NCBI GenBank assembly: GCA_018613055.1 | Contig: JAGGQZ010000001.1 | Location: 152,348-216,347, forward strand | DNA length: 64,000 bases | Direction of reading: 5' to 3' | Origin: Chryseobacterium sp. ISL-80 | GTDB taxonomy: Bacteria; Bacillota; Bacilli; Bacillales; Cytobacillaceae | In this document: positions 1-64,000 of the stretch, in pieces | Numbering within the stretch: position 1 is the stretch's first letter | How the letters are laid out: each line of letters begins with the position of its first letter | Notes under the pieces: generated by a model | What the model saw: the letters and a program-made list of their open reading frames with translations, nothing else | The model's database searches: none | Told to the model about the DNA's origin: nothing | Translations under genes and position numbers: made by a program

Positions 1-1153
1 CAAGGATACGCTTGTTTCTGAAATCAGTGATTTGAAAATCAGCCTGGCTGCAAAGAAAGAGCAGCTTTCGCATGTGAAGGAAAAACTGGATTCTGCAAGC
101 TTGCAGGCAGAAGAACAATCAGCGAAATTGTCAGTGCTGAAAGAAGACCTGTCACTTCTTTCATCAGAAATGACGGATAGTTCCTCCGGAGAAACTCAGC
201 TGGAGGAAGCAGCAAAGCGGAAGCTTCAGGATAAAAATGAAACATTGAAGCTGATCGCATCCAGGAGACATGAGAGGCTTGAACTGCAGAACAGGCTCGA
301 GGACCAGGAATTGGAGTCGAAGGAGCTAAGAAGGCTGCAAAAAGGCATCAATGAAGTCCTCAAGGATGAGGAAGTAAAACTGAACAGGCTAGATGTGGAA
401 CTGGACAATAAGCTCGCTCATCTTCGCGAAGAGTACCTGCTTTCCTATGAGGGTGCTAAAGAGCAGTATCCGCTGACAATCCCGGCTGATGAAGCAAGAC
501 GGAAAGTAAAGCTTATCAAACTGGCGATTGAAGAACTGGGAACCGTCAATCTTGGTGCAATAGAGGAATATGAGAGAGTATCTGAACGTTATGAATTCCT
601 GCTGGAGCAAAAAAATGACCTCCAGGAAGCAAAGGACACTCTTTTCCTTGTCATCGAGGAAATGGACCAGGAAATGAAGAAGCGTTTTGAGCAGACATTC
701 ACCGGCATCCGTTCCCACTTCGAACCCGTTTTCCAGGCGTTGTTCGGCGGAGGAAGAGCAGATTTGCGGCTGACCCAGCCTGATGACCTGTTAAACACCG
801 GTGTCGAAATTGTTGCACAGCCACCCGGGAAAAAGCTTCAGAACCTCGGGCTGTTGTCTGGCGGTGAGCGTGCATTGACGGCGATCGCACTGCTGTTCTC
901 CATCCTGAAGGTACGTCCAGTCCCATTCTGTATTCTGGATGAAGTGGAAGCGGCATTGGATGAAGCCAATGTATACCGATTCGCCCAATACCTGAAAAAA
1001 TACCGTGATGAAACGCAATTTATTGTCATCACCCACCGAAAAGGTACAATGGAGGAAGCGGATGTCCTGTATGGTGTAACAATGCAGGAATCGGGCGTCT
1101 CCAAGCTTGTGTCCGTCCGGCTGGAGGACTCAAAAGAACTTGTGAAATTGTAA
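1..1153 (+). CDS. smc: Chromosome partition protein SMC, C-terminal part (5' end outside window)
   Basis: The frame is already open at base 2, so only the last 383 residues are present. SMC is the DNA-entrapping ATPase of the bacterial SMC-ScpAB condensin, which compacts and separates sister chromosomes. The first half is a charged Glu/Lys/Leu-rich stretch typical of the returning coiled-coil arm. The ATPase head half follows, with the ABC signature LSGGERALTA (from about base 854), Walker B ILDEVEAALDE (about 930-965) and the H-loop ITHRKGTME (about 1027). The stop lies 18 bases before ftsY, the known rnc-smc-ftsY arrangement of Bacillus. Nothing looks broken apart from the window edge. Confidence 0.97.
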   Translation, partial: KDTLVSEISDLKISLAAKKEQLSHVKEKLDSASLQAEEQSAKLSVLKEDLSLLSSEMTDSSSGETQLEEAAKRKLQDKNETLKLIASRRHERLELQNRLEDQELESKELRRLQKGINEVLKDEEVKLNRLDVELDNKLAHLREEYLLSYEGAKEQYPLTIPADEARRKVKLIKLAIEELGTVNLGAIEEYERVSERYEFLLEQKNDLQEAKDTLFLVIEEMDQEMKKRFEQTFTGIRSHFEPVFQALFGGGRADLRLTQPDDLLNTGVEIVAQPPGKKLQNLGLLSGGERALTAIALLFSILKVRPVPFCILDEVEAALDEANVYRFAQYLKKYRDETQFIVITHRKGTMEEADVLYGVTMQESGVSKLVSVRLEDSKELVKL

Positions 1154-1171
1154 TGAGAGAGGCGATGGACT

Positions 1172-2176
1172 GTGAGTTTTTTCAAGAAATTGAAAGAAAA
1201 ATTTACGACACAGACTGAGAGTGTCACAGAGAAATTCAGAGATGGCTTGACGAAAACGAGGGATAACTTTTCCAATAAAGTGAATGACCTTGTATCCCGT
1301 TATCGTAAAGTCGATGAGGAATTTTTCGAAGAGCTTGAAGAAATCCTCATCCAGGCGGATGTTGGATTCGAAACGGTGATGGAATTAGTCGAGGAACTGA
1401 AGAAAGAGGTTAAGCGACGCAACATCCAGGATACGAAAGATGTCCAGGCTGTCATTTCCGAGAAGCTTGTTGAAATTTATGAAAACGGAGCAGATGAACA
1501 ATCGTTCGACCTGAACATCCAGGAAGATGGATTGACTGTCATCTTGTTCGTAGGAGTCAATGGCGTCGGCAAAACAACGACCATCGGCAAACTGGCCCAT
1601 AAATTCAAGAGTGAAGGAAAGACTGTCCTTCTTGCTGCAGGGGATACATTCCGTGCAGGTGCAATCGAGCAGCTTGAGGTCTGGGGAGAGCGTGTCGGGG
1701 TGGATGTCATCAAGCAGGCAGAAGGCTCCGACCCTGCGGCTGTCATGTATGATGCTGTCCAGTCTGCGAAATCCCGTAAAGCAGATATCCTGATTTGCGA
1801 TACGGCCGGACGTCTTCAAAACAAGGTCAATCTCATGAAGGAACTTGAAAAGGTGAAACGTGTCATTGAACGTGAAGTGCCGGGTGCTCCTCATGAGGTA
1901 TTGCTTGTACTGGATGCCACTACCGGCCAGAACGCACTGATCCAGGCCAAGACGTTCAAGGAAGCGACAGATGTCAGCGGCATCGTTCTGACCAAGCTTG
2001 ACGGTACTGCCAAGGGTGGTATTGTCCTTGCCATACGCAATGAATTGAATATCCCGGTGAAGTATGTCGGTCTTGGCGAAAAGATGGATGACCTCCAGGA
2101 ATTCGATCCTGAAAGATATGTATATGGCCTGTTTGCTGACCTTGTCGAGGAAGAGGAAATAGCGGAAGAATCTTGA
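1172..2176 (+). CDS. ftsY: Signal recognition particle receptor FtsY
   Basis: This is the membrane-associated GTPase that docks SRP-ribosome complexes at the Sec translocon. The protein has 334 residues, normal for Bacillus, with a GTG start behind a GAGAGGCGATG-like ribosome site. It has a short charged N-terminal region, the helical N domain, then the SRP-type G domain: P-loop GVNGVGKT (residues 128-135), DTAGRLQ and [10 protein letters not shown]. It lacks the Met-rich M domain, which separates it from Ffh. It lies 18 bases after smc and is probably co-transcribed with it. The G domain makes a heterodimer with Ffh, encoded 440 bases downstream. Confidence 0.97.
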
Positions 2177-2198
2177 TTTACAGGCATATGGCTGTAAA
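2177..2198. repeat. Near-palindromic dyad directly after ftsY stop
   Basis: TTTACAG and CTGTAAA flank a central CATATG, giving a 22-base almost perfect dyad that starts at the base after the ftsY stop codon. No T-tract follows, so it does not look like a standard terminator. It sits 10 bases upstream of the -35 box of the putative ylxM promoter. It could be an mRNA 3'-end hairpin or an operator. Confidence 0.45.
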
Positions 2199-2207
2199 GA
2201 ACTTATC

Positions 2208-2236
2208 TTGACAGGGAAGAGGAACGTGTGTAAACT
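2208..2236 (+). promoter_or_regulatory. Candidate sigma-A promoter for ylxM-ffh
   Basis: A perfect -35 TTGACA is followed by 17 bases and TAAACT, about 40 bases before the ylxM start. The spacing is ideal and the -10 box is moderate. Confidence 0.6.
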
Positions 2237-2276
2237 CTTAATGTAAAGGTATTTCACTTAACATGGGGGAATTGAA

Positions 2277-2606
2277 ATGCTTGAGAAAACGAACCGAATG
2301 AATTATTTGTATGATTTTTATCAGGCATTGCTGACTCCAAAACAAAGCAGTTATATGGCTCTATACTATCTTGATGATTACTCTCTGGGGGAAATTGCGG
2401 AAGAGTATGATGTTAGCCGGCAGGCGGTATACGACAACATCAAACGTACCGAAGCGATGCTTGAGGAGTATGAAGAGAAGTTGTTGCTGTTCGAAAAATT
2501 CCAGAAACGAATAGAGCTGATTTCCAAAATGAAAAAGCTTGTGGGGAATGGCGAGAACAGCGGTGATCTAGCTGAAATGATAGCCGAGCTTGAGAAATTA
2601 GACTAG
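2277..2606 (+). CDS. ylxM: YlxM/p13-like helix-turn-helix protein
   Basis: A 109-residue protein of the UPF0122 (YlxM, p13) family, placed directly before ffh as in other Firmicutes. Residues about 18-55 resemble a sigma-70 region 4 type helix-turn-helix ([16 protein letters not shown], then [20 protein letters not shown]). The rest is a charged helix. Family members have been proposed to modulate the SRP, but the exact role is unsettled. The ATG follows a GGGGGA ribosome site. It ends 13 bases before ffh, so co-expression is very likely. Confidence 0.93.
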
Positions 2607-2619
2607 GGAGGCACATGAT

Positions 2620-3972
2620 ATGGCATTTGAAGGATTGGCCGACCGACTGCAAAATACAATGCAAAAGATCCGCGGAAAAGGCAAGGTCTCAGAAGCGGAT
2701 GTAAAAGAAATGATGCGAGAGGTCCGTCTGGCGCTTCTTGAAGCCGACGTTAACTTTAAAGTTGTAAAAGACTTCGTGAAGAAGGTCACTGAAAGGGCTA
2801 TAGGCCAGGAGGTTGTAAAAAGCCTGACACCAGGCCAGCAGGTCATCAAGGTTGTTAAAGAAGAACTAACCGAGTTGATGGGCGGGGAACAAAGCAAGAT
2901 TGCTGCCTCCAATCGCCCGCCGACTGTCATCATGATGGTCGGTCTTCAAGGTGCGGGTAAAACGACAACAACCGGAAAGCTGGCAAATCTTCTTCGCAAA
3001 AAATATAACCGCAAGCCATTGCTTGTAGCGGCGGATATCTACCGCCCGGCTGCGATCAAGCAGCTTGAGACACTCGGCAAGCAATTGAGCATGCCGGTAT
3101 TCTCGCTGGGAGACCAGGTCAGCCCGGTTGAAATTGCCAAGCAGGCAATTGCCAAGGCGAAGGAAGACCACAATGACTATGTCCTCATCGATACTGCGGG
3201 CCGTCTTCATGTGGATGAAAACCTGATGGATGAGCTTAAGCAGATCAAGGAGCTTTCTAAACCTGATGAAATCTTCCTTGTTGTCGATGCGATGACAGGG
3301 CAGGATGCCGTCAATGTGGCCCAGAGCTTCAATGAACAGCTTGGCTTGACTGGTGTTGTCCTTACGAAGCTTGACGGCGATACTCGTGGCGGTGCAGCGC
3401 TCTCCATCCGTGCGGTGACCAATACGCCAATCAAGTTTGTTGGTCTTGGCGAAAAACTTGATGCACTGGAAGCATTTCACCCTGAAAGGATGGCATCCAG
3501 AATCCTTGGAATGGGAGATGTCCTTACTCTGATCGAGAAGGCCCAGGCCAATGTTGATGAAGAGAAAGCGAAAGAGCTCGAGAAAAAAATGCGCACAGCA
3601 TCCTTTACCCTTGACGACTTCCTGGACCAGCTTGGCCAAGTAAGGAAGATGGGGCCGCTGGATGAAATCCTGAAAATGATGCCTGGTGCAAATAAAATCA
3701 AGGGCATGAACAATCTCCAAATCGACGAGAAACAAATCTCGCATGTTGAGGCGATCATCCAATCGATGACGGCCAATGAAAAAACTCATCCTGAAATCAT
3801 CAACGCCAACAGGCGCAAACGGATCGCGAAAGGAAGCGGGACCTCCATCCAGGAAGTCAACCGTCTCCTGAAACAATTCGAAGATATGAAAAAGATGATG
3901 AAACAGATGACGAACATGCAGCAAAAAGGCAAGAAAAAAGGCGGATTCAAGCTGCCGTTCAACCCTTTTTAA
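2620..3972 (+). CDS. ffh: Signal recognition particle protein Ffh (SRP54)
   Basis: The 450-residue GTPase and signal-sequence-binding subunit of the SRP works with 4.5S/scRNA to target nascent membrane and secreted proteins. Order: helical N domain, G domain with P-loop GLQGAGKT (108-115), DTAGRLHVDE and TKLDGDTRGG, then the Met-rich M domain ending in MKKMMKQMTNMQQ, which binds signal peptides and RNA. The length is typical. The start is supported by GGGAGGCAC. FtsY upstream and FlhF in the flagellar operon are its two paralogues, all in this window. Confidence 0.98.
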   Translation: MAFEGLADRLQNTMQKIRGKGKVSEADVKEMMREVRLALLEADVNFKVVKDFVKKVTERAIGQEVVKSLTPGQQVIKVVKEELTELMGGEQSKIAASNRPPTVIMMVGLQGAGKTTTTGKLANLLRKKYNRKPLLVAADIYRPAAIKQLETLGKQLSMPVFSLGDQVSPVEIAKQAIAKAKEDHNDYVLIDTAGRLHVDENLMDELKQIKELSKPDEIFLVVDAMTGQDAVNVAQSFNEQLGLTGVVLTKLDGDTRGGAALSIRAVTNTPIKFVGLGEKLDALEAFHPERMASRILGMGDVLTLIEKAQANVDEEKAKELEKKMRTASFTLDDFLDQLGQVRKMGPLDEILKMMPGANKIKGMNNLQIDEKQISHVEAIIQSMTANEKTHPEIINANRRKRIAKGSGTSIQEVNRLLKQFEDMKKMMKQMTNMQQKGKKKGGFKLPFNPF

Positions 3973-4013
3973 CTTGTAAATTCAGGTATTTTCAGTCTGT
4001 AAAGAAAAAAACC

Positions 4014-4042
4014 TTTACAAGCTGTTTTTAATTTGGTATTAT
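4014..4042 (+). promoter_or_regulatory. Sigma-A promoter for rpsP
   Basis: TTTACA, exactly 17 bases, then TATTAT, ending 40 bases before the rpsP ATG. Near-consensus boxes and ideal spacing fit a highly expressed ribosomal protein gene. Confidence 0.75.
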
Positions 4043-4081
4043 TCTATCTTGTGTGAAACTATTCGGAGGTGCTTATTTAAA

Positions 4082-4354
4082 ATGGCAGTAAAAATTCGTT
4101 TAAAACGTATGGGAGCTAAAAAATCTCCTTTCTATCGTATTGTAGTAGCTGATTCCCGTTCACCACGTGACGGCCGTTTCATCGAGTCTGTAGGAACTTA
4201 CAACCCAGTTGCTCAACCAGCAGTGGTTGAACTTAACGAAGAGTTGGTTCTTAAGTGGTTGAACGACGGAGCAAAACCATCTGATACAGTGCGTAACTTG
4301 TTCTCTAAGCAAGGTATCATGGAAAAATTCCACAACGCAAAGCTTAGCAAGTAA
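4082..4354 (+). CDS. rpsP: 30S ribosomal protein S16
   Basis: A 90-residue S16, a small-subunit assembly protein: [19 protein letters not shown], then [19 protein letters not shown], the family signature. An in-frame upstream start would add 11 non-conserved residues. The ATG chosen here gives the universal MAVKIRL start and has GGAGGTGC 10 bases upstream. Codon choice is strongly biased (cgt, gta, ctt), as expected for a ribosomal gene. It has its own promoter and heads the khpA-containing transcript. Confidence 0.97.
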
Positions 4355-4356
4355 TT

Positions 4357-4599
4357 GTGGACACGCCCATGAAAGAATTAATCGAGACGATCGTGAAACC
4401 CCTTGTTGATTTTCCGGAAGATGTTCATGTGAATGAACATGAAGAGGATCAGCGCGTAACCTATAAGCTTTCCGTCAACAAAAGTGATATGGGCAAAGTA
4501 ATTGGAAAGCAAGGCCGCGTTGCAAAGGCGATTCGAACAGTAGTCTATGCAGCAGGATCATCACAGCAAAAGAAGATTTTCTTGGAAATCGTCGAATAA
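4357..4599 (+). CDS. khpA: KH-domain RNA-binding protein KhpA (YlqC)
   Basis: An 80-residue single-KH protein. The GxxG loop lies in VIGKQGRVAKAIRTVV, the nucleic-acid-gripping element. In other Firmicutes KhpA pairs with KhpB (Jag) and affects cell elongation and RNA metabolism. The gene starts 2 bases after the rpsP stop. The start is uncertain: GTG at 4357 gives the usual family length, while ATG at 4369 would remove four residues. Neither has a strong ribosome site, so translational coupling to rpsP is likely. Confidence 0.9.
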   Translation: MDTPMKELIETIVKPLVDFPEDVHVNEHEEDQRVTYKLSVNKSDMGKVIGKQGRVAKAIRTVVYAAGSSQQKKIFLEIVE

Positions 4600-4646
4600 C
4601 AATCAGCTGCGCAAGCAGAAGGTAGATAACTCTATATGATTGTTCT

Positions 4647-4673
4647 AAAAGGGAGGGGTAACCCTCCTTTTTT
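4647..4673 (+). terminator. Intrinsic terminator after khpA
   Basis: A GGGAGGG / CCCTCCT stem with a GTAA loop, flanked by AAAA on the left and a T-run on the right. It closes the rpsP-khpA transcript. The A-run also makes it plausible as a bidirectional terminator. Confidence 0.8.
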
Positions 4674-4692
4674 CTATTTTCAGAAACTAGGG

Positions 4693-4698
4693 TATAAT
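4693..4698 (+). promoter_or_regulatory. Candidate -10 box for ylqD-rimM-trmD
   Basis: A perfect TATAAT about 95 bases before ylqD, just downstream of the khpA terminator. The matching -35 position falls in the terminator T-run and is poor, so the promoter is tentative. Confidence 0.4.
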
Positions 4699-4793
4699 AG
4701 ATACTTGATATAGTAATGAGCACTAGGTTAATGGTTATCTGTGACCAGCTCTGAAAAATGCTGTGAACAGGTTGGCTTTAAGGAGGGAATGCT

Positions 4794-5186
4794 TTGAAGG
4801 TACTGCAAAAGGTCATTGTCAAACAGGTACTGACAGAAGAAAGCAAGGAAAAAATCCACCAAAAATACCACTCCAGAAAGCTTCAGCTGCAGAAAGAATG
4901 CGATCAACTTAGATTTGAACTCAAGAAACTAGAAAAATCCAAGAAGTTTTCGCCTGAAACATTGAAGAAGCATTTTGAACAGGAAATAAAAGTCCATAAA
5001 GAAAAAATCAAACTCCTGGATTTTCAAATAGAACAACTACATATTCTTCCGCTTGGGAGTGAAATTAAAGAAACAGAGCTTCAGGGGATCGTTGAAGTGA
5101 ATATAGGCGATCAGTGGGATGAGTTTCTTTCAGGTAAGACAATAATTGTAAAAGATGGCATCGTGACCGAAATACGCGAGAGGTGA
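4794..5186 (+). CDS. ylqD: YlqD family protein (function unknown)
   Basis: A 130-residue protein matching the YlqD family, found between khpA and rimM in Bacillus. Residues about 15-80 are a Lys/Glu/Leu-rich coiled coil. The C-terminal 45 residues carry a compact segment ([20 protein letters not shown], then a short VKDG turn) that looks beta-rich. The start is TTG, supported by an AAGGAGGG ribosome site 6-7 bases upstream. It ends 7 bases before rimM. No function can be read from the sequence. Position suggests a link to ribosome maturation, which is inference only. Confidence 0.85.
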
Positions 5187-5193
5187 TCAAACA

Positions 5194-5712
5194 ATGGAGA
5201 AATTTTTTAATGTAGGAAAGATTGTCAACACGCATGGAATCCGGGGCGAGGTAAGGGTGATCTCAAGAACGGACTTTCCAGAGGAGCGTTACAAAATAGG
5301 CAATACACTATTTTTATTCATGCCAGGTTCAAAGGATCCAGAGACATTGGTCGTGAAAAGCCACAGGACACATAAGAATTTCAATCTGCTGACATTTGAA
5401 GGCTTCGATAATGTCAATCAGGTTGAAAGGATGAGGGGCGGTATCCTCAAGGTTCCTGAGACACAGCGCGGTGAACTGGAGGAAGGCGAGTTCTACTTCC
5501 AGGATATTATCGGCTGCACAATGATGACCACCGATGGGGAAGAACTTGGCAAGGTAATCGAGATCCTCACGCCAGGTGCCAACGATGTATGGGTGGTTAA
5601 GGGAGAAAAAGGCAAGGAAGTCCTGATTCCGTATATTGAAGACATCGTGAAAAAAGTTGACGTCAAGGAAAAGATGATTGTGATTGAGCCGATGGAAGGG
5701 CTCCTCTCATGA
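5194..5712 (+). CDS. rimM: 16S rRNA processing protein RimM
   Basis: A 172-residue RimM, which binds S19 and the 30S head during small-subunit maturation. The N-terminal half is the RimM beta-barrel ([18 protein letters not shown]). The C-terminal half is a PRC barrel ([20 protein letters not shown], then PGANDVWVV and KEVLIPYI). Length is normal. It overlaps trmD by four bases (ATGA), so the two are translationally coupled. Confidence 0.97.
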
Positions 5713-6452
5713 TGAATATCGATGTCCTTTCCATTTTTCCAGAAATGTTCGAAGGTGTATTTGGCCAGTCGATCTTGAAGAAGGCTGCTGAAAAAGGAGC
5801 TGCCAGGTATAATGTCGTCAACTTCCGAGATTATGCCGATAACAAGCATCAGACCGTTGATGATTATCCATACGGAGGCGGTGCCGGAATGGTCTTGAAG
5901 CCGCAGCCTATCTTTGATGCAGTAACAGGTTTAAAAGAACAGGCAAAAAGCACTTCGCCTAGAGTGATCCTGATGTGTCCTCAGGGGGAAAGGTATACAC
6001 AGAAAAAAGCCGAAGAGTTGGCAAAGGAAGAACATTTGATTTTCATCTGCGGACATTATGAGGGATATGACGAACGCATCCGTGAGCATGTCATCACCGA
6101 TGAGATTTCGATCGGCGATTATGTCCTCACAGGCGGCGAGCTCGGGGCAATGGTCGTGATCGACAGCGTTGTGCGCCTGCTCCCGGGTGTACTGGGCAGT
6201 GAAGAGTCCCATATCCAGGATTCTTTCAGCACAGGGCTGCTAGAGCACCCGCACTATACCAGACCGGCAGACTTCCGGGGGATGAAAGTTCCGGATGTGC
6301 TCGTCTCCGGCAATCATAAGCTGATTGAAGAATGGCGGATGAAGGAAAGTCTTAGAAGGACGCTGAGCCGGAGGCCTGATCTTCTTGAAGAAGCAGATTT
6401 GACTGATCAGCAAAAAAAATGGCTGGATGAGCTGATAAAACTTAATGAATAA
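5709..6452 (+). CDS. trmD: tRNA (guanine-N1-)-methyltransferase TrmD
   Basis: This SPOUT-family methyltransferase makes m1G37 in tRNAs that read CNN codons, preventing +1 frameshifts. It has 247 residues. N-terminal motif [12 protein letters not shown], the [11 protein letters not shown] loop, and the trefoil-knot SAM site [17 protein letters not shown] followed by RLLPGVLG. The start overlaps the rimM stop. A second ATG three bases later is equally possible. The C-terminal DPxDLL-type tail [12 protein letters not shown] is present. Confidence 0.97.
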
Positions 6453-6454
6453 TA

Positions 6455-6483
6455 TTGCAGTCAGTCCCTGTTTATGTTAAGAT
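6455..6483 (+). promoter_or_regulatory. Sigma-A promoter for rplS
   Basis: TTGCAG, 17 bases, TAAGAT with an upstream TG giving an extended -10 (TGTTAAGAT). It starts 3 bases after the trmD stop and leaves a leader of about 90 bases before rplS. Confidence 0.65.
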
Positions 6484-6489
6484 ACTTCT

Positions 6490-6582
6490 TGTGGCTAAAA
6501 GCAATCGTGCTGGATGTCGCTTATAACAATGTTCCGCTGCAAAGAAAGTATGCAAGAGCATTCGTGGGAGGAGTTGAAAACG
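6490..6582 (+). promoter_or_regulatory. Structured 5' leader of rplS, candidate L19 leader
   Basis: About 90 untranslated bases precede rplS. A small hairpin ATGC-AAGA-GCAT (6550-6561) abuts the ribosome site GGGAGGAG. Bacillus L19 genes are known to have an L19 leader RNA motif (Rfam L19_leader). Position and size fit, but I did not fold or align the whole leader. Confidence 0.5.
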
Positions 6583-6927
6583 ATGCAACAATTAATCGAA
6601 GAAATCACAAAAGCACAACTTCGCACTGATCTTCCATCTTTCCGTCCTGGTGACACTGTACGTGTACACGTTAAGGTTGTTGAGGGAACTCGCGAACGTA
6701 TCCAGTTGTTTGAAGGTGTAGTGATTAAGCGTCGTGGTGGTGGAATCAGCGAAACTTTTACAGTACGTAAGGTTTCTTACGGAGTAGGCGTTGAGCGTAC
6801 TTTCCCTGTTAACACACCAAAAATTGCGAAGCTTGAAGTAATCCGCCGCGGTAAAGTCCGCCGTGCGAAACTTTACTACCTGCGTAACCTGCGCGGTAAA
6901 AAAGCTCGTATCAAAGAAATTCGATAA
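6583..6927 (+). CDS. rplS: 50S ribosomal protein L19
   Basis: A 114-residue L19, which sits at the interface of the two subunits. Signature [20 protein letters not shown], then [20 protein letters not shown] and the basic tail [14 protein letters not shown]. An upstream in-frame ATG would add 23 residues unlike any L19 start, and GGGAGGAG is correctly spaced for the ATG chosen. Codon bias is strong. Own promoter upstream and strong terminator downstream make it a separate unit. Confidence 0.97.
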
Positions 6928-6938
6928 GAATGAATGTC

Positions 6939-6970
6939 AAAAAGGAGCTTGCCTAGCCAAGCTCCTTTTT
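6939..6970 (+). terminator. Intrinsic terminator after rplS
   Basis: A 13-base perfect stem, AAAAAGGAGCTTG paired with CAAGCTCCTTTTT around a 6-base loop, 12 bases after the rplS stop. Confidence 0.9.
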
Positions 6971-7029
6971 CATTACAAATTGCCTGAATGAAAATTTATT
7001 TTAAAAAATCATCGCCCATCGTGTTTATC

Positions 7030-7059
7030 TTGACTGACTTATGTAAAATAAAGTTATGT
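7030..7059 (+). promoter_or_regulatory. Candidate promoter for lepB-rbgA
   Basis: TTGACT, 18 bases, then a weak TTATGT, about 40 bases before lepB and after the rplS terminator. The -35 is good and the -10 poor. Confidence 0.4.
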
Positions 7060-7096
7060 ACCTAAACTACATTTATTTTGGAATGGTGGGAAAAGA

Positions 7097-7651
7097 ATGG
7101 CCGAAAAAAAGAAAAACGAACTATGGGAATGGACGAAGGCACTGCTGATTGCTGTCGTGCTCGCAGCAGTGATCCGATACTTTTTATTTGCCCCAATCGT
7201 AGTGGACGGATTATCGATGATGCCGACTCTCCATGACCAGGACCGAATGATCGTAAATAAGCTGAGCTATAAAGTGGGGGAGCCTGAAAGATTTGATATC
7301 ATTGTCTTTCATGCACCAGAGAACAAAGATTACATAAAAAGAGTCATCGGCCTTCCAGGCGATAAAATAGAATACAAAAATGACACGCTGTATGTGAATG
7401 GCAAAGCATATGAAGAACCATACTTGGAAGAATATAAAAAACAGGTGATTGATGGGCCCCTGACAGACCCATTCACGCTGGAAGAGAAGATTGGCAGTGA
7501 AACAGTCCCTGAAGGGCATCTGTTCGTCATGGGCGATAACCGTCGTTTCAGTAAGGACAGCCGTCACATAGGCACTGTTCCATTCGAAAAGGTATTGGGA
7601 AAAACAAATGTCATTTACTGGCCGATTGAAGATATCCGGACAATAGACTAG
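7097..7651 (+). CDS. lepB: Type I signal peptidase (SipS/LepB type)
   Basis: A 184-residue membrane serine protease that removes signal peptides from exported proteins. One N-terminal membrane segment (about 14-32), then the catalytic Ser40 in DGLSMMPTL and Lys81 in YIKRVIGLPGD, and the C-terminal box GDNRRFSKDSRHIG. Size and single membrane anchor match the Bacillus Sip type. In B. subtilis this slot between rplS and rbgA is empty and the sip genes lie elsewhere, so this is a lineage difference. The ATG follows GGTGGG. Confidence 0.95.
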   Translation: MAEKKKNELWEWTKALLIAVVLAAVIRYFLFAPIVVDGLSMMPTLHDQDRMIVNKLSYKVGEPERFDIIVFHAPENKDYIKRVIGLPGDKIEYKNDTLYVNGKAYEEPYLEEYKKQVIDGPLTDPFTLEEKIGSETVPEGHLFVMGDNRRFSKDSRHIGTVPFEKVLGKTNVIYWPIEDIRTID

Positions 7652-7703
7652 TATTTGAACTGCCGCCGTATTGAAAGTTGTAAACAGATAGGAGGTGGCT
7701 GCT

Positions 7704-8588
7704 TTGACGATCCAATGGTTTCCTGGCCATATGGCCAAGGCTCGCAGAGAGGTCACGGAAAAATTAAAGCTTGTCGATGTCATATTTGAACTGGTGGATG
7801 CCAGGATTCCATACTCATCCAGAAATCCAATGATTGATGAAATCATCCAGCATAAGCCAAGAATAGTTTTATTGAACAAAGCAGATATGGCCGACAAAGC
7901 TGTCACCGATCAGTGGCTGCGCTATTATCGTGAAAAAGGGATAACTGCACTTGCAATTAATTCACAGGCCGGGACAGGCTTAAAGCAAATTGTCCAGGAA
8001 TCAAAGGTCCTGCTTAAGGATAAACTTGACCGCTTAAAGTCTAAAGGAGTCAAGCCAAGAGCAATCCGGGCGATGATCGTCGGGATTCCGAACGCAGGGA
8101 AATCGACATTGATCAACCGCCTTGCCGGAAAAAATATTGCCCAGACCGGGAACAGGCCGGGTGTGACGAAGGCCCAGCAGTGGATCAAGGTAGGAAAAGA
8201 ACTTGAACTCCTTGATACTCCAGGAATCCTCTGGCCAAAATTTGAGGATCAGGAAGTAGGGACTAAGCTCGCGATAACAGGGGCAATCAAGGATACCATT
8301 CTCAATCTTCAGGATTTAACCGTATATGCATTAAGGTTCCTGGAAAAGCAATACCCTGAGCGGCTGCAGGAAAGGTACAAGCTTTCCTCGCTCCCTGAGG
8401 ATATTGTTGAACTTTTCGACGAGATTGGCGATTTCCGGGGCTGCAAAATGGCTGGCGGTTATGTTGACTATGACAAAGTGGCTGAACTGGTAATCAGGGA
8501 AATACGCACTGAAAAATTAGGTCCTCTTTCCTTTGAAAGACCTCAAGACCTGTTGAATGAAGATGCAGATAAACAAGAAGAAAATTGA
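7704..8588 (+). CDS. rbgA: Ribosome biogenesis GTPase RbgA (YlqF)
   Basis: A 294-residue circularly permuted GTPase needed for late assembly of the 50S subunit (L16 incorporation). The permuted order is visible: G4 NKAD first, then G1 GIPNAGKST (127-135), then G3 DTPG. N-terminal [16 protein letters not shown] is the family hallmark. The start is TTG at 7704, with AGGAGGTG 7 bases upstream. An earlier in-frame GTG lies inside that ribosome site and is unlikely. A C-terminal helical domain follows from about residue 180. Confidence 0.96.
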
Positions 8589-8620
8589 AGGTCCTGATTT
8601 CAGGACCTTTATTTTTCTTT
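8588..8620 (+). terminator. Intrinsic terminator after rbgA
   Basis: A 10-base perfect stem, AAGGTCCTGA with TCAGGACCTT across a TT loop, followed by a T-rich tail. It begins at the last base of the rbgA stop. A loop of only two bases is tight, so the closing pairs probably open. Confidence 0.65.
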
Positions 8621-8666
8621 CTTCTTGCCGATACATAATAAAGAACATAACTAGGGGAAATTGGAT

Positions 8667-9437
8667 ATGGAAAAATGGACAATTGGCGAAATTGATCAGG
8701 TGCTATTCAGTAAAGAGAAAGTGGATAGGGAATTCATTGAGGAATTAAAAAAAGACAACCGCAAAGGTGTTCAAAAACTCATCATGAAATGGGAGAAGCA
8801 AGAAGCGCAAAAAGAACTGATCCACAGGCAGTTCGTTGAGATGACATCTTTTGAAAGGAAGTATCGGTCCCAGGGTTTCAGGTTTCTTGCCGGTATTGAT
8901 GAAGCCGGCCGCGGACCGCTAGCTGGCCCGGTTGTAGCTGGGGCAGTCATCCTGCCGGAGGATTTTTACCTTCCGGGCCTCAATGATTCTAAGAAACTGA
9001 CAGAAGCGAAAAGGGAAGAATATTTTAAAATCATTAATGACCAAGCTCTTGCTGTCGGTATTGGAATCATCGAAGCTGCCGAAATAGATGAAATCAATAT
9101 TCTTGAGGCGAGTAAAAAAGCGATGCTCCATGCGGCAGCCCAATTGGAAATTAATCCTGATTTTCTATTGATTGATGCAGTCAAGCTGGTGACACCTTAT
9201 CCCTTTGAAGCATTAATCAAAGGAGATGCCAGAAGCATCTCCATAGCCGCGGCTTCGGTCATTGCAAAGGTGACAAGGGACCGGCTGATGAAGGAGCTGG
9301 GTCTTCGATTCCCGCAATATGGCTTTCAGGCAAATATGGGTTATGGAACTGCTGAGCATTTGAATGCCCTGAGAGAACACGGCGTTACAGACCATCACCG
9401 GAAGACCTTCGCTCCGGTAAGAGAGTGTATTCAGTAG
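8667..9437 (+). CDS. rnhB: Ribonuclease HII
   Basis: A 256-residue RNase HII, which cuts the RNA strand of RNA-DNA hybrids and removes misincorporated ribonucleotides. An N-terminal extension of about 70 residues, normal for Bacillus, precedes the catalytic Asp78-Glu79 in GIDEAGRGPLAGPVV. LNDSKKLT, then LLIDAVKL with the third acidic residue, and SIAAASVIAKVTRDR follow. The ATG at 8667 has AGGGGA 8 bases upstream. An in-frame TTG two codons earlier is too close to that site. Confidence 0.96.
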   Translation: MEKWTIGEIDQVLFSKEKVDREFIEELKKDNRKGVQKLIMKWEKQEAQKELIHRQFVEMTSFERKYRSQGFRFLAGIDEAGRGPLAGPVVAGAVILPEDFYLPGLNDSKKLTEAKREEYFKIINDQALAVGIGIIEAAEIDEINILEASKKAMLHAAAQLEINPDFLLIDAVKLVTPYPFEALIKGDARSISIAAASVIAKVTRDRLMKELGLRFPQYGFQANMGYGTAEHLNALREHGVTDHHRKTFAPVRECIQ

Positions 9438-9459
9438 AACTTGGCAAAGCGGGTGAACC

Positions 9460-11316
9460 ATGGAAACAGGAGCGCTTAAAAGTTTATTTAACCAAAAGAC
9501 AACACAGCAAACAAAAATAACCGAATTCCGACCAGGGCAAATCATCAATGGAAAAATCATTAAGCTATACCCTGATCAAGTAGCTGAAGTTCAAATCGGG
9601 AACCAAAAAATGGTCGCCCAATTAGAAGTGCCGTTATCTGCAAATGAACGCTATTGGTTTCAGGTTCAGCCAGGAGAAGGAAAGGTCCATTTAAAGCTGA
9701 TTAGTTCAAGTGCTGAGGAGAAGGGCCAGCCAGGGAACCTGGCCAGGGTCCTGGCTGAATTCGGATTGCAGCCGACAAAGGAAAACCTGGATCTTGTCCG
9801 TTTTTTCATCAAGGAACAGCTCCCTGTCAATGGTGAGCTTCTTAAACTCGCGTCAGAATGGTTAAAATCGGCTGAATCCCGGACTGCAGGCCAGGATGCC
9901 ATAAAGATGCTGCTGACAAGGGGGATGCCTTTAACCAAGACTGCATTTGAGGCCCTTTATACAGCCACGAAGGAACAGTCGCTGGTTATGCTTATGGAAC
10001 AGCTCGGAAAGTCCCTGGAGGCAGCAGAAGACACGGATACAGTTGCAAGCCTGAAAAAGCTATTGGATGAGATGCTGCCAGCAAACAGGGCTATATCCTC
10101 TGCAGCCGCTTTGAACCATCTTGCTTCAGCTTGGCTCGGCAGCAATGGGAAGGAAAGCGAAGCCGCTTTGGGACTGCTTCAACAGTACGGAGCGATTCCG
10201 GCAAAAAGCAGTGAAAGCAATGTTTTGCAGCAGCTGTTATCGAATCTTCAAAATTTGGATGTAGAAGAAAAGAATTTGCCAGAAGGATTGAAATTTGTTA
10301 AGACTGTCTTAACGCTTATCGAGAAGGGAGACAGTTTCTCCGTACGGCAGATCATGGCAAGCTTCAACCCTGATAAATCATTTCCTGTAAACAATGTCGC
10401 AGACTCGCTTCATTTCATTTTTGACAGGACAAATGGAAAGGACACGAATGTGCAAACCGGACTCCTTGCCTTTAAACAGCTATTATCACACGCCAATGTC
10501 AACGGTGCGATGTCCTTCATACTTGCGGGGGAAGCAGACTGGGAACAAGCAGGAATAAAACTGCTGGAGGCTGCAGGAAGGCAGCAGCAAGCCCGTACAG
10601 GGGGAATGCATGCCCAGCTGTTATCGGAAGCCGCGGGCAAAGCAGAGCCGGCACCTGCACTTCAGGAAAACGGAATCTCACTTCTGTCGGATGCAAGGAT
10701 AAAAGGATATCTTTCTGCTCTGGGCCTCTCTTACGAACACCATCTTAGTGAAGTCATGAAGGAGGGCGAGGTGGGAAAAGCGCAGGTCCCAGATACACTT
10801 AAATCACTGACACTTCGATTGTTGAATGAAAATCCTCCTCAGGCTGTCAAAGACGCTGCAGAGCCGCTGTTAAATAAACTCACAGGCTTCCAGCTGCTGT
10901 CGCAGGAAGCAGGCCCAATTCAGCAGCTCGTGGTCCAGGTCCCTTTTATTCTGGGAGGGAAGACAAGTGAACTCTCGATGCAGTGGAGTGGGAAAAGGAC
11001 TGAAGATGGCAAAATAGACGCTGATTTTTGCCGTGTCCTCTTTTACCTGAAGCTACAGCACCTTGACGATACCATTATCGATATGCAAGTTCAGAATCGA
11101 GTCATGAGCATACAGATTTTTAATGATCAACCCGATCTTAAGAAAATGGCCGAACAGATGACGCCGTTATTGAAAAAAAAGTTGGCTGAATTGGATTATC
11201 AGCTGTCTGCTGTTCACTTCCATGTCCCAGGGCGATCTAAGGCTGGAAGGAATCAGCGCAGTCTATCAGAATTATATGGGCAAAAAGAATATTATGGAGT
11301 GGATATTAAAATATGA
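9460..11316 (+). CDS. ylqG: YlqG, large FliK-like protein of unknown function
   Basis: A 618-residue protein at the YlqG locus. The N-terminal ~80 residues look beta-rich (FRPGQIINGKIIKLYPDQVA). The middle is a long helical, Ala/Leu/Glu-rich region. The last ~120 residues (HLDDTIIDMQVQNRVMSIQI, then LLKKKLAELDYQLSAVHFHV) resemble the C-terminal domain of the flagellar hook-length ruler FliK in pattern. No signal peptide or membrane segment is seen. It overlaps ylqH (FlhB tail-like) by four bases, and FliK and FlhB tails are known partners, so a joint role with a type III gate is a reasonable inference. The true function is unknown. Confidence 0.8.
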   Translation: METGALKSLFNQKTTQQTKITEFRPGQIINGKIIKLYPDQVAEVQIGNQKMVAQLEVPLSANERYWFQVQPGEGKVHLKLISSSAEEKGQPGNLARVLAEFGLQPTKENLDLVRFFIKEQLPVNGELLKLASEWLKSAESRTAGQDAIKMLLTRGMPLTKTAFEALYTATKEQSLVMLMEQLGKSLEAAEDTDTVASLKKLLDEMLPANRAISSAAALNHLASAWLGSNGKESEAALGLLQQYGAIPAKSSESNVLQQLLSNLQNLDVEEKNLPEGLKFVKTVLTLIEKGDSFSVRQIMASFNPDKSFPVNNVADSLHFIFDRTNGKDTNVQTGLLAFKQLLSHANVNGAMSFILAGEADWEQAGIKLLEAAGRQQQARTGGMHAQLLSEAAGKAEPAPALQENGISLLSDARIKGYLSALGLSYEHHLSEVMKEGEVGKAQVPDTLKSLTLRLLNENPPQAVKDAAEPLLNKLTGFQLLSQEAGPIQQLVVQVPFILGGKTSELSMQWSGKRTEDGKIDADFCRVLFYLKLQHLDDTIIDMQVQNRVMSIQIFNDQPDLKKMAEQMTPLLKKKLAELDYQLSAVHFHVPGRSKAGRNQRSLSELYGQKEYYGVDIKI

Positions 11317-11597
11317 AAACTCCTAAGCATACAAGAAAGACAGCTGTTGCTCTGGGGTATAACGCGGGAAGCATGGATGCCCCAAAAGTGATGGCGAAGG
11401 GAAAGGGCCTTGTGGCTCAGCAAATCATCGAAAAAGCAAAGGATCATGATATTCCCATCCAGGAAGACCCATCATTGGTTGAAGTATTGTCGCAGCTGGA
11501 ATTAAATGAGAGAATACCAGAAGAACTGTACCAGGCAGTGGCCGAGGTTTTTTCCTATATCTATCATCTTGACCAGCAAGCAGGGAAACGAAATTAA
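11313..11597 (+). CDS. ylqH: YlqH, stand-alone FlhB C-terminal domain homologue
   Basis: A 94-residue protein aligning with the cytoplasmic tail of FlhB downstream of its self-cleavage site. TAVALGYNAGSMDAPKVMAK matches YAIALKYDEEKSDAPVVVAK of FlhB (encoded at 39684-40769), and IPEELYQAVAEVFSYIY matches IPEEFFKAVAEILAYVY. The NPTH cleavage motif and all membrane helices are absent, so it resembles the fragment left after FlhB has been cut. The start overlaps the ylqG stop (ATGA), so the two are translationally coupled. The role is unknown. Confidence 0.88.
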   Translation: MKTPKHTRKTAVALGYNAGSMDAPKVMAKGKGLVAQQIIEKAKDHDIPIQEDPSLVEVLSQLELNERIPEELYQAVAEVFSYIYHLDQQAGKRN

Positions 11598-11645
11598 TAT
11601 TTTCAATCAATAAAAATAGTTTTTCCATCCAGGAATTTCAATGCT

Positions 11646-11677
11646 AAAAGCCGGGAAAGGTTATCATCCCGGCTTTT
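11646..11677 (+). terminator. Intrinsic terminator after ylqH
   Basis: An 11-base stem AAAAGCCGGGA / TCCCGGCTTTT with a 10-base loop and T-run, about 50 bases after ylqH. Confidence 0.9.
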
Positions 11678-11748
11678 TATAATAGCATTCAATCACAATG
11701 AAACTTTTTTACAATATTTAAAAACGGGAAATATTTAAATCATAAAGG

Positions 11749-11777
11749 TAGACAATCAATATTTCATTATATAAAAT
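11749..11777 (+). promoter_or_regulatory. Sigma-A promoter for sucCD
   Basis: TAGACA, exactly 17 bases, TAAAAT, about 120 bases before sucC. Five of six bases match at each box. Confidence 0.7.
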
Positions 11778-11790
11778 GAAAGCGCAGTCT
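11776..11790 (+). promoter_or_regulatory. CcpA catabolite responsive element (cre) at sucC promoter
   Basis: ATGAAAGCGCAGTCT fits the cre consensus WTGNAANCGNWNNCW at every defined position. It overlaps the last two bases of the -10 box and covers the probable transcription start, a position where bound CcpA would block initiation. This implies glucose repression of succinyl-CoA synthetase. Confidence 0.8.
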
Positions 11791-11898
11791 ATTTTTTAAA
11801 AATTTAAATGAATTATATTTTCTACTTAGGAAAACATTTTCAGGCCATAGTCTGGCCATGAAACGATGAAGTTTTTCTAATAGATAGGAGGATGGGAA

Positions 11899-13059
11899 AT
11901 GAATGTCCATGAGTATCAAGGAAAAGAAATCCTCAGAAAATATGGGGTAAAAGTACCTAATGGGAAGGTTGCTTTTACAGTTGATGAAGCTGTTGAAGCG
12001 GCTAAAGAGCTTGGTACGTCAGTAGTAGTCGTAAAAGCTCAGATCCATGCCGGCGGAAGGGGTAAAGCTGGCGGTGTCAAGGTTGCGAAAAACCTTGACG
12101 AAGTGCGTACATATGCTTCCGAAATCCTGGGCAAGACGCTGGTTACTCACCAGACTGGACCAGAAGGCAAGGAAGTAAAACGTCTGTTGATTGAAGAAGG
12201 CTGTGACATCAAGAAGGAGTACTACGTAGGTCTTGTACTTGACCGCGCGACTTCACGAGTTGTCCTGATGGCTTCAGAAGAGGGCGGAACGGAAATTGAA
12301 GAAGTTGCAGAAGCGACTCCTGAAAAAATCTTCAAAGAAGAAATCGATCCTGTGCTAGGCTTGATGCCATATCAGGCTCGCCGTATCGCTTTCAATATCA
12401 ACATTCCTAAAGAGCTTGTCAACCAGGCTGTTAAATTCATGATGGGCTTATATACTGCGTATATCGAAAAAGATTGCTCAATCGCTGAAATCAACCCGCT
12501 TGTTGTTACAGGTGACGGACAGGTAATGGCTCTTGACGCTAAACTAAACTTCGATGCGAATGCTCTTTATCGTCAGAAGGATGTCCTTGAGTACCGCGAC
12601 CTGGAAGAAGAGGATCCAAAAGAAATTGAAGCATCCAAGTATGACTTGAGCTATATTTCTTTGGATGGCAACATCGGCTGCATGGTTAACGGTGCCGGAC
12701 TTGCGATGGCAACAATGGACATCGTCAAGCATTACGGCGGAGACCCTGCCAACTTCCTTGATGTTGGGGGCGGTGCTACTGCAGAGAAAGTAACAGAAGC
12801 ATTCAAAATCATCCTTTCAGATCCAAATGTTAAGGGTATCTTTGTTAATATCTTCGGCGGCATCATGAAGTGTGATGTCATCGCTACAGGTGTCGTGGAA
12901 GCAGCCAAGCAGGTTGGTCTTGAAGTGCCACTTGTCGTCCGCCTGGAAGGTACTAACGTTGATCTTGGAAAACAGATTCTGAACGAATCTGGCTTGAATA
13001 TCATTGCTGCTGAATCAATGGCAGACGGCGCTGAAAAAATCGTTTCATTAGTTAAGTAG
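11899..13059 (+). CDS. sucC: Succinyl-CoA synthetase (ADP-forming) beta subunit
   Basis: A 386-residue TCA-cycle subunit carrying the ATP-grasp and succinate sites. The enzyme makes ATP from succinyl-CoA. N-terminal [20 protein letters not shown]-grasp motif [14 protein letters not shown], GxxE/N metal-site segment [11 protein letters not shown], and the C-terminal CoA-ligase fold with [13 protein letters not shown]. Length is normal. AGGAGGATGGG gives a strong ribosome site. The sucD start follows 22 bases after the stop. Transcription is probably under CcpA control through the site upstream. Confidence 0.98.
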
Positions 13060-13081
13060 GATCGAAAGGAGAGAATTTGAC

Positions 13082-13984
13082 GTGAGCGTATTCATTAATA
13101 AAGATACAAAGGTCATTGTTCAAGGAATTACGGGTTCTACAGCCCTTTTCCATACAAAACAAATGCTTGAATATGGTACAAAAATTGTTGGGGGAACATC
13201 TCCTGGCAAGGGCGGTTCAGAAGTAGAAGGCGTTCCTGTATTCAACACAGTAAAAGAAGCTGTTGAAACGACTGGTGCTAACGCGTCTGTTATCTATGTG
13301 CCTGCTCCATTCGCAGCAGATGCGATCATTGAAGCTGTAGATGCTGAGCTTGATCTGGCAATCTGTATCACAGAGCATATCCCAGTATTGGATATGGTCA
13401 AGGTAAAACGTTATATGGAAGGCAAGAAGACTCGCCTGGTAGGCCCTAACTGCCCTGGTGTCATTACTCCTGACGAGTGCAAGATCGGCATCATGCCTGG
13501 TTATATCCATACTAAAGGGCATGTCGGTGTTGTATCACGTTCCGGAACATTGACATACGAAGCTGTACACCAGTTGACTCAGGCTGGAATTGGCCAATCC
13601 ACAGCTGTAGGTATCGGCGGAGACCCGGTAAACGGAACAAACTTCATCGATGTTCTAAAAGCATTCAATGAAGATCCTGAAACGTACGCTGTTATCATGA
13701 TTGGTGAGATCGGCGGTACGGCTGAAGAAGAAGCGGCTGAGTGGGTCAAGGCACACATGACCAAACCAGTTGTCGGCTTCATAGGCGGAAGAACGGCTCC
13801 TCCAGGAAAGCGCATGGGTCACGCTGGTGCGATCATTTCAGGCGGAAAGGGTACTGCTGACGAAAAGATCCGTGTTATGAACGAATGCGGAATCAAGGTA
13901 GCTGATACTCCGTCTGTCATGGGTGAAACGCTGATCGGCGTATTGAAAGAACAAGGATTGTACGATAAGTGCAAAACACACTAA
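13082..13984 (+). CDS. sucD: Succinyl-CoA synthetase alpha subunit
   Basis: A 300-residue CoA-binding and phosphohistidine subunit, partner of SucC. Rossmann CoA-binding motif ([26 protein letters not shown]), [20 protein letters not shown], and the phosphorylated His in [19 protein letters not shown]. The start is GTG after AAAGGAGAG. Only the GTG gives the conserved [15 protein letters not shown] beginning. A terminator follows. Confidence 0.98.
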
Positions 13985-13991
13985 TATAATC

Positions 13992-14025
13992 AAACAGGCA
14001 GTCCCTCTGAACAGAGGGGCTGTTT
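13992..14025 (+). terminator. Intrinsic terminator after sucD
   Basis: CAGTCCCTCT pairs with AGAGGGGCTG (one G-T) around GAAC, with an AAACA/TGTTT outer extension and a short T-rich tail. Confidence 0.75.
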
Positions 14026-14047
14026 ATTAATCCCTGGGGGGAAGAAA

Positions 14048-14905
14048 ATGGACGAATTTAAAAGGAAACTGATTCAGCTTGTCCACAGCAGGCATGCGAG
14101 CTGGAAAACAATCTATTCCATCCTGAAATACGATGCATCCAGAAATATTAATGAAGAAACTCAATATGCCTTCAAAAATCAACCTCAAACACAACAACTC
14201 CAACGAGACCTTCAGCTCATATCCGTTGATCGACTTCTCTTTCAATACTCCTCACAAAATATCCATCTTATCACCATTTTTGATGCTGAATACCCTGAAA
14301 GACTCAAGAATATCTATCAGCCTCCATGGGTCCTTTTTGCTAAAGGTGATCTTTCTCTGCTGAAAATAGACAAAGCCCTGGCTGTAGTTGGCTCCAGGAA
14401 TGCGACAGACTATGGGTTTAAGTCTATTGATTTCTTGTTTCCTTCATTAATAGAGAAGAATATTATGATTGTAAGCGGGCTTGCAAAAGGGATCGATGCG
14501 CATGCCCATAAAACAGCGATCAAACTTGTCGGTAAAACAATCGGAGTCATTGCCGGAGGTTTTCATCATCTATATCCCAGGGAAAATAGCAAGCTGGCAG
14601 AATATATGATGGAAAAGCAGCTCGTGGTATCGGAATATCCTCCTTCCACTTACCCGGCAAAATGGCATTTTCCGATGCGAAACAGGATTATCAGCGGCCT
14701 TTCAGAGGGTACACTGGTTATTGAGGCAAGAAAGAAGAGCGGTTCATTGATCACCGCAGATTTTGCTTTGAATGATGGTCGGAATGTATTTGCTGTTCCC
14801 GGAAGTATTCTGACACCAGATTCAGATGGAGTCCACTATTTGATTCAACAGGGCGCGAAATTGATAAAAAGTCCGGAGGATATCCTGGAGGAACTCGGAA
14901 ACTAA
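14048..14905 (+). CDS. dprA: DNA processing protein DprA (Smf)
   Basis: A 285-residue DprA, which loads RecA on single-stranded DNA taken up during natural transformation. The Rossmann-like core begins near residue 110 with VVGSRNATDYG, then MIVSGLAKGIDAHAHKTAI, GVIAGGFHHLYPREN, FPMRNRIISGLSEG and VIEARKKSGSLITADFAL. The N-terminal ~100 residues form the SAM-like region and are divergent and Gln/Leu/Ser-rich. Base use there differs from neighbouring genes. There is no C-terminal winged-helix extension, as in B. subtilis. Start ATG after GGGGGGAAG. Confidence 0.95.
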   Translation: MDEFKRKLIQLVHSRHASWKTIYSILKYDASRNINEETQYAFKNQPQTQQLQRDLQLISVDRLLFQYSSQNIHLITIFDAEYPERLKNIYQPPWVLFAKGDLSLLKIDKALAVVGSRNATDYGFKSIDFLFPSLIEKNIMIVSGLAKGIDAHAHKTAIKLVGKTIGVIAGGFHHLYPRENSKLAEYMMEKQLVVSEYPPSTYPAKWHFPMRNRIISGLSEGTLVIEARKKSGSLITADFALNDGRNVFAVPGSILTPDSDGVHYLIQQGAKLIKSPEDILEELGN

Positions 14906-15209
14906 TCTGTAATGATAACAAAAGAATTGTATATAATGCTTAAAAAGCAGGAAGAATTGACGTTTTGGAGCTAAGATCGAACAGTTAAACTTGTTTTGAA
15001 TTACCCCATTTTGGAAGAAAATTATGAATAAATCTCAGAAATTGCAACAAAAAGGTTGAAATAATTTTCAATCTGTTATACATTTTGCATCAGGTATTTT
15101 AAAATCCCCAAATCAGATGAAACCGTTTACTTTTAGGGTAAATTTGACAATTTTAAGATATGTATATAATAATTAATGATAATTTTATACCTCTAAGGAG
15201 GACAAATGG
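14906..15209. other. Intergenic region dprA-topA
   Basis: 304 A+T-rich bases without a convincing frame or terminator. Two TGTATATAAT sequences occur (14928-14937 and 15161-15170); the second belongs to the topA promoter. A small hairpin TTGAAA-TAAT-TTTCAA lies at about 15056-15071. Confidence 0.6.
15144..15170 (+). promoter_or_regulatory. Candidate promoter for topA
   Basis: A consensus TTGACA is followed by TATAAT with a 15-base spacer, or by TAATAA with 17. Either way it is a strong A+T-rich promoter, about 40 bases before topA. Confidence 0.6.
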
Positions 15210-17285
15210 ATGTCAGATTTTTTAGTAATCGTCGAATCGCCGGCCAAGGCTAAGACGATCGAGCGTTATCTTGGTAAAAAATATAAAGTGAAAGCTTCTA
15301 TGGGCCATTTGATAGATTTGCCCAAGAGCCAAATGGGAATCGATACAGAAAATAACTATAACCCAAAATACATTACAATCAGGGGCAAGGGTCCCGTACT
15401 GAAAGAATTGAAATCTGCCGCTAAAAAGGCAAAGAAAGTCTATCTCGCGGCTGACCCCGACAGAGAAGGGGAAGCGATTGCCTGGCATTTAGCGCAAAGC
15501 CTTGAGGTTGATGTTCATTCCGATTGCCGGGTAGTATTCAATGAGATTACGAAGGATGCCATCAAGGAATCGTTCAAACACCCGAGGGCGATCAATATGG
15601 ACCTGGTAGATGCCCAGCAGGCGCGCCGTGCATTAGACAGGCTGGTAGGATACAATATCAGCCCGCTCCTTTGGAAGAAGGTAAAGAAAGGGCTGAGTGC
15701 AGGCCGTGTTCAATCTGTCGCTTTAAGAATGATCATCGACCGCGAAAAAGAAATTGCGGCCTTTGAACCTGAAGAATATTGGACAATCGGTGCTGAATTC
15801 CTAAAAGGCAAAAATGCTTTTGAAGCTTCCTTTTATGGAATTGGCAAGGAAAAAGCCGAATTGAAATCTGAGGAAGATGTAAAGAACATCCTCAAGCAAG
15901 TGAAGGGGAACAAATTCTCAGTCGATTCAGTGACGAAGAAGGAAAGGAAAAGAAATCCAGCACCACCATTCATCACTTCTTCATTGCAGCAGGAAGCAGC
16001 AAGAAAACTTAATTTCCGTGCCAAGAAGACGATGATGCTTGCCCAACAGCTTTATGAAGGAATCGATCTTGGAAAAGAAGGAACAGTCGGTTTGATTACG
16101 TATATGAGAACGGACTCTACGAGGATTTCCGAGCTTGCCCAGGGAGAAGCAAAAGAGTATATCATTGGCGAATATGGCGAAAAATTTGTCCAAACCGAGC
16201 CGAGAAAAGAGAAGAAACAATCAAACGCTCAAGATGCCCATGAAGCGATCAGGCCAACGAGCACAATGAAAGTTCCGGAGAAGATTAAGGAATTTCTTTC
16301 AAGGGACCAGTACAGGCTTTATAAATTGATCTGGGAACGATTCGTAGCCAGCCAGATGGCTTCTGCGATCATGGATACGATGAGCGTTGATTTAAGGAAT
16401 GGAGATATTACTTTCCGTGCGACCGGATCAAAGGTTAAATTTCCAGGTTTCATGAAGGTGTATGTAGAAGGAACGGATGACCAGGTTGAAGAAAAAGATA
16501 AATTCCTTCCTGACCTTAAAGAAGGAGACGAGGTCACCAAGAAAGATATTGAACCGAAACAGCACTTCACCCAGCCGCCTCCAAGGTATACAGAAGCCAG
16601 GCTCGTAAGGACGCTAGAAGAAATGGGAATCGGCCGGCCATCAACATATGCGCCAACTCTTGATACAATCCAGAAAAGGGGATATGTATCCCTTGATAAT
16701 AAGCGGTTTGTACCGACAGAACTTGGCGAGGTCATTCATGAATTAATGATTGAATTCTTCCCGGAGATCCTGGATTTAGAGTTCACAGCTAAAATGGAAG
16801 AGAACCTTGACCATGTCGAGGAAGGAAAAATCAATTGGGTCAAGGTCATTGATGATTTTTATCGGGATTTTGAAAAGAGTCTTGAAGTAGCAGAGAAAGA
16901 AATGCAGGAAATTGAAATCAAGGATGAACCTGCAGGTGAGGATTGTGAACAATGCGGCTCGCCAATGGTCTTTAAGATGGGTCGTTACGGAAAGTTCATG
17001 GCTTGCAGCAATTTCCCTGAATGCCGGAACACGAAGGCAATTGTCAAGGATATAGGTGTCAAGTGCCCGAAATGCGAAGAGGGGAACATCATCGAACGAA
17101 AAAGCAAGAAACGCCGCATTTTCTACGGCTGTGACCGCTATCCTGAGTGTGACTTCCTATCATGGGACAAACCACTTGCACGGAAATGCCCGAAATGCGA
17201 AAATATGCTTGTCGAGAAGAAGCTTAAAAAGGGTGTCCAGGTTCAGTGTACAGAATGTGATTTCAAAGAAGAACCACAAAGCTAG
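15210..17285 (+). CDS. topA: DNA topoisomerase I
   Basis: A 691-residue type IA topoisomerase that relaxes negative supercoils. Toprim domain at the N-terminus ([18 protein letters not shown], then [15 protein letters not shown]), the catalytic Tyr298 in [12 protein letters not shown], and the gate domains ([20 protein letters not shown]). Three C-terminal zinc-ribbon modules start with [20 protein letters not shown] and [10 protein letters not shown]. Length matches Bacillus. The ATG has AAGGAGG 8 bases upstream. Its terminator overlaps the stop codon. Confidence 0.98.
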
Positions 17286-17313
17286 AGTGAGCCATGGGCT
17301 CACTCTTTATGTT
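17284..17313 (+). terminator. Intrinsic terminator after topA
   Basis: A 10-base perfect stem AGAGTGAGCC / GGCTCACTCT with a three-base loop, beginning inside the stop codon and followed by a short T-rich tail. Confidence 0.75.
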
Positions 17314-17328
17314 TGTAAAGAAGTTGCA

Positions 17329-17390
17329 AAGCGCCTTCACTGCCATGCCCTCCAGTGCTTGTGAGGGCTGATCAAGGCGCTTCCGCTTTT
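17329..17390. repeat. Nested inverted repeat, probable dispersed element
   Basis: The outer arms AAGCGCCTT and AAGGCGCTT enclose inner arms GCCCTC and GAGGGC, followed by CCGCTTTT. The AGGCGCTTCCGCTTTTCT-type tail recalls intergenic repeats common in Bacillus genomes. Only one copy is in this window, so the repeat nature is from memory of related genomes. Confidence 0.55.
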
Positions 17391-17504
17391 CTAAAAAATG
17401 AAACTTTTTTCTTTCTTTTTCGTAAAGAAAAGTGCAAAATGATACAGGTGTCAGGGAAAAGTAAGTAAGATGAGTATATAATAGAAGCTTTATGTAAAGG
17501 CAGA

Positions 17505-17513
17505 TGGTATAAT
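17505..17513 (+). promoter_or_regulatory. Candidate extended -10 promoter for trmFO
   Basis: TGGTATAAT, an extended -10 with consensus hexamer, about 115 bases before trmFO. The -35 position is poor, which extended -10 promoters tolerate. Confidence 0.5.
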
Positions 17514-17627
17514 AAGCTTTTTGATAATGCTGTTCATGCGACTTTGCCTGATCTAGGAGCATTACATACTGTCTAAAAATGGTTTTTCACTAATTGATGA
17601 CTTTTAATAGCAATGGAGGAAATAGAT

Positions 17628-18935
17628 ATGACAGAAGCAACAGTAAATGTCATTGGTGCCGGTCTTGCCGGAAGTGAAGCTGCCTGGCAGCTTGCCGAGA
17701 GAGGCATCAAAGTCAACCTATATGAAATGAGGCCGGTGAAGCAGACACCTGCCCACCATACCGATAAATTTGCCGAGCTGGTTTGCAGTAATTCTTTACG
17801 GGCGAATACATTGACAAATGCCGTAGGAGTATTAAAGGAAGAAATGAGAATGCTAAATTCTGTCATCATCGGAGCTGCAGACGCATGTGCTGTTCCAGCT
17901 GGCGGTGCTCTGGCTGTCGACCGGCATGAATTTGCTGCTCACGTAACGAATTCTGTAAAAGAGCATCCGAACGTAACGGTCATTAATGAAGAAATCACTG
18001 AAATTCCTGAAGGGCCTACCGTCATTGCCACCGGGCCATTGACAAGCCAAGCATTGTCCGAGCAATTGAAGCAGCTTACTGGGGAAGAATATCTATACTT
18101 TTATGATGCGGCTGCACCGATCCTCGAAAAGGAAAGCATCGATATGGATAAAGTCTACCTGAAATCCAGATATGATAAAGGCGAAGCTGCCTACCTTAAC
18201 TGTCCAATGACAGAAGAAGAATTCGACAGATTTTACGAAGCGTTAATTACCGCTGAAACTGTTCCGTTGAAGGAATTCGAAAAGGAAGTCTTTTTCGAAG
18301 GCTGCATGCCGATTGAGGTTATGGCACAAAGAGGAAGAAAGACGATGCTGTTTGGCCCTATGAAACCAGTAGGTCTAGAGGATCCAAGAACAGGGAAAAG
18401 GCCATATGCTGTTGTCCAGCTGCGCCAGGATGATGCTGCGGGCACATTGTACAATATTGTTGGCTTCCAGACACATTTGAAATGGGGTCCGCAAAAAGAA
18501 GTGCTAAGGTTAATTCCGGGTCTTGAAAATGCTGAGATCGTCCGTTATGGTGTCATGCACCGCAACACGTTCATCAATTCTCCAAGAGTCCTTAAAGCGA
18601 CATATCAATTCAGGAATAGAGAGGATTTATTTTTTGCGGGACAGATGACCGGTGTCGAAGGTTATGTAGAATCTGCTGCCAGCGGCTTGATTGCCGGAAT
18701 CAATGCTGCACGTCTTGTCAAAGGGGAAGAGCCAGTTGAATTCCCGCATGAAACAGCGATGGGCAGTATGGCGAGATATATTACAACAACTAACGCAAAG
18801 AATTTCCAGCCGATGAACGCTAACTTTGGTCTTTTCCCTGATCTTCCAGAGAAAATCAAAGCCAAGCAGGAACGTAATGAAAAGCATGCTTCCAGAGCAT
18901 TGGAAACAATTCAGAAATTTGTGAAAAATTTGTAA
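17628..18935 (+). CDS. trmFO: Folate- and FAD-dependent tRNA (uracil-54) methyltransferase TrmFO
   Basis: A 435-residue flavoprotein that makes m5U54 (ribothymidine) in the T-loop of tRNA using methylene-THF. N-terminal FAD dinucleotide fold [16 protein letters not shown], then [35 protein letters not shown] with the catalytic-region Cys, and [19 protein letters not shown]. The ATG at 17628 has GGAGGA 7 bases upstream and gives the usual length. An ATG five codons earlier overlaps that ribosome site. Confidence 0.97.
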
Positions 18936-18959
18936 TTTCTATTGCGAGGGCTATATAAA
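18930..18959 (+). promoter_or_regulatory. Weak candidate promoter for xerC-hslVU
   Basis: TTGTAA, overlapping the trmFO stop, then 18 bases and TATAAA. GGGCTA / TAGCCC arms bracket the -10 area and could form a leader hairpin. Tentative. Confidence 0.3.
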
Positions 18960-18995
18960 TATGATACTATTTAGTAGCCCTTGTGAGGTGATAAG

Positions 18996-19898
18996 ATGGA
19001 AGCAAATGTGAACAATTCTTTAAAGTTGTTTATTGAATATTTACAAATTGAGAAAAACTACTCACAATATACAATTGAACATTATCAACATGATATTAGG
19101 GGATTTTTTTTGTTCATGTCTGAACAAGGGCTGACAAGTCTGGATGATGTTGAGTATGCGGACACAAGGATTTACCTGACAAAATTATTTGATCAGCAGC
19201 TCTCCAGAAAATCAGTCGCGCGGAAGATTTCCTGCATGCGCAGCTTTTATAAGTTTTTGCTTCGTGAGAAAATGGTCGGTGACAATCCATTTTCGCTTGT
19301 ATCCATCCCGAAACTGGAAAAGCGGCTGCCGGATTTTTTTTATGAAGAGGAACTATCTCAGCTGTTCAAAGCATGTGAAACCGAAACAGCACTTGGAAAA
19401 AGGAACAATGCACTCCTGGAGCTGCTTTATGCAACGGGAATCCGTGTAGGTGAGTGCTGTAAAATACAGGTGAAGGAAGTGGATTTGTCTCTTTCGACTG
19501 TTTTGGTTCATGGAAAAAGGAAAAAGGATCGATATGTGCCTTTCGGAAGTTTTGCTCAGGATGCGATTGAAGACTACATAAAGAATGGGAGGCCAGACTT
19601 GCTGAACGGCAAGGATGATCATGGCCAATTGTTCGTAAACTTCCGTGGAGGCCCTCTTTCAGACAGAGGGATCAGGGAAATTCTGAACAAACTAATTGAA
19701 AAGTCTGCCCTTACCGGTAAAATCCATCCGCATAAATTGCGGCATTCCTTTGCGACACATATGATGAGCAACGGAGCTGATATGAGGACTGTCCAGGAGC
19801 TTCTGGGGCATGCCTTCCTGTCTTCGACGCAAGTATATACCCATGTTACAAAGGAACACTTACGCAATATTTATATGTCACACCACCCGAGGGCATAA
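18996..19898 (+). CDS. xerC: Tyrosine recombinase XerC (CodV)
   Basis: A 300-residue site-specific recombinase that acts with XerD at dif to resolve chromosome dimers. N-terminal SAM-like core-binding domain (about 1-90), then the catalytic domain with Arg in [12 protein letters not shown], Lys in [39 protein letters not shown] and the nucleophile Tyr281. It starts the xerC-hslV-hslU-codY cluster, 20 bases before hslV, as in B. subtilis codV-clpQ-clpY-codY. Start ATG after GAGGTGAT. Confidence 0.96.
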
Positions 19899-19918
19899 GC
19901 CAAAAGGAGGACGAAAAG

Positions 19919-20461
19919 ATGTCGGAATTCCATGCCACTACGATATTTGCTGTTCAACATAAAGGGCAATGCGCCATGTCAGGCGATGGTCAGGTTACCA
20001 TGGGCAATGCTGTAGTGATGAAACACACAGCAAAGAAGGTCCGGAAGTTGTTTAATGGTAAAGTAATTGCAGGTTTTGCTGGTTCGGTAGCTGATGCGTT
20101 CACCTTGTTTGAAAAGTTCGAAGGCAAGCTGGAGGAATACAACGGCAATCTTCAGAGGGCTGCTGTGGAGCTTGCCAAACAGTGGAGGAGCGACAAAGTC
20201 CTCCGACAGCTTGAAGCCATGCTGATCGTAATGAATGAAAGTGGTATGCTTCTCATTTCCGGAACTGGTGAAGTCATCGAACCTGATGACGGCATTCTTG
20301 CCATCGGCTCTGGCGGGAATTATGCCTTGTCTGCTGGCCGTGCGTTAAAGCAATATGCTGGGGACCATCTGACAGCTAAAGATATCGCGAAGTCTTCATT
20401 GGAAATTGCAGCTGATATTTGTGTCTACACAAACCACAATATCATTGTGGAAGAACTGTAA
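19919..20461 (+). CDS. hslV: ATP-dependent protease subunit HslV (ClpQ/CodW)
   Basis: A 180-residue proteasome-like peptidase that forms the proteolytic core with HslU. The N-terminus is [16 protein letters not shown]. The TTI normally exposed as the catalytic Thr lies six residues in, after a short extension with Ser2, as in B. subtilis CodW, which is reported to use an N-terminal Ser. SGDGQVTMG and [14 protein letters not shown] are conserved. The ribosome site AAAGGAGG is strong. hslU starts 21 bases after the stop. Confidence 0.96.
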
Positions 20462-20482
20462 TGATAAAAAGGAGTGATGAGT

Positions 20483-21889
20483 GTGAAACAAACAACAAAT
20501 TTAACTCCAAGGCAGATCGTTGAAAAGCTGGACCAGTATATAATCGGACAAAAGGATGCAAAAAAAGCGGTGGCAGTTGCTCTTAGGAACAGGTATCGCC
20601 GTGGATTGCTCGCTGAAAATATCAGGGATGAGATCATTCCCAAGAACATCCTGATGATTGGACCCACGGGCGTCGGTAAAACGGAAATTGCCAGAAGGAT
20701 GGCTAAATTGGTTGGCGCTCCTTTCGTCAAGGTTGAAGCCACCAAATTTACCGAAGTCGGCTATGTGGGCCGTGATGTCGAGTCAATGGTCAGGGATCTG
20801 GTCGAAACATCAATCAGACTTGTGAAAGAAGAGAAGATGGAGAAGGTCAAGGAACCAGCGGAAGAGAATGCAAATCGCCGTCTCGTTGAGCTCCTTGTCC
20901 CATCAGCGAAAAAATCGGTGAATTATAAAAATCCTTTGGAAATGCTCTTTGGCGGCAGCCAGCAGCAGCCTGAACAAGAAACAAGCCAGTCCGAGGATAT
21001 GGGATTATTCGAAAAACGGAAAATCATTAAGCAAAGGCTCGAACAAGGAGAGCTTGAAGATGAGCTGGTAACCGTTGAAGTCGAAGAGCAGGCGCCTTCC
21101 ATGTTTGATATGCTCCAGGGCTCCGGGATGGAACAAATGGGGATGAACATGCAGGATGCATTAAGCGGCCTGATGCCAAAGAAACGGAAGAAACGGAAAC
21201 TTCCTGTACGTGAGGCAAGGAAATTGCTGATCAACGAGGAAGCGCAAAAGCTGATCGATATGGATGAGGTTACGCAGGAAGCTACATATCGTGCTGAGCA
21301 GGCGGGTATCATTTTCATTGATGAAATTGACAAAATCGCCAGCAAGAATTCCGGCGGTTCCAGTGCGGACGTCTCTCGAGAGGGTGTTCAACGAGACATC
21401 CTGCCTGTAGTGGAAGGTTCGACGGTCAACACGAAATATGGTCCTGTCAAAACAGATCACATCTTATTCGTCGCTGCAGGTGCCTTCCATATGGCAAAAC
21501 CGTCTGATCTGATACCGGAACTGCAAGGTCGTTTCCCGATTCGCGTCGAGCTCACCAAGCTGACTGTTGATGATTTCTATCGGATTCTGGTTGAACCAGA
21601 TAATGCATTGACAAAGCAATATGAAGCTTTATTGGAAACAGAAGGTATACAAATTGAATTTTCTGACGATGCTATTCGTAAGATAGCAGAAGTCGCATTC
21701 GAAGTGAATCAGAATACGGATAATATTGGAGCCAGAAGGCTGCAGACGATTCTGGAGAAGCTTCTTGAAGATCTGAGCTTTGAAGCACCAGACATCAATA
21801 TGGAGAAGGTAGCGATCACTCCGCAATATGTTGAAGAAAAACTGGGCGCTATCTCAAGAAATAAGGATTTAAGCCAGTTCATATTATAA
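20483..21889 (+). CDS. hslU: ATP-dependent protease ATPase subunit HslU (ClpY)
   Basis: A 468-residue AAA+ unfoldase partner of Hsl[21 protein letters not shown], Walker A GPTGVGKT (60-67), an inserted I-domain (Gln/Glu/Met-rich, about 135-245), Walker [11 protein letters not shown], and the C-terminal tail [12 protein letters not shown] that docks into HslV. Start choice: AAGGAG at 20468-20473 places GTG at 20483 at good spacing and gives the family length. ATG at 20477 and GTG at 20474 are too close to it. Confidence 0.96.
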
Positions 21890-21913
21890 TGGTTAACCGT
21901 TTTAATGCATACT

Positions 21914-21945
21914 CAATAGGGTAGACAAATAAAGGCTGCCTATTG
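21914..21945 (+). other. Hairpin in hslU-codY spacer
   Basis: CAATAGG and CCTATTG form a 7-base stem with an 18-base loop, with no T-run. It could mark mRNA processing or partial attenuation before codY. Weak. Confidence 0.35.
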
Positions 21946-22018
21946 TGCTAAAGCATTGAAACAAGCCATTATTAAAATAAACGTTATTTTTGTTTGAAGC
22001 AAATAGGAGGAAGAAACA

Positions 22019-22798
22019 ATGGACTTACTATCAAAAACGAGAAAAATTAATGCCCTGCTCCAAAAAGCTGCCGGTAAACCGGTGAACTTCAAAGAAATGT
22101 CAGAAACACTAAGTGAAGTAATCGAAGCAAATATCTTTGTTGTCAGCCGCAGAGGGAAGCTGCTAGGCGTCGGAATCAATCAGCAAATTGAAAACGAGCG
22201 CATGGTAAAAATGCTTGAAGACCGCCAGTTCCCTGAAGAGTATACAAAGAATCTATTCAACATCCAGGAGACATCTCCGAATTTGGATGTGGACAGTGAG
22301 TATACAGCATTCCCTGTTGAAAACAGAGAGTTATTCAAGAATGGATTGACAACAATTGTGCCAATCATCGGCGGCGGCGAGCGACTTGGAACATTAATCC
22401 TTGCTCGTCTGGAAGAACAGTTCCATGACGATGATCTTATCCTTGCCGAATACGGCGCAACTGTTGTAGGAATGGAAATCCTGCGTGAAAAGGCTGAAGA
22501 GATCGAGGATGAAGCACGAAGCAAAGCTGTCGTCCAGATGGCAATCAGCTCACTATCGTACAGCGAACTTGAAGCAATCGAGCACATCTTTGAAGAACTT
22601 AACGGAAAAGAAGGCTTGCTTGTTGCATCAAAAATCGCAGACAGAGTCGGCATCACTCGTTCTGTCATCGTAAACGCATTGCGTAAGCTGGAAAGCGCCG
22701 GCGTCATTGAATCCCGTTCTTTAGGTATGAAAGGAACATACATTAAAGTATTGAACGATAAGTTCTTGTTTGAGCTAGAAAAACTTAAAAATAACTAA
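22019..22798 (+). CDS. codY: GTP- and branched-chain amino acid-sensing transcriptional regulator CodY
   Basis: A 259-residue global repressor of stationary-phase, nitrogen and motility genes, active when GTP and Ile/Leu/Val are plentiful. The N-terminal GAF ligand domain (about 1-155) is followed by a linker helix and the winged helix with recognition segment [20 protein letters not shown]. Length is exactly the family norm. Strong AGGAGGAAG. A terminator follows, and the flagellar operon it regulates in B. subtilis begins 470 bases downstream with a CodY-box-like site in front. Confidence 0.98.
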
Positions 22799-22802
22799 AA
22801 GA

Positions 22803-22832
22803 AAAATCCGCTGACCTCAGCGGATTTTTTTT
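22803..22832 (+). terminator. Intrinsic terminator after codY
   Basis: A 12-base stem AAAATCCGCTGA / TCAGCGGATTTT with a CC loop and a run of T. Confidence 0.92.
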
Positions 22833-23107
22833 GGTCTTATTTGGTGAGTCATGATCTAAGCAACCATTGAAATATTACAAAAAGATTGCGGCTTTTTTAC
22901 ACGGGTGCATTCATGGATTGTATTTCTACAGGAAAAAATAAAGAAAATAATGGAAAATAAATAATTACTTATGGGTATTTTAACCCGACTGCGTAACTTT
23001 TAAGGAATATTATTTAATGCTTTTTTCCTGGTTAACTAATAAAACTTTACAAAAAAATGGGTGGTTTTTTAAAAAATATAAATAAAAGTAAACACATAGG
23101 TCTTTTG

Positions 23108-23126
23108 TCCTGTTTTGTAAAATGAG
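23108..23126 (+). repeat. Direct repeat copy 1 upstream of flgB
   Basis: TCCTGTTTTGTAAAATGAG, repeated 133 bases downstream with one A fewer. Confidence 0.7.
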
Positions 23127-23198
23127 CAATATGCATGATAAAAATTAACTGAAAGTACATAGACAGATTATTTCAGATTCTTTACAATTAGTGATAGA

Positions 23199-23226
23199 TT
23201 GACGAAATTCACCAAGGAATTACAAA
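23199..23226 (+). promoter_or_regulatory. Weak candidate sigma-A promoter of fla/che operon
   Basis: TTGACG, 16 bases, TACAAA. The -10 is poor but the site lies about 45 bases before flgB and the CodY-box-like sequence overlaps it. Tentative. Confidence 0.35.
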
Positions 23227-23238
23227 TTTCAGCAAAAT
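23224..23238 (+). promoter_or_regulatory. CodY-box-like sequence before flgB
   Basis: AAATTTCAGCAAAAT matches the CodY box AATTTTCWGAAAATT at 12 of 15 positions. CodY is known to repress the fla/che operon directly in B. subtilis. The site sits 30 bases before the flgB start. Confidence 0.55.
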
Positions 23239-23240
23239 CA

Positions 23241-23258
23241 TCCTGTTTTGTAAATGAG
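23241..23258 (+). repeat. Direct repeat copy 2, running into the flgB ribosome site
   Basis: TCCTGTTTTGTAAATGAG, one base shorter than copy 1. Its end overlaps the flgB ribosome site GAGAGGTG. Confidence 0.7.
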
Positions 23259-23268
23259 AGGTGCAAAA

Positions 23269-23664
23269 ATGAAATTGTTTTCAAATACGGTATCGACGCT
23301 GGAACATGCGCTAAACTACTCTTCTGCAAAGCAGAAAGTTATTTCGCAAAATATTGCCAATGTTGATACGCCTAACTATAAAGCGAAGGATGTGTCTTTC
23401 AAAGCGGTATTTCAGGATGTTATGGGGCAATCCTTTCAAGCGCATAAATCGGACTTACGACATTATGACTTCACCAGCAGACCAAGCCGTATGCCGGGAG
23501 TCATCAATAAACCAAACGTCAATTATAACGAGAATGGGAATAGCGTTGATTTGGATAAAGAAATGGCCGATATGGCAACAAACCAAATTTACTATAATGC
23601 GCTGACTGAGAGGATCAATGGGAAATTCAATACGCTCCAATCCGTCATAAGGGGAGGCAAGTAG
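23269..23664 (+). CDS. flgB: Flagellar basal-body rod protein FlgB
   Basis: A 131-residue proximal rod subunit, exported by the flagellar type III system. The N-terminal rod motif SAKQKVISQNIANVDTPNYK and C-terminal heptad helix MATNQIYYNALTERING are visible. The ATG at 23269 has GAGAGGTG at proper spacing. An ATG five codons earlier lies within the ribosome site and gives non-conserved residues. First gene of the fla/che operon; flgC starts 2 bases after its stop. Confidence 0.97.
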   Translation: MKLFSNTVSTLEHALNYSSAKQKVISQNIANVDTPNYKAKDVSFKAVFQDVMGQSFQAHKSDLRHYDFTSRPSRMPGVINKPNVNYNENGNSVDLDKEMADMATNQIYYNALTERINGKFNTLQSVIRGGK

Positions 23665-23666
23665 GA

Positions 23667-24116
23667 ATGACAATCTTTCATAGCATGGATACGACAGCAT
23701 CTGCGTTAACTGCGCAGCGTCTAAGAATGGACGTCATCTCCTCCAATATGGCGAATGTCGATTCCACAAGAGGTGTGAATGGAGAGCCTTATCGCAGGAA
23801 GATGGTTGTCATGCAGCCAAAGGAAGGAAGCTTCTCTTCATTCCTAAATAAAGCCATGGGAAAAACGGACGGATCAGGAGCTGGAAATGGAGTTAAAGTA
23901 ACAAGAATCATAGAGGACAGAGAAAATCCTCTCAAAATGGTATATGATCCAGAGCATCCCGATGCTGATGCAGATGGCTACGTTGCATATCCTAATGTGG
24001 ACCCTTTAAGGGAGATGGTGGACTTAATAAGTGCCACTCGTTCGTATGAAGCAAACGTTACAGTTTTCAACGCCTCAAAGGGCATGATGATGAAAGCACT
24101 TGAAATTGGAAAGTAA
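23667..24116 (+). CDS. flgC: Flagellar basal-body rod protein FlgC
   Basis: A 149-residue rod subunit that stacks with FlgB. N-terminal LTAQRLRMDVISSNMANVDS and C-terminal PNVDPLREMVDLISATRSYE are the rod/hook family signatures. The ribosome site GGGGAGG lies within the end of flgB. Twelve bases separate it from fliE. Confidence 0.97.
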   Translation: MTIFHSMDTTASALTAQRLRMDVISSNMANVDSTRGVNGEPYRRKMVVMQPKEGSFSSFLNKAMGKTDGSGAGNGVKVTRIIEDRENPLKMVYDPEHPDADADGYVAYPNVDPLREMVDLISATRSYEANVTVFNASKGMMMKALEIGK

Positions 24117-24128
24117 GGAGATAACTAA

Positions 24129-24440
24129 ATGAATACAGCTGGGATCAATTCGGTAACCCAAATGGTCAAGCCTTTTGAAACAAAAGGGTCTGCTCCCACA
24201 CCTACACCATACGAAGCGCAGAAAAGTTTTTCGTCCGTACTTAAGCAATCAATTGAAAATTTAAATGAAACTCAGCTTCAATCCGATGTGCTGACCGAAA
24301 AACTTGCTCGTGGAGAAAATATTGACCTTCACCAGGTGATGATCGCAAGCCAAAAGGCGAGCATTACACTGCAGGCAACCATGGAAGTCAGAAATAAAGT
24401 GATCGAAGCATATCAAGAAATGATGAGAATGCAAGTTTAA
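24129..24440 (+). CDS. fliE: Flagellar hook-basal body complex protein FliE
   Basis: A 103-residue adaptor between the MS ring (FliF) and the rod. An N-terminal disordered segment precedes two helices, with the family motif LHQVMIASQKASITLQATMEVRNKVIEAYQEMMRMQV-like end (about 68-103). Length is normal. Start ATG after AAGGAGAT. A hairpin lies between this gene and fliF. Confidence 0.96.
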   Translation: MNTAGINSVTQMVKPFETKGSAPTPTPYEAQKSFSSVLKQSIENLNETQLQSDVLTEKLARGENIDLHQVMIASQKASITLQATMEVRNKVIEAYQEMMRMQV

Positions 24441-24468
24441 TATTATTGGCTAAAAACTAAGATTAGAT

Positions 24469-24507
24469 CGGTTATTAGCTGTATAAAAAGAAGAGACATA
24501 ATAACCG
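24469..24507 (+). other. Hairpin abutting the fliF ribosome-binding site
   Basis: CGGTTATTA (24469-24477) and TAATAACCG (24499-24507) are perfect 9-base arms around a 21-base purine-rich loop. The last base of the right arm is the first G of the fliF ribosome site GGGGGA. No T-run follows. It may tune translation of fliF or mark mRNA processing. Confidence 0.6.
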
Positions 24508-24517
24508 GGGGATTGAA

Positions 24518-26113
24518 ATGAAAGAAACCGTTCAAAAGTATATACATACAATGAAGGATTTCTGGCAAGGGCGCACCAGAAAACAAAAAATAAGTATTGG
24601 GGCGTCTATTTTCTTTATTTTGACCGTTGCCGTCCTAACCGCTTTTTTGGCCACAAGGACTTCCCTAGTGCCGCTTTATAGCAATCTATCACCCGCCGAG
24701 ACGGGAACAATCAAAGAAAGTCTTGATGCCAGGGGCATTAAATCAGAAATAACGGATGGCGGAAAAACCATTATGGTTCCCGAAGAGTCAGTCGATAGCT
24801 TGAAAGTAGAGCTGGCCGCTGAAGGGATTCCGAAGTCGGGCAGTATCGATTATTCATTCTTTAGCCAGAACGCAGGCATGGGCATGACAGATAACGAGTT
24901 CAATGTACTGAAGCTTGAAGCCATGCAGACGGAATTGGCCAATTTGATGAAAGGAATCGATGGAGTCAATGATGCCAAGGTAATGATCAACCTTCCTGAA
25001 AAAGGAATATTTGTCAGTGATAATGAGGAGCCGGCTTCGGCATCCATCGTGCTCAACACCAGTCCGGGTTATCAATTTAAGGATGAACAGATCACTGCTC
25101 TTTACCATCTGGTAGCAAAAAGTGTTCCGAATCTTCCTACTGATAATATCGTCATCATGAATCAGTTTTTTGAGTACTTTGATTTAAAAAATGAAAAAAA
25201 TTCCAGTGGCGCTACATTCGCCTCACAGCATGAAATTAAACAAGAGATTGAAAGAGATGTTCAGAGACAAGTCCAAAATATGCTCGGAACGCTAATGGGT
25301 CATGATAAAGTCGTTGTTTCAGTAACTGCCGATATTGACTTTACCCAGGAAAACAGGGAAGAAAACCTCGTTGAGCCTGTTGATAAAGAAAATATGGAAG
25401 GAATCGCAATCAGTGCCCAGCGGATTACAGAGACATTTACGGGTAATGCTGATCAGGCTGGAGGGATTCCTGAAGGAGGCAATCCTGGAGAAACGACTGG
25501 TTCCCAATACCTTGAGGGAGCGACCGGGAACGGTGACTATGAACGAGTGGAAGAAACCATTAATAATGAAGTAAGCAGGATCCGTAAAGAAATAACAGAA
25601 AGCCCGTACAAGGTGAGGGATTTGGGAATCCAGGTAATGGTTGAACCTCCGACTCCTGATGACCCTAATTCATTGCCTCAGGAAAGAAGAGAAGATATAA
25701 CCAAAATCCTCGGTACGATTATCAGGACAACTATTGATAAAGATGCTCTTGGAACAGAGTTGACTGATGAGGTGATTGAGGACAAGGTTGTCGTTTCTGT
25801 CCAGCCGTTCAACGGAAAGGTCACATTCGATAATCAGGTTGTTGAAAAACTGCCTTGGTGGGTATACCTCATCGGCGGATTGCTGCTGGCGGTAATTGTC
25901 GTCCTGCTGCTGTTATTCATGAGATCAAGAAAGAACAAAGTGGAAGAAGAAGAGTATGTCATGGAAGAAAAGTATGAACCAATTCGTGTTCCTGATGTGA
26001 ACAAGGAATTTGAAACAGAAGGCACAATGAAGAAAAAACAGCTGGAAAAAATGGCGAAAGAAAAGCCAGAGGATTTCGCAAAGCTATTGCGGACATGGAT
26101 TTCTGAGGATTAG
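24518..26113 (+). CDS. fliF: Flagellar MS-ring protein FliF
   Basis: A 531-residue membrane ring that founds the basal body and houses the export gate. Membrane segments at about 26-45 and 447-467 flank periplasmic YscJ-like ring-building motifs (LVPLYSNLSPAETGTIKESL, AAEGIPKSGSIDYS). The C-terminal cytoplasmic tail, KKKQLEKMAKEKPEDFAKLL and WISED, binds FliG. Start ATG after GGGGGA. fliG follows in 14 bases. Confidence 0.98.
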   Translation: MKETVQKYIHTMKDFWQGRTRKQKISIGASIFFILTVAVLTAFLATRTSLVPLYSNLSPAETGTIKESLDARGIKSEITDGGKTIMVPEESVDSLKVELAAEGIPKSGSIDYSFFSQNAGMGMTDNEFNVLKLEAMQTELANLMKGIDGVNDAKVMINLPEKGIFVSDNEEPASASIVLNTSPGYQFKDEQITALYHLVAKSVPNLPTDNIVIMNQFFEYFDLKNEKNSSGATFASQHEIKQEIERDVQRQVQNMLGTLMGHDKVVVSVTADIDFTQENREENLVEPVDKENMEGIAISAQRITETFTGNADQAGGIPEGGNPGETTGSQYLEGATGNGDYERVEETINNEVSRIRKEITESPYKVRDLGIQVMVEPPTPDDPNSLPQERREDITKILGTIIRTTIDKDALGTELTDEVIEDKVVVSVQPFNGKVTFDNQVVEKLPWWVYLIGGLLLAVIVVLLLLFMRSRKNKVEEEEYVMEEKYEPIRVPDVNKEFETEGTMKKKQLEKMAKEKPEDFAKLLRTWISED

Positions 26114-26127
26114 GAGGGGGACCAACA

Positions 26128-27141
26128 GTGAGGAAAGACCAAAAAGAATTAACTGGAAAACAGAAGGCAGCCATCCTCCTGATCTCGCTTGGACCAGATG
26201 TTTCTGCTTCGGTATACAAGCATCTAAGTGAAGAAGAAATCGAGAAGCTTACACTTGAAATCTCAGGTGTGAAAAAAGTGGACTCCATGGCAAAGGAAGA
26301 AATTCTTGAAGAGTTTCACAGCATTGCGCTGGCGCAGGATTACATCACCCAGGGCGGAATCGGATATGCGAAAACGGTATTGGAAAAAGCATTAGGAACC
26401 GATCAGGCAGCGGTAATCATCAATAGATTGACTTCATCACTGCAAGTAAGGCCGTTTGATTTTGCGAGAAAAGCGGATGCTGGCCAGATTCTCAATTTCA
26501 TCCAAAATGAGCATCCGCAAACGATCGCACTGATCCTTTCTTATTTGGACTCCGCACAGGCCGGACAGATCTTATCTGAACTGCCGCAGGAAGTACAGGC
26601 GGATATTGCCCGTCGTATTGCAGTGATGGACAGTACCTCACCGGAAATCATTAATGAGGTAGAGCAAATCCTTGAAAGAAAGCTGTCAGCTACTGTCACT
26701 CAGGATTATACTCAAACCGGCGGAATCGAGGCTGTTGTTGATGTATTGAACGGTGTAGACCGTGCAACCGAGCGCACAATTCTCGATGCACTGGAAATCC
26801 AGGACCCTGAACTGGCTGAGGAAATCAAAAAGCGGATGTTCGTATTTGAAGATATTGTCACTCTTGATAACCGGGCGATCCAGCGTGTTATCCGCGATTG
26901 TGAAAATGAAGATCTTATGCTTGCTCTTAAGGTATCAAGTGATGAGGTCAAGGAGATTGTCTTCAAAAATATGTCTAAACGGATGATGGAAACCTTCCAG
27001 GATGAAATGGAATTCATGGGCCCTGTAAGGCTGCGTGATGTGGAAGAGGCTCAATCAAGGATTGTTGCCATCATTCGCCGCCTGGAGGAAGCCGGTGAAA
27101 TCGTCATTGCCCGTGGCGGAGGGGATGATATCATTGTCTAG
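26128..27141 (+). CDS. fliG: Flagellar motor switch protein FliG
   Basis: A 337-residue rotor protein that contacts FliF, FliM/FliY and the MotA stator. Three FliG domains: N-terminal TGKQKAAILLISLGPD, middle NEHPQTIALILSYL with the EHPQ motif, and C-terminal torque domain with charged helix FEDIVTLDNRAIQRVIRD. Length is normal. The start is GTG after AGGAGGGGG. The end overlaps the start of fliH. Confidence 0.98.
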   Translation: MRKDQKELTGKQKAAILLISLGPDVSASVYKHLSEEEIEKLTLEISGVKKVDSMAKEEILEEFHSIALAQDYITQGGIGYAKTVLEKALGTDQAAVIINRLTSSLQVRPFDFARKADAGQILNFIQNEHPQTIALILSYLDSAQAGQILSELPQEVQADIARRIAVMDSTSPEIINEVEQILERKLSATVTQDYTQTGGIEAVVDVLNGVDRATERTILDALEIQDPELAEEIKKRMFVFEDIVTLDNRAIQRVIRDCENEDLMLALKVSSDEVKEIVFKNMSKRMMETFQDEMEFMGPVRLRDVEEAQSRIVAIIRRLEEAGEIVIARGGGDDIIV

Positions 27142-27898
27142 GCTAATCAAATCACAATTCACCACTGCTTTGACAACAGAAAAGAAAGTCATTTCCATCA
27201 GGATGCTGGAAACTTCCGCAGAAGCAGAAACTGCTTCGCCTGTCTTCACTCATACAGAGGATGAGAGGAAGAGAATCCTGGACAACGCTGTGATGGAAGC
27301 AAATCGTATTGTTTCGAAGGCGATAGAGGAAGCCGATTTTATCAGGAGGCAGGTTGCATCCGAAAAGCAGGATTGGGAACAGCAAAAAGATATTTTGGCT
27401 GAGGAATCCAGGCAATCGGGTTTTGAACAGGGATATCAAGATGGCAGACATCAAGGGTACGAAGAATACCGTCAGGCAATAATGTTTGCACAAGAAACGG
27501 TGGATGCGGCGAAACAGGATTACCAGAACCATATCGACTCTTCGGAAAAAGTGATTCTCGACCTTGGGGTGAAAATCGCAGGAAAGATCATTGGAGAAAA
27601 ATTGGCCGCTGATGAAGGGTTCCTTCCGCTTGTTAAAAGAGCATTGAAAAATGCAAGGGATTATAAGGACATTCAGCTACATGTCCATCCAAACCACTAT
27701 CAGGAATTGCTTGCTCACAAAGAGGAATTGATCGCTATTTTTCCAAAAGAGATTGTGTTCTACATCTATCCGGATGAGGAACTGGAAGAAACGGCCTGCC
27801 TGATCGAATCTGAAAATGGCAGGATTGATGCTAGTGTGGACAGCCAGTTGGAAGAAATCAAAAATAAACTGTTCGAGATTCTGGAGAGTGAACTATAG
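27134..27898 (+). CDS. fliH: Flagellar assembly protein FliH
   Basis: About 254 residues; the negative regulator and peripheral stalk of the export ATPase FliI. Long charged helix in the middle (about 35-130), then the FliH/YscL C-terminal domain (VILDLGVKIAGKIIGEKL, LHVHPNHYQELL). The start is uncertain: TTG at 27134 is 9 bases from GGAGGGG and gives MSRLIKSQF, while ATG at 27125 sits against the ribosome site. It overlaps the fliG end and, by one base, the fliI start. Confidence 0.93.
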   Translation: MSRLIKSQFTTALTTEKKVISIRMLETSAEAETASPVFTHTEDERKRILDNAVMEANRIVSKAIEEADFIRRQVASEKQDWEQQKDILAEESRQSGFEQGYQDGRHQGYEEYRQAIMFAQETVDAAKQDYQNHIDSSEKVILDLGVKIAGKIIGEKLAADEGFLPLVKRALKNARDYKDIQLHVHPNHYQELLAHKEELIAIFPKEIVFYIYPDEELEETACLIESENGRIDASVDSQLEEIKNKLFEILESEL

Positions 27899-29211
27899 TG
27901 AAGGCTGAGGATTTATTGCATCATGTCGACTCTTTGGATAGCTTCAAGCGTTTCGGCAGGATCAAGCGGGTAGTTGGCTTGATGATCGAATCTCAAGGTC
28001 CGGAAAGTTCAATTGGGGATGTTTGTTTCATCCATGTAGGCACAAAGAAGAAACGGAAGATCCAGGCTGAGGTCGTCGGATTTAAAGATGAAAATGTCAT
28101 TCTGATGCCTTATACATCTCTTCATGATATCTCGCCTGGAAGTCTCGTGGAAACTACTATGAAACCACTTGAAATAAAAGCCGGTCCAGGTTTGATTGGG
28201 AAAATCGTTGATTCTCTGGGAGTCCCATTGGATCAATCCAGTCTCCCGAAAGGACTTGCATCGGTTCCAACAGAGCAAGATCCACCCAACCCTTTGAGCA
28301 GGCCGCCAATCTCAGAACCAATCGAAGTTGGAGTCAGGATGATTGACAGTCTGCTGACAGTTGGCAATGGCCAGCGTGTTGGGATATTTGCGGGTAGTGG
28401 TGTGGGGAAAAGTACTTTGCTGGGAATGATTGCGCGAAACACTACCGCAGACCTGAATGTCATCGGGCTGATTGGAGAACGTGGAAGAGAAGTAAGGGAG
28501 TTCATTGAACGCGATTTAGGGCCTGAAGGTTTAAAGCGTTCGATTGTCGTTGTCGCAACATCAGATCAACCGGCATTGATGCGGATCAAAGGGGCTTATA
28601 CGGCAACCGCGATCGCAGAATATTTTCGCGATAAAGGCCTGAATGTCATGCTCATGATGGATTCTGTAACGCGAGTCGCGATGGCGCAGCGTGAAGTTGG
28701 TCTGGCTGTTGGCGAGCCTCCAACGACCAAAGGTTACACTCCATCGGTGTTCGCGATCCTATCAAGGCTTCTCGAAAGAACAGGTACCAATGAATTTGGG
28801 TCGATCACTGGCTTCTACACTGTCCTTGTCGATGGAGATGATATGAATGAGCCTATTGCAGATACAGTTCGGGGAATCCTGGATGGCCATTTTGTACTGG
28901 ACAGGGACTTGGCCAATAAAGGACAATACCCTGCAGTGAATGTCCTGAAAAGTATCAGCAGGATCATGAACAATATTGTCAGCGATGATCATGTAAAGGC
29001 AGCTGAGAGATTGAGGGAATTATTAAGCACCTATATGAACTCTGAAGATTTGATCAATATAGGGGCCTATAAGAAAGGCACGTCTGCGGAAATCGATGAA
29101 GCCATTATGAAGTACCCTCAAATACTGAATTTCTTGAAGCAGAGTACAAATGAAAAGGTCTCGATCAATGAGAGTGTAGAGGCTCTATTGCAGCTAGTAA
29201 GGAAAGGTTGA
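27898..29211 (+). CDS. fliI: Flagellar export ATPase FliI
   Basis: A 437-residue ATPase related to F1-beta that powers type III export of flagellar subunits. Walker A GSGVGKST (166-173), GLIGERGREVREFIE, Walker B MLMMDSVTR, and QREVGLAVGEPPTTKGYTPS. The start is GTG, sharing one base with the fliH stop, so translation is coupled. Length is typical for Bacillus. Confidence 0.98.
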   Translation: MKAEDLLHHVDSLDSFKRFGRIKRVVGLMIESQGPESSIGDVCFIHVGTKKKRKIQAEVVGFKDENVILMPYTSLHDISPGSLVETTMKPLEIKAGPGLIGKIVDSLGVPLDQSSLPKGLASVPTEQDPPNPLSRPPISEPIEVGVRMIDSLLTVGNGQRVGIFAGSGVGKSTLLGMIARNTTADLNVIGLIGERGREVREFIERDLGPEGLKRSIVVVATSDQPALMRIKGAYTATAIAEYFRDKGLNVMLMMDSVTRVAMAQREVGLAVGEPPTTKGYTPSVFAILSRLLERTGTNEFGSITGFYTVLVDGDDMNEPIADTVRGILDGHFVLDRDLANKGQYPAVNVLKSISRIMNNIVSDDHVKAAERLRELLSTYMNSEDLINIGAYKKGTSAEIDEAIMKYPQILNFLKQSTNEKVSINESVEALLQLVRKG

Positions 29212-29218
29212 TCGTTCG

Positions 29219-29665
29219 ATGCGTTATCAATACAAATTTGATAAAATCCTTTCTCTCAAGTCAAGAGAAATGGACGAGGCACAAGTCGTTTACCAAGAAT
29301 CAGTCAAAAAGTTCGAAGATGCGGCTGAAAGACTTTATGAGCTTTTAAAGAAAAAAGAAGATCTTGAGAGCTTCCAATCTGACAGGCTTCTCGGTGGTTT
29401 GCCGGTACAGGAAATACGTCACCATCAACAATTTATCGGCAATCTGGAAAAATCGATTGCGCATTATCAAAAAGTTGTGATGAACGCGAGGAATATAATG
29501 AACTTTCAGCAAATGCAACTGATGGAAAAGAACAAGGAAGTCAAAAAGTACGAAAAAATCAAAGAGAAAGACCATCTCCAGTTTCTTGCGAATGAAAAGT
29601 ATGCGGAGAGCAGGATGATGGACGAAGTCTCGATTCAGCAATACATGAACCGGGAAATTAGGTGA
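29219..29665 (+). CDS. fliJ: Flagellar export chaperone FliJ
   Basis: A 148-residue, almost entirely coiled-coil protein that sits in the FliI hexamer and links it to FlhA, like the gamma subunit of F1. It begins MRYQYKFDKILSLKSREMDE, the FliJ hallmark, and stays rich in Lys, Glu and Gln throughout. It is located directly after fliI, as in all Bacillus fla operons, and 4 bases before the next gene. Confidence 0.93.
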   Translation: MRYQYKFDKILSLKSREMDEAQVVYQESVKKFEDAAERLYELLKKKEDLESFQSDRLLGGLPVQEIRHHQQFIGNLEKSIAHYQKVVMNARNIMNFQQMQLMEKNKEVKKYEKIKEKDHLQFLANEKYAESRMMDEVSIQQYMNREIR

Positions 29666-29669
29666 TTAA

Positions 29670-30269
29670 ATGGCGGAGAACATGGAGGAAAAAGAAAACC
29701 AGCGTGAGAGTAAGTTCCAGGGTTTTTTGCTCGTAGTAGCAATACCGATTCTATTTGCGATTGTTGTGGCTTTGGTTGCCCTTTCCTTTCTAGGAATCAA
29801 TATTTTTGAAACAGCAAAGGATATCGGCGGCAGGGTCCCATTCCTATCAGAAATCGTGAAAGAAGATAAGCAGCCATCCGTTGAGGAGTTCCAAAAGAAT
29901 ATCGTCAGTCTGGAGGCAGAGATAAAGGACCGTGAAGCTAAAGTGGAACAGCTTCAGTCCAAAGTCGACAGCAAGGATACACAGTTGAAAAGAATTGAAC
30001 TCGAGAAAGCCCAGCTTCAGGCGCAGATAGAGGAATTGACTGCAATCCAGGAAGAAAACAAACGAGCATTCCGGGAAATTGTCAAGACGTATGAAACGAT
30101 GTCAGCCAAAAGCGCTGCTCCGATTATTTCTAAAATGGAATCAGATGAAGCGGTAAAGATCCTGACAAATATCAAACCAGAATCACTTGCTGCAATCATG
30201 GAAAAGCTTCCGGCAGATGTAGCAGCAAGATATACGGAATTATTGACGAACGAAACGGAAAGCAATTAG
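29670..30269 (+). CDS. ylxF: YlxF, MotE-family membrane protein of flagellar operon
   Basis: A 199-residue protein at the YlxF locus. One membrane segment (about 17-40), a coiled coil (about 70-135), then a C-terminal region like the MgtE N-terminal domain (AAPIISKMESDEAVKILTNI, then LAAIMEKLPADVAARYTELL). MotE proteins in some bacteria help insert the stator, but in Bacillus the role is not firmly set. The start ATG is four bases after fliJ. The topology places the bulk outside the membrane if N-in. Confidence 0.85.
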   Translation: MAENMEEKENQRESKFQGFLLVVAIPILFAIVVALVALSFLGINIFETAKDIGGRVPFLSEIVKEDKQPSVEEFQKNIVSLEAEIKDREAKVEQLQSKVDSKDTQLKRIELEKAQLQAQIEELTAIQEENKRAFREIVKTYETMSAKSAAPIISKMESDEAVKILTNIKPESLAAIMEKLPADVAARYTELLTNETESN

Positions 30270-30299
30270 AGAGTTGCATTTTTGAAAGGGGGTGAAAAG

Positions 30300-31544
30300 A
30301 TGGAAATTGGAGGCCTTGGATTCTTTAATAGTGTCGCAGCTGTGAAACAGCCTGCATTCGGCAAGAGTGAAATGGAAGGCGGTTTTGCTGGCATGATGGC
30401 AATGGTCCTTTCTGGAGCAAATGGCGCAAAGACTGCTGAAACACCAGGACAAGATACTAAAGCATTAGAGAGTCTGGCAGATTTGGCTGGCTTTTTAAAC
30501 ACTGAGGACCTGTTGGATTTGGAAGATGGACTGAAGCTGATGGAATCGCTTATGACAGATTCAGAAAATCTTTTAGGCCAGGCTCTTTCCCATTTAGGAA
30601 TCAGCATGGATCAAGTTCAGCTGCTTCTTCAGAAATGGTCTGGGATCAATGAGGGAAGGAAAGATAATCTTCCTGAAGATGAATTGCTGGCGTCACTTGC
30701 CGCTATCCTGGCTGGAATCGCAAATTTGCCAAAAAATGAACTCGCCGCCAGGCTTGATACCAATGATGTTGAAACCATCAAGGCTCTAAAGCTGTATGAG
30801 CTGATGTCCAAGTATGCTGATGGCTATGAATCTAAGAGCGCAGCATCACTGAAGGAGACGGTGCAGAAACTTGAGGAAACTTTGACTAGCCTTTTAAAAC
30901 CTGATAACCGAAGTGGTCAAAGTGAGTATATACAAACTCGATTTACCCAGTTAGCAAGAGAGTTAAACCTGTTAAATGCGAAAAAAACAAATTTTACAGA
31001 AGTTAATAGTTTAGCAGATACAGAACCGTCCATTAAGACGGATGGGCAAACGGGGGCTGTTACATTTCTCCCTCAAATGGGAAGGGCAGAGCAGCTGACA
31101 TTAATGATGAATAGTCCTGAAAGACCCGTTTCAGCAGAGCAATTAATGAAACAATTCGAAGCCATTCTCTCAAAATCTCAATTCATGAATAGCGGCGGAA
31201 CACAAAAGCTTTTCATAAAATTGTTTCCCGAGCACCTGGGCAGCATTCGGGTAGAGTTATTCCAAAAAGACCAGACAATGATGGCCAGGATCATTACTAC
31301 TTCCGGCACTGCAAAAGAAACATTGGAATCCCATATTAACGGTCTCAAACAGGCTTTCGCTGCACAAAACCTTTCAGTCGAGAGAATCGAAGTTTCCCAG
31401 CAGCAGGCACAACAAGAGCGGTTCTTGAATAGAGATTCCCAGCAGCAGGAAAGACAGCAGGACAACAGGGAACGTGAAAAGAAAGAAGATCAAGGGGATT
31501 TTACCCTAACCTTCGAGGAAGCACTGCTAAATACTGAAGCATAG
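30300..31544 (+). CDS. fliK: Flagellar hook-length control protein FliK
   Basis: A 414-residue secreted molecular ruler that measures the hook and switches FlhB specificity. The N-terminal ~290 residues are poorly conserved and helical. The C-terminal domain carries the conserved core LFIKLFPEHLGSIRVELFQK followed by LKQAFAAQNLSVERIEV. The tail is Gln/Arg/Glu-rich. The ATG at 30300 follows AAAGGGGGTG; an in-frame TTG upstream lies before that site. flgD follows, as expected for a hook module. Confidence 0.93.
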   Translation: MEIGGLGFFNSVAAVKQPAFGKSEMEGGFAGMMAMVLSGANGAKTAETPGQDTKALESLADLAGFLNTEDLLDLEDGLKLMESLMTDSENLLGQALSHLGISMDQVQLLLQKWSGINEGRKDNLPEDELLASLAAILAGIANLPKNELAARLDTNDVETIKALKLYELMSKYADGYESKSAASLKETVQKLEETLTSLLKPDNRSGQSEYIQTRFTQLARELNLLNAKKTNFTEVNSLADTEPSIKTDGQTGAVTFLPQMGRAEQLTLMMNSPERPVSAEQLMKQFEAILSKSQFMNSGGTQKLFIKLFPEHLGSIRVELFQKDQTMMARIITTSGTAKETLESHINGLKQAFAAQNLSVERIEVSQQQAQQERFLNRDSQQQERQQDNREREKKEDQGDFTLTFEEALLNTEA

Positions 31545-31554
31545 GAGCAAGACA

Positions 31555-32184
31555 ATGGTGAACTCAATCAATTCTTCTTATCTGCTATCGAATCTTCAAA
31601 AGGACAGGAAAGCCGGTTCAGACATTCTTGGGAAAGATGATTTTTTGAAAATCCTCATGACCCAGCTTCAGAACCAGGATCCTATGAATCCGATGCAGGA
31701 TAAGGACTTTATAGCGCAAATGGCAACATTCTCGACACTTGAGCAAATAACGAATATGGGAAAATCTATCGACCGTTTTGTTCAGGCAGAGCAGCAAAAC
31801 AAGATGATCTCCTACAGTCAGTTTGTAGGCAAGGAGGTTACCTGGCATAAGATTGACACTGCCGACGGCCAGGAAACGATTCAACAAGGAAATGGAAAGG
31901 TCGCCTCTGTCCAGTTCAAGGAAGATACCGTTTCGTTTATTCTTGAGGATGGCACTGTCCTGGAACCTGCTAACATTTCCCAGATCAATGAGCTATCAAG
32001 TGAAAACCATATGCTGCAGGCGAGCATGCTGATTGGTAAATCTGTTACCTATCTAGATGAAAATAAACAAGAGAAATCAGCTAATGTCCTGTCTGTTTCA
32101 TTTAAAAATGGAAAGACATCCTATTTACTGGATGATGAGAATAAAACAAGCATCATTTCTTCACAGATCACCAAAATTCAATGA
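31555..32184 (+). CDS. flgD: Flagellar hook-capping protein FlgD
   Basis: A 209-residue scaffold that caps the growing hook and is later replaced. The N-terminal signature is clear: LGKDDFLKILMTQLQNQDPM, then DKDFIAQMATFSTLEQITNM. The C-terminal part has two VGKEV/IGKSV-type beta repeats but is shorter than in enterics, like other Bacillus FlgD. Start ATG after AGGAGCAAG. Confidence 0.97.
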   Translation: MVNSINSSYLLSNLQKDRKAGSDILGKDDFLKILMTQLQNQDPMNPMQDKDFIAQMATFSTLEQITNMGKSIDRFVQAEQQNKMISYSQFVGKEVTWHKIDTADGQETIQQGNGKVASVQFKEDTVSFILEDGTVLEPANISQINELSSENHMLQASMLIGKSVTYLDENKQEKSANVLSVSFKNGKTSYLLDDENKTSIISSQITKIQ

Positions 32185-32201
32185 CCTAAGGAAGTGAGGT
32201 A

Positions 32202-32591
32202 ATGGATAAAACAAATTTTCGTCCAATTCATTCACTGCCTGTTAACAGGACAAACCAAAAACCTGTGAAAGCCAACAACTTTACGCAAACACCTTTTTCC
32301 TTGCAATTGCAAAATGCCATCCAATCGAAGAATGGACTGACCATTAGCAAGCATGCAACTGAACGCTTGGAGCAGCGGGGAATAAGCATTTCCCAGGAGC
32401 GCTGGAACAGGATTGAGGAAAAAGTCAGTCAGGCGAAGGCCAAGGGCGTGAGTGATTCGCTTGTCCTGCTGAAAGACGCAGCGCTGATTGTCAGTGCGAA
32501 AAACAACACCGTCATCACTGCGATGGGCAGGCAGGAAGCGGCAGAACAAATTTTCACCAATATTAATGGAACGATTGTTATGGAAAATTAA
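32202..32591 (+). CDS. Flagellar operon protein, TIGR02530 type
   Basis: A 129-residue protein of the family annotated as 'flagellar operon protein' in Firmicutes. It lies between flgD and flgE. The core is ISKHATERLEQRGISISQER, then a segment ending DSLVLLKDAALIVSAKN and TVITAMGRQEAAEQIFTNI. No export signal or membrane segment is seen. Placement suggests a hook assembly role, perhaps as a chaperone or regulator, but this is inference. Start ATG after GAGGTA. Confidence 0.88.
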   Translation: MDKTNFRPIHSLPVNRTNQKPVKANNFTQTPFSLQLQNAIQSKNGLTISKHATERLEQRGISISQERWNRIEEKVSQAKAKGVSDSLVLLKDAALIVSAKNNTVITAMGRQEAAEQIFTNINGTIVMEN

Positions 32592-32624
32592 AAATACTAA
32601 ATGGCTGGACCTTCACGGAGGCCT

Positions 32625-32650
32625 GGGCTGTGGACCGATTGAAGCAGCCC
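32625..32650 (+). other. Hairpin upstream of flgE
   Basis: GGGCTG and CAGCCC form a 6-base G+C stem around a 14-base loop in the 85-base spacer before flgE. No T-run. It ends 8 bases before the AAAGGAG ribosome site. Confidence 0.5.
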
Positions 32651-32676
32651 CTAAATCGAAAGGAGTTTTACAAGTT

Positions 32677-33876
32677 ATGCTTCGTTCAATGTACTCAGGA
32701 ATCAGCGGAATGAAAAATTTCCAGACTAAGCTTGATGTCATCGGCAACAACATCGCCAATGTAAATACATACGGCTTCAAAAAAGGCCGTGTCACTTTTA
32801 AAGATACAATGAATCAAACCATCTCTGGAGCAAGTGCTGCGACACAGAATAAAGGCGGAAAGAACCCGATGCAGGTAGGCCTTGGTTCTACAATCGCAAG
32901 TATTGACATGATCGATACCCAGTCAAGCCTGCAAACTACAGGCCGTGCGCTTGACCTTGCCATATCGGGAGATGGCTACTTTGTAGTAAAACAGGGACAA
33001 TCACAGATGTATACACGTGCCGGAAACTTCTATCTGGATGATAATGGGACGCTTGTTACCGGGGATGGATTGAAGGTACAATCATTGAATAATGGAGTTC
33101 TTGAAGACATTACAGTTAACGTAAATGCCTTGTTACCGGCCAAGGTTACGACCGAGTTGGAGATGAAAGGAAACCTACCAAAGGACGCGAAAGGTTCATC
33201 TGAACTGCTTCAGCAATTAAAGGTGGTGGATAATGACGGAATAGAACATGTGATTGACATGACCATCTCTCCAATTAATGCATCTACTGGTGACTGGAAA
33301 TTGTCATTTGTTGATAAATCATTGCCTGTTGATCCAAACAATCCTAATGCCAATATAGAAGAAGTGGATATTAAAATTCCAACAGATGATATCGAAAATG
33401 CAGATCTGCTAATTAATAAAGGAGGAGTAGCAACCGTATTCAAAGTGGCTATTCCACTGGAAAATCTGACTATTGATGGTGGCAGCCTTGACGCAAACGC
33501 CTACCCTGACGGCAACACCCAGGGTGCTCTGGAAAGCTTCAACATCGGCTCAACTGGTGAAATCAATGGAGTATTCTCGAATGGATTAGTCCTCACGCTT
33601 GGACAACTTGCGCTTGCTAAATTCAGCAATCCGTCAGGTCTTTCCAAGGTAGGGAATAATACATTACAGGAATCAGTTAACTCTGGAACAGCCAATATTA
33701 ATGTTCCTGGAGAAGGCAGGGGATCCATCGCAGCTGGGGCACTTGAAATGTCCAATGTAGACCTTTCTGAAGAATTCACGGAAATGATCACGGCTCAGCG
33801 TGGTTTCCAGGCAAATACAAGAATCATTACTACATCAGATGAAATCCTCCAGGAGCTCGTGAACTTAAAACGATAG
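32677..33876 (+). CDS. flgE: Flagellar hook protein FlgE (FlgG-like N- and C-termini)
   Basis: A 399-residue main hook subunit. N-terminal MLRSMYSGISGMKNFQTKLD and VIGNNIANVNTYGFKKGRV, and C-terminal EMSNVDLSEEFTEMITAQRG with FQANTRIITTSDEIL, form the D0/D1 core. The central ~230 residues are the exposed D2 domain. It is much longer than the 264-residue B. subtilis FlgE, so the surface domain is larger. The start is set by AAAGGAG 11 bases upstream; earlier in-frame starts lie in the preceding gene. Hairpins flank the gene. Confidence 0.95.
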   Translation: MLRSMYSGISGMKNFQTKLDVIGNNIANVNTYGFKKGRVTFKDTMNQTISGASAATQNKGGKNPMQVGLGSTIASIDMIDTQSSLQTTGRALDLAISGDGYFVVKQGQSQMYTRAGNFYLDDNGTLVTGDGLKVQSLNNGVLEDITVNVNALLPAKVTTELEMKGNLPKDAKGSSELLQQLKVVDNDGIEHVIDMTISPINASTGDWKLSFVDKSLPVDPNNPNANIEEVDIKIPTDDIENADLLINKGGVATVFKVAIPLENLTIDGGSLDANAYPDGNTQGALESFNIGSTGEINGVFSNGLVLTLGQLALAKFSNPSGLSKVGNNTLQESVNSGTANINVPGEGRGSIAAGALEMSNVDLSEEFTEMITAQRGFQANTRIITTSDEILQELVNLKR

Positions 33877-33891
33877 ATTAAGAGAGGAGCA

Positions 33892-33918
33892 GGGCTGAAA
33901 GGGTCATCCTTTTAGCCC
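33892..33918 (+). other. Hairpin between flgE and swrD
   Basis: GGGCTGAAAGG pairs with CCTTTTAGCCC (11 bases, one G-T) around a GTCAT loop. No T-run, so it is probably not a full terminator. It may protect the upstream flgE mRNA end or reduce downstream translation. Confidence 0.6.
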
Positions 33919-33930
33919 CTGTGGATAATA

Positions 33931-34152
33931 GTGATAAAAGTAACGAAATTAAATGGTAAATCGTTCAGGATTAATTCATTATTTATTGAGACTATTGAGG
34001 CCTTTCCGGACACAACGATCACGCTGGCCAATGGCCGGAAGTATGTAGTCAGGGAAAGTGAAAATGAAGTAGCGATTTTAATCAAGGAATATTACCAGAG
34101 TATCGGCCTTCTCGGAGGTCGGTTGTTGGAGGAACTGGATCATGAAGAATAA
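33931..34152 (+). CDS. swrD: Flagellar protein SwrD (FlbD family, YlzI)
   Basis: A 73-residue FlbD-type protein: MIKVTKLNGKSFRINSLFIE, then TTITLANGRKYVVRESENEV. In B. subtilis SwrD raises motor power and supports swarming. The start is GTG with only a weak GTGGA upstream, just after a stable hairpin, so expression may be low. Its last 11 bases overlap fliL. Confidence 0.93.
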   Translation: MIKVTKLNGKSFRINSLFIETIEAFPDTTITLANGRKYVVRESENEVAILIKEYYQSIGLLGGRLLEELDHEE

Positions 34153-34570
34153 TAAACTGGTCATGATTATGACAGTCATGCTGGTAGCCATCCTGCTCGT
34201 AGGAACAGTCGCAGTTGTAGCGGTGATGAAGCTAAAAGCTGGTGATGGTGAAAAGGAACCAAGTATTGAAGAGGTGCTGGAAGCTTCGGTAGATATACCG
34301 GAGGTAACGACGAACCTAGCTTCAAATGATTTCATCAAAATTTCATTCAAAATTGAAACAGATGGTAAAAAAGCAAAAGAAGAACTAGAGAAGAGAGATT
34401 TCCAGGTTAAGAACCTGATTATCTATGAACTATCCGAGAAAAAGGCTGAAGAACTGCAAGGCAAGGAAGGCAAGATGAACCTCGAAGAAACTCTCAAAGT
34501 GAAGTTGAATGACCTGATGCAGGATGGAAAAATCAAGAAGGTCTACATAACAGGTTCTCTCCTCCAGTAA
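34142..34570 (+). CDS. fliL: Flagellar basal body-associated protein FliL
   Basis: A 142-residue single-pass protein that encircles and supports the stator. Short cytoplasmic start, membrane helix at about 5-28 (VMIMTVMLVAILLVGTVAVV), then an extracytoplasmic SPFH-like domain ending in VYITGSLLQ. It overlaps swrD by 11 bases, so it is translationally coupled. Length is normal. Confidence 0.94.
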   Translation: MKNNKLVMIMTVMLVAILLVGTVAVVAVMKLKAGDGEKEPSIEEVLEASVDIPEVTTNLASNDFIKISFKIETDGKKAKEELEKRDFQVKNLIIYELSEKKAEELQGKEGKMNLEETLKVKLNDLMQDGKIKKVYITGSLLQ

Positions 34571-34612
34571 CAGAATGAATCTTATTACCGTAAACGTATG
34601 GAGGTGAAGAGA

Positions 34613-35614
34613 ATGTCGGGAGAGGTATTATCACAAAATGAAATAGATGCTTTGTTGTCCGCCCTGTCTACAGGAGAAATGGATGCCGATGAATTAAAGA
34701 AGGAACAGGTAGAAAAAAGAGTCAAAGTATATGATTTCAGGAGGGCATTGCGTTTCTCTAAGGATCAAATCCGCAGCCTGACCCGAATTCATGAAAACTT
34801 TGCCAGGCTGCTGACAACTTTTTTCTCAGCTCAGCTAAGGACATATGTCAATATTAGCGTGGCTTCAGCTGACCAGATACCTTATGAAGAATTCATTCGG
34901 TCTATACCAAAGATTACGATATTAAATGTGTTTGATGTAGAACCGCTTGAAGGCAGGATCCTCATGGAAGTCAATCCGAACATTGCTTATGCCATGATGG
35001 ACCGTCTGCTAGGCGGCAGGGGGACAAGCCACAACAAAGTTGACAGTTTGACAGAAATTGAGACAAAGATCATGTCAAATATGTTTGAGAAAGCTTTTGA
35101 AAATTTCAGGGAGGCATGGGGGTCGATTTCGGATATCGATCCGCAGCTTTCGGAATTTGAAATCAATCCGCAATTCTTGCAGATGGTTTCTCCAAATGAA
35201 ACTGTCGTAGTCATCTCTTTGAATACGACGATCGGGGAAGCGAGCGGAATGATCAATATATGTATACCGCATGTAGTCCTGGAACCGATCATTCCTAAAT
35301 TGTCAGTGAAATATTGGATGCAATCGGATAAGAAACAAAGCTTGCCAATTGAAAATTCAGTACTGCAGAGTGAAATCCAAAAGGCTGATGTTTCAATTAC
35401 AGCAGAAATAGGGTCGTCTGAAATTTCGATCCAGGATTTTCTTATGCTTGATATCGGCGATGTAATTGAATTGAATCAGCAGATAGACCAGCCTTTACTG
35501 ATAAAAGTCGGAGATATCCCTAAATTTGTAGGACAGCCAGGGAAATTGAACAAGAAGTTAGCCATTCAAGTGTTTGATACATTTAAGGGGGGAGACGATG
35601 ATGGTGAGCGATGA
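34613..35614 (+). CDS. fliM: Flagellar motor switch protein FliM
   Basis: A 333-residue C-ring protein that binds CheY-P. N-terminal CheY-binding peptide MSGEVLSQNEIDALLSALST, middle CheC-like domain with RIHENFARLLTTFFSAQLR and YAMMDRLLGGRG, and C-terminal SpoA domain (AEIGSSEISIQDFLMLDIGD). The ATG at 34613 follows GGAGGTGAA; an ATG five codons upstream lies just before that site. It overlaps fliY by 14 bases. Confidence 0.97.
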   Translation: MSGEVLSQNEIDALLSALSTGEMDADELKKEQVEKRVKVYDFRRALRFSKDQIRSLTRIHENFARLLTTFFSAQLRTYVNISVASADQIPYEEFIRSIPKITILNVFDVEPLEGRILMEVNPNIAYAMMDRLLGGRGTSHNKVDSLTEIETKIMSNMFEKAFENFREAWGSISDIDPQLSEFEINPQFLQMVSPNETVVVISLNTTIGEASGMINICIPHVVLEPIIPKLSVKYWMQSDKKQSLPIENSVLQSEIQKADVSITAEIGSSEISIQDFLMLDIGDVIELNQQIDQPLLIKVGDIPKFVGQPGKLNKKLAIQVFDTFKGGDDDGER

Positions 35615-36878
35615 CATGTTATCTCAAGATGAAATTGATGCGCTTCTAAGAGGGACTTCTGATGAGGCGGAAGAAACAGAAAACGTGATTGATGTAGATG
35701 ACTATTTTTCTTTTATGGAGAGAGATGCCCTCGGTGAAATAGGGAATATTTCATTCGGCAGCTCTGCTACAGCATTATCCACTCTGCTGAACCAAAAGGT
35801 TGAAATCAATACACCTACGGTTACAGTTGTGCACAAGTCCAAACTGGAAGATGAATTCCCGGATCCGTATGTGGCGGTCCAAGTGCATTATACAGAGGGA
35901 TTCATCGGCAGCAATATGCTTGTGATCCAGCAAAATGACGCAGCGATCATCGCCGACTTAATGCTGGGCGGCGATGGAATGAATCCAAGGGAACTGCTTG
36001 ATGAAATCCAGCTTAGTGCAGTTCAAGAGGCGATGAACCAGATGATGGGTTCGGCGGCAACCTCAATGTCAACTGTATTTAGCAAGAGGGTCGATATTTC
36101 GCCTCCAAATATCAATCTATTGAATGTGGTTGAAGGGGAAGGAACAGAATCGATTCCTGAAGATGATATTTTAGTTAAGGTATCATTCTCTTTAAAAATT
36201 GGCAGTTTAATTGATTCAAACATCATGCAGCTTTTGCCGGTAACCTTCGCGAAAAGTCTTGTTGATGAATTATTGAATCCAGGGGGATCAGGAGCGGTCC
36301 AGCAGGAAGAGGCTGTGCCTCAAACACCGCAGGCCAACCAGGCTGCCACAGAACAAAACAATCCTTATGAACAAGGGCAGCAGCAAAATACTGTTCAACA
36401 CCAAGGTTTCCAGCAGCCGGAATATCAGCCGCAGCCGGAGCAGGTTTATTATCAGCCTCAGGCACAGCAAAATATCCCGCAAGGATATGGATATAATCCT
36501 CAGCCGATGCAGCAGGGGCCGCAGCATTATGGCGGCAATGTGATGGCCGGAAGCCAGCCGACAGTCCAGCCGGCAGTCTTCTCCAGTTTCGAGAATGTTC
36601 AAGGGCAGCAGGCTGAAACAAAGAACCTGAATATGCTGCTTGATATTCCGTTACAGGTAACTGTGGAGCTGGGAAGGACGAAACGCTCGGTAAAGGACAT
36701 CCTTGAACTAGGTTCCGGATCAATCATTGAATTGGATAAACTGGCAGGCGAGCCTGTCGATATCCTGGTGAACAACCGTTTGATTGCACAAGGGGAAGTA
36801 GTGGTCATCGATGAGAACTTTGGAGTCCGGGTTACAGATATTATCAGCCAGAGCGATCGAATTAAAAAATTGAAATAA
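35601..36878 (+). CDS. fliY: Flagellar motor switch phosphatase FliY
   Basis: About 425 residues. A C-ring protein and CheY-P phosphatase. N-terminal CheY-binding LSQDEIDALLRG, then a CheC phosphatase domain with both active centres (ERDALGEIGNISFGSSATAL and LSAVQEAMNQMMGSAATSM). A Gln/Pro-rich linker of about 95 residues (bases 36300-36590) follows, then the SpoA/FliN-like domain (DIPLQVTVELGRTKRSVKDI). Starts at 35598, 35601 or 35604 are all possible after AGGGGGGAG; the middle one has the best spacing. The linker is longer than I recall for B. subtilis. Confidence 0.95.
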   Translation: MVSDDMLSQDEIDALLRGTSDEAEETENVIDVDDYFSFMERDALGEIGNISFGSSATALSTLLNQKVEINTPTVTVVHKSKLEDEFPDPYVAVQVHYTEGFIGSNMLVIQQNDAAIIADLMLGGDGMNPRELLDEIQLSAVQEAMNQMMGSAATSMSTVFSKRVDISPPNINLLNVVEGEGTESIPEDDILVKVSFSLKIGSLIDSNIMQLLPVTFAKSLVDELLNPGGSGAVQQEEAVPQTPQANQAATEQNNPYEQGQQQNTVQHQGFQQPEYQPQPEQVYYQPQAQQNIPQGYGYNPQPMQQGPQHYGGNVMAGSQPTVQPAVFSSFENVQGQQAETKNLNMLLDIPLQVTVELGRTKRSVKDILELGSGSIIELDKLAGEPVDILVNNRLIAQGEVVVIDENFGVRVTDIISQSDRIKKLK

Positions 36879-36896
36879 TCTACAGGAGGAATTCCA

Positions 36897-37259
36897 ATGG
36901 CGAACAAAATTTTAGTCGTAGACGATGCGGCTTTCATGAGAATGATGATCAAAGATATTTTAACAAAGAATGGGTTTGAGGTGGTTGCTGAAGCTGCTGA
37001 TGGAGCCCAGGCTCTTGAGAAATATAAAGAATTTCAGCCTGACCTCGTCACAATGGATATTACCATGCCGGAAATGGATGGAATCACTTCACTGAAGGAG
37101 ATTAAAAAGATCAATCCAAATGCCAAGGTCATCATGTGTTCAGCAATGGGCCAGCAGGCAATGGTCATTGATGCCATCCAGGCAGGAGCGAAGGATTTCA
37201 TCGTGAAACCTTTTCAGGCAGATCGAGTTATTGAAGCGATTTCCAAAACATTAGGATAA
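36897..37259 (+). CDS. cheY: Chemotaxis response regulator CheY
   Basis: A 120-residue single receiver domain. Acid pocket VVDDAAFMR, phosphorylated Asp54 in DLVTMDITMPEMDG, and Lys in DFIVKPFQADRV. Phosphorylated by CheA and dephosphorylated by FliY and CheC. In Bacillus CheY-P favours counterclockwise rotation. Start ATG after AGGAGGAA. Confidence 0.98.
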   Translation: MANKILVVDDAAFMRMMIKDILTKNGFEVVAEAADGAQALEKYKEFQPDLVTMDITMPEMDGITSLKEIKKINPNAKVIMCSAMGQQAMVIDAIQAGAKDFIVKPFQADRVIEAISKTLG

Positions 37260-37293
37260 TGGACTTATTTATCTATTTTAGAGGGTGCGGCAA

Positions 37294-37959
37294 TTGTTAA
37301 GACTAATCCGAACTGCCTCGGCCATTCTTTTCTTATTAGCTGCTCTGTTCAGTCCTATTGGCTTGACTAATGCAGAGCAGCTGAATAAAAGTGTTCAGGA
37401 TTGCATGAAAAATCCTGATTCTTGTGATGATGGGCAGGCAAAAACTACAGCAAAACAATCAGGTGAAGCACAAGCACAACCACAAGTAGGAGTAAGTTTC
37501 CTGGATTTTGTCAGGATGATCCTTGCTACGGTCTTTGTGGCAGCGTTAATATATTTCCTTCTCAAATTCATCAATAAGAAAAGTATGTCATATAAAAGCT
37601 CACAGCTTGTTGAGAATCTTGGTGGCACAAGCCTTGGAGCCAACAGGTCTGTCCAGATCGTAAAGGCGGGAAACCGGCTTTTGATTGTTGGAGTGGGTGA
37701 AAATATTCAGCTGTTGAGAGAAATAGACGATCCAGAAGAGTACGATCAAGTCATCCAGGAGTATAACAATAAAATGGAACAGCTTATACAGCCAAGCGAT
37801 ATTGTGACAAAGTTGCTTAAAAGAACGAAGAAAGATGGCAGCGATCCACAAAGTTCCAACTTTTCCGCATTGCTTAAAAGTCAGCTGAATGACATGGCGA
37901 GCGGACGAAAGAAGATGCTTGAGGAGATACAAAAGAAAGGGTCAAAGAACGATGAATGA
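37294..37959 (+). CDS. fliO: Flagellar biosynthesis protein FliO (FliZ in Bacillus)
   Basis: About 221 residues; membrane protein that helps assemble the FliP ring of the export gate. A signal peptide (SAILFLLAALFSPIGLTNA, about 10-28) is followed by a short outside loop and a membrane helix (about 71-90), then a cytoplasmic tail. The start is TTG at 37294, six bases from GAGGGTG; GTG at 37285 lies within that site. It overlaps fliP by eight bases. The long charged tail is typical of the Bacillus version, also named FliZ. Confidence 0.88.
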   Translation: MLRLIRTASAILFLLAALFSPIGLTNAEQLNKSVQDCMKNPDSCDDGQAKTTAKQSGEAQAQPQVGVSFLDFVRMILATVFVAALIYFLLKFINKKSMSYKSSQLVENLGGTSLGANRSVQIVKAGNRLLIVGVGENIQLLREIDDPEEYDQVIQEYNNKMEQLIQPSDIVTKLLKRTKKDGSDPQSSNFSALLKSQLNDMASGRKKMLEEIQKKGSKNDE

Positions 37960-38617
37960 GTTCATGGAGTTTTTCAACAGCAGTGATCCAGAAAGTGTAT
38001 CTACATCCGTAAAATTGATGCTCTTGCTGACTGTACTTTCGATTGCGCCTGGCATCTTGATTCTAATGACCAGTTTTACAAGGATCATCATCGTTCTTTC
38101 CTTTGTCAGAACGGCGCTTGCCACTCAGCAAATGCCGCCTAACCAGGTACTGGTTGGCCTTGCGATGTTCCTGTCATTCTTCATCATGGCACCTACTTTC
38201 CAGGAAGTGAATGAACAGGCCCTTACACCGTTATTTAATGAAGAAATCAATCTGGAGCAGGCTTATGATAAGGCATCGATTCCTTTCAAGGAGTTCATGA
38301 GCGCACATACGAGGCAGAAGGACCTGGCATTATTCCTTCAATATGCTAAGGCGGACACCCCTGAATCGGTGCAGGATATTCCGCTGACGGCGCTTGTCCC
38401 GGCTTTTGCGATCAGTGAAATCAAAACGGCATTCCAGATTGGCTTTATGATTTTCATCCCATTCCTGGTGATTGATATGGTAGTAGCGAGTGTCCTGATG
38501 TCAATGGGTATGATGATGCTGCCGCCGGTAATGATTTCTCTGCCATTCAAAATCCTCCTGTTTGTCATGGTGGATGGCTGGTATTTAGTCGTGAAATCAT
38601 TATTACAAAGTTTTTAA
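37952..38617 (+). CDS. fliP: Flagellar type III export gate protein FliP
   Basis: A 221-residue core channel protein of the export gate. Membrane helices with the family motifs MTSFTRIIIVLSFVRTALAT, MPPNQVLVGLAMFLSFFIMA, and VPAFAISEIKTAFQIGFMIF. The ATG at 37952 is inside the end of fliO, giving coupled translation. Longer in-frame starts would add a basic, non-conserved N-terminus. Length equals the B. subtilis protein. Confidence 0.97.
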   Translation: MNEFMEFFNSSDPESVSTSVKLMLLLTVLSIAPGILILMTSFTRIIIVLSFVRTALATQQMPPNQVLVGLAMFLSFFIMAPTFQEVNEQALTPLFNEEINLEQAYDKASIPFKEFMSAHTRQKDLALFLQYAKADTPESVQDIPLTALVPAFAISEIKTAFQIGFMIFIPFLVIDMVVASVLMSMGMMMLPPVMISLPFKILLFVMVDGWYLVVKSLLQSF

Positions 38618-38631
38618 GCAGGTGATTGATA

Positions 38632-38901
38632 ATGACAGCAGAATCGGTAATCTCAATAGCCGAGCGAGGAATATATACAGTTTTAATGATCTCAGGACCG
38701 CTGCTGATTTTGGCGCTTGTAGTGGGCTTGATTGTCAGTATTTTTCAGGCAACCACACAAATACAGGAACAGACGCTGGCTTTCGTTCCGAAAATTGTAG
38801 CTGTTCTCATCGGTGTTATTTTTTTCGGTCCCTGGATGCTCAGCTATATGCTTTCCTATGCAACAGAGATCTTTTCAAATCTTACAAGGTTCGTAGGCTG
38901 A
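38632..38901 (+). CDS. fliQ: Flagellar type III export gate protein FliQ
   Basis: An 89-residue, two-helix gate subunit. VLMISGPLLILALVVGLIVS, IFQATTQIQEQTLAFVPKI, and a second helix VAVLIGVIFFGPWMLSYML. The ATG at 38632 is spaced well from AGGTGAT; an in-frame TTG two codons earlier is too close. It lies 14 bases after fliP and 4 before fliR. Confidence 0.97.
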   Translation: MTAESVISIAERGIYTVLMISGPLLILALVVGLIVSIFQATTQIQEQTLAFVPKIVAVLIGVIFFGPWMLSYMLSYATEIFSNLTRFVG

Positions 38902-38905
38902 TGGG

Positions 38906-39682
38906 ATGCTAGATTTTATTCCATCCTTTCCGGCTTTCCTGCTGATTTTTGTGAGGGTAACATCATTCTTCCTGATGATGCCGTTATTTTCCTATCGGAC
39001 TATCCCGGCAACGCATAAAATAGGCCTTGGTTTCATGCTGGCACTTATCATGTTTTCTGCGATCGGTGCTCCTGAGGTAGCGATTGACAGCGTCTATTTC
39101 ATGTTAGTCATCAAGGAGGCCCTGGTTGGGTTATTCATAGGGTTCATTGCGGCGATGATGATGGCTGCTATCCAGATTGCCGGCGGTTTTATCGACTTCC
39201 AGATGGGGTTTGCGATTGCGAATGTCATCGATCCACAAACAGGCGCACAAAGTCCGTTGATGGGACAATATTTATATACCATTGCCCTTTTGTTTTTACT
39301 GACTGTCAATGGCCATCATTTGCTGATGGATGGAATCTTTTACAGCTATAACTTTATACCGATTGACCAGCTGATGATCCCTTTCGGCAATGAAAACATC
39401 GCGGAATTCGTTATTCTTTCTTTTAATAAGATGTTCATCATTGCCTTCCAGATGTCCCTGCCAGTTGTGGGCACATTGTTTCTGGTGGACGTTGCACTTG
39501 GAATCGTGGCCAGGACTGTGCCGCAGCTGAATATTTTCGTTGTTGGCCTGCCAATTAAAATCGGTGTCAGCTTTTTGGTCCTTATAGCGGTTATGGGTGT
39601 GCTGATCGCAGTTACATCGGATCTTGTTTCGACAACACTCTCGACGATGCGGGGATTGATGGAACTGATCGGGGGAGCTTAA
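38906..39682 (+). CDS. fliR: Flagellar type III export gate protein FliR
   Basis: A 258-residue gate subunit with about six hydrophobic segments. It joins the FliP5Q4R1 channel. Conserved stretches include MPLFSYRTIPATHKIGLGFM, GGFIDFQMGFAIANVIDPQT and FLVDVALGIVARTVPQLNIF. ATG four bases after the fliQ stop, flhB ATG one base after its own stop. Length is normal. Confidence 0.97.
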   Translation: MLDFIPSFPAFLLIFVRVTSFFLMMPLFSYRTIPATHKIGLGFMLALIMFSAIGAPEVAIDSVYFMLVIKEALVGLFIGFIAAMMMAAIQIAGGFIDFQMGFAIANVIDPQTGAQSPLMGQYLYTIALLFLLTVNGHHLLMDGIFYSYNFIPIDQLMIPFGNENIAEFVILSFNKMFIIAFQMSLPVVGTLFLVDVALGIVARTVPQLNIFVVGLPIKIGVSFLVLIAVMGVLIAVTSDLVSTTLSTMRGLMELIGGA

Positions 39683-39683
39683 A

Positions 39684-40769
39684 ATGAACTTTTTGAAATT
39701 GGACCTGCAATTTTTTGCTGGTGAAAAAACAGAAAAAGCGACGCCTAAAAAAAGGCAGGATGCCCGAAAAAAAGGGCAGGTTGCCAAAAGTCAGGATGTC
39801 AATACGGCGATTGTATTGCTTGCCGTATTCCTGTTTTTGATGTTTTTTGGGAAAACAATGGTTGAGAGATTGATTGGGGTTCTCCGCCATGCACTGCAAA
39901 ATTATATGTTCATGGAATTGACCGCAAATAATATAGAATCGATTGTGATTGAAATACTTGGTGAACTTGTCTTTTTCCTCGGCCCGGTGATGGCCGTTGC
40001 CTTGATTGCAGGGGTAGCCGCCAATTATATACAGGTTGGCTTTATGTTTTCCACTGAGGCTATTCAGATGAAACTGGAGAAAATTAATCCGATCAGCGGC
40101 TTTAAAAGGATTTTCTCGATGAGGGCAATTGTCGAGTTACTTAAATCAATTCTTAAGATCACCTTCATTGGAGTCATCGCTTTTTCCGTCCTTTGGCTGA
40201 GGATGGATGAAGTATTGCTGCTGGCCAATAAAAGTGTCGGTGCCGCAATCGCGACAATTGCCGGGCTAACGCTTCAAATGGGGCTTTTTGCTTCCGGAGC
40301 ATTGCTATTTTTGTCATTATTGGACTTTTTGTACCAAAAATATGACTTTGAAAAGGGTATCCGCATGTCAAAGCAAGACTTGAAGGATGAGTATAAGAAT
40401 ATAGAAGGTGACCCGCTCATCAAATCAAAGATCAAGCAGAAGCAAAGAGAGATGGCAATGCGGCGGATGATGCAAGAAGTTCCGAAGGCAGATGTAGTCA
40501 TAACGAACCCGACTCACTACGCCATAGCTTTAAAGTATGACGAAGAGAAGTCCGATGCGCCAGTCGTGGTTGCCAAAGGTGTCGATTTTGTCGCGCAGAA
40601 AATCAAATTGATTGCCAAAGAAAATGAAATCATGACTGTCGAAAATCGTCCGCTTGCCAGGGCTTTATATAGTCAGGCTGAAATCGGGGACGCCATACCT
40701 GAGGAATTTTTCAAGGCCGTGGCCGAGATTCTCGCGTATGTATATCAAACAAAAAATAAAGTGCTGTAA
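39684..40769 (+). CDS. flhB: Flagellar type III export switch protein FlhB
   Basis: A 361-residue gate and substrate-specificity switch. N-terminal region KTEKATPKKRQDARKKGQVA, four membrane helices (about 35-210), then the cytoplasmic domain with the self-cleavage motif NPTH at 275-278, which cuts between N and P. The tail after NPTH (YAIALKYDEEKSDAPVVVAK) is mirrored by the stand-alone YlqH encoded at 11313-11597. Start ATG after GGGGGA. Confidence 0.98.
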   Translation: MNFLKLDLQFFAGEKTEKATPKKRQDARKKGQVAKSQDVNTAIVLLAVFLFLMFFGKTMVERLIGVLRHALQNYMFMELTANNIESIVIEILGELVFFLGPVMAVALIAGVAANYIQVGFMFSTEAIQMKLEKINPISGFKRIFSMRAIVELLKSILKITFIGVIAFSVLWLRMDEVLLLANKSVGAAIATIAGLTLQMGLFASGALLFLSLLDFLYQKYDFEKGIRMSKQDLKDEYKNIEGDPLIKSKIKQKQREMAMRRMMQEVPKADVVITNPTHYAIALKYDEEKSDAPVVVAKGVDFVAQKIKLIAKENEIMTVENRPLARALYSQAEIGDAIPEEFFKAVAEILAYVYQTKNKVL

Positions 40770-40804
40770 TTTTCAAGGTATGCAGTGTTTAGGAGAGAAG
40801 AAAT

Positions 40805-42841
40805 ATGTCCGGAAAAGACCTATCTGTCATATTCGGTGTCATTTTAATAGTTGCGATGTTAATCATTCCTTTCCCATCCTGGCTGTTAAGTATACTGATT
40901 ATGGTCAATATATCAATCGCACTGCTGGTGCTTTTGAACACAATGAATATGACGGAGCCGCTGCAATTTTCTGTTTTTCCTTCATTGCTGTTAATTTTAA
41001 CTTTGTTTCGTCTGGGCCTCAATGTCTCCACAACCCGTTCCATCCTGTCACATGGAGAGGCTGGGGGAGTTGTTGAGGTATTCGGTTCTTTCGTTGTAGG
41101 TGGAAATGTAGTAGTAGGTATGGTTGTTTTCTTCATTTTGGTCATTATCCAATTCATAGTCATCACAAAAGGGTCTGAACGTGTATCAGAGGTTGCTGCG
41201 AGGTTTACACTTGATGCGATGCCCGGTAAACAAATGAGCATCGATGCTGATTTGAACGCAGGGATGATCTCTGAACAACAGGCCCGTGAACGACGCGAAA
41301 AGGTAAGCAGGGAGTCTGATTTCTATGGAGCGATGGACGGAGCCAGCAAGTTTGTTAAAGGGGATGCAATTGCTGGTATCATCATCGTTCTGATTAACCT
41401 GATTTTTGGTATCGTTATCGGTATGACGCAGCAGGGACTGGGGATTGGCGATGCTGCTCAACGGTACTCGCTATTGACAGTGGGAGATGGCATTGTAAGC
41501 CAGATCCCTGCGTTGTTGATTTCAACTGCTACTGGCATTGTCGTCACTAGGGCAGCATCAGATGGGAATTTGGGTTTCGACATAACTTCACAGCTAACTG
41601 CTTACCCAAAGATGCTTTATGTGGCCGGTGGTACAATCTTCATGCTTGGTTTGTTCACACCAATAACAGATTTGCTGACCATTCCGTTAGCCGGGTTATT
41701 AGCTTATGGCGGATATGCTTTCTCCCGTGTAACTGAACCTGATCAACAACAGCTTCAGGAAATGGAAGAGGATATCCAGATGGATGAGATGAAGAGCCCG
41801 GAAAGTGTTGTCAATCTATTGAATGTCGATCCAATAGAGTTCGAATTCGGTTACGGACTGATTCCTCTGGCAGACGCCAACCAGGGTGGAGACCTCCTTG
41901 ACCGGATTGTCATGATCAGAAGGCAGCTTGCCATTGAGCTGGGACTCGTTATCCCTGTCGTCAGGATCCGTGACAATATCCAGCTTCAGCCCAATGAATA
42001 CCGGCTGAAAATCAAAGGCAACGAAATGGCCAGGGGAGAATTGCTTCTGGACCACTATCTCGCCATGAGTCCTGGAATCGAGGATGAATCGATTGAAGGA
42101 ATTGATACGGTTGAACCAAGCTTTGGCTTACCGGCAAAGTGGATTACAGAAGAAATGAAGGAACAGGCTGAAATTTTTGGTTATACCGTCGTTGATCCGC
42201 CTTCAGTCGTATCCACGCACATTACGGAAGTGATCAAAGCAAATGCCCACGAGCTTCTTGGACGACAGGAAACAAAGCAGCTGATCGACCATCTTCGGGA
42301 AAGCTATCCTATACTGGTCGAGGAAGCTACGCCAAATCCATTGTCAGTAGGCGAAATCCAAAAGGTGCTTGGCAAGCTGCTTAGGGAGAATGTCTCAATC
42401 AGGAACCTGCCGATCATCTTTGAAACACTTGCAGATTATGGAAAAGTCACAACTGATACGGATATCCTTGCCGAATATGTACGCCAGGCGCTGGCAAGGC
42501 AAATCACCAACCAGTATTCAAGAAATGGAGAAACACTTAAGGTCATAACATTATCTGGCAGGGTAGAAAAAATGATAGCCGAAGGTGTACAGCAAACCGA
42601 ACATGGAAACTATCTGTCGCTTGATCCAACGGTTTCCCAGGGAATCCTCGAATCAGTTGCAAGTCAGGTGGAGCAGTTGAGCATCATGGAACAGACACCG
42701 ATCATCCTCTGCTCGCCAGCAGTAAGGATGTATGTACGCCAGCTGACGGAAAGATATTTTGCCCAGATCCCTGTATTGTCATATAACGAACTTGAAGCGA
42801 ATGTCGAAGTCCAAAGTGTCGGAGTGGTGAATATAGAATGA
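40805..42841 (+). CDS. flhA: Flagellar type III export protein FlhA
   Basis: A 678-residue export gate ring. About eight N-terminal membrane helices (to about residue 305) with the FHIPEP signature region RLGLNVSTTRSILSHGEAGG, and TKGSERVSEVAARFTLDAMP. The C-terminal half is the cytoplasmic ring that docks FliJ and chaperones (NLLNVDPIEFEFGYGLIPLA). Start ATG after GGAGAGAAG. It overlaps flhF by four bases (ATGA). Confidence 0.98.
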   Translation: MSGKDLSVIFGVILIVAMLIIPFPSWLLSILIMVNISIALLVLLNTMNMTEPLQFSVFPSLLLILTLFRLGLNVSTTRSILSHGEAGGVVEVFGSFVVGGNVVVGMVVFFILVIIQFIVITKGSERVSEVAARFTLDAMPGKQMSIDADLNAGMISEQQARERREKVSRESDFYGAMDGASKFVKGDAIAGIIIVLINLIFGIVIGMTQQGLGIGDAAQRYSLLTVGDGIVSQIPALLISTATGIVVTRAASDGNLGFDITSQLTAYPKMLYVAGGTIFMLGLFTPITDLLTIPLAGLLAYGGYAFSRVTEPDQQQLQEMEEDIQMDEMKSPESVVNLLNVDPIEFEFGYGLIPLADANQGGDLLDRIVMIRRQLAIELGLVIPVVRIRDNIQLQPNEYRLKIKGNEMARGELLLDHYLAMSPGIEDESIEGIDTVEPSFGLPAKWITEEMKEQAEIFGYTVVDPPSVVSTHITEVIKANAHELLGRQETKQLIDHLRESYPILVEEATPNPLSVGEIQKVLGKLLRENVSIRNLPIIFETLADYGKVTTDTDILAEYVRQALARQITNQYSRNGETLKVITLSGRVEKMIAEGVQQTEHGNYLSLDPTVSQGILESVASQVEQLSIMEQTPIILCSPAVRMYVRQLTERYFAQIPVLSYNELEANVEVQSVGVVNIE

Positions 42842-44016
42842 AAGTAAAAAAATATACAGCTTCATCCATGCCCGAAGCAATGAAACAGGTTAGATCCGAG
42901 CTTGGCAGCGATGCCGTGATCCTGAATTCCCGTGTGGTCCAGACAGGAGGATTCATGGGTTTCTTCAAGAAAAACAGCATCGAGGTCATTGCCGCTATTG
43001 ATCCGGACACTGAGATCGCCTCTAAACCGGTAAACTTGGATAAATCCTTGAAATATAATACTTCATCCAAAAAAACAGAAGAACCTAAAGCAGAACAAAC
43101 CTTTTATAAAAAGGGAACGGAACTGACGGCACCATCAATGGCTGACAAAGATTTATTAAAGGAGATATCACAGCTGAAAGACATGCTTAAGTCATCTGGC
43201 AGCACAGAAGGAATTTCACTTCCAGATCCTGTGAGCAGGCACCTTCAGCACTTAAGGGATCAGGATGTGGACCAGTCTATTATTGATGAATTGTCTGGTG
43301 TCATTCTGGAAAAATGGTATTTGAACGGTGCAGCTGCAAGTGAAGGTGAAGTCGCTGAATGGAGTGCTCAAGCCATTCGGCAAAGGTTGAGCGGACTTTC
43401 TTTCGGCGGGGTTTCTTTTACAAAGAAATTCGTCAATGTGATTGGACCGACAGGCGTCGGGAAAACAACTACGCTGGCAAAAATCGCTGCGGAATGTGTA
43501 TTGAAGCATCAAAAGAAGGTAGCTTTTATTACGACGGACACCTATAGGATCGCAGCGATTGAGCAGTTGAAAACATATGCGAAAATCCTAAATGTGCCAA
43601 TCGAGGTCTGCTACAACATGGACGATTACAAGGCAGCGACCGGGAAGTTCGCACAATATGATGTGGTTTTCATTGATACAGCAGGACGGAATTTCAGGAA
43701 TCAAAAATATGTAAATGATTTGAACGATGTCATTGATTTCAGCGAGGAAATGGAAACCTTCCTTGTATTGGCGCTGACTTCAAAACAAAAGGATATGGAG
43801 GAAATACGCAATCAATTTTCACTTATCCATATCGACAAATTCATCTTTACCAAACTTGATGAGACTTCCGTTTACGGTTCAATGCTCAATATGGCGGAAA
43901 AGTTTTCGACCGGTATTGCCTATTTGACCAATGGCCAGGATGTACCTGATGATTTAATCGGGGCCAGTCCGGAAATTACGGCCAATACAATCATTGGAGT
44001 CAACCACTATGAGTGA
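42838..44016 (+). CDS. flhF: SRP-like GTPase FlhF
   Basis: A 392-residue third SRP GTPase, which sets the place and number of flagella. It has a basic N-terminal B region with MKVKKYTASSMPEAMKQVR, a linker, an N domain, then the G domain with P-loop GPTGVGKT (203-210), DTAGRNFRN and TKLDETSVYGS. It overlaps flhA at its start and flhG at its end, so all three are translationally coupled. Length is normal. Confidence 0.97.
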   Translation: MKVKKYTASSMPEAMKQVRSELGSDAVILNSRVVQTGGFMGFFKKNSIEVIAAIDPDTEIASKPVNLDKSLKYNTSSKKTEEPKAEQTFYKKGTELTAPSMADKDLLKEISQLKDMLKSSGSTEGISLPDPVSRHLQHLRDQDVDQSIIDELSGVILEKWYLNGAAASEGEVAEWSAQAIRQRLSGLSFGGVSFTKKFVNVIGPTGVGKTTTLAKIAAECVLKHQKKVAFITTDTYRIAAIEQLKTYAKILNVPIEVCYNMDDYKAATGKFAQYDVVFIDTAGRNFRNQKYVNDLNDVIDFSEEMETFLVLALTSKQKDMEEIRNQFSLIHIDKFIFTKLDETSVYGSMLNMAEKFSTGIAYLTNGQDVPDDLIGASPEITANTIIGVNHYE

Positions 44017-44875
44017 CCAGGCAGAAAAGTTAAGAAACCGGCTCATGACGAATATTCCGATGAATGAAGCAAAGACCCTTGCTGTTGTCAGCGGAAAGGG
44101 AGGGGTAGGGAAATCGAACTTTTCTCTGAACTTCTCGATTTCCCTGGCAAAGCAGGGAAGTCGAGTATTGCTATTTGATCTGGATATCGGAATGGGAAAC
44201 ATCGAGATTTTAATGGGCAAGCATTCTCCTCTGTCGATCGCTGACTTTCTTTCAGGTAAAGCATCAATGGAAGAAGTGATTTTTCAAGGCCCACATGGGG
44301 TTGAATATATATCGGGCGGAACAGGCTTGAGCCAGCTGATCCGGATGGACAGGGAAAGTGTCGAATATTTCACCTCAAGTTTAAGTGATGTATTAAGAAA
44401 ATATGATTATATTATTTTTGATATGGGAGCGGGTTTGAATGAAGAAACTCTCTCAATCCTTCTGTCGGTAAACGAAATTTTCGTGATTACCACAACTGAG
44501 CCGACCTCCTTGATGGATGCCTACGCTACAATGAAATACATCCATCTTGCCGATGCCGGGCTGCCCTTTTATCTTGTCGTCAACAGGGCTGGTACAGTCA
44601 AGGAAGGCAAGGAAACGATGGCCAGGCTTGAGGATGTACTCGTTAAATTTCTGGGCAGGACTCCAATCAAGCTCGGGATTCTGCCGGATGATAAAACGGT
44701 CCAGGAAGCAGTAAAGCGGCAAATTCCTTTTGTGCTGTTCAATGAACGGTCACAAGCGTCAAAGGGAATGGCCCAAATTATCGAAAAATATATCAATAAA
44801 GAGAGCTACAATGCCGAAAAGAGAGATAACAGGAGTTTTACAGCAAGATTGAAGCAATTCCTTTTCGAAAGGTAG
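44009..44875 (+). CDS. flhG: MinD-like ATPase FlhG (YlxH)
   Basis: A 288-residue ParA/MinD-family ATPase that stimulates FlhF and limits flagellar number and pattern. N-terminal FlhF-activating segment (MSDQAEKLRNRLM), deviant Walker A SGKGGVGKSNFSLN, FDLDIGMGNIEILMG and DYIIFDMGAGLNEETL. It lacks the long membrane-targeting helix of MinD but has a basic tail. The ATG at 44009 overlaps the flhF stop; the nearest ribosome site GGAG is 10 bases upstream. Confidence 0.95.
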   Translation: MSDQAEKLRNRLMTNIPMNEAKTLAVVSGKGGVGKSNFSLNFSISLAKQGSRVLLFDLDIGMGNIEILMGKHSPLSIADFLSGKASMEEVIFQGPHGVEYISGGTGLSQLIRMDRESVEYFTSSLSDVLRKYDYIIFDMGAGLNEETLSILLSVNEIFVITTTEPTSLMDAYATMKYIHLADAGLPFYLVVNRAGTVKEGKETMARLEDVLVKFLGRTPIKLGILPDDKTVQEAVKRQIPFVLFNERSQASKGMAQIIEKYINKESYNAEKRDNRSFTARLKQFLFER

Positions 44876-44882
44876 TGGTCGA

Positions 44883-45971
44883 GTGGCAAAGATAAGAGTT
44901 CTCATCGTAGATGATTCAGCTTTCATGCGAAAGCTGATCAGCGACTTTCTATCAGAACACCCAGAGATAGAGATTATAGGCTCGGCGCGAAACGGAGAGG
45001 ATGCCATAAGGAAATTCCGGGAAATGCGCCCTGATGTCATTACCCTTGATGTCGAAATGCCAAAACTGAATGGCCTCGAGGTCCTGAAAATGATCATGCA
45101 GGAACGTCCTCTTCCTGTCGTCATGCTTTCTAGCACAACTAAAGAAGGCGCGGACACGACACTGCAGGCAATTCAGGCAGGTGCGGTGGATTTTGTGGCA
45201 AAACCTTCAGGATCCATATCGATTGATCTACATAAAGTCAAAACAGAGTTAATCCAGAAAGTGCTGTCTGCAAGCAAGGCGAACCTGTCCAAAATAAACA
45301 GCCAGCATGAACCAAGAACAGTCAGAAAACAGGTGTCCCAGGCAGCAGAACCGGACAGAAAGCGATCTGAGGTCCTGTACAACAGAAGATTTGATCAAGA
45401 ATCAAAAAAAATCGTCTGTATCGGAACGTCAACAGGAGGGCCAAGGGCTTTGCAGCAAGTATTAACCTCACTTCCTAAAGATATTGGCGTACCGGTGCTT
45501 GTTGTCCAGCACATGCCGCCCGGCTTTACCAAGTCCCTTGCCAGCCGACTGGATTCCTTGAGCCAGATTACCGTCAAGGAAGCGGAGGATGGAGAGCTGC
45601 TGCAAAAAGGAACAGCCTATATTGCCCCTGGCGGATTTCATTTGGAAGTTAAGAATGTTGGTACGGCTCTGGCAATCAGTTTAAGTCAATCACCACCTCG
45701 AAACGGTCATCGTCCTTCTGTGGACGTAATGTTCGAGTCGGTCAGCACCATCAAGAATTACTCGAAAATTGCTGTCATCATGACCGGGATGGGTGCGGAT
45801 GGCTCAAAAGGGCTGGTTGAATTGAAAAAGAACGGCATGGTAAAAGCGATTGCCGAATCGCAGGATACATCCATTGTATTTGGGATGCCAAAAGCAGCGA
45901 TTGCAACGAACATGGTTGATGACGTAGCAAATGTCGATCACATTGCAGAAACAATCATGAATTATATTTAA
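44883..45971 (+). CDS. cheB: Chemotaxis protein-glutamate methylesterase CheB
   Basis: A 362-residue enzyme that demethylates and deamidates receptors for adaptation. Receiver domain with VDDSAFMRKLI and phosphorylated Asp56 in TLDVEMPKLNG. A basic linker follows, then the esterase domain with catalytic Ser183 in IGTSTGGPRAL, His in VVQHMPPGFT and Asp in MTGMGADGSKG. The start is GTG with only a weak ribosome site (GAAAGGTAG). Seven bases after flhG. Confidence 0.97.
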   Translation: MAKIRVLIVDDSAFMRKLISDFLSEHPEIEIIGSARNGEDAIRKFREMRPDVITLDVEMPKLNGLEVLKMIMQERPLPVVMLSSTTKEGADTTLQAIQAGAVDFVAKPSGSISIDLHKVKTELIQKVLSASKANLSKINSQHEPRTVRKQVSQAAEPDRKRSEVLYNRRFDQESKKIVCIGTSTGGPRALQQVLTSLPKDIGVPVLVVQHMPPGFTKSLASRLDSLSQITVKEAEDGELLQKGTAYIAPGGFHLEVKNVGTALAISLSQSPPRNGHRPSVDVMFESVSTIKNYSKIAVIMTGMGADGSKGLVELKKNGMVKAIAESQDTSIVFGMPKAAIATNMVDDVANVDHIAETIMNYI

Positions 45972-45990
45972 GGCCGGAGGTGCGGTGCAC

Positions 45991-48057
45991 ATGGAGTTAA
46001 ATCAATATCTTGAAGTGTTTTTAGAAGAAAGTAGAGAGCATTTACAGACCTGTAATGAGCAGCTGCTGGAGCTGGAGAAAAATCCACAGGATTTGTCGAT
46101 CATAAATGAAATTTTCAGATCTGCCCATACGTTAAAAGGGATGTCAGCAACGATGGGGTATGAGGATATAGCAAGCCTGACGCATCAAATGGAGAACGTT
46201 CTGGATGCAATCCGTAATAACCGTTTGCTCACGACTCCAGAAATCATCGATGTAATCTTTATGGCTGTTGACCATCTCGAGGATATGGTTGAATCTATCG
46301 GATCTGGAGGAGATGGGAAGAAGGACGTTTCCGAAACAGTCGAGAAGTTGAAATTGATTGAAAAGGGAGAGCCGTTATCAGGTTCTGCAGATTTGGAAGT
46401 GGCTGCAGCTGCAACCTTGGAAGCAACTCCAAAGTCTGCCTCCAGCTATGATGAATTTGAACTGACCGTCTTGAAGCAGTCCAAAGAACAGGGCTTCGGT
46501 GTGTATGAAATTGAAATCGGGTTGCGTGAAGATTGCCTTCTGAAAGCCGCCCGCGTGTACATGGTATTTGAAGTGCTGGAAAAAATCGGAGAGGTAATCA
46601 AAGCGAATCCTTCAGTTGAACAACTAGAGGAAGAGCAGTTTGATGATGAGTTTTCAGTAACCATTATCTCAAGGGAAGAGCCTGAAGATATCAAAGGAAA
46701 GATCATGAAGGTATCTGAAGTGGTCAAAACCGATGTGCGGCCAATTGATTTCAATGAAGCAAAACCAGACTTAACGACTGAAATCCCGGAAAAACCAATC
46801 GACACAGATACAGGAAAGTTACAAGCTGCTGAATCGTCTTCTGCCAACGCAATATCAGACGCAGCGCCAGTCCAAGAAGGTAAGAGCAGCGTTAAACAGC
46901 AGACTAATAGCAGCAAAACGATCCGTGTAAATATCGAACGGCTCGATATTCTCATGAATTTATTTGAAGAGTTAGTCATCGACCGCGGACGATTGGAGCA
47001 AATATCCAAAGAGTTGGAGAATGGCGAATTAACTGAAACGGTTGAGCGTATGTCCAGGATTTCCGGAGACTTGCAAAATATCATCCTGAATATGCGGATG
47101 GTGCAGGTGGAAACGGTATTCAATCGATTCCCTAGAATGATCCGTCAATTAGCGAGGGACTTGGATAAAAAAATCAATCTTGAAATCGTCGGCGCGGAAA
47201 CAGAATTGGATCGTACTGTGATTGATGAAATCGGCGACCCACTCGTGCACTTACTGCGAAATTCTGTAGACCATGGCATTGAATCACCGGAAGTTCGCAG
47301 GGCCAAGGGCAAGAACGAAGAAGGAACTGTGGTGCTGCGTGCATTCCATAGCGGAAATCATGTGTTCATTGAAATTGAAGATGACGGTGCCGGAATCAAC
47401 AAAGACAAAGTATTGCAGAAAGCCATCAGCAAGGGAATCATTACGGAACAATCCGCTGCTGGCTTTACGGATAAACAAGCCTATGAATTGATTCTTTCAT
47501 CAGGTTTTTCTACAGCAGAGACCATTTCTGATATCTCCGGGCGCGGAGTAGGGCTGGATGTTGTGAAAAATACAATCGAATCACTGGGAGGCTCTATTTC
47601 TATTGATTCCAAGGAGAATCAGGGCACGATCTTCTCGATTCAGCTTCCGCTTACATTATCAATCATTTCGGTCATGTTAGTAGAAATCCAAAAGGAGAAA
47701 TTCGCTATTCCGCTATCTTCTATTATCGAGACAGCGATTATCAAGGATTCTGAAATCATGAATGCCCATAATCAAAAGGTGATTGATTTCAGGGGCAAGG
47801 TCGTCCCGCTGCTATTCCTGAAAGATATCTTCGAGGTTCCTAACGAAGGAGAGGAAGATCAGTTCCACTCTGTCATAATTGTCCGAAAAGGAGATAAAAT
47901 GGCTGGTTTGATCGTCGACTCCTTCATAGGCCAGCAAGAGGTAGTCCTAAAATCGCTAGGAAATTACTTAACCAATGTTTTTGCGATTTCCGGTGCAACG
48001 ATTCTTGGTGATGGCCAGGTAGCATTGATTGTGGATTGCAACGCATTGATTAAATAG
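45991..48057 (+). CDS. cheA: Chemotaxis histidine kinase CheA
   Basis: A 688-residue kinase that feeds phosphate to CheY and CheB. HPt domain with His46 in FRSAHTLKGMSATMGY, the P2 CheY-binding domain (about 150-255), dimerisation helices (VNIERLDILMNLFEELVIDR), ATPase domain (HLLRNSVDHGIESPE, DDGAGI, GRGVGLDVVKN) and the CheW-like regulatory domain. The ATG at 45991 is 8-9 bases from GGAGGTG; the GTG two codons earlier is too close. Confidence 0.98.
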   Translation: MELNQYLEVFLEESREHLQTCNEQLLELEKNPQDLSIINEIFRSAHTLKGMSATMGYEDIASLTHQMENVLDAIRNNRLLTTPEIIDVIFMAVDHLEDMVESIGSGGDGKKDVSETVEKLKLIEKGEPLSGSADLEVAAAATLEATPKSASSYDEFELTVLKQSKEQGFGVYEIEIGLREDCLLKAARVYMVFEVLEKIGEVIKANPSVEQLEEEQFDDEFSVTIISREEPEDIKGKIMKVSEVVKTDVRPIDFNEAKPDLTTEIPEKPIDTDTGKLQAAESSSANAISDAAPVQEGKSSVKQQTNSSKTIRVNIERLDILMNLFEELVIDRGRLEQISKELENGELTETVERMSRISGDLQNIILNMRMVQVETVFNRFPRMIRQLARDLDKKINLEIVGAETELDRTVIDEIGDPLVHLLRNSVDHGIESPEVRRAKGKNEEGTVVLRAFHSGNHVFIEIEDDGAGINKDKVLQKAISKGIITEQSAAGFTDKQAYELILSSGFSTAETISDISGRGVGLDVVKNTIESLGGSISIDSKENQGTIFSIQLPLTLSIISVMLVEIQKEKFAIPLSSIIETAIIKDSEIMNAHNQKVIDFRGKVVPLLFLKDIFEVPNEGEEDQFHSVIIVRKGDKMAGLIVDSFIGQQEVVLKSLGNYLTNVFAISGATILGDGQVALIVDCNALIK

Positions 48058-48099
48058 ATTCCTTGGCAGACTGATGATGATATTTTAGGAGTGATGAAG

Positions 48100-48555
48100 A
48101 TGGATGAAAGTTTGGTTTCAGATTTGAAAGTAATCGTTTTCCAATTAAATCAAAAAGAATATGCAGTCCCTGTGAGTCAGGTTAGGTCAATTGAAAAAAT
48201 CATGCATATCACCAGAGTTCCACATGTGAACCCTTTTGTGAAAGGGGTTATGAACCTTAGAGGAGTGGTCACTCCTCTATTGGATTTGCGTGTCAGGTTT
48301 GGCATGGAGGAACAAAGTTACTCAGACAGCACCCGAGTCATCATTGTTGCAGATGATGATAAAGAAGTAGGGTTGATTGTGGATGGAGCAAACGATGTCA
48401 TTGATATACCATCAAGCATGATTGAACCTCCGCCCGAGGTAGTAGGCCTTGCTGCAGAGGGATTCATCAAAGGAGTTGCCAATCTCGATAGAAGATTACT
48501 AATTTTAATTGATTTGGATAAAATTCTTGAGTCCGATGAAGTAAAAGCTATATAG
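48100..48555 (+). CDS. cheW: Chemotaxis coupling protein CheW
   Basis: A 151-residue adaptor linking receptors to CheA. IVFQLNQKEYAVPVSQVRSI, VPHVNPFVKGVMNLRGVVTP and LLDLRVRFGM are the CheW-fold signatures. The start ATG at 48100 is well placed after TTAGGAG; GTG at 48091 and ATG at 48094 overlap that site. It follows cheA by 42 bases. Confidence 0.96.
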   Translation: MDESLVSDLKVIVFQLNQKEYAVPVSQVRSIEKIMHITRVPHVNPFVKGVMNLRGVVTPLLDLRVRFGMEEQSYSDSTRVIIVADDDKEVGLIVDGANDVIDIPSSMIEPPPEVVGLAAEGFIKGVANLDRRLLILIDLDKILESDEVKAI

Positions 48556-48573
48556 GCGGAAAGGAATCTGGCT

Positions 48574-49215
48574 ATGACTTTTCTAAAAAGCATTTCGGAC
48601 ATTCACCTGGATATTTTAAAAGAGGTTGGAAACATTGGCGCTGGTCATGCTGCAACAGCCTTATCAACTCTATTGAATAAAAAGATTGATATGAAAGTGC
48701 CCAGTGTCAGGGTCGTGTCATTCGACGAAGTGATGGAACTGGCAGGAGGCGCGGATAATGTCGTAGCAAGCGTATTCCTCCGGATCGAGGGAGAGGCTCC
48801 CGGGAGTATGTTTTTTATCCTTCCGCTCCCTCAGGCAGAAAAATATATCCGCCAGCTGACTAAGAACCAGTCATTCTCATTTTCCGATGAACAGGACAAT
48901 GAGTTGGCATTGTCGGCACTTCAGGAATTAGGCAATATTTTATCAGGTTCTTATCTTTCCTCATTGTCCGATTTCACCAATTTAAGCATGTATCCATCTG
49001 TTCCTGCTCTTAGTATTGATATGGTGGGGGCAGTCATCAGTTTTGGGCTGTTGGAGTTATCACAGGTGAGTGATTACGCGATCGTGATTGATACGGCCCT
49101 GGATGAAGAAGATGCCAAGCTGCCAGAAAGTGTGAGAGGCCATTTCTTCTTATTGCCTGACCCTGATTCATTCCATATCATTTTTTCTGCGCTGGGAGTA
49201 AAGGTTGATGCATAA
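48574..49215 (+). CDS. cheC: CheY-P phosphatase CheC
   Basis: A 213-residue phosphatase and adaptation protein. Two active centres are present: LKEVGNIGAGHAATALSTLL and LSALQELGNILSGSYLSSL, each with the Glu and Asn pair. It lacks a switch-binding C-terminal domain, unlike FliY. It binds CheD, whose gene overlaps the end by eight bases. Start ATG after GGAAAGGAA. Confidence 0.96.
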   Translation: MTFLKSISDIHLDILKEVGNIGAGHAATALSTLLNKKIDMKVPSVRVVSFDEVMELAGGADNVVASVFLRIEGEAPGSMFFILPLPQAEKYIRQLTKNQSFSFSDEQDNELALSALQELGNILSGSYLSSLSDFTNLSMYPSVPALSIDMVGAVISFGLLELSQVSDYAIVIDTALDEEDAKLPESVRGHFFLLPDPDSFHIIFSALGVKVDA

Positions 49216-49705
49216 AACAGCAGAAATCATTAAAGTGGGCATTGCGGATATGAATATTGTGAAAGTACCTGATTTGATCCGGACCACTGGTCTGGGGTCC
49301 TGTGTTGGTGTGGTGCTGTATGATCAGGGTGCAGAATTGGCCGGCATGGCGCATATCATGCTTCCGGATTCATCGCTTTCGCGAACAGAACCGCTGAATA
49401 AGGCAAAATTCGCCGATACAGCAATCAAAGAACTTTTGGAAGTCATGATTCAATCAGGTGCAAGACAGGCAAGCATAAAAGCAAAGATTGCCGGTGGCGC
49501 ACAAATGTTCCAGTTTTCAGGCAGCAGTGACATGATGAGAATTGGACCGAGGAATGTAGAAGGCGTTTTAAAGGAATTGAAAGAACTTCGAATTCCCCTC
49601 ATAGCCCACGATGTAGGCGGCAATAGCGGCAGGACCATCGAATTCGATCCGAAGTCTGGTTTAATGCAAATCAGGACTGTGAATAAAGGGAATAGTGAGA
49701 TTTAG
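49208..49705 (+). CDS. cheD: Receptor glutamine deamidase CheD
   Basis: A 165-residue deamidase that matures chemoreceptors and is held by CheC. Catalytic Cys in TTGLGSCVGVVLYD, His in GMAHIMLPDS, and IAGGAQMFQFSGSSDMMRIG. The ATG at 49208 lies inside cheC, with GGGAG about 8 bases upstream; an in-frame TTG one codon earlier is possible. Length is normal. Confidence 0.96.
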   Translation: MHKTAEIIKVGIADMNIVKVPDLIRTTGLGSCVGVVLYDQGAELAGMAHIMLPDSSLSRTEPLNKAKFADTAIKELLEVMIQSGARQASIKAKIAGGAQMFQFSGSSDMMRIGPRNVEGVLKELKELRIPLIAHDVGGNSGRTIEFDPKSGLMQIRTVNKGNSEI

Positions 49706-49753
49706 TTAGGATAGCAACTAGAAAAATGCGTAATGCGCGTGAGGAGGGTGACA

Positions 49754-50515
49754 ATGGTGCGAGGATCCACTTCGGAAGAACAGTTAACATGGGATAAATG
49801 GGTACAATCCCGAGATCCGGATGCGGGGAATATGCTGATAAAAAAATATATGCCACTTGTTTCCTACCATGTGCAAAGAATCTCTGTGAGTCTTCCGAAG
49901 AGTGTTTCCAGGGATGATTTAAGAAGCTTAGGGATGATTGGTTTATATGATGCTCTCGAAAAATTCGATCCAAACAGGGATCTGAAGTTTGATACATATT
50001 CTTCATTTCGGATTCGCGGGGCGATTTTGGACGGATTAAGAAAGGAAGACTGGCTTCCAAGAAGTACCCGGGAAAAAGCAAAGAAAATAGATGCAGCAAT
50101 TGAGAGACTTGAACAGCGCTTGATGCGCAATGCGACTATTGAGGAAATTGCCAGTGAATTGAATATGGATGAAACGGAGATACACACAACTATCAATGAA
50201 CATTTTTTCGCGAATGTCCTCTCAATAGATGAGCATCCAAATGAAAATGATGAACGTGACAACCAGTCATTCGTCATCAAGGACGAAAAGGCTGAGATCC
50301 CTGAGGACAAGCTCATTAAATCTGAGCTTCTTGAAGAAGTAGCTGACAAGATTTCAAAATTGAATGATAAAGAACAACTTGTGCTGAGTTTGTTTTACAA
50401 AGAAGAATTAACCTTAACAGAAATCGGTCAAGTCATGAATTTATCTACCTCCAGAATTTCACAAATTCATTCAAAGGCAATTTTTAAGTTGAGAAAATGG
50501 CTGGAATCAGCCTGA
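49754..50515 (+). CDS. sigD: RNA polymerase sigma factor SigD (FliA type)
   Basis: A 253-residue sigma-28 factor for late flagellar, chemotaxis and autolysin genes. Region 2 (YMPLVSYHVQRISVSLPKSV, then DLRSLGMIGLYDALEKFDP), GLRKEDWLPRSTREKAK, region 3 and region 4 (EKEQLV-type LNDKEQLVLSLFYKEELTLT, then LSTSRISQIHSKAIFKLRKW). The ATG at 49754 is placed after GGAGGG; the ATG seven codons earlier lies before that site and gives non-conserved residues. Confidence 0.97.
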   Translation: MVRGSTSEEQLTWDKWVQSRDPDAGNMLIKKYMPLVSYHVQRISVSLPKSVSRDDLRSLGMIGLYDALEKFDPNRDLKFDTYSSFRIRGAILDGLRKEDWLPRSTREKAKKIDAAIERLEQRLMRNATIEEIASELNMDETEIHTTINEHFFANVLSIDEHPNENDERDNQSFVIKDEKAEIPEDKLIKSELLEEVADKISKLNDKEQLVLSLFYKEELTLTEIGQVMNLSTSRISQIHSKAIFKLRKWLESA

Positions 50516-50534
50516 TAAAAGGCAGGAGATGGAT

Positions 50535-51917
50535 GTGGCGACGGATTATTTAGTGAGGATATCCAATGACAGGCTTTCTGCTGAACTTGAAATTGATATC
50601 CAGGAACATGATTTTTCATTATCTGTTCGAAATTTATTGAGCGTCCTGGAAAAAGAGAATATTGTGTTCGGTATTAAAATGGATGTATTGGCGCAAATTG
50701 CCGAAAATCCTGCTTCTGTTGAATATCCTGTAACAATTGCCGTTGGAATGCCAAATGTGGATGGTGAAGATTCCTATTTGCGCAATGAACTAACACAAAC
50801 CAGCATGGAGGAACAGAAAGTCTTTCATTTCCGTTCGATTATGCATATCCCGTCAGTAAGGAAAGGTCAGTTGCTCGCATGTGTTGTCCCTCCTGTCAAC
50901 GGAACACCTGGGAAAGACGTAACCGGAAGGATCGTTCCGGCAAAGCCCGGCCGTCCGCTTAGGGTCAAAGCAGGGGATAATGTGATGTTCGAAGCTGGAC
51001 AATTTTATGCCGTATGCGATGGACAAGTAAGTATTACGCAGAAATCCATTTCCGTTAATCCTGTTTATGAGGTAAAAGGTGATCTTGATTTGAGAACAGG
51101 GAATTTGGACTTTGTGGGCAATATCGTCATAAAAGGCAATGTTCCCAGCGGTTATGAGCTGAAAGCCGGCGGGGACATCATCGTAGATGGACTAGTTGAA
51201 GCAGCCAATCTCCAGGCAGGAGGAAATATTGTCGTTAAAGGCGGAGTGGCCGGAGCGATGAAGGGGAGAATGACTGCAGGCGGGAACGTATTCGCCAATT
51301 ATCTTAACCAGGCAAATGTAAAAGCTGGCCAGGATATCATTGTCAAGTCATCCATCCTCCACAGCAAACTGACAGCTGCTGGAAGTGTGGACTGCCAAAC
51401 TGGCACTATCATCGGAGGTACCATTTCGGCTGGCCGGAATATTTCAGTCAAGGAACTAGGAAATGAGCTCTTTACCAAAACCGAGTTAGCTGTAGGCTGG
51501 GATCCCTTGCTTGAGAAAACTGAACAGGAAACGATTGCTTCCATCGAAACAGCAAGAGTGAATATACGGAAACTGACAGAAATAGAAGTGAAGCTTGCTG
51601 AAATTGGCAGGCGTGCAGGTGCCTTGACGAACGATCAGAAGCAAATGATTGCGAAACAGCGGAATACCAGGCTGCAGCTTGAAGAATCCCTAGCAGAACT
51701 GTTGGCAGATCTGGAGTTTTTACAGCTTGAAAAACAGGATCGATTGAATTCCTGCTTAACCGTTAATGATAAGGTATTCCCAAATACGAAGGTGTTTTTC
51801 GGGAAGTACGCCTTCTTGACAAACCAGATATACAAAAAGGTGAATTTCTATCTCGAAAATAGTGAGATTTCAATTAATCCGATTGTAAAAGTCGAGACTT
51901 CACAAGTTAGGAAGTGA
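50535..51917 (+). CDS. fapA: FapA-family (DUF342) protein
   Basis: About 460 residues, matching the DUF342/FapA ('flagellar assembly protein A') family. An N-terminal ~170 residues include VVPPVNGTPGKDVTGRIVP. A right-handed beta-helix-like region rich in Gly/Val/Ala repeats follows (GDIIVDGLVEAANLQAGGNI, then VVKGGVAGAMKGRMTAGGNV), then a coiled coil (about 330-410). No membrane segment. The B. subtilis operon has no such gene between sigD and swrB. The AGGAG site abuts an ATG at 50529, so GTG at 50535 is the likelier start. The role in Bacillus is unknown. Confidence 0.88.
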   Translation: MATDYLVRISNDRLSAELEIDIQEHDFSLSVRNLLSVLEKENIVFGIKMDVLAQIAENPASVEYPVTIAVGMPNVDGEDSYLRNELTQTSMEEQKVFHFRSIMHIPSVRKGQLLACVVPPVNGTPGKDVTGRIVPAKPGRPLRVKAGDNVMFEAGQFYAVCDGQVSITQKSISVNPVYEVKGDLDLRTGNLDFVGNIVIKGNVPSGYELKAGGDIIVDGLVEAANLQAGGNIVVKGGVAGAMKGRMTAGGNVFANYLNQANVKAGQDIIVKSSILHSKLTAAGSVDCQTGTIIGGTISAGRNISVKELGNELFTKTELAVGWDPLLEKTEQETIASIETARVNIRKLTEIEVKLAEIGRRAGALTNDQKQMIAKQRNTRLQLEESLAELLADLEFLQLEKQDRLNSCLTVNDKVFPNTKVFFGKYAFLTNQIYKKVNFYLENSEISINPIVKVETSQVRK

Positions 51918-51921
51918 CATG

Positions 51922-52233
51922 ATGAGCCTCAAAGCAATCGAAATGCAGATTGCTCTTCCGAGGACACATGATGCCGGCAAAATTCAAGAGCAACTTCAAC
52001 AGCGGGGACAGCATCTTCAGGAGCATGCGGCACAAAGTGTGACGAAGGAAGATGATTTAAAACGCAAGACGGTGGTTAAAAACAACCAGAAGCAGGAAGC
52101 CCGCCTTAATCAGGAGGACGGCCAACCAGGAGGCCAACAGCAAAAGGGCAGGGACAATCAAAAGAACAAGGATGAACAAAATGTACAGCCACACCACCCT
52201 TATAAAGGGAAGGTGATTGATTACAGCGGATAG
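51922..52233 (+). CDS. Small Gln-rich flagellar-operon protein, unknown function
   Basis: A 103-residue protein, hydrophilic and Gln/Lys/Asn-rich. The N-terminal part (LKAIEMQIALPRTHDAGKIQ) looks structured. The middle (about 45-85) is low-complexity, and the end HHPYKGKVIDYSG looks like a short docking motif. I do not recognise a named family, though similar small genes follow sigD in Firmicutes. ATGs at 51919 and 51922 are both possible after AGGAAG. It starts two to five bases after fapA and ends nine bases before the swrB-like gene, so it is clearly part of the operon. Confidence 0.75.
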   Translation: MSLKAIEMQIALPRTHDAGKIQEQLQQRGQHLQEHAAQSVTKEDDLKRKTVVKNNQKQEARLNQEDGQPGGQQQKGRDNQKNKDEQNVQPHHPYKGKVIDYSG

Positions 52234-52242
52234 AGGGATACA

Positions 52243-52827
52243 ATGACCACTTTTCTACTACTCTTAAGCCTCATACTGAACGCGGCGGCAATCTTCGCCA
52301 TTATCCTATTATATTTACGGCAAAATCGGCTTGTTGAAGCAGAAAAAAAACAGGAAAAAATCATCAGCGAAATGGAAGAGATTTTTTCGTCCTATCTTTA
52401 TGAATTGAAGGAAGAGAATGATAAATTTCTTGAGTTGATGACGAACACCAATATTCAAGTGAATACGGGCAAAGAGGAAATGCATCCTGATGAAACTAAT
52501 ATGGGATCACAGAAGGACCCCGAAGTCAGAAACCACAAAATCCAACAACACCGTCCCGGTAAAGGGATATCCTATCACGCTGCAAGACAGGCATACCATA
52601 AAGCAGGTGAATCAATCACAGTCCCGCCTGGAGATACGGAACTGACAGAAATCGATAACGGCCAACCTGCCGATCCAGAACCAAAAACAAAGGAAATCAG
52701 CTTGATTGATCAAGTTACAGCCATGAGACATCAGGGGCTGACGATCGAAGAAATAGCCAGGGATCTGGATAAAGGGAAAACGGAGATAGAACTTTTACTT
52801 AAATTTCGTCAAAATACAAAAGATTAA
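52243..52827 (+). CDS. swrB: SwrB-like (YlxL) membrane protein
   Basis: A 194-residue protein in the position of B. subtilis swrB, last gene of the fla/che operon. One N-terminal membrane segment (about 4-26), a coiled coil, a disordered middle, and a C-terminal helix-turn-helix-like segment LTIEEIARDLDKGKTEIELL ending LKFRQNTKD. SwrB in B. subtilis helps FliF/FliG polymerise and activates the export gate. Identity by position and layout rather than strong similarity, so the symbol is provisional. Confidence 0.7.
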   Translation: MTTFLLLLSLILNAAAIFAIILLYLRQNRLVEAEKKQEKIISEMEEIFSSYLYELKEENDKFLELMTNTNIQVNTGKEEMHPDETNMGSQKDPEVRNHKIQQHRPGKGISYHAARQAYHKAGESITVPPGDTELTEIDNGQPADPEPKTKEISLIDQVTAMRHQGLTIEEIARDLDKGKTEIELLLKFRQNTKD

Positions 52828-52828
52828 C

Positions 52829-52857
52829 TTGATTGTCAGTTTTATTTATGCTATATT
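52829..52857 (+). promoter_or_regulatory. Sigma-A promoter for rpsB
   Basis: TTGATT, 17 bases, TATATT with an upstream TGC (extended -10), right after the swrB-like gene. It leaves a leader of about 108 bases. Confidence 0.75.
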
Positions 52858-52892
52858 ATCTCATGGTGTTAATACACACGTTCAATGATTTG

Positions 52893-52923
52893 GCCAGATG
52901 GTGCTGCGAAGGCAGTTCCTGGC
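52893..52923 (+). promoter_or_regulatory. Structured leader of rpsB
   Basis: GCCAG/CTGGC and CTGC/GCAG form a two-part stem with an internal loop and a GAAG tip in the rpsB leader. Ribosomal protein operons often use such leaders for feedback control; for S2 in Bacillus this is inference. Confidence 0.5.
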
Positions 52924-52932
52924 TGAAGATGA

Positions 52933-53682
<750 letters not shown>

Positions 53683-53690
53683 TTTAAAAT

Positions 53691-53728
53691 AAGGTGATAT
53701 AGGGAAGCACCCTTTATCACCTTTTTTT
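53691..53728 (+). terminator. Intrinsic terminator after rpsB
   Basis: Outer stem AAGGTGATA / TATCACCTT plus inner AGGG / CCCT, followed by seven T. Confidence 0.9.
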
Positions 53729-53765
53729 AAGACTTTATTCCATATAAGCCTCATTAGGGTTTATA

Positions 53766-53796
53766 TTGGCAAAATCAAGTTAAAATAAAGTATAGT
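53766..53796 (+). promoter_or_regulatory. Weak candidate promoter for tsf
   Basis: TTGGCA with TATAGT at a 19-base spacing, 35 bases before tsf and after the rpsB terminator. The spacing is long, so this is tentative. Confidence 0.3.
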
Positions 53797-53830
53797 TACA
53801 TATAACCGAGATTTTAGGAGGAATTTCATT

Positions 53831-54715
53831 ATGGCAATTACTGCACAAATGGTTAAAGAATTGCGCGAAAAAACTGGCGCAGGTATGATGGACTGCAAAA
53901 AGGCACTTCAGGAAACAAATGGTGATATGGACCAGGCAATCGATTTCCTTCGTGAAAAAGGTATCGCTAAAGCTGCGAAAAAAGCTGACCGTATCGCTGC
54001 TGAAGGAACAACTTACATCCTTACAGAAGGAAATGAAGCAGTCATCCTTGAAGTGAACTCTGAAACAGACTTCGTAGCAAAGAACGAAGGCTTCCAGGTT
54101 CTTGTTAAGGAAATCGCTGAGCATCTTCTTAAGAATAAGCCAGCATCTGTAGAAGAAGCTAATGCTCAAACAATGGGAAATGGCGATACAGTAGAAACGA
54201 CTATCAACAATGCAATCGCTAAAATCGGTGAGAAGTTGTCACTTCGCCGCTTTAAAGTTGTAACTAAGACTGATAGCGATGCATTCGGTGCTTACCTTCA
54301 CATGGGCGGACGCATTGGCGTTTTATCTGTTCTTGAAGGAACTACAGACGAAGCAGCAGCTAAAGATGTTTCTATGCACATCGCTGCATTGAACCCTAAA
54401 TATGTATCACGTGATGAAGTATCACAAGAAGAAGTTGAGCATGAGCGTCAAATTCTTACACAACAAGCTCTTAACGAAGGCAAGCCAGAAAATATCGTTG
54501 CGAAAATGGTTGAAGGCCGCCTAAGCAAATATTTCGAAGATGTTTGTGTTCTTGATCAGGCATTCGTAAAGAACCCTGACCAAAAAGTACGCCAGTTTGT
54601 TGAATCAAAAGGCGGAACACTTCGTGAGTTCACTCGTTATGAAGTAGGCGAAGGCATCGAAAAGCGTGAAGATAACTTTGCTGAAGAAGTAATGAATCAG
54701 GTAAACAAGAAATAG
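53831..54715 (+). CDS. tsf: Translation elongation factor Ts
   Basis: A 294-residue nucleotide exchange factor for EF-Tu. N-terminal UBA-like domain ([40 protein letters not shown]), core motif [14 protein letters not shown], and the dimerisation and C-terminal modules. Strong codon bias. Start ATG after AGGAGGAATT. A strong terminator follows. Confidence 0.98.
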
Positions 54716-54738
54716 TTTTTCACTAGCCTATGTAATTG

Positions 54739-54767
54739 CAGGGAACACTACAGTGTTCCCTGTTTTT
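54739..54767 (+). terminator. Intrinsic terminator after tsf
   Basis: An 11-base perfect stem CAGGGAACACT / AGTGTTCCCTG with a two-base loop and TTTTT. Confidence 0.92.
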
Positions 54768-54795
54768 GGACATAGCTTTAATTAGGCTTTTCCTT

Positions 54796-54813
54796 AAGCA
54801 TGCGTGCATGCTT
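54796..54813 (+). promoter_or_regulatory. Perfect inverted repeat in the pyrH leader
   Basis: AAGCATGC-GT-GCATGCTT, an 18-base perfect dyad. It is enclosed by AGGCTT (54784-54789) and AAGCCT (54819-54824), which could pair as an outer stem. It lies 35 bases before the pyrH start. Possible operator or leader hairpin. Confidence 0.5.
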
Positions 54814-54847
54814 TCGCTAAGCCTTAAATTACATATGGAGGTACCCT

Positions 54848-55573
54848 ATGACCAGCCCTAAATACAAAAGAGTTGTTTTAAAGTTAAGTGGAGAAGCATT
54901 AGCCGGAGAACAAGGATTTGGCATCAATCCGTCGGTAATCAAAAATGTTGCAGACCAGGTAAAGGAGATTGCTGAGCTGGGTGTGGAAGTCGCTGTAGTA
55001 GTAGGCGGAGGAAATATCTGGAGAGGCAAAATCGGCGAAGAAATGGGAATGGACAGAGCGACGGCAGACTATATGGGCATGCTTGCTACCGTCATGAATT
55101 CCCTGTCATTGCAGGACAGTCTGGAACAAGCGGGAATCGAGACAAGGGTTCAAACTTCCATCGAAATGCGTCAGGTTGCAGAACCGTATATTAGAAGAAG
55201 AGCAATCAGGCATCTCGAGAAGAAACGCGTTGTCATTTTTGCAGCAGGAACAGGAAATCCGTACTTCTCAACGGATACTACAGCTGCCTTGCGTGCTGCT
55301 GAGATCGAAGCAGATGTGATCCTTATGGCGAAAAATAATGTCGATGGTGTATATTCAGCTGATCCGCGCATTGACAAGAACGCAACTAAATATGAAGAAC
55401 TTTCATACCTGGATGTGCTCAAGGAAGGTCTTGCTGTCATGGATTCAACAGCTTCATCCCTGTGTATGGACAATGATATCCCATTGATTGTATTCTCTAT
55501 CATGGAAAAAGGTAATATTAAACGAGCCGTTATGGGCGAAACAATCGGAACAACAGTGAGGGGGAAAAACTAA
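54848..55573 (+). CDS. pyrH: UMP kinase
   Basis: A 241-residue hexameric amino-acid-kinase-fold enzyme, making UDP from UMP for pyrimidine nucleotides. [38 protein letters not shown], the segment ending [20 protein letters not shown] and [13 protein letters not shown]. Feedback regulated by UTP and activated by GTP in the family. Start ATG after ATGGAGGTACC. Its stop overlaps the frr start by one base (TAATG). Confidence 0.98.
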
Positions 55574-56130
55574 TGCCAAAACAAGCTATTGCTAATGTAA
55601 AAGAAAGAATGTCAAAAGCGATCCAGGCTTTTTCACGTGAACTTGCCAGCATCCGTGCAGGAAGAGCAAACGCCTCTCTTTTAGACAGGATTCAGGTGGA
55701 TTATTATGGTGCACCAACACCAGTCAATCAGCTTGCCGGAATTTCTGTGCCGGAAGCTCGTCTTCTGGTCATCCAGCCGTATGATAAGTCAATCCTTGGA
55801 GAAATCGAAAAAGCCATCCTGAAGTCTGATTTGGGATTAAATCCTGCTAATGATGGATCCATCATTAGAATCGCGATTCCTCAGTTAACAGAAGAACGAC
55901 GCAAAGAACTTGCAAAGCTCGTGAAAAAGGAAGCTGAAGAAGCGAAAATCGCTGTCCGTAACATCCGCCGTGATGGAAATGAAGACTTGAAGAAACTAGA
56001 GAAAAACGGAGAAATCACTGAAGATGACCTCCGTGGATACTCTGACGATATTCAAAAGCTTACTGATGAGCATATTGCCAAGATCGATCAGATTGCAAAA
56101 GACAAAGAAAAAGAAATCATGGAAGTTTAA
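55573..56130 (+). CDS. frr: Ribosome recycling factor
   Basis: A 185-residue factor that splits post-termination ribosomes together with EF-G. Three-helix bundle plus a small beta domain: [40 protein letters not shown] and [20 protein letters not shown]. Length is the family norm. The ATG shares one base with the pyrH stop, so translation is coupled. Confidence 0.98.
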
Positions 56131-56149
56131 TTCCAGGTAGTGATCATCG

Positions 56150-56178
56150 AAAACCCTCTGTTTTCCAGGGGGTTTTTT
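56150..56178 (+). terminator. Intrinsic terminator after frr
   Basis: AAAACCCTCTG pairs with CAGGGGGTTTT (one G-T) across TTTTC, then TTTTTT. It ends the pyrH-frr transcript. Confidence 0.9.
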
Positions 56179-56323
56179 CTCTATACATAATAGCGGGAAT
56201 GAAGAGATTGGAATGTGAACCAGTCAGCTGTTTCAGAAGGACCTGGCAGAGAGTCATGGCATAGGAAATCAGCCATTTATTCTGGTGCAACAGCAAATTT
56301 TCGTAAAGTACATAAAACAATGA

Positions 56324-56335
56324 GTTTACGTAAAC
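56324..56335. repeat. Perfect palindrome GTTTACGTAAAC
   Basis: A 12-base perfect palindrome, 17 bases before a TATAAT at 56352-56357. A related half site (TTCGTAAAG) lies about 24 bases upstream. It could be a repressor operator; the regulator is unknown. Confidence 0.4.
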
Positions 56336-56494
56336 GGCCTGAATGATAGAATATAATAATATTAGCTGTATTATTCTGTTTTAACTTCGAACAACATAGT
56401 CTGTATATAAGGCGGCTATTGATCTCGAGCAGGCAAAAACAAAATAATATCACGCATAGTCCATCCGTTTATAGAGATATCTTTATTCTTTTTT

Positions 56495-56502
56495 GGTATG
56501 AT
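56495..56502 (+). promoter_or_regulatory. Candidate extended -10 promoter for uppS
   Basis: GGTATGAT preceded by T, giving an extended -10 TGGTATGAT (56494-56502), about 150 bases before uppS. The -35 is poor. Confidence 0.45.
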
Positions 56503-56544
56503 AGTGGCATATGGAAAAGAAAGAGAGAAGAAAAGGATTACTCT

Positions 56545-56613
56545 ATGGCTTTTGGTGAGCAGTCCAGCTTCAGTGCCAGACCATTACCGGGAAAAGTCAG
56601 CCCGGTTGATTGA
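56545..56613 (+). CDS. Possible 22-residue leader peptide before uppS
   Basis: ATG after AAAAGGA at good spacing encodes a 22-residue peptide ending RPLPGKVSPVD. A hairpin ACCGGG / CCCGGT lies inside its 3' half (56586-56606). It ends 37 bases before uppS. It may be a translated leader, or chance; there is no family evidence. Confidence 0.3.
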   Translation: MAFGEQSSFSARPLPGKVSPVD

Positions 56614-56650
56614 ATGGTGCTAAAGATAATCTTTTGGGGGAGCTGTCACA

Positions 56651-57427
56651 ATGTTAAATAAAATGAATCCGTGGAAGAAGGATCCAAGTCCATCCGGTTT
56701 CCGAGATCGAATACTTCAAATAAAAGAACATCAAGTCCCGTCCCATGTAGCCATTATCATGGATGGAAACGGACGCTGGGCAAAAAAACGCGCGTTACCC
56801 CGTGTAGCTGGCCACCATGAAGGGATGAAGGTTGTCCGGAAAATTACCAAACTGGCCAATCAAATTGGGGTCAAAACTCTGACTGTATATGCTTTCTCTA
56901 CAGAGAACTGGAAAAGGCCAAAAATGGAAGTTGATTTCCTGATGAAGCTGCCAGAAGAATTCCTTGGTACATTCCTTCCTGAATTAATTGAGGAAAATGT
57001 CCGGGTCGAAATGATAGGATACATGGATAAGCTTCCAGAGCATACAAGAAAAGCAGTTGGGAAAGCAATGGAGGATACTAAGGATAATACAGGCCTAGTT
57101 TTGAATTTTGCTCTTAATTACGGGAGCAGGGCAGAAATTTTAGATGGTGTCAAAAAAGTCATGGAAGATGTGAGAAGTGGCAAGATTTCAGAAGATGATT
57201 TGACCGAAGAAGTTTTTTCTTCGTACTTGATGACAAAGGACATGATTGATCCCGATTTACTGATCAGGACAAGCGGAGAAATTCGTTTAAGCAATTTCAT
57301 GCTTTGGCAGCTTGCCTATACAGAGTTCTGGTTCACTGACGTACTTTGGCCCGATTTTAACGAAGAACATTTAATCGAAGCAATAGAAGCATTCCAGGGC
57401 CGTCAGCGGCGTTTTGGAGGAGTATAA
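56651..57427 (+). CDS. uppS: Undecaprenyl diphosphate synthase (isoprenyl transferase)
   Basis: A 258-residue cis-prenyltransferase that builds the C55 lipid carrier for peptidoglycan and teichoic acids. Catalytic Asp38 in AIIMDGNGRWAKKR, YAFSTENWKRP, and the C-terminal motif RTSGEIRLSNFMLWQLAYTE with the Mg-binding acidic pair. Strong GGGGGAG ribosome site. It starts the uppS-cdsA-dxr-rseP lipid cluster. Confidence 0.98.
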   Translation: MLNKMNPWKKDPSPSGFRDRILQIKEHQVPSHVAIIMDGNGRWAKKRALPRVAGHHEGMKVVRKITKLANQIGVKTLTVYAFSTENWKRPKMEVDFLMKLPEEFLGTFLPELIEENVRVEMIGYMDKLPEHTRKAVGKAMEDTKDNTGLVLNFALNYGSRAEILDGVKKVMEDVRSGKISEDDLTEEVFSSYLMTKDMIDPDLLIRTSGEIRLSNFMLWQLAYTEFWFTDVLWPDFNEEHLIEAIEAFQGRQRRFGGV

Positions 57428-57446
57428 AAAAGGTGTGAATAAGTAA

Positions 57447-58235
57447 ATGAAGCAAAGAATCATTACAGCAGTCATAGCAGCAGCTATTTTTCTTCCAATC
57501 GTGATCTTCGGAGGCTGGCCATTCATCGCAATGGTATATTTAATAGCTTCCGTTGCCTTATATGAAGCGCTAAAAATGAAACAGTTAAATCTTTTTTCGG
57601 TTCCGGGAATTCTTTCCCTGGTCCTGTTATGGATTTTCCTGATTCCGAGTCAGTACAGCGGCTTTCTAAATGAGTTTGATTATACTAAATTGGAGCTTTT
57701 CTTCCTTGGAGTACTATTGTTTTTGACTTATACTGTCATTACTAAAAATCGATTCACATTTGAAGATGTTGCATTTTCGATTATGTCGACTCTTTATGTC
57801 GGACTTGGTTTTTACTTCTTTATTGAAACACGTGAAGCAAGCCTGATTTATGTATTTTATTCGCTGTTCATCATTTGGGCGACTGATTCAGGTGCGTATT
57901 TTATCGGAAGGGCAATTGGCAAACATAAGCTTTGGCCGGAAATCAGCCCAAACAAGACGACAGAGGGCTTTTTTGGAGGGATCGTATCCGCGCTTATCGT
58001 TGCTCTGTTGTTCAGCATATTCGGTGATATGGAAGTATCGGCTATCATCCTGTTGACTGCGACTGCTTTCTTATCTGTTTTTGGACAAATAGGCGATCTT
58101 GTCGAGTCTGCGCTGAAACGCCATTATAATGTCAAGGACTCAGGCAACATCCTCCCTGGACATGGCGGCATGCTAGACAGGTTTGACAGTCTGCTGTTTG
58201 TCTGGCCATTAATCCACTTATTCCATCTGTTGTGA
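57447..58235 (+). CDS. cdsA: Phosphatidate cytidylyltransferase
   Basis: A 262-residue membrane enzyme making CDP-diacylglycerol for phospholipids. Several hydrophobic segments (about 5-30, 45-65, 80-95, 110-130, 175-210). The CDS signature is at the C-terminus: ESALKRHYNVKDSGNILPGH, then GGMLDRFDSLLF. Start ATG after AAAAAGGTGTG, 20 bases after uppS. Confidence 0.97.
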   Translation: MKQRIITAVIAAAIFLPIVIFGGWPFIAMVYLIASVALYEALKMKQLNLFSVPGILSLVLLWIFLIPSQYSGFLNEFDYTKLELFFLGVLLFLTYTVITKNRFTFEDVAFSIMSTLYVGLGFYFFIETREASLIYVFYSLFIIWATDSGAYFIGRAIGKHKLWPEISPNKTTEGFFGGIVSALIVALLFSIFGDMEVSAIILLTATAFLSVFGQIGDLVESALKRHYNVKDSGNILPGHGGMLDRFDSLLFVWPLIHLFHLL

Positions 58236-58316
58236 TTAATCTAAGATGGAACCTAAAAGCATGATCGTTCCGGGTGTGGACATTTACCCGTTGAAGATAT
58301 TAGGAGTGAAAGAATA

Positions 58317-59459
58317 GTGAAAAGAATCAGCTTGTTGGGTGCGACGGGATCGATTGGGATCCAGACACTTGAAGTCATCAGGGAGCACCCCGAGGAGTTT
58401 AAACTTGTTTCAATGTCTGCTGGCCGGAACATAGAGCTAAGCAGGAAAATCATCAAAGAATTTCAGCCAGAACTGGTTTCAGTACAGGAAAAGGACGATG
58501 CCGACCGGTTAAAGTCAGAGTTTCCATCGGTCAAAATAGTGCATGGACTGGCTGGGCTTGAAGAAACAGCGGTCTTTAACAAGGCTGATGTCCTGGTAAA
58601 TGCTGTCCTTGGCAGTGTAGGGTTAAGGCCGACTCTTGAAGCAATCCGTTCAGGCAAAACCATCGCGATTGCCAATAAAGAAACGCTTGTTACCGCCGGC
58701 CATATCGTCATGGAAGAAGCAAAACGCCATAAAGTGGCCATCCTTCCGGTCGACAGTGAACATTCTGCTATCTTCCAGGCTTTACAGGGAGAAAAAGAAA
58801 AAAATATTGAACGTTTGATCCTTACAGCATCAGGCGGAAGCTTCAGGGACCGGACAAGGGAAGAACTGCATGGGGTGACAAAATCAGATGCTTTGAACCA
58901 TCCCAACTGGTCGATGGGAGCAAAAATAACGATTGATTCCGCCACAATGATGAACAAAGGTTTAGAGGTCATCGAAGCGCACTGGCTATTTTCTCTTCCG
59001 TATGACGATATTTCTGTTCTCCTCCACCGGGAGAGCATCATCCATTCGATGGTTGAATTCCATGATACCAGTATCATCGCCCAGCTCGGGACACCAGATA
59101 TGAAAGTGCCGATTCAGTATGCTCTTACATACCCAGACCGGCTGCCGCTTGTGTCAGGAAAGAGACTGAACCTGGCCGAAATAGGAAGGCTTCACTTTAA
59201 GGATATGGATCTTGAACGATTCCGGTGCCTAAAGTTTGCTTATAATGCCGGACGGGCAGGAGGAACGATGCCTGCGGTGATGAACGCGGCAAACGAAGCA
59301 GCTGTTGCTGCCTTTTTAGAGGACAGAATCACTTTCCTCCAAATTGAAGACTTGATAGAGAAAGCAATGGAACATCATGGCATCATTGAAACTCCAGACC
59401 TCGAAACAATTCAAGAGGTTGACAGAGAGACAAGAAACTTTGTAAATTCGCTAGTATAA
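58317..59459 (+). CDS. dxr: 1-deoxy-D-xylulose 5-phosphate reductoisomerase
   Basis: A 380-residue MEP-pathway enzyme that uses NADPH and a divalent metal to make MEP, the route to isoprenoids used by UppS. NADP fold [28 protein letters not shown], the metal and substrate loop [14 protein letters not shown] and [11 protein letters not shown], then [20 protein letters not shown]. The start is GTG after TAGGAGTGAA. Length is normal. Confidence 0.98.
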
Positions 59460-59511
59460 AGGTGAATCTTACAAAGTGGATTCTTATCCTTAAAAAAGGT
59501 GGTTAGATAAT

Positions 59512-60774
59512 TTGAATACAGTTATTGCCTTCATTGTCATTTTTGGCGCCCTCGTATTCTTCCATGAACTTGGGCATCTGATATTCGCCAAACGGGCCGG
59601 CATCCTTTGCCGGGAATTTGCGATTGGATTCGGGCCTAAAGTCTTCTCGCACAAGAAAAATGAAACGGTTTATACGGTCCGTCTCCTCCCCATCGGCGGT
59701 TTTGTGAGAATGGCTGGCGAAGACCCGGAAATGATTGAAATCAAGCCAGGGCACAGAGTAGGTTTGCTTTTTAATAAGAATGATGAAGTTCAAAAAATCA
59801 TCCTTACGAACAAGGACAAGTATCCTGATGCGAGGATCATCGAAGTTGAAAAAGCGGATATTGAACACGAGCTTTTTATTAAAGGTTATGAGGAAGGAGA
59901 GGACGACAGCCAGCTGAAATCCTTTCCTGTCAGTAAAACAGCGGTACTTGTCGAGAATGGTGTAGAGACACAGATTGCGCCATTTGACAGGCAGTTCGCA
60001 TCAAAAACCCTTGGCCAAAGAACAATGGCGATCTTCGCAGGACCGATGATGAATTTTATCCTGGCAATGGTGATTTTCATTATCCTTGCTTTGTTTCAGG
60101 GGATTCCTTCAGACGAACCAGTACTGGGCAAGCTTACACCTGATGGCAGTGCCCTTAAAGCGGGTCTGCAGGAAGGGGATGTAGTCAACAGCATTGAAGG
60201 CTCAGAAGTTTCAAGCTGGCAGGATGTTGTGGAAATCATCCGCAAAAACCCTGGAAATGAACTTGATTTCTCGATCAACCGTGAAGGACAAAGCATGGAA
60301 TTGCCGGTTACACCTGAAGTGAAAGACGTAGAAGGTGAAAAAATCGGCTTGATTGGTGTATACAGCCCTGTAGAAAAATCACCATTAAAGTCAATCTCGT
60401 ATGGCGTCAAGGAAACATATTTCTGGACAACTGAAATTTTCTCCATGTTAGGGAAACTCTTGACTGGCCAATTTTCGATTGACGCTTTATCGGGCCCTGT
60501 AGGAATCTATGTGTCCACCGATACTGTGGCTAAGTCAGGAATTTTCTATTTAATGAAATGGGCTGCGATCCTAAGCATCAACCTCGGGATCATGAACTTG
60601 CTTCCATTCCCAGCTTTGGATGGCGGCAGGCTGACCTTCTTTGCGGTTGAAGCGCTTAGAGGAAAACCGATCGACAAGCAAAAAGAAGGAATGGTCCACT
60701 TCATTGGCTTTGCGTTATTGATGCTGCTGATGCTCGTGGTCACATGGAATGATATTCAAAGGTTTTTCCTGTAA
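59512..60774 (+). CDS. rseP: Site-2 zinc metalloprotease RseP (RasP)
   Basis: A 420-residue intramembrane protease that cleaves anti-sigma factors such as RsiW and signal peptide remnants. The first helix holds the HELGH zinc motif (His18, Glu19, His22). A PDZ domain lies at about 185-265. The last helices carry NLLPFPALDGGRL, with the third zinc ligand Asp. The start is TTG after AAAGGTGG, 52 bases after dxr. Known to follow dxr in Bacillus. Confidence 0.97.
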   Translation: MNTVIAFIVIFGALVFFHELGHLIFAKRAGILCREFAIGFGPKVFSHKKNETVYTVRLLPIGGFVRMAGEDPEMIEIKPGHRVGLLFNKNDEVQKIILTNKDKYPDARIIEVEKADIEHELFIKGYEEGEDDSQLKSFPVSKTAVLVENGVETQIAPFDRQFASKTLGQRTMAIFAGPMMNFILAMVIFIILALFQGIPSDEPVLGKLTPDGSALKAGLQEGDVVNSIEGSEVSSWQDVVEIIRKNPGNELDFSINREGQSMELPVTPEVKDVEGEKIGLIGVYSPVEKSPLKSISYGVKETYFWTTEIFSMLGKLLTGQFSIDALSGPVGIYVSTDTVAKSGIFYLMKWAAILSINLGIMNLLPFPALDGGRLTFFAVEALRGKPIDKQKEGMVHFIGFALLMLLMLVVTWNDIQRFFL

Positions 60775-60796
60775 AAAAAGATGGTTGGATATGAAC

Positions 60797-60832
60797 TTCC
60801 TGCCCGGGATTAATCGGGCAGGAACATTTTTT
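60797..60832 (+). terminator. Intrinsic terminator after rseP
   Basis: A 10-base perfect stem TTCCTGCCCG / CGGGCAGGAA, 8-base loop, then a T-run after CA. proS starts 38 bases later. Confidence 0.85.
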
Positions 60833-60870
60833 CAAAGAGAGATGAAATAATCATAATGAGGTGTTAATCT

Positions 60871-62574
60871 ATGAAGCAAAGTATGTCGCTTATTCCTACT
60901 TTAAGAGAAGTACCAGCTGACGCAGATGTAAAAAGCCATCAGCTTTTGCTAAGAGCCGGCTTCATCCGTCAAAATGCCAGCGGTATATATACATACATGC
61001 CTTTAGGGCGAAAGGTCCTGCAAAAAGTAGAGGCAATCATCAGGGAAGAAATGAACCATGCCGGTGCGGCTGAGTTATTCATGCCTGCGCTCCAGCAAGC
61101 GGAACTATGGCAGGAATCCGGCCGCTGGTATTCTTATGGTCCAGAGCTAATGAGACTGAAGGACAGGAATGATCGTGAGTTTGCCCTTGGCGCGACCCAT
61201 GAAGAGGTCATCACCAGCCTTGTGCGTGATGAAGTAAAGTCTTATAAGCGCTTGCCGCTGACACTTTATCAGATCCAAACAAAATTCCGTGACGAAAAGC
61301 GACCAAGATTCGGACTCCTTCGCGGCCGTGAATTCATCATGAAGGATGCTTATTCCTTCCATGCAACCCAGGAAAGTCTGGATGAAGTATATGAACGCAT
61401 TTTTCAGGCATATTCCAATGTGTTCCGGCGTTGTGGCCTGAATTTTCGTGCAGTCATTGCTGATTCGGGAGCAATGGGAGGAAAAGACACCCATGAGTTC
61501 ATGGTTCTTTCAGATATTGGAGAGGATACAATTGCCTACTCTGATACATCCAATTATGCTGCGAACATCGAAATGGCTCCAGTCACTGCAGTGTACGAAA
61601 AGAGCTGCGAACCGGCTAAAGAGCTGGAAAAAGTCCGCACAGAAGGCAAGAAGACAATCGAAGAAGTTTCAGGTTTCCTGAATGTCGAAGAGAAAGATTG
61701 CATCAAGTCTCTGCTGTTCAAAGTAGATGATCGCTTTGTGCTTGTTTTGGTACGTGGGGACCATGAAGTGAACGATATCAAACTGAAAAATTATTATGGA
61801 GCTGCGATTGTTGAATTAGCAGATACCAATACGACTAATGAAGTACTTGGCTGCTCTGTTGGCTCCCTGGGACCAATAGGCGTGGATGGCGTAGAGGTCA
61901 TCGCAGATCATGCTGTTGAAGCTATCGTCAACGGTGTCTGTGGCGCTAATGAAGAAGATTACCATTATACAAATGTGAATCCTGAACGTGACTTCAAGAA
62001 TACAGCCTATATTGACCTTCGCTTTATTAAAGAAGGAGATCCATCTCCAGACGGACAGGGAACGATCGTTTTCGCAAAGGGAATCGAAGTAGGCCATGTA
62101 TTCAAGCTAGGCACAAGGTATAGCGAATCGATGAATGCTGAAATCCTTGATGAAAACGGAAGGTCAAAGCCAATGATCATGGGCTGCTATGGTATCGGGG
62201 TATCTCGTACAATGGCAGCAGTTGCCGAGCAATTCAATGATGAAAGCGGACTTGTATGGCCAACGAATATTTCTCCATTCGACGTCCATCTGATCGCTGT
62301 GAACATGAAAGACAGTGCACAGGCAGAACTGGCTGAAGACCTGTATTCCAGCCTGCAGCATGCAGGAATGGAAATCCTGATGGATGACCGACAGGAGCGC
62401 CCAGGAGTGAAATTCGCTGATTCGGACCTCATTGGTTTGCCTGTAAGAGTCACCGTCGGCAAGAAAGCCAGTGAAGGAATCGTCGAAGTCAAAATCCGCA
62501 AAAACGGCGAAATGCAGGAAGTGCACAAAGATGATCTGGCGAATACACTGAAAAACATTTTGAAAGAACTATAA
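60871..62574 (+). CDS. proS: Prolyl-tRNA synthetase, bacterial type
   Basis: A 567-residue class II synthetase. Motif 1 region [20 protein letters not shown], motif 2 [20 protein letters not shown], an inserted YbaK-type editing domain (about 235-385) that removes mischarged Ala, motif 3 [12 protein letters not shown], and the anticodon-binding C-terminal domain. Length is normal for the editing form. The leader of under 100 bases is too short for a T-box. Confidence 0.98.
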
Positions 62575-62581
62575 TCAGAAG

Positions 62582-62609
62582 GCGGATCCTTTATCAGGGT
62601 CCGCTTTTT
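62582..62609 (+). terminator. Intrinsic terminator after proS
   Basis: GCGGATCC pairs with GGGTCCGC (one G-T) around TTTATCA, then TTTTT. Confidence 0.9.
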
Positions 62610-62693
62610 CATTTTAATCGATTATAGCTATACTTTGAGAGATTAATGAAATTAGAGCTTGTTTAAAGAAATTAATAATATATAAGAGAATAG

Positions 62694-62865
62694 TTCTTCC
62701 TGTCCTGCGGGATCAGCTGGTCAGGTGAGACCCCGCGGACGCCAACGGCGGCGTGGAGGCTCACCGCCAGCCAGGAAGAATTGCCTTTTGAAAAAGCCGG
62801 CTGTTGGGCTTTTTCATTATTCTTCCAGCGGATAACGAAGCGCCCGGAACGGAAATCAACAGCCC
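62694..62865. repeat. Dispersed-repeat-like stem-loop element
   Basis: Arms TTCTTCCTG (62694-62702) and CAGGAAGAA (62772-62780) enclose GGTGAG/CTCACC and ACGCC/GGCGT, giving an 87-base imperfect stem-loop with GGTGAGACCCCGCGG in one arm. The segment CGAAGCGCCCGGAACGGAAA at 62836-62855 belongs to the same kind of intergenic repeat seen across Bacillus genomes (from memory). Between the two lies a separate hairpin with a T-run. Confidence 0.65.
62790..62815 (+). terminator. Terminator-like hairpin inside the repeat element
   Basis: A 9-base perfect stem GAAAAAGCC / GGCTTTTTC around GGCTGTTG. The T-run is within the right arm. It could terminate in either direction. Confidence 0.65.
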
Positions 62866-62995
62866 CCTTCCTACCTCGACTAAGTGAAAAAACGTTATTT
62901 TTGTCTTTGTTTTAACCACTCGAGTTTAGTTGTAAGGAATGCAATGATTAATCGAAATGGAAATATCAAACACGGGTAACGGCGCAACCATTTTA

Positions 62996-63004
62996 TGTTA
63001 TAAT
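62996..63004 (+). promoter_or_regulatory. Candidate extended -10 promoter for polC
   Basis: TGTTATAAT, a TGn extended -10 with consensus hexamer, about 105 bases before polC. The -35 region is poor. Confidence 0.5.
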
Positions 63005-63108
63005 AACCTTTGCTATTAAACACTAAATGATAAAACTAAAACAGTTTTCAACGGGCCATTTCGCCCGATAGATAGAAATAAAGCTTTTCAGATGGGAGAG
63101 AAATAAAC

Positions 63109-64000
63109 ATGAGTGATCTTTCGTCAGGGAAAAAAGAAAGGTTTCAGCTCCTGCTGCAGCAGCTGCAGCTTACAGAAGATGCCATTGTCACCCAATTCCA
63201 AAATGCTGAAATTGACAGGGTCATAATTGAAAAGCAGGCAAGGAAATGGCATTTCTTTTTCCAATTTGAAAGAATCATTCCTAGTCAGCTTTTTAGCAGC
63301 TTTGCAGGAAAACTCGAGCAGACCTTTTCACATATTGCAAAGATATCCTACTCGGTGAAAGTGCTGGAGCAGGCAATCAGCGAACAGCAAATCCTTGATT
63401 ACTGGAAGATGTGCATAAAGGAAATTGATGGGATTGCACCTCCGTTATTGAAGCTCCTGAATGAACAGGTACCAAAAGTTCAGGGGACAAAAATCATTCT
63501 AACAGCCAGGAATGAAGCTGAAGGACTTGCTCTTAAAAGGAAATACGGGGTCATTATTGCTGAGATCTACCAGGGTTTCGGTTTTCCGCCATTGATAGTG
63601 GATACTGTTGTCAGTGAAGATAGCAGTTCGGATGAATATGAAAAATTCATGAAGGCAAAAGAGAAGGAAGACCAGGAACGCGGATTGATGGCGATGATTG
63701 AAATGCAGAAGAAGGAAGCAGAAAAAGCCCAGGGGGATGGACCAGCTCAGGATGGGCCAGTAACCATCGGCCTGACGATCAAAGATGATGCTGATTTCCG
63801 CAAGCTTGAGGACATCATTGATGAAGAGCGCCGCGTAGCTGTCGAAGGATATGTATTCTTCGCCGAGACCAAAGAGCTTCGCAGCGGCAGGACGCTTCTG
63901 ACCTTCAAGATTACCGATTACACCAGCTCCATCATGGTAAAAATGTTCTCGCGAGATAAGGAAGACGCCGCTATTTACCAGCGCATTTCAAAAGGGATGT
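63109..64000 (+). CDS. polC: DNA polymerase III PolC, N-terminal part (3' end outside window)
   Basis: The first 297 residues of the Gram-positive replicase. N-terminal domain with WHFFFQFERIIPSQLFSSFA and ISYSVKVLEQAISEQQIL, a charged linker (DGPVTIGLTIKDD) and the start of the OB-fold (RRVAVEGYVFFAETKELRSG, then RTLLTFKITDYTSSIMVKMF). The exonuclease, PHP and polymerase domains lie beyond the window. The ATG follows GGGAGAG. Not recorded as a closed frame because no stop is reached. Confidence 0.97.
   Translation, partial: MSDLSSGKKERFQLLLQQLQLTEDAIVTQFQNAEIDRVIIEKQARKWHFFFQFERIIPSQLFSSFAGKLEQTFSHIAKISYSVKVLEQAISEQQILDYWKMCIKEIDGIAPPLLKLLNEQVPKVQGTKIILTARNEAEGLALKRKYGVIIAEIYQGFGFPPLIVDTVVSEDSSSDEYEKFMKAKEKEDQERGLMAMIEMQKKEAEKAQGDGPAQDGPVTIGLTIKDDADFRKLEDIIDEERRVAVEGYVFFAETKELRSGRTLLTFKITDYTSSIMVKMFSRDKEDAAIYQRISKGM

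Follow-up and report, generated by a model that had tools for sequence, protein, structure and literature searches.

The window that we analysed is a stretch of 64,000 nucleotides from Chryseobacterium sp. ISL-80, which GTDB places in the Cytobacillaceae. It carries two overlapping genes on the forward strand, ylqG and ylqH, together with a true fliK and a true flhB further downstream. The features discussed below are the following.

8661–9437, plus strand: rnhB, conserved neighbour (RNase_HII), present in 79 of 80 loci
9460–11316, plus strand: ylqG, predicted FliK-family paralogue of 618 amino acids (open reading frame; Flg_hook match weak here, above the cut-off in orthologues; AF2 model)
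9538–9708, plus strand: YlqG residues 27–83, predicted small N-terminal beta-barrel of five strands (AF2 model, pLDDT mostly about 83–94)
9727–10902, plus strand: YlqG residues 90–481, predicted helical solenoid, very variable in length among relatives (AF2 model)
10918–11223, plus strand: YlqG residues 487–588, predicted FliK/PscP-type substrate-switch (T3S4) domain, beta-rich with helices (Foldseek, VIA-align)
11299–11313, plus strand: C-terminal pentapeptide of YlqG, VDIKI-COOH, after G613 and similar to a FliK tail (pattern search)
11313–11316, plus strand: ATGA start/stop overlap of ylqG and ylqH (sequence)
11313–11597, plus strand: ylqH, putative free-standing FlhB tail (FlhX) of 94 amino acids (Bac_export_2, E 1.4e-22; TIGR00789, E 3.1e-33; FlhX clade)
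11379–11552, plus strand: region of YlqH with residues matching the early-substrate pocket of FlhB (alignment columns; pocket according to PMC13344023)
11640–11690, plus strand: likely transcription terminator 3′ of ylqH, a strong hairpin plus T run (RNA fold −20.9 kcal/mol, z −5.1)
30282–31544, plus strand: true fliK (Flg_hook, 61.7 bits; protein ending in LLNTEA)
39684–40769, plus strand: true flhB with NPTH and membrane part (Bac_export_2, E 3e-138; translation)

The start codon of ylqH sits within the stop codon of ylqG. This ATGA overlap had been pointed out in the initial annotation and was found again in the sequence; because the four shared bases are conserved in 78 of the 80 loci compared, the overlap is more than chance. 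Only 22 bp separate the end of rnhB from the start of ylqG, and the gene order in the window is lepB-ylqF-rnhB-ylqG-ylqH-sucC-sucD; codY (22019) comes next and precedes the fla/che operon, which starts with flgB (23254). The same neighbours accompany ylqGH in 72 to 79 of the 80 loci, which come from named Bacillaceae and their relatives. The pair had been placed 12 kb from the real flhB and fliK; this had to be corrected to 28.1 kb for flhB and 18.7 kb for fliK, the start of the fla/che operon (flgB) being about 12 kb away. A consensus search of the window revealed no sigma-D consensus, and the search with defence models gave no match.

YlqH matches the Pfam family Bac_export_2 at profile positions 261–335 only, which is the part following the NPTH site, and it also matches solved FlhB tails (3B0Z, E 2.6e-14), in agreement with the alignment first proposed for it. 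The accompanying claim that the protein has neither NPTH nor a membrane part holds as well: there is no hydrophobic stretch, the highest Kyte-Doolittle mean over 19 residues being 0.47 as compared to 2.46 in FlhB. YlqH thus carries neither the membrane helices nor the NPTH autocleavage site of FlhB proper. The lack of NPTH is more than chance, since NPT was absent from all 79 Bacillaceae FlhX sequences and from all 24 FlhX sequences taken from elsewhere in the phylum. Apart from ylqH, this genome has a single family match, the full flhB. Against the NCBIfam model TIGR00789 (flhB_rel), YlqH scored 113.8 bits and missed the curated cut-off of 117.35 by 3.5 bits; of 398 genomes drawn from the phylum, no more than 2 contain a match above this cut-off. 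We therefore call YlqH FlhX-type and not a formal member of TIGR00789.

In a tree of 88 tails from within the phylum, from which H. pylori FlhX (HP1575) was left out, all FlhB tails were split from all FlhX (FastTree 0.996; IQ-TREE UFBoot 100). YlqH is therefore a paralogue of long standing rather than a copy that broke recently. What sets FlhX apart from FlhB is the loss of the PLAR loop, with a deletion of one residue, together with other class-specific positions. In Salmonella, the residues of FlhB at which early substrates dock are A286, P287, A341 and L344 (PMC13344023). The aligned residues of YlqH are A23, P24, A77 and F80; P24 is kept, and A23 and A77 are mostly kept. By its sequence, YlqH is a free-standing, pre-cut FlhB tail of the FlhX type.

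The AF2 model of YlqG, built with 40 sequences (pLDDT 83, pTM 0.70), ends in a floppy tail at residues 594–618. The full-length model had no significant match in the PDB (best E 0.007; 5CUK at rank 12 and 2RRL at rank 32), and the C-terminal part was therefore modelled by itself (pLDDT 77, pTM 0.56). Searched with Foldseek against 350,542 PDB chains, this second model retrieved PscP-SS at rank 1 (5CUK, E 0.010, prob 0.98) and FliK-C at rank 2 (2RRL, E 0.027, prob 1.00). The same two structures again came out best with VIA-align (Z 5.9 for 5CUK and 6.4 for 2RRL), which ranked Foldseek's own candidates and is not fully independent of it. Despite the moderate scores, the ranking of two solved switch domains ahead of all other chains would be hard to explain by chance, and the prediction for the C-terminal domain of YlqG is a switch domain of the FliK/PscP type. 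The initial annotation had described this part as FliK-like; the structural comparison with FliK C-terminal domains supports that description through the predicted fold of residues 487–588, while the sequence of this single protein stays below threshold.

The score of YlqG against Pfam Flg_hook was 19.6 bits (E 8e-4), short of the gathering cut-off of 29.8 bits. Flg_hook matches were seen in 13 of the 40 YlqG sequences, the best with E 3.4e-6, and three Bacillales orthologues at the YlqG position (G064, G072, G073) exceed the cut-off; it is also reached at this position in loci L182, L194, L197, L202 and L207. Profile-profile comparison of YlqG with Bacillales FliK gave no clear match (E 0.07), though in the correct register. 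The relatives of YlqG range from 244 to 756 amino acids. The short forms (G025, G030 and G049; 244–254 amino acids) match just the N-terminal barrel and, at the other end, the switch part; the solenoid therefore seems dispensable. Positions 9736–9861 of the window (YlqG residues 93–134) match DUF6240 weakly, as is the case in 11 of 40 YlqG and in a few proteins upstream of FlhX elsewhere; the DUF6240 family may contain YlqG relatives. In B. subtilis, ylqG P457Q is among the mutations of clones from swarming evolution, where it co-occurred with other mutations (PMC11523185).

The extreme C-terminus provides a further likeness: YlqG ends in GVDIKI-COOH and E. coli FliK in GVDIFA-COOH. A C-terminal motif of the form hydrophobic-[DNES]-hydrophobic-x-hydrophobic was present in 80 of 80 YlqG, compared with 1 of 677 other open reading frames, and in 20 of 25 phylum-wide proteins encoded upstream of FlhX. 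FliK proteins of the phylum outside the Bacilli carry tails such as VDYLA and INYLA, and for Salmonella FliK an action of the five terminal residues on the FlhB tail has been proposed (PMC13344023). The true FliK of the window ends in LLNTEA, and the classical pentapeptide is missing in most Bacillales FliKs. A tighter pattern, set after inspection of the data and giving descriptive counts in which related genomes were counted apart, matched FliK in 3 of 60 FlhX-bearing Bacillales versus 5 of 7 FlhX-lacking Bacilli. Because of this separate counting of related genomes, the difference between FlhX-bearing Bacillales and FlhX-lacking Bacilli is a lead and not a test. The stricter proposal that the FliK tail was lost wherever YlqG exists was weakened by G035, G038 and G043, where FlhX occurs alongside a FliK with the classical tail, and by genomes of other classes, which often have both. 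These three genomes and G039, G057 and G059, all Bacillales and some without FlhX, possess a FliK of a different kind, in most cases longer, whose tail is classical and IDFTA-like; their flagellar operon may belong to another lineage.

The two proteins co-occur. FlhB was found in 95 of 101 relatives. Of these 95, 89 encode YlqH-type and YlqG-type proteins together, six encode neither (G039, G057, G059, G080, G085, G093) and none encodes one alone. These six flagellated relatives show that the pair is not essential for flagella in general. YlqH was absent from all six relatives lacking FlhB, one of which (G024) gave a weak YlqG match. The Fisher values for this co-occurrence take no account of common descent. 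Among 398 genomes drawn across the phylum, 327 had an FlhB or FlhX match, and about 231, counted by hand, had two or more. Comparison by hand also revealed, in 19 other genomes of the phylum, a second Flg_hook protein above the Pfam cut-off directly upstream of FlhX (G105, G125, G127, G134, G139, G152, G158, G165, G181, G189, G200, G207, G208, G217, G225, G241, G242, G243, G247). FlhX with a FliK-type partner therefore belongs to the phylum at large rather than to a single genus. No YlqG-YlqH fusion occurs among the FlhX frames listed. The ylqG-ylqH pair is old and tied to flagella.

About 17 relatives encode a further FlhX of another type, and six aligned sequences of this FlhX2 form their own clade. 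In six loci (L143–L148), a YlqG2 of 730–2381 amino acids and an FlhX2 of 98–99 amino acids are encoded beside FliS, flagellin and DUF327 (YaaR). Close to this second pair lie FlgN-FlgK-FlgL-FliW-CsrA or FlaG-FliD-FliS; the names other than FliS and DUF327 were assigned by recognising the sequences. The C-terminal profiles of YlqG1 and YlqG2 match each other with E 4.7e-28; the profiles of YlqG2 and FliK gave no clear match. The late-cluster copy ties this type of pair to the filament stage. One YlqG2 relative (G048, L147:1505-8650) reaches 2381 amino acids, threefold the usual size, and its gene immediately precedes those of FlhX2 and a FliS-like protein. Very long repeat proteins of at least 1360 and at least 1827 amino acids are encoded on the same strand near the second pair (L143:13918-18000 and L144:95-5578, respectively). 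The DUF327 gene recurs beside it at L144:11770-12216, L145:8885-9322, L146:5988-6425, L147:12198-12635 and L148:10845-11294, the call having been checked with Pfam for L146 and made by sequence likeness at the other loci.

We consider it somewhat more probable than not that ylqG-ylqH encodes a second module of the flagellar type III export gate, composed of a FliK-type protein and an FlhB tail and acting in trans; the identity of the two proteins, an FlhB tail and a FliK-like protein, is well supported. YlqH is a ready-cut FlhB tail, whose partner would be the switch domain and terminal pentapeptide of YlqG. YlqG may bind YlqH in the way envisaged for FliK-C and the FlhB tail, and would then either put YlqH at the FlhB/FlhA gate or remove it from there. 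The change from hook-type to filament-type export would thereby be adjusted. This reading is suggested by the homology of YlqH to the FlhB tail with the pocket largely kept, the FliK-C/PscP-SS fold predicted for YlqG, and orthologues and FlhX-adjacent proteins of other genomes above the Flg_hook cut-off. The co-occurrence with FlhB, the second pair in the late cluster, and a pentapeptide shared with classical FliKs, whose final five residues in Salmonella have been suggested as the part acting upon the FlhB tail (PMC13344023), argue in the same direction. On the other side stand the moderate fold scores (E 0.01–0.03 and Z about 6), the position of YlqG under the Pfam cut-off, the lack of a clear profile match to Bacillales FliK, the six flagellated relatives without the pair, and the housekeeping neighbourhood of ylqGH, where no sigma-D consensus was found. 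By analogy with H. pylori FlhX, it is plausible that the pair modulates switching or competes for the gate, as the initial annotation had suggested, competition being one of several possible roles.

Alternatively, YlqH might stand in for an FlhB tail that has been lost or ejected and thereby keep hook-type export going, YlqG being solely its chaperone or stabiliser. HP1575 of H. pylori sets a precedent, and the pocket residues kept in YlqH fit such a function. Loss of the tail in Salmonella also halts early export (PMC13344023). Replacement would, however, leave unexplained the FliK-type switch domain and terminal peptide of YlqG as well as the second pair next to filament genes, and we regard it as rather unlikely. 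More speculative still, and quite doubtful, is a split or resettable version of the second module: in Bacilli the switch-tripping tail would have largely passed from FliK to YlqG, with YlqH as its target, and the late-cluster pair would be the filament-stage version. With YlqH supplied in trans, a gate that FliK has emptied could be loaded again. If this were true, a change regarded as irreversible in Salmonella could be undone or carried out a second time.

Free YlqH could also act as a decoy that titrates FliK or hook-type substrates and competes for the gate, with YlqG setting the free amount. The retention of P24 and mostly of A23 and A77, yet with a different PLAR loop, makes ligand binding without gate function conceivable; but a cytosolic decoy would not need a FliK-type partner, and the strict one-to-one coupling with YlqG points to a complex, which renders this role improbable. 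We give equally little credit to the idea that YlqG is exported through the gate as a molecular ruler, for which YlqH would be the dedicated docking site. Its layout is like that of a type III ruler, with a middle of variable length (244–756 amino acids in YlqG1, 730–2381 in YlqG2), whereas the N-terminal barrel and the solenoid are predicted to be confidently folded, unlike a floppy exported ruler, and most of the middle is missing in short YlqG forms. That the two genes are a housekeeping pair of the rnhB-sucC region, with chance or relic resemblances, would suit their neighbours at nearly all loci but is very improbable and already disfavoured given the absence of YlqH from all six genomes without FlhB, the pairing conserved across the phylum and the copy inside the late flagellar cluster.

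The mechanism by which the export gate of the flagellum moves from one class of substrates to the next is a question of long standing. A paper from 2026 makes the case that ejection of the FlhB tail is how FliK trips the switch (PMC13344023), and ylqGH offers a natural test of this model. Many members of one phylum make an FlhB tail separately and coupled to its own FliK-type partner, some with a further pair beside filament genes. The second-module reading suggests a role for two uncharacterised proteins, YlqG and YlqH, and the pair is probably a second handle on the timing of the change from hook to filament export.

Free FlhB tails are already known, namely HP1575 of H. pylori, NCBIfam TIGR00789 and the FlhX of component lists. 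Wand et al. reportedly described H. pylori FlhX (HP1575) in 2006 as a 'spare part' for the FlhB tail. Like YlqH, it is homologous to the C-terminal domain of FlhB alone, stands by itself, and occurs in a flagellated bacterium that has a full FlhB too. The present case differs from it and from TIGR00789 in that ylqH is ATGA-coupled to a FliK-family paralogue, YlqH lying 3.5 bits under the TIGR00789 cut-off. FlhX is listed among flagellar components (PMC9321776, PMC10746217), and a 'flhX-fliK' gene pair is described in Nitratiruptor (PMC9321776). There too the FlhX gene lies away from the main flagellar cluster, and its neighbour is a gene named fliK; but Nitratiruptor belongs to another phylum, and the text of PMC9321776 does not say whether this fliK is a second paralogue. 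The searchable literature, which leaves most subscription papers outside its scope, yielded nothing on the function of YlqG or YlqH or on a FliK paralogue dedicated to FlhX, and a dedicated, translationally coupled one seems undescribed in it. The cleaved C-terminal domain of FlhB (FlhB-CCD) is the same domain as YlqH, which keeps the pocket residues corresponding to A286, P287 and A341; YlqH differs in being encoded by its own gene, without NPTH or membrane part, in belonging to a separate clade (UFBoot 100) and in having lost the PLAR loop. The predicted fold of YlqG 487–588 resembles Salmonella FliK-C (2RRL) and PscP-SS (5CUK), and its terminal pentapeptide is similar to that of E. coli FliK. 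In contrast to FliK, YlqG has a predicted N-terminal barrel and helical solenoid and no FliK ruler, it pairs with FlhX, and it coexists with a true FliK.

Follow-up and report, generated by a model that had tools for sequence, protein, structure and literature searches.

The 64,000-nucleotide stretch of DNA analysed here (the window) belongs to a Bacillaceae genome that is Mesobacillus-like by its nearest named relatives, and contains the end of a flagellar operon, in which the gene order is cheC, cheD, sigD, fapA, a small gene, a SwrB-like gene, rpsB and tsf. The genes cheC, cheD, sigD, rpsB and tsf were named by reading their protein sequences. On the forward strand, sigD (sigma-28/FliA, 49,733–50,515) is followed by fapA (50,529–51,917), whose product matches PF20250 and PF03961, and then by the small flagellar-operon gene (51,922–52,233). 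Downstream lie a gene for a SwrB-like or DUF6115-like membrane protein (52,243–52,827), with matches to PF19610 (E 7.9e-4) and PF10975 (E 0.0026) that are both below cut-off, and rpsB (52,972–53,682), which marks the flank of the operon. A sequence-only reading of this DNA had described an unrecognised small operon protein between fapA and a swrB-like gene; its placement was borne out at the locus, and its open reading frame, 51,919–52,233, and both end sequences were exact. The start codon is probably the second ATG, at 51,922, which gives 103 residues, with the start at 51,919 adding one methionine. This choice is favoured by a Shine-Dalgarno-like GGAAG (51,910–51,914, forward strand), 7 nt upstream and within the 3′ end of fapA, and by the MSLK start found in many homologues. 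The placement of the GGAAG site makes translational coupling between fapA and the small gene likely.

We compared the selection acting on different parts of the small gene in 21 congeneric sequences. The dN/dS ratio is 0.043 for residues 1–31, 0.097 for residues 32–63, 0.464 for residues 64–89 and 0.029 for the C-terminal 13 residues. At the same loci, the last 400 codons of fapA give 0.115 (21 sequences) and swrB gives 0.251 (20 sequences), thus both ends of the small protein are more constrained than either neighbour. The small open reading frame is a genuine gene, and selection on both of its ends is strong. The N-terminal conserved block (MSLKAIEMQIALPRTHDAGKIQEQLQQRGQH, 51,922–52,014), delimited by conservation and dN/dS, and the C-terminal peptide (HPYKGKVIDYSG, 52,195–52,230), with Pro, Gly and Asp at positions −11, −8 and −4 from the end, lie on either side of a Gln/Lys/Asn/Gly linker (52,111–52,188; pLDDT mostly under 50) that varies in sequence and in length, all on the forward strand. 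The proposal of constrained ends around a variable linker therefore holds, at dN/dS 0.04, 0.46 and 0.03; the fast-changing stretch exists but is shorter than had been claimed, covering approximately residues 64–90 only. Homologues were gathered into two profiles, A1 (29 rows, Bacillales) and A2 (70 rows, including members from a sample of 398 Bacillota genomes). In the 29 Bacillales sequences Q10, P14, H93, P94, G97 and D101 are invariant, while the columns of A2 conserved at 90% or more are M1, Q9, G96 and D100, numbered from MSLK. The small protein carries both motifs that we propose as the signature of the family, [VI][DE][LM]Q..hP[RK] at the N-terminus and G..hDh.. at the C-terminus, and its gene lies in a flagellar operon.

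The AlphaFold2 model of the small protein, built with 64 sequences, is weak overall (mean pLDDT 64, pTM 0.26). Helices are predicted at residues 4–11 and 16–66, followed by a region with pLDDT below 50 (residues 69–87) and a loose tail. The long predicted helix (residues 16–66; 51,964–52,116, forward strand) is of moderate confidence, with 10-residue block means of 57–84 pLDDT between residues 11 and 60. The model suggests that the first half of the protein is helical, without a tertiary fold. No transmembrane segment was detected in the small protein (maximum 19-residue hydropathy 0.13).

We also considered an RNA element within the small gene. Fourfold synonymous divergence is 0.34 in the small gene versus 0.43–0.60 in the flagellar neighbours. 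The lowest windows of the small gene fall in its 5′ half (minimum 0.34), and the starts of sigD and swrB give 0.22 and 0.38, respectively. RNA folding of the single sequence gave z-scores of −0.26, 0.36 and −2.61, and Rfam returned nothing at gathering scores. The RNA element was rejected, the low synonymous divergence being likely a gene-start effect. As separate observations, synonymous divergence across 51,922–52,068 reaches roughly half the level seen in fapA, cheC and cheD, and 52,090–52,235 folds better as RNA than its shuffles, again for the single sequence (z −2.61, 3 of 200).

Searches of Pfam and NCBIfam found no family for the small protein, and no relatives were found among solved structures. 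The 70 family members, run against the family libraries, yielded six Pfam and three NCBIfam matches, each isolated to a single member and the best at E 9e-4, which we took as chance. Neither the Pfam and NCBIfam searches with the small protein nor the matches of the 70 members included a FlgM profile, and no rod, hook or cap family matched the small protein or the members. A mobile origin was rejected, with no PHROGs match for the small protein and no plasmid match. In PMC11607428 (2024), “YjfB (an uncharacterized small protein)” is placed within a sub-module together with sigma-28, FapA and TM+HTH genes. Judging from this position, and from a C-terminal tail shared with YjfB that is described below, the “YjfB” of that text is probably the present small gene, at least in part. 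Thus, “unrecognised” is correct in that the searched libraries hold no model for the family, and is too strong in that an uncharacterised small protein is mentioned, as YjfB, in PMC11607428. As far as the searched open-access literature shows, the small gene is otherwise absent from print.

The family is widespread in Bacillota. Profile A1 matches 112 of the 398 sampled genomes and A2 matches 195, about half, mostly in a flagellar operon and usually at its sigma-28/(fapA)/swrB end. The flagellar export gene flhA is found in 191 of the 195 family-positive genomes versus 326 of the 398 overall (Fisher p 4e-18), with no flhA match in the remaining four. At least 82 of the 112 A1 matches immediately follow a strong fapA match on the same strand, with a gap of 15–140 bp in profile coordinates. 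The strong FapA matches listed comprise 150 places in 147 genomes, so that the number of such genomes is at least 147, and 64 of these 147 have no A1 match. We inspected 20 of the 64 loci and found that 19 encode a diverged family member; at the twentieth (L187), flagellar rod genes follow fapA. In the small sequence set used there, a first iteration with A1 alone already recovered 111 of the eventual 113 members. Overall, of the 147 genomes listed with a strong FapA, 138 carry the family and nine lack it. Conversely, 57 of the 195 family-positive genomes have no strong FapA among the matches listed, and some of these 57 do have one. Homologues with both end motifs in flagellar operons were found Bacillota-wide, so the sequence-only reading withstands the refutation it had set for itself, namely that no such homologues exist. 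The small protein is a real, widespread and uncharacterised flagellum-gene product of Gram-positive bacteria, and its involvement with the flagellum is very probable.

Among 61 genomes, including that of the window, 44 contain the small gene. The two that lack flhA (G024 and G058) also lack the small gene and were kept apart when the small gene was tabulated against operon fapA, as classified by coordinates. In the flagellated genomes, both genes are present in 32, only the small gene in 12, only operon fapA in two and neither in 13. The two genes are associated (Fisher p 1e-4 over genomes), and with one genome per genus the counts become 12, 12, 2 and 13 (p 0.04). Six of the 12 genomes with the small gene and no operon fapA have FapA elsewhere. 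We read the locus in the flagellated relatives without the small gene other than G035 and G048–G051: two (G034 and G059) have the order sigD–fapA–swrB, and eight have sigD–swrB alone. The small gene is thus dispensable for having flagella, as these ten flagellated relatives demonstrate. Additionally, flhA lies in two frames or has an internal stop in G004, G010, G022 and G049, and is in two pieces on different contigs in G050.

The neighbourhood was then examined at 80 named Bacillaceae loci (L075–L154), the best 80 of 352 confirmed places. The SwrB-like gene follows the small gene in 79 of these, and the sequence of the one exception (L114) ends 84 nt past the small gene. A fapA gene precedes the small gene in 51 loci and is absent from the locus in 29. 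In 28 of these 29, the sigma gene match ends 24–600 nt upstream of the small gene and no fapA match lies within the locus; L126, the last of them, lacks sigD there as well. The flanking sigD, small and swrB-like genes are still in order where fapA is missing, which suggests repeated loss of operon fapA in Bacillaceae. At L126 (Metabacillus niabensis, 117–4237), the small gene and the swrB-like gene are present while the fla/che operon is apparently gone, and the genes ahead of the small gene are presumably topA and trmFO; the arrangement looks as if it were a remnant or an assembly join. L104 (Paenibacillus sp. FSL R5-0490) and L137 (Pseudomonas sp. ISL-84) both have a Bacillaceae-type locus, and their names are perhaps wrong.

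Twenty clostridial loci without a listed strong fapA were interpreted by reading translations. The small gene directly follows the sigma gene in at least nine of the 20 (L156, L159–L162, L164, L168, L170 and L173), and a complete or partial fapA lies upstream of it in L155, L163, L165 and L166. L157 and L158 begin too near the small gene to show the upstream neighbour. At L167 (G168, 3461–3775), the family member lies among flagellar rod genes, away from sigma-28 and fapA. No SwrB-like neighbour was seen by reading L159, L165, L166, L170 and L172, and L160 ends too early to show one. The sequence-only reading had proposed a two-motif linker or regulator. A dedicated link between FapA and SwrB is not supported, in view of the 29 Bacillaceae loci without fapA, the two relatives with fapA and no small gene, and some clostridial loci that have no SwrB-like neighbour. 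Reading of the clostridial loci L155–L194 also revealed SwrB-like or DUF6115-like TM+HTH proteins after the small gene in many cases. SwrB is given as conserved only in Bacillus in PMC4526659; the neighbours found here suggest a wider SwrB family. In Clostridia, the SwrB-like gene is often followed by one for a further short protein whose N-terminus carries a membrane segment (L155, L156, L161, L162, L168 and L175), and we take this protein to be MltG-like.

The C-terminal peptide of the small protein recurs in YjfB (PF14070), another small protein for which we found no known function. YjfB proteins were obtained from 12 of the 61 genomes, 11 of them over the Pfam cut-off, and all 12 carry Pro −11, Gly −8 and Asp −4 at the free C-terminus in the same register as the small protein. 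The likeness is confined to this tail. Profile comparison with YjfB aligned the last 15 columns only, both for A2 (hhalign probability 92%, E 5.9e-7) and for A1 (85%, E 6.3e-6), and the N-terminal blocks do not align: YjfB has approximately 58–66 residues and a MDIxxLSMxLSQ-like start, an N-terminal helix with no counterpart in the small protein. At the best 80 of 352 loci, the complete triple is confined to the small gene: among 5153 frames that run from stop to stop over 60 codons or more, it occurs in exactly 80, one per locus and each at the small gene. Codon patterns, which miss some variants of the motif, were also run against the genome of the window. They matched at four places; one is a plausible gene, the small gene itself, and the other three are frames of 13–28 codons. 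Within the whole family (A2, n = 70), Asp −4 is present in 68, Gly −8 in 65 and Pro −11 in 39. Nine of the 12 YjfB genomes have both the small gene and a separate YjfB gene, in different places, and three have no small gene. There was no PF14070 match for the small protein, in the 70 members at E 0.01 or in genome G000. The shared tail points to a common docking partner, and both common descent of the tail and convergence on one receptor fit the likeness.

One rival explanation is that the small protein is homologous to YjfB over its full length and has merely gained a long insert, given the identical C-terminal register and the mention of YjfB in this sub-module in PMC11607428. However, the absence of PF14070 matches, the alignment limited to the last 15 residues and the co-occurrence of the two genes in nine of 12 PF14070-matching relatives make this rather improbable. 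FlgV type 1 (the BB0268 family), as described in PMC11607428, is likewise encoded in a flagellar superoperon near sigma-28 and fapA, but it has two transmembrane helices, the second of which contains an arginine, whereas the small protein has no such helix. FapA itself is the immediate neighbour, and the small protein might serve as its dedicated partner, such as a cap or tether of the FapA β-solenoid. The usual position directly downstream, with probable translational coupling, the presence of the family in nearly all listed strong-FapA genomes and the association of the two genes in the operon, over genomes and per genus, all agree with this. FapA and the small protein have no family match in common, though, and each is present at the locus without the other: fapA is missing at 29 of the best 80 of 352 loci, two genomes keep operon fapA alone, and for 57 of the 195 genomes with the family there is no strong FapA among the matches listed. 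Such loss of fapA where the small gene is retained weakens the case for a FapA-only partner, and we consider a dedicated FapA partner quite unlikely.

Where fapA is missing, the small gene comes immediately after the sigma gene. In Bacillaceae, no neighbour accompanies it more regularly than the SwrB-like gene, which is present at 79 of the best 80 of 352 loci. SwrB (YlxL), which activates export through FliP according to PMC4526659, is encoded at the same operon end and is a candidate functional step; it differs in being a membrane protein, and family searches gave no relation to the small protein. The small protein might hence regulate sigma-28, as an accessory anti- or pro-sigma factor, or the export-activation step of SwrB. 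We regard this as unlikely, since neither FlgM nor any other regulator profile matches and since, in the clostridial genome of L167, the gene has rod genes around it and is separated from sigma-28. Alternatively, the flagellar export apparatus might secrete the protein as a minor component, with the C-terminal peptide serving as a chaperone or export signal. This appears very unlikely: the protein's size, lack of a transmembrane helix, predicted helix and disorder, and flagellated hosts would suit such a role, but it matches no rod, hook or cap family. Finally, the variable and compositionally biased late middle could be taken as the mark of dispensable low-complexity filler between fapA and swrB. 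This is scarcely credible for the gene as a whole and is refuted for its ends by their dN/dS of 0.03–0.04 and Bacillota-wide retention.

Our preferred explanation, which we advance tentatively and at a little under an even chance, is that the small protein is a soluble, cytosolic, two-ended adaptor of Bacillota flagellar assembly. The free C-terminal peptide, P..G..hDh..-COOH, would dock onto a flagellar receptor that is also used by YjfB. That the peptide sits exactly at the free C-terminus, keeps a tight register and recurs in two otherwise unlike small motility proteins suggests a docking role. The N-terminal helix-Pro-helix element would bind a second partner, and the flexible linker would enable both ends to work some way apart. 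Given the retained sigma-28 and SwrB-like neighbours, the adaptor would probably act late in assembly, at the stage of sigma-28 and of the export that SwrB licenses. FapA may be a frequent co-worker of the adaptor, not an obligatory target. A broader proposal, possible and on balance doubtful, is that P..G..hDh..-COOH constitutes a Bacillota docking code, which two or more small motility proteins of otherwise unrelated sequence would carry and one receptor would read, and that the small protein is an old adaptor kept widely and apparently absent from B. subtilis.

B. subtilis apparently has the order sigD–swrB as well, without fapA and the small gene, so that work on this model would miss the small protein. 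The 11-residue peptide shared with YjfB is a concrete bait for finding the flagellar receptor. Species that naturally have or lack fapA, and have or lack the small gene, make the FapA, SwrB and sigma-28 hypotheses separable genetically.
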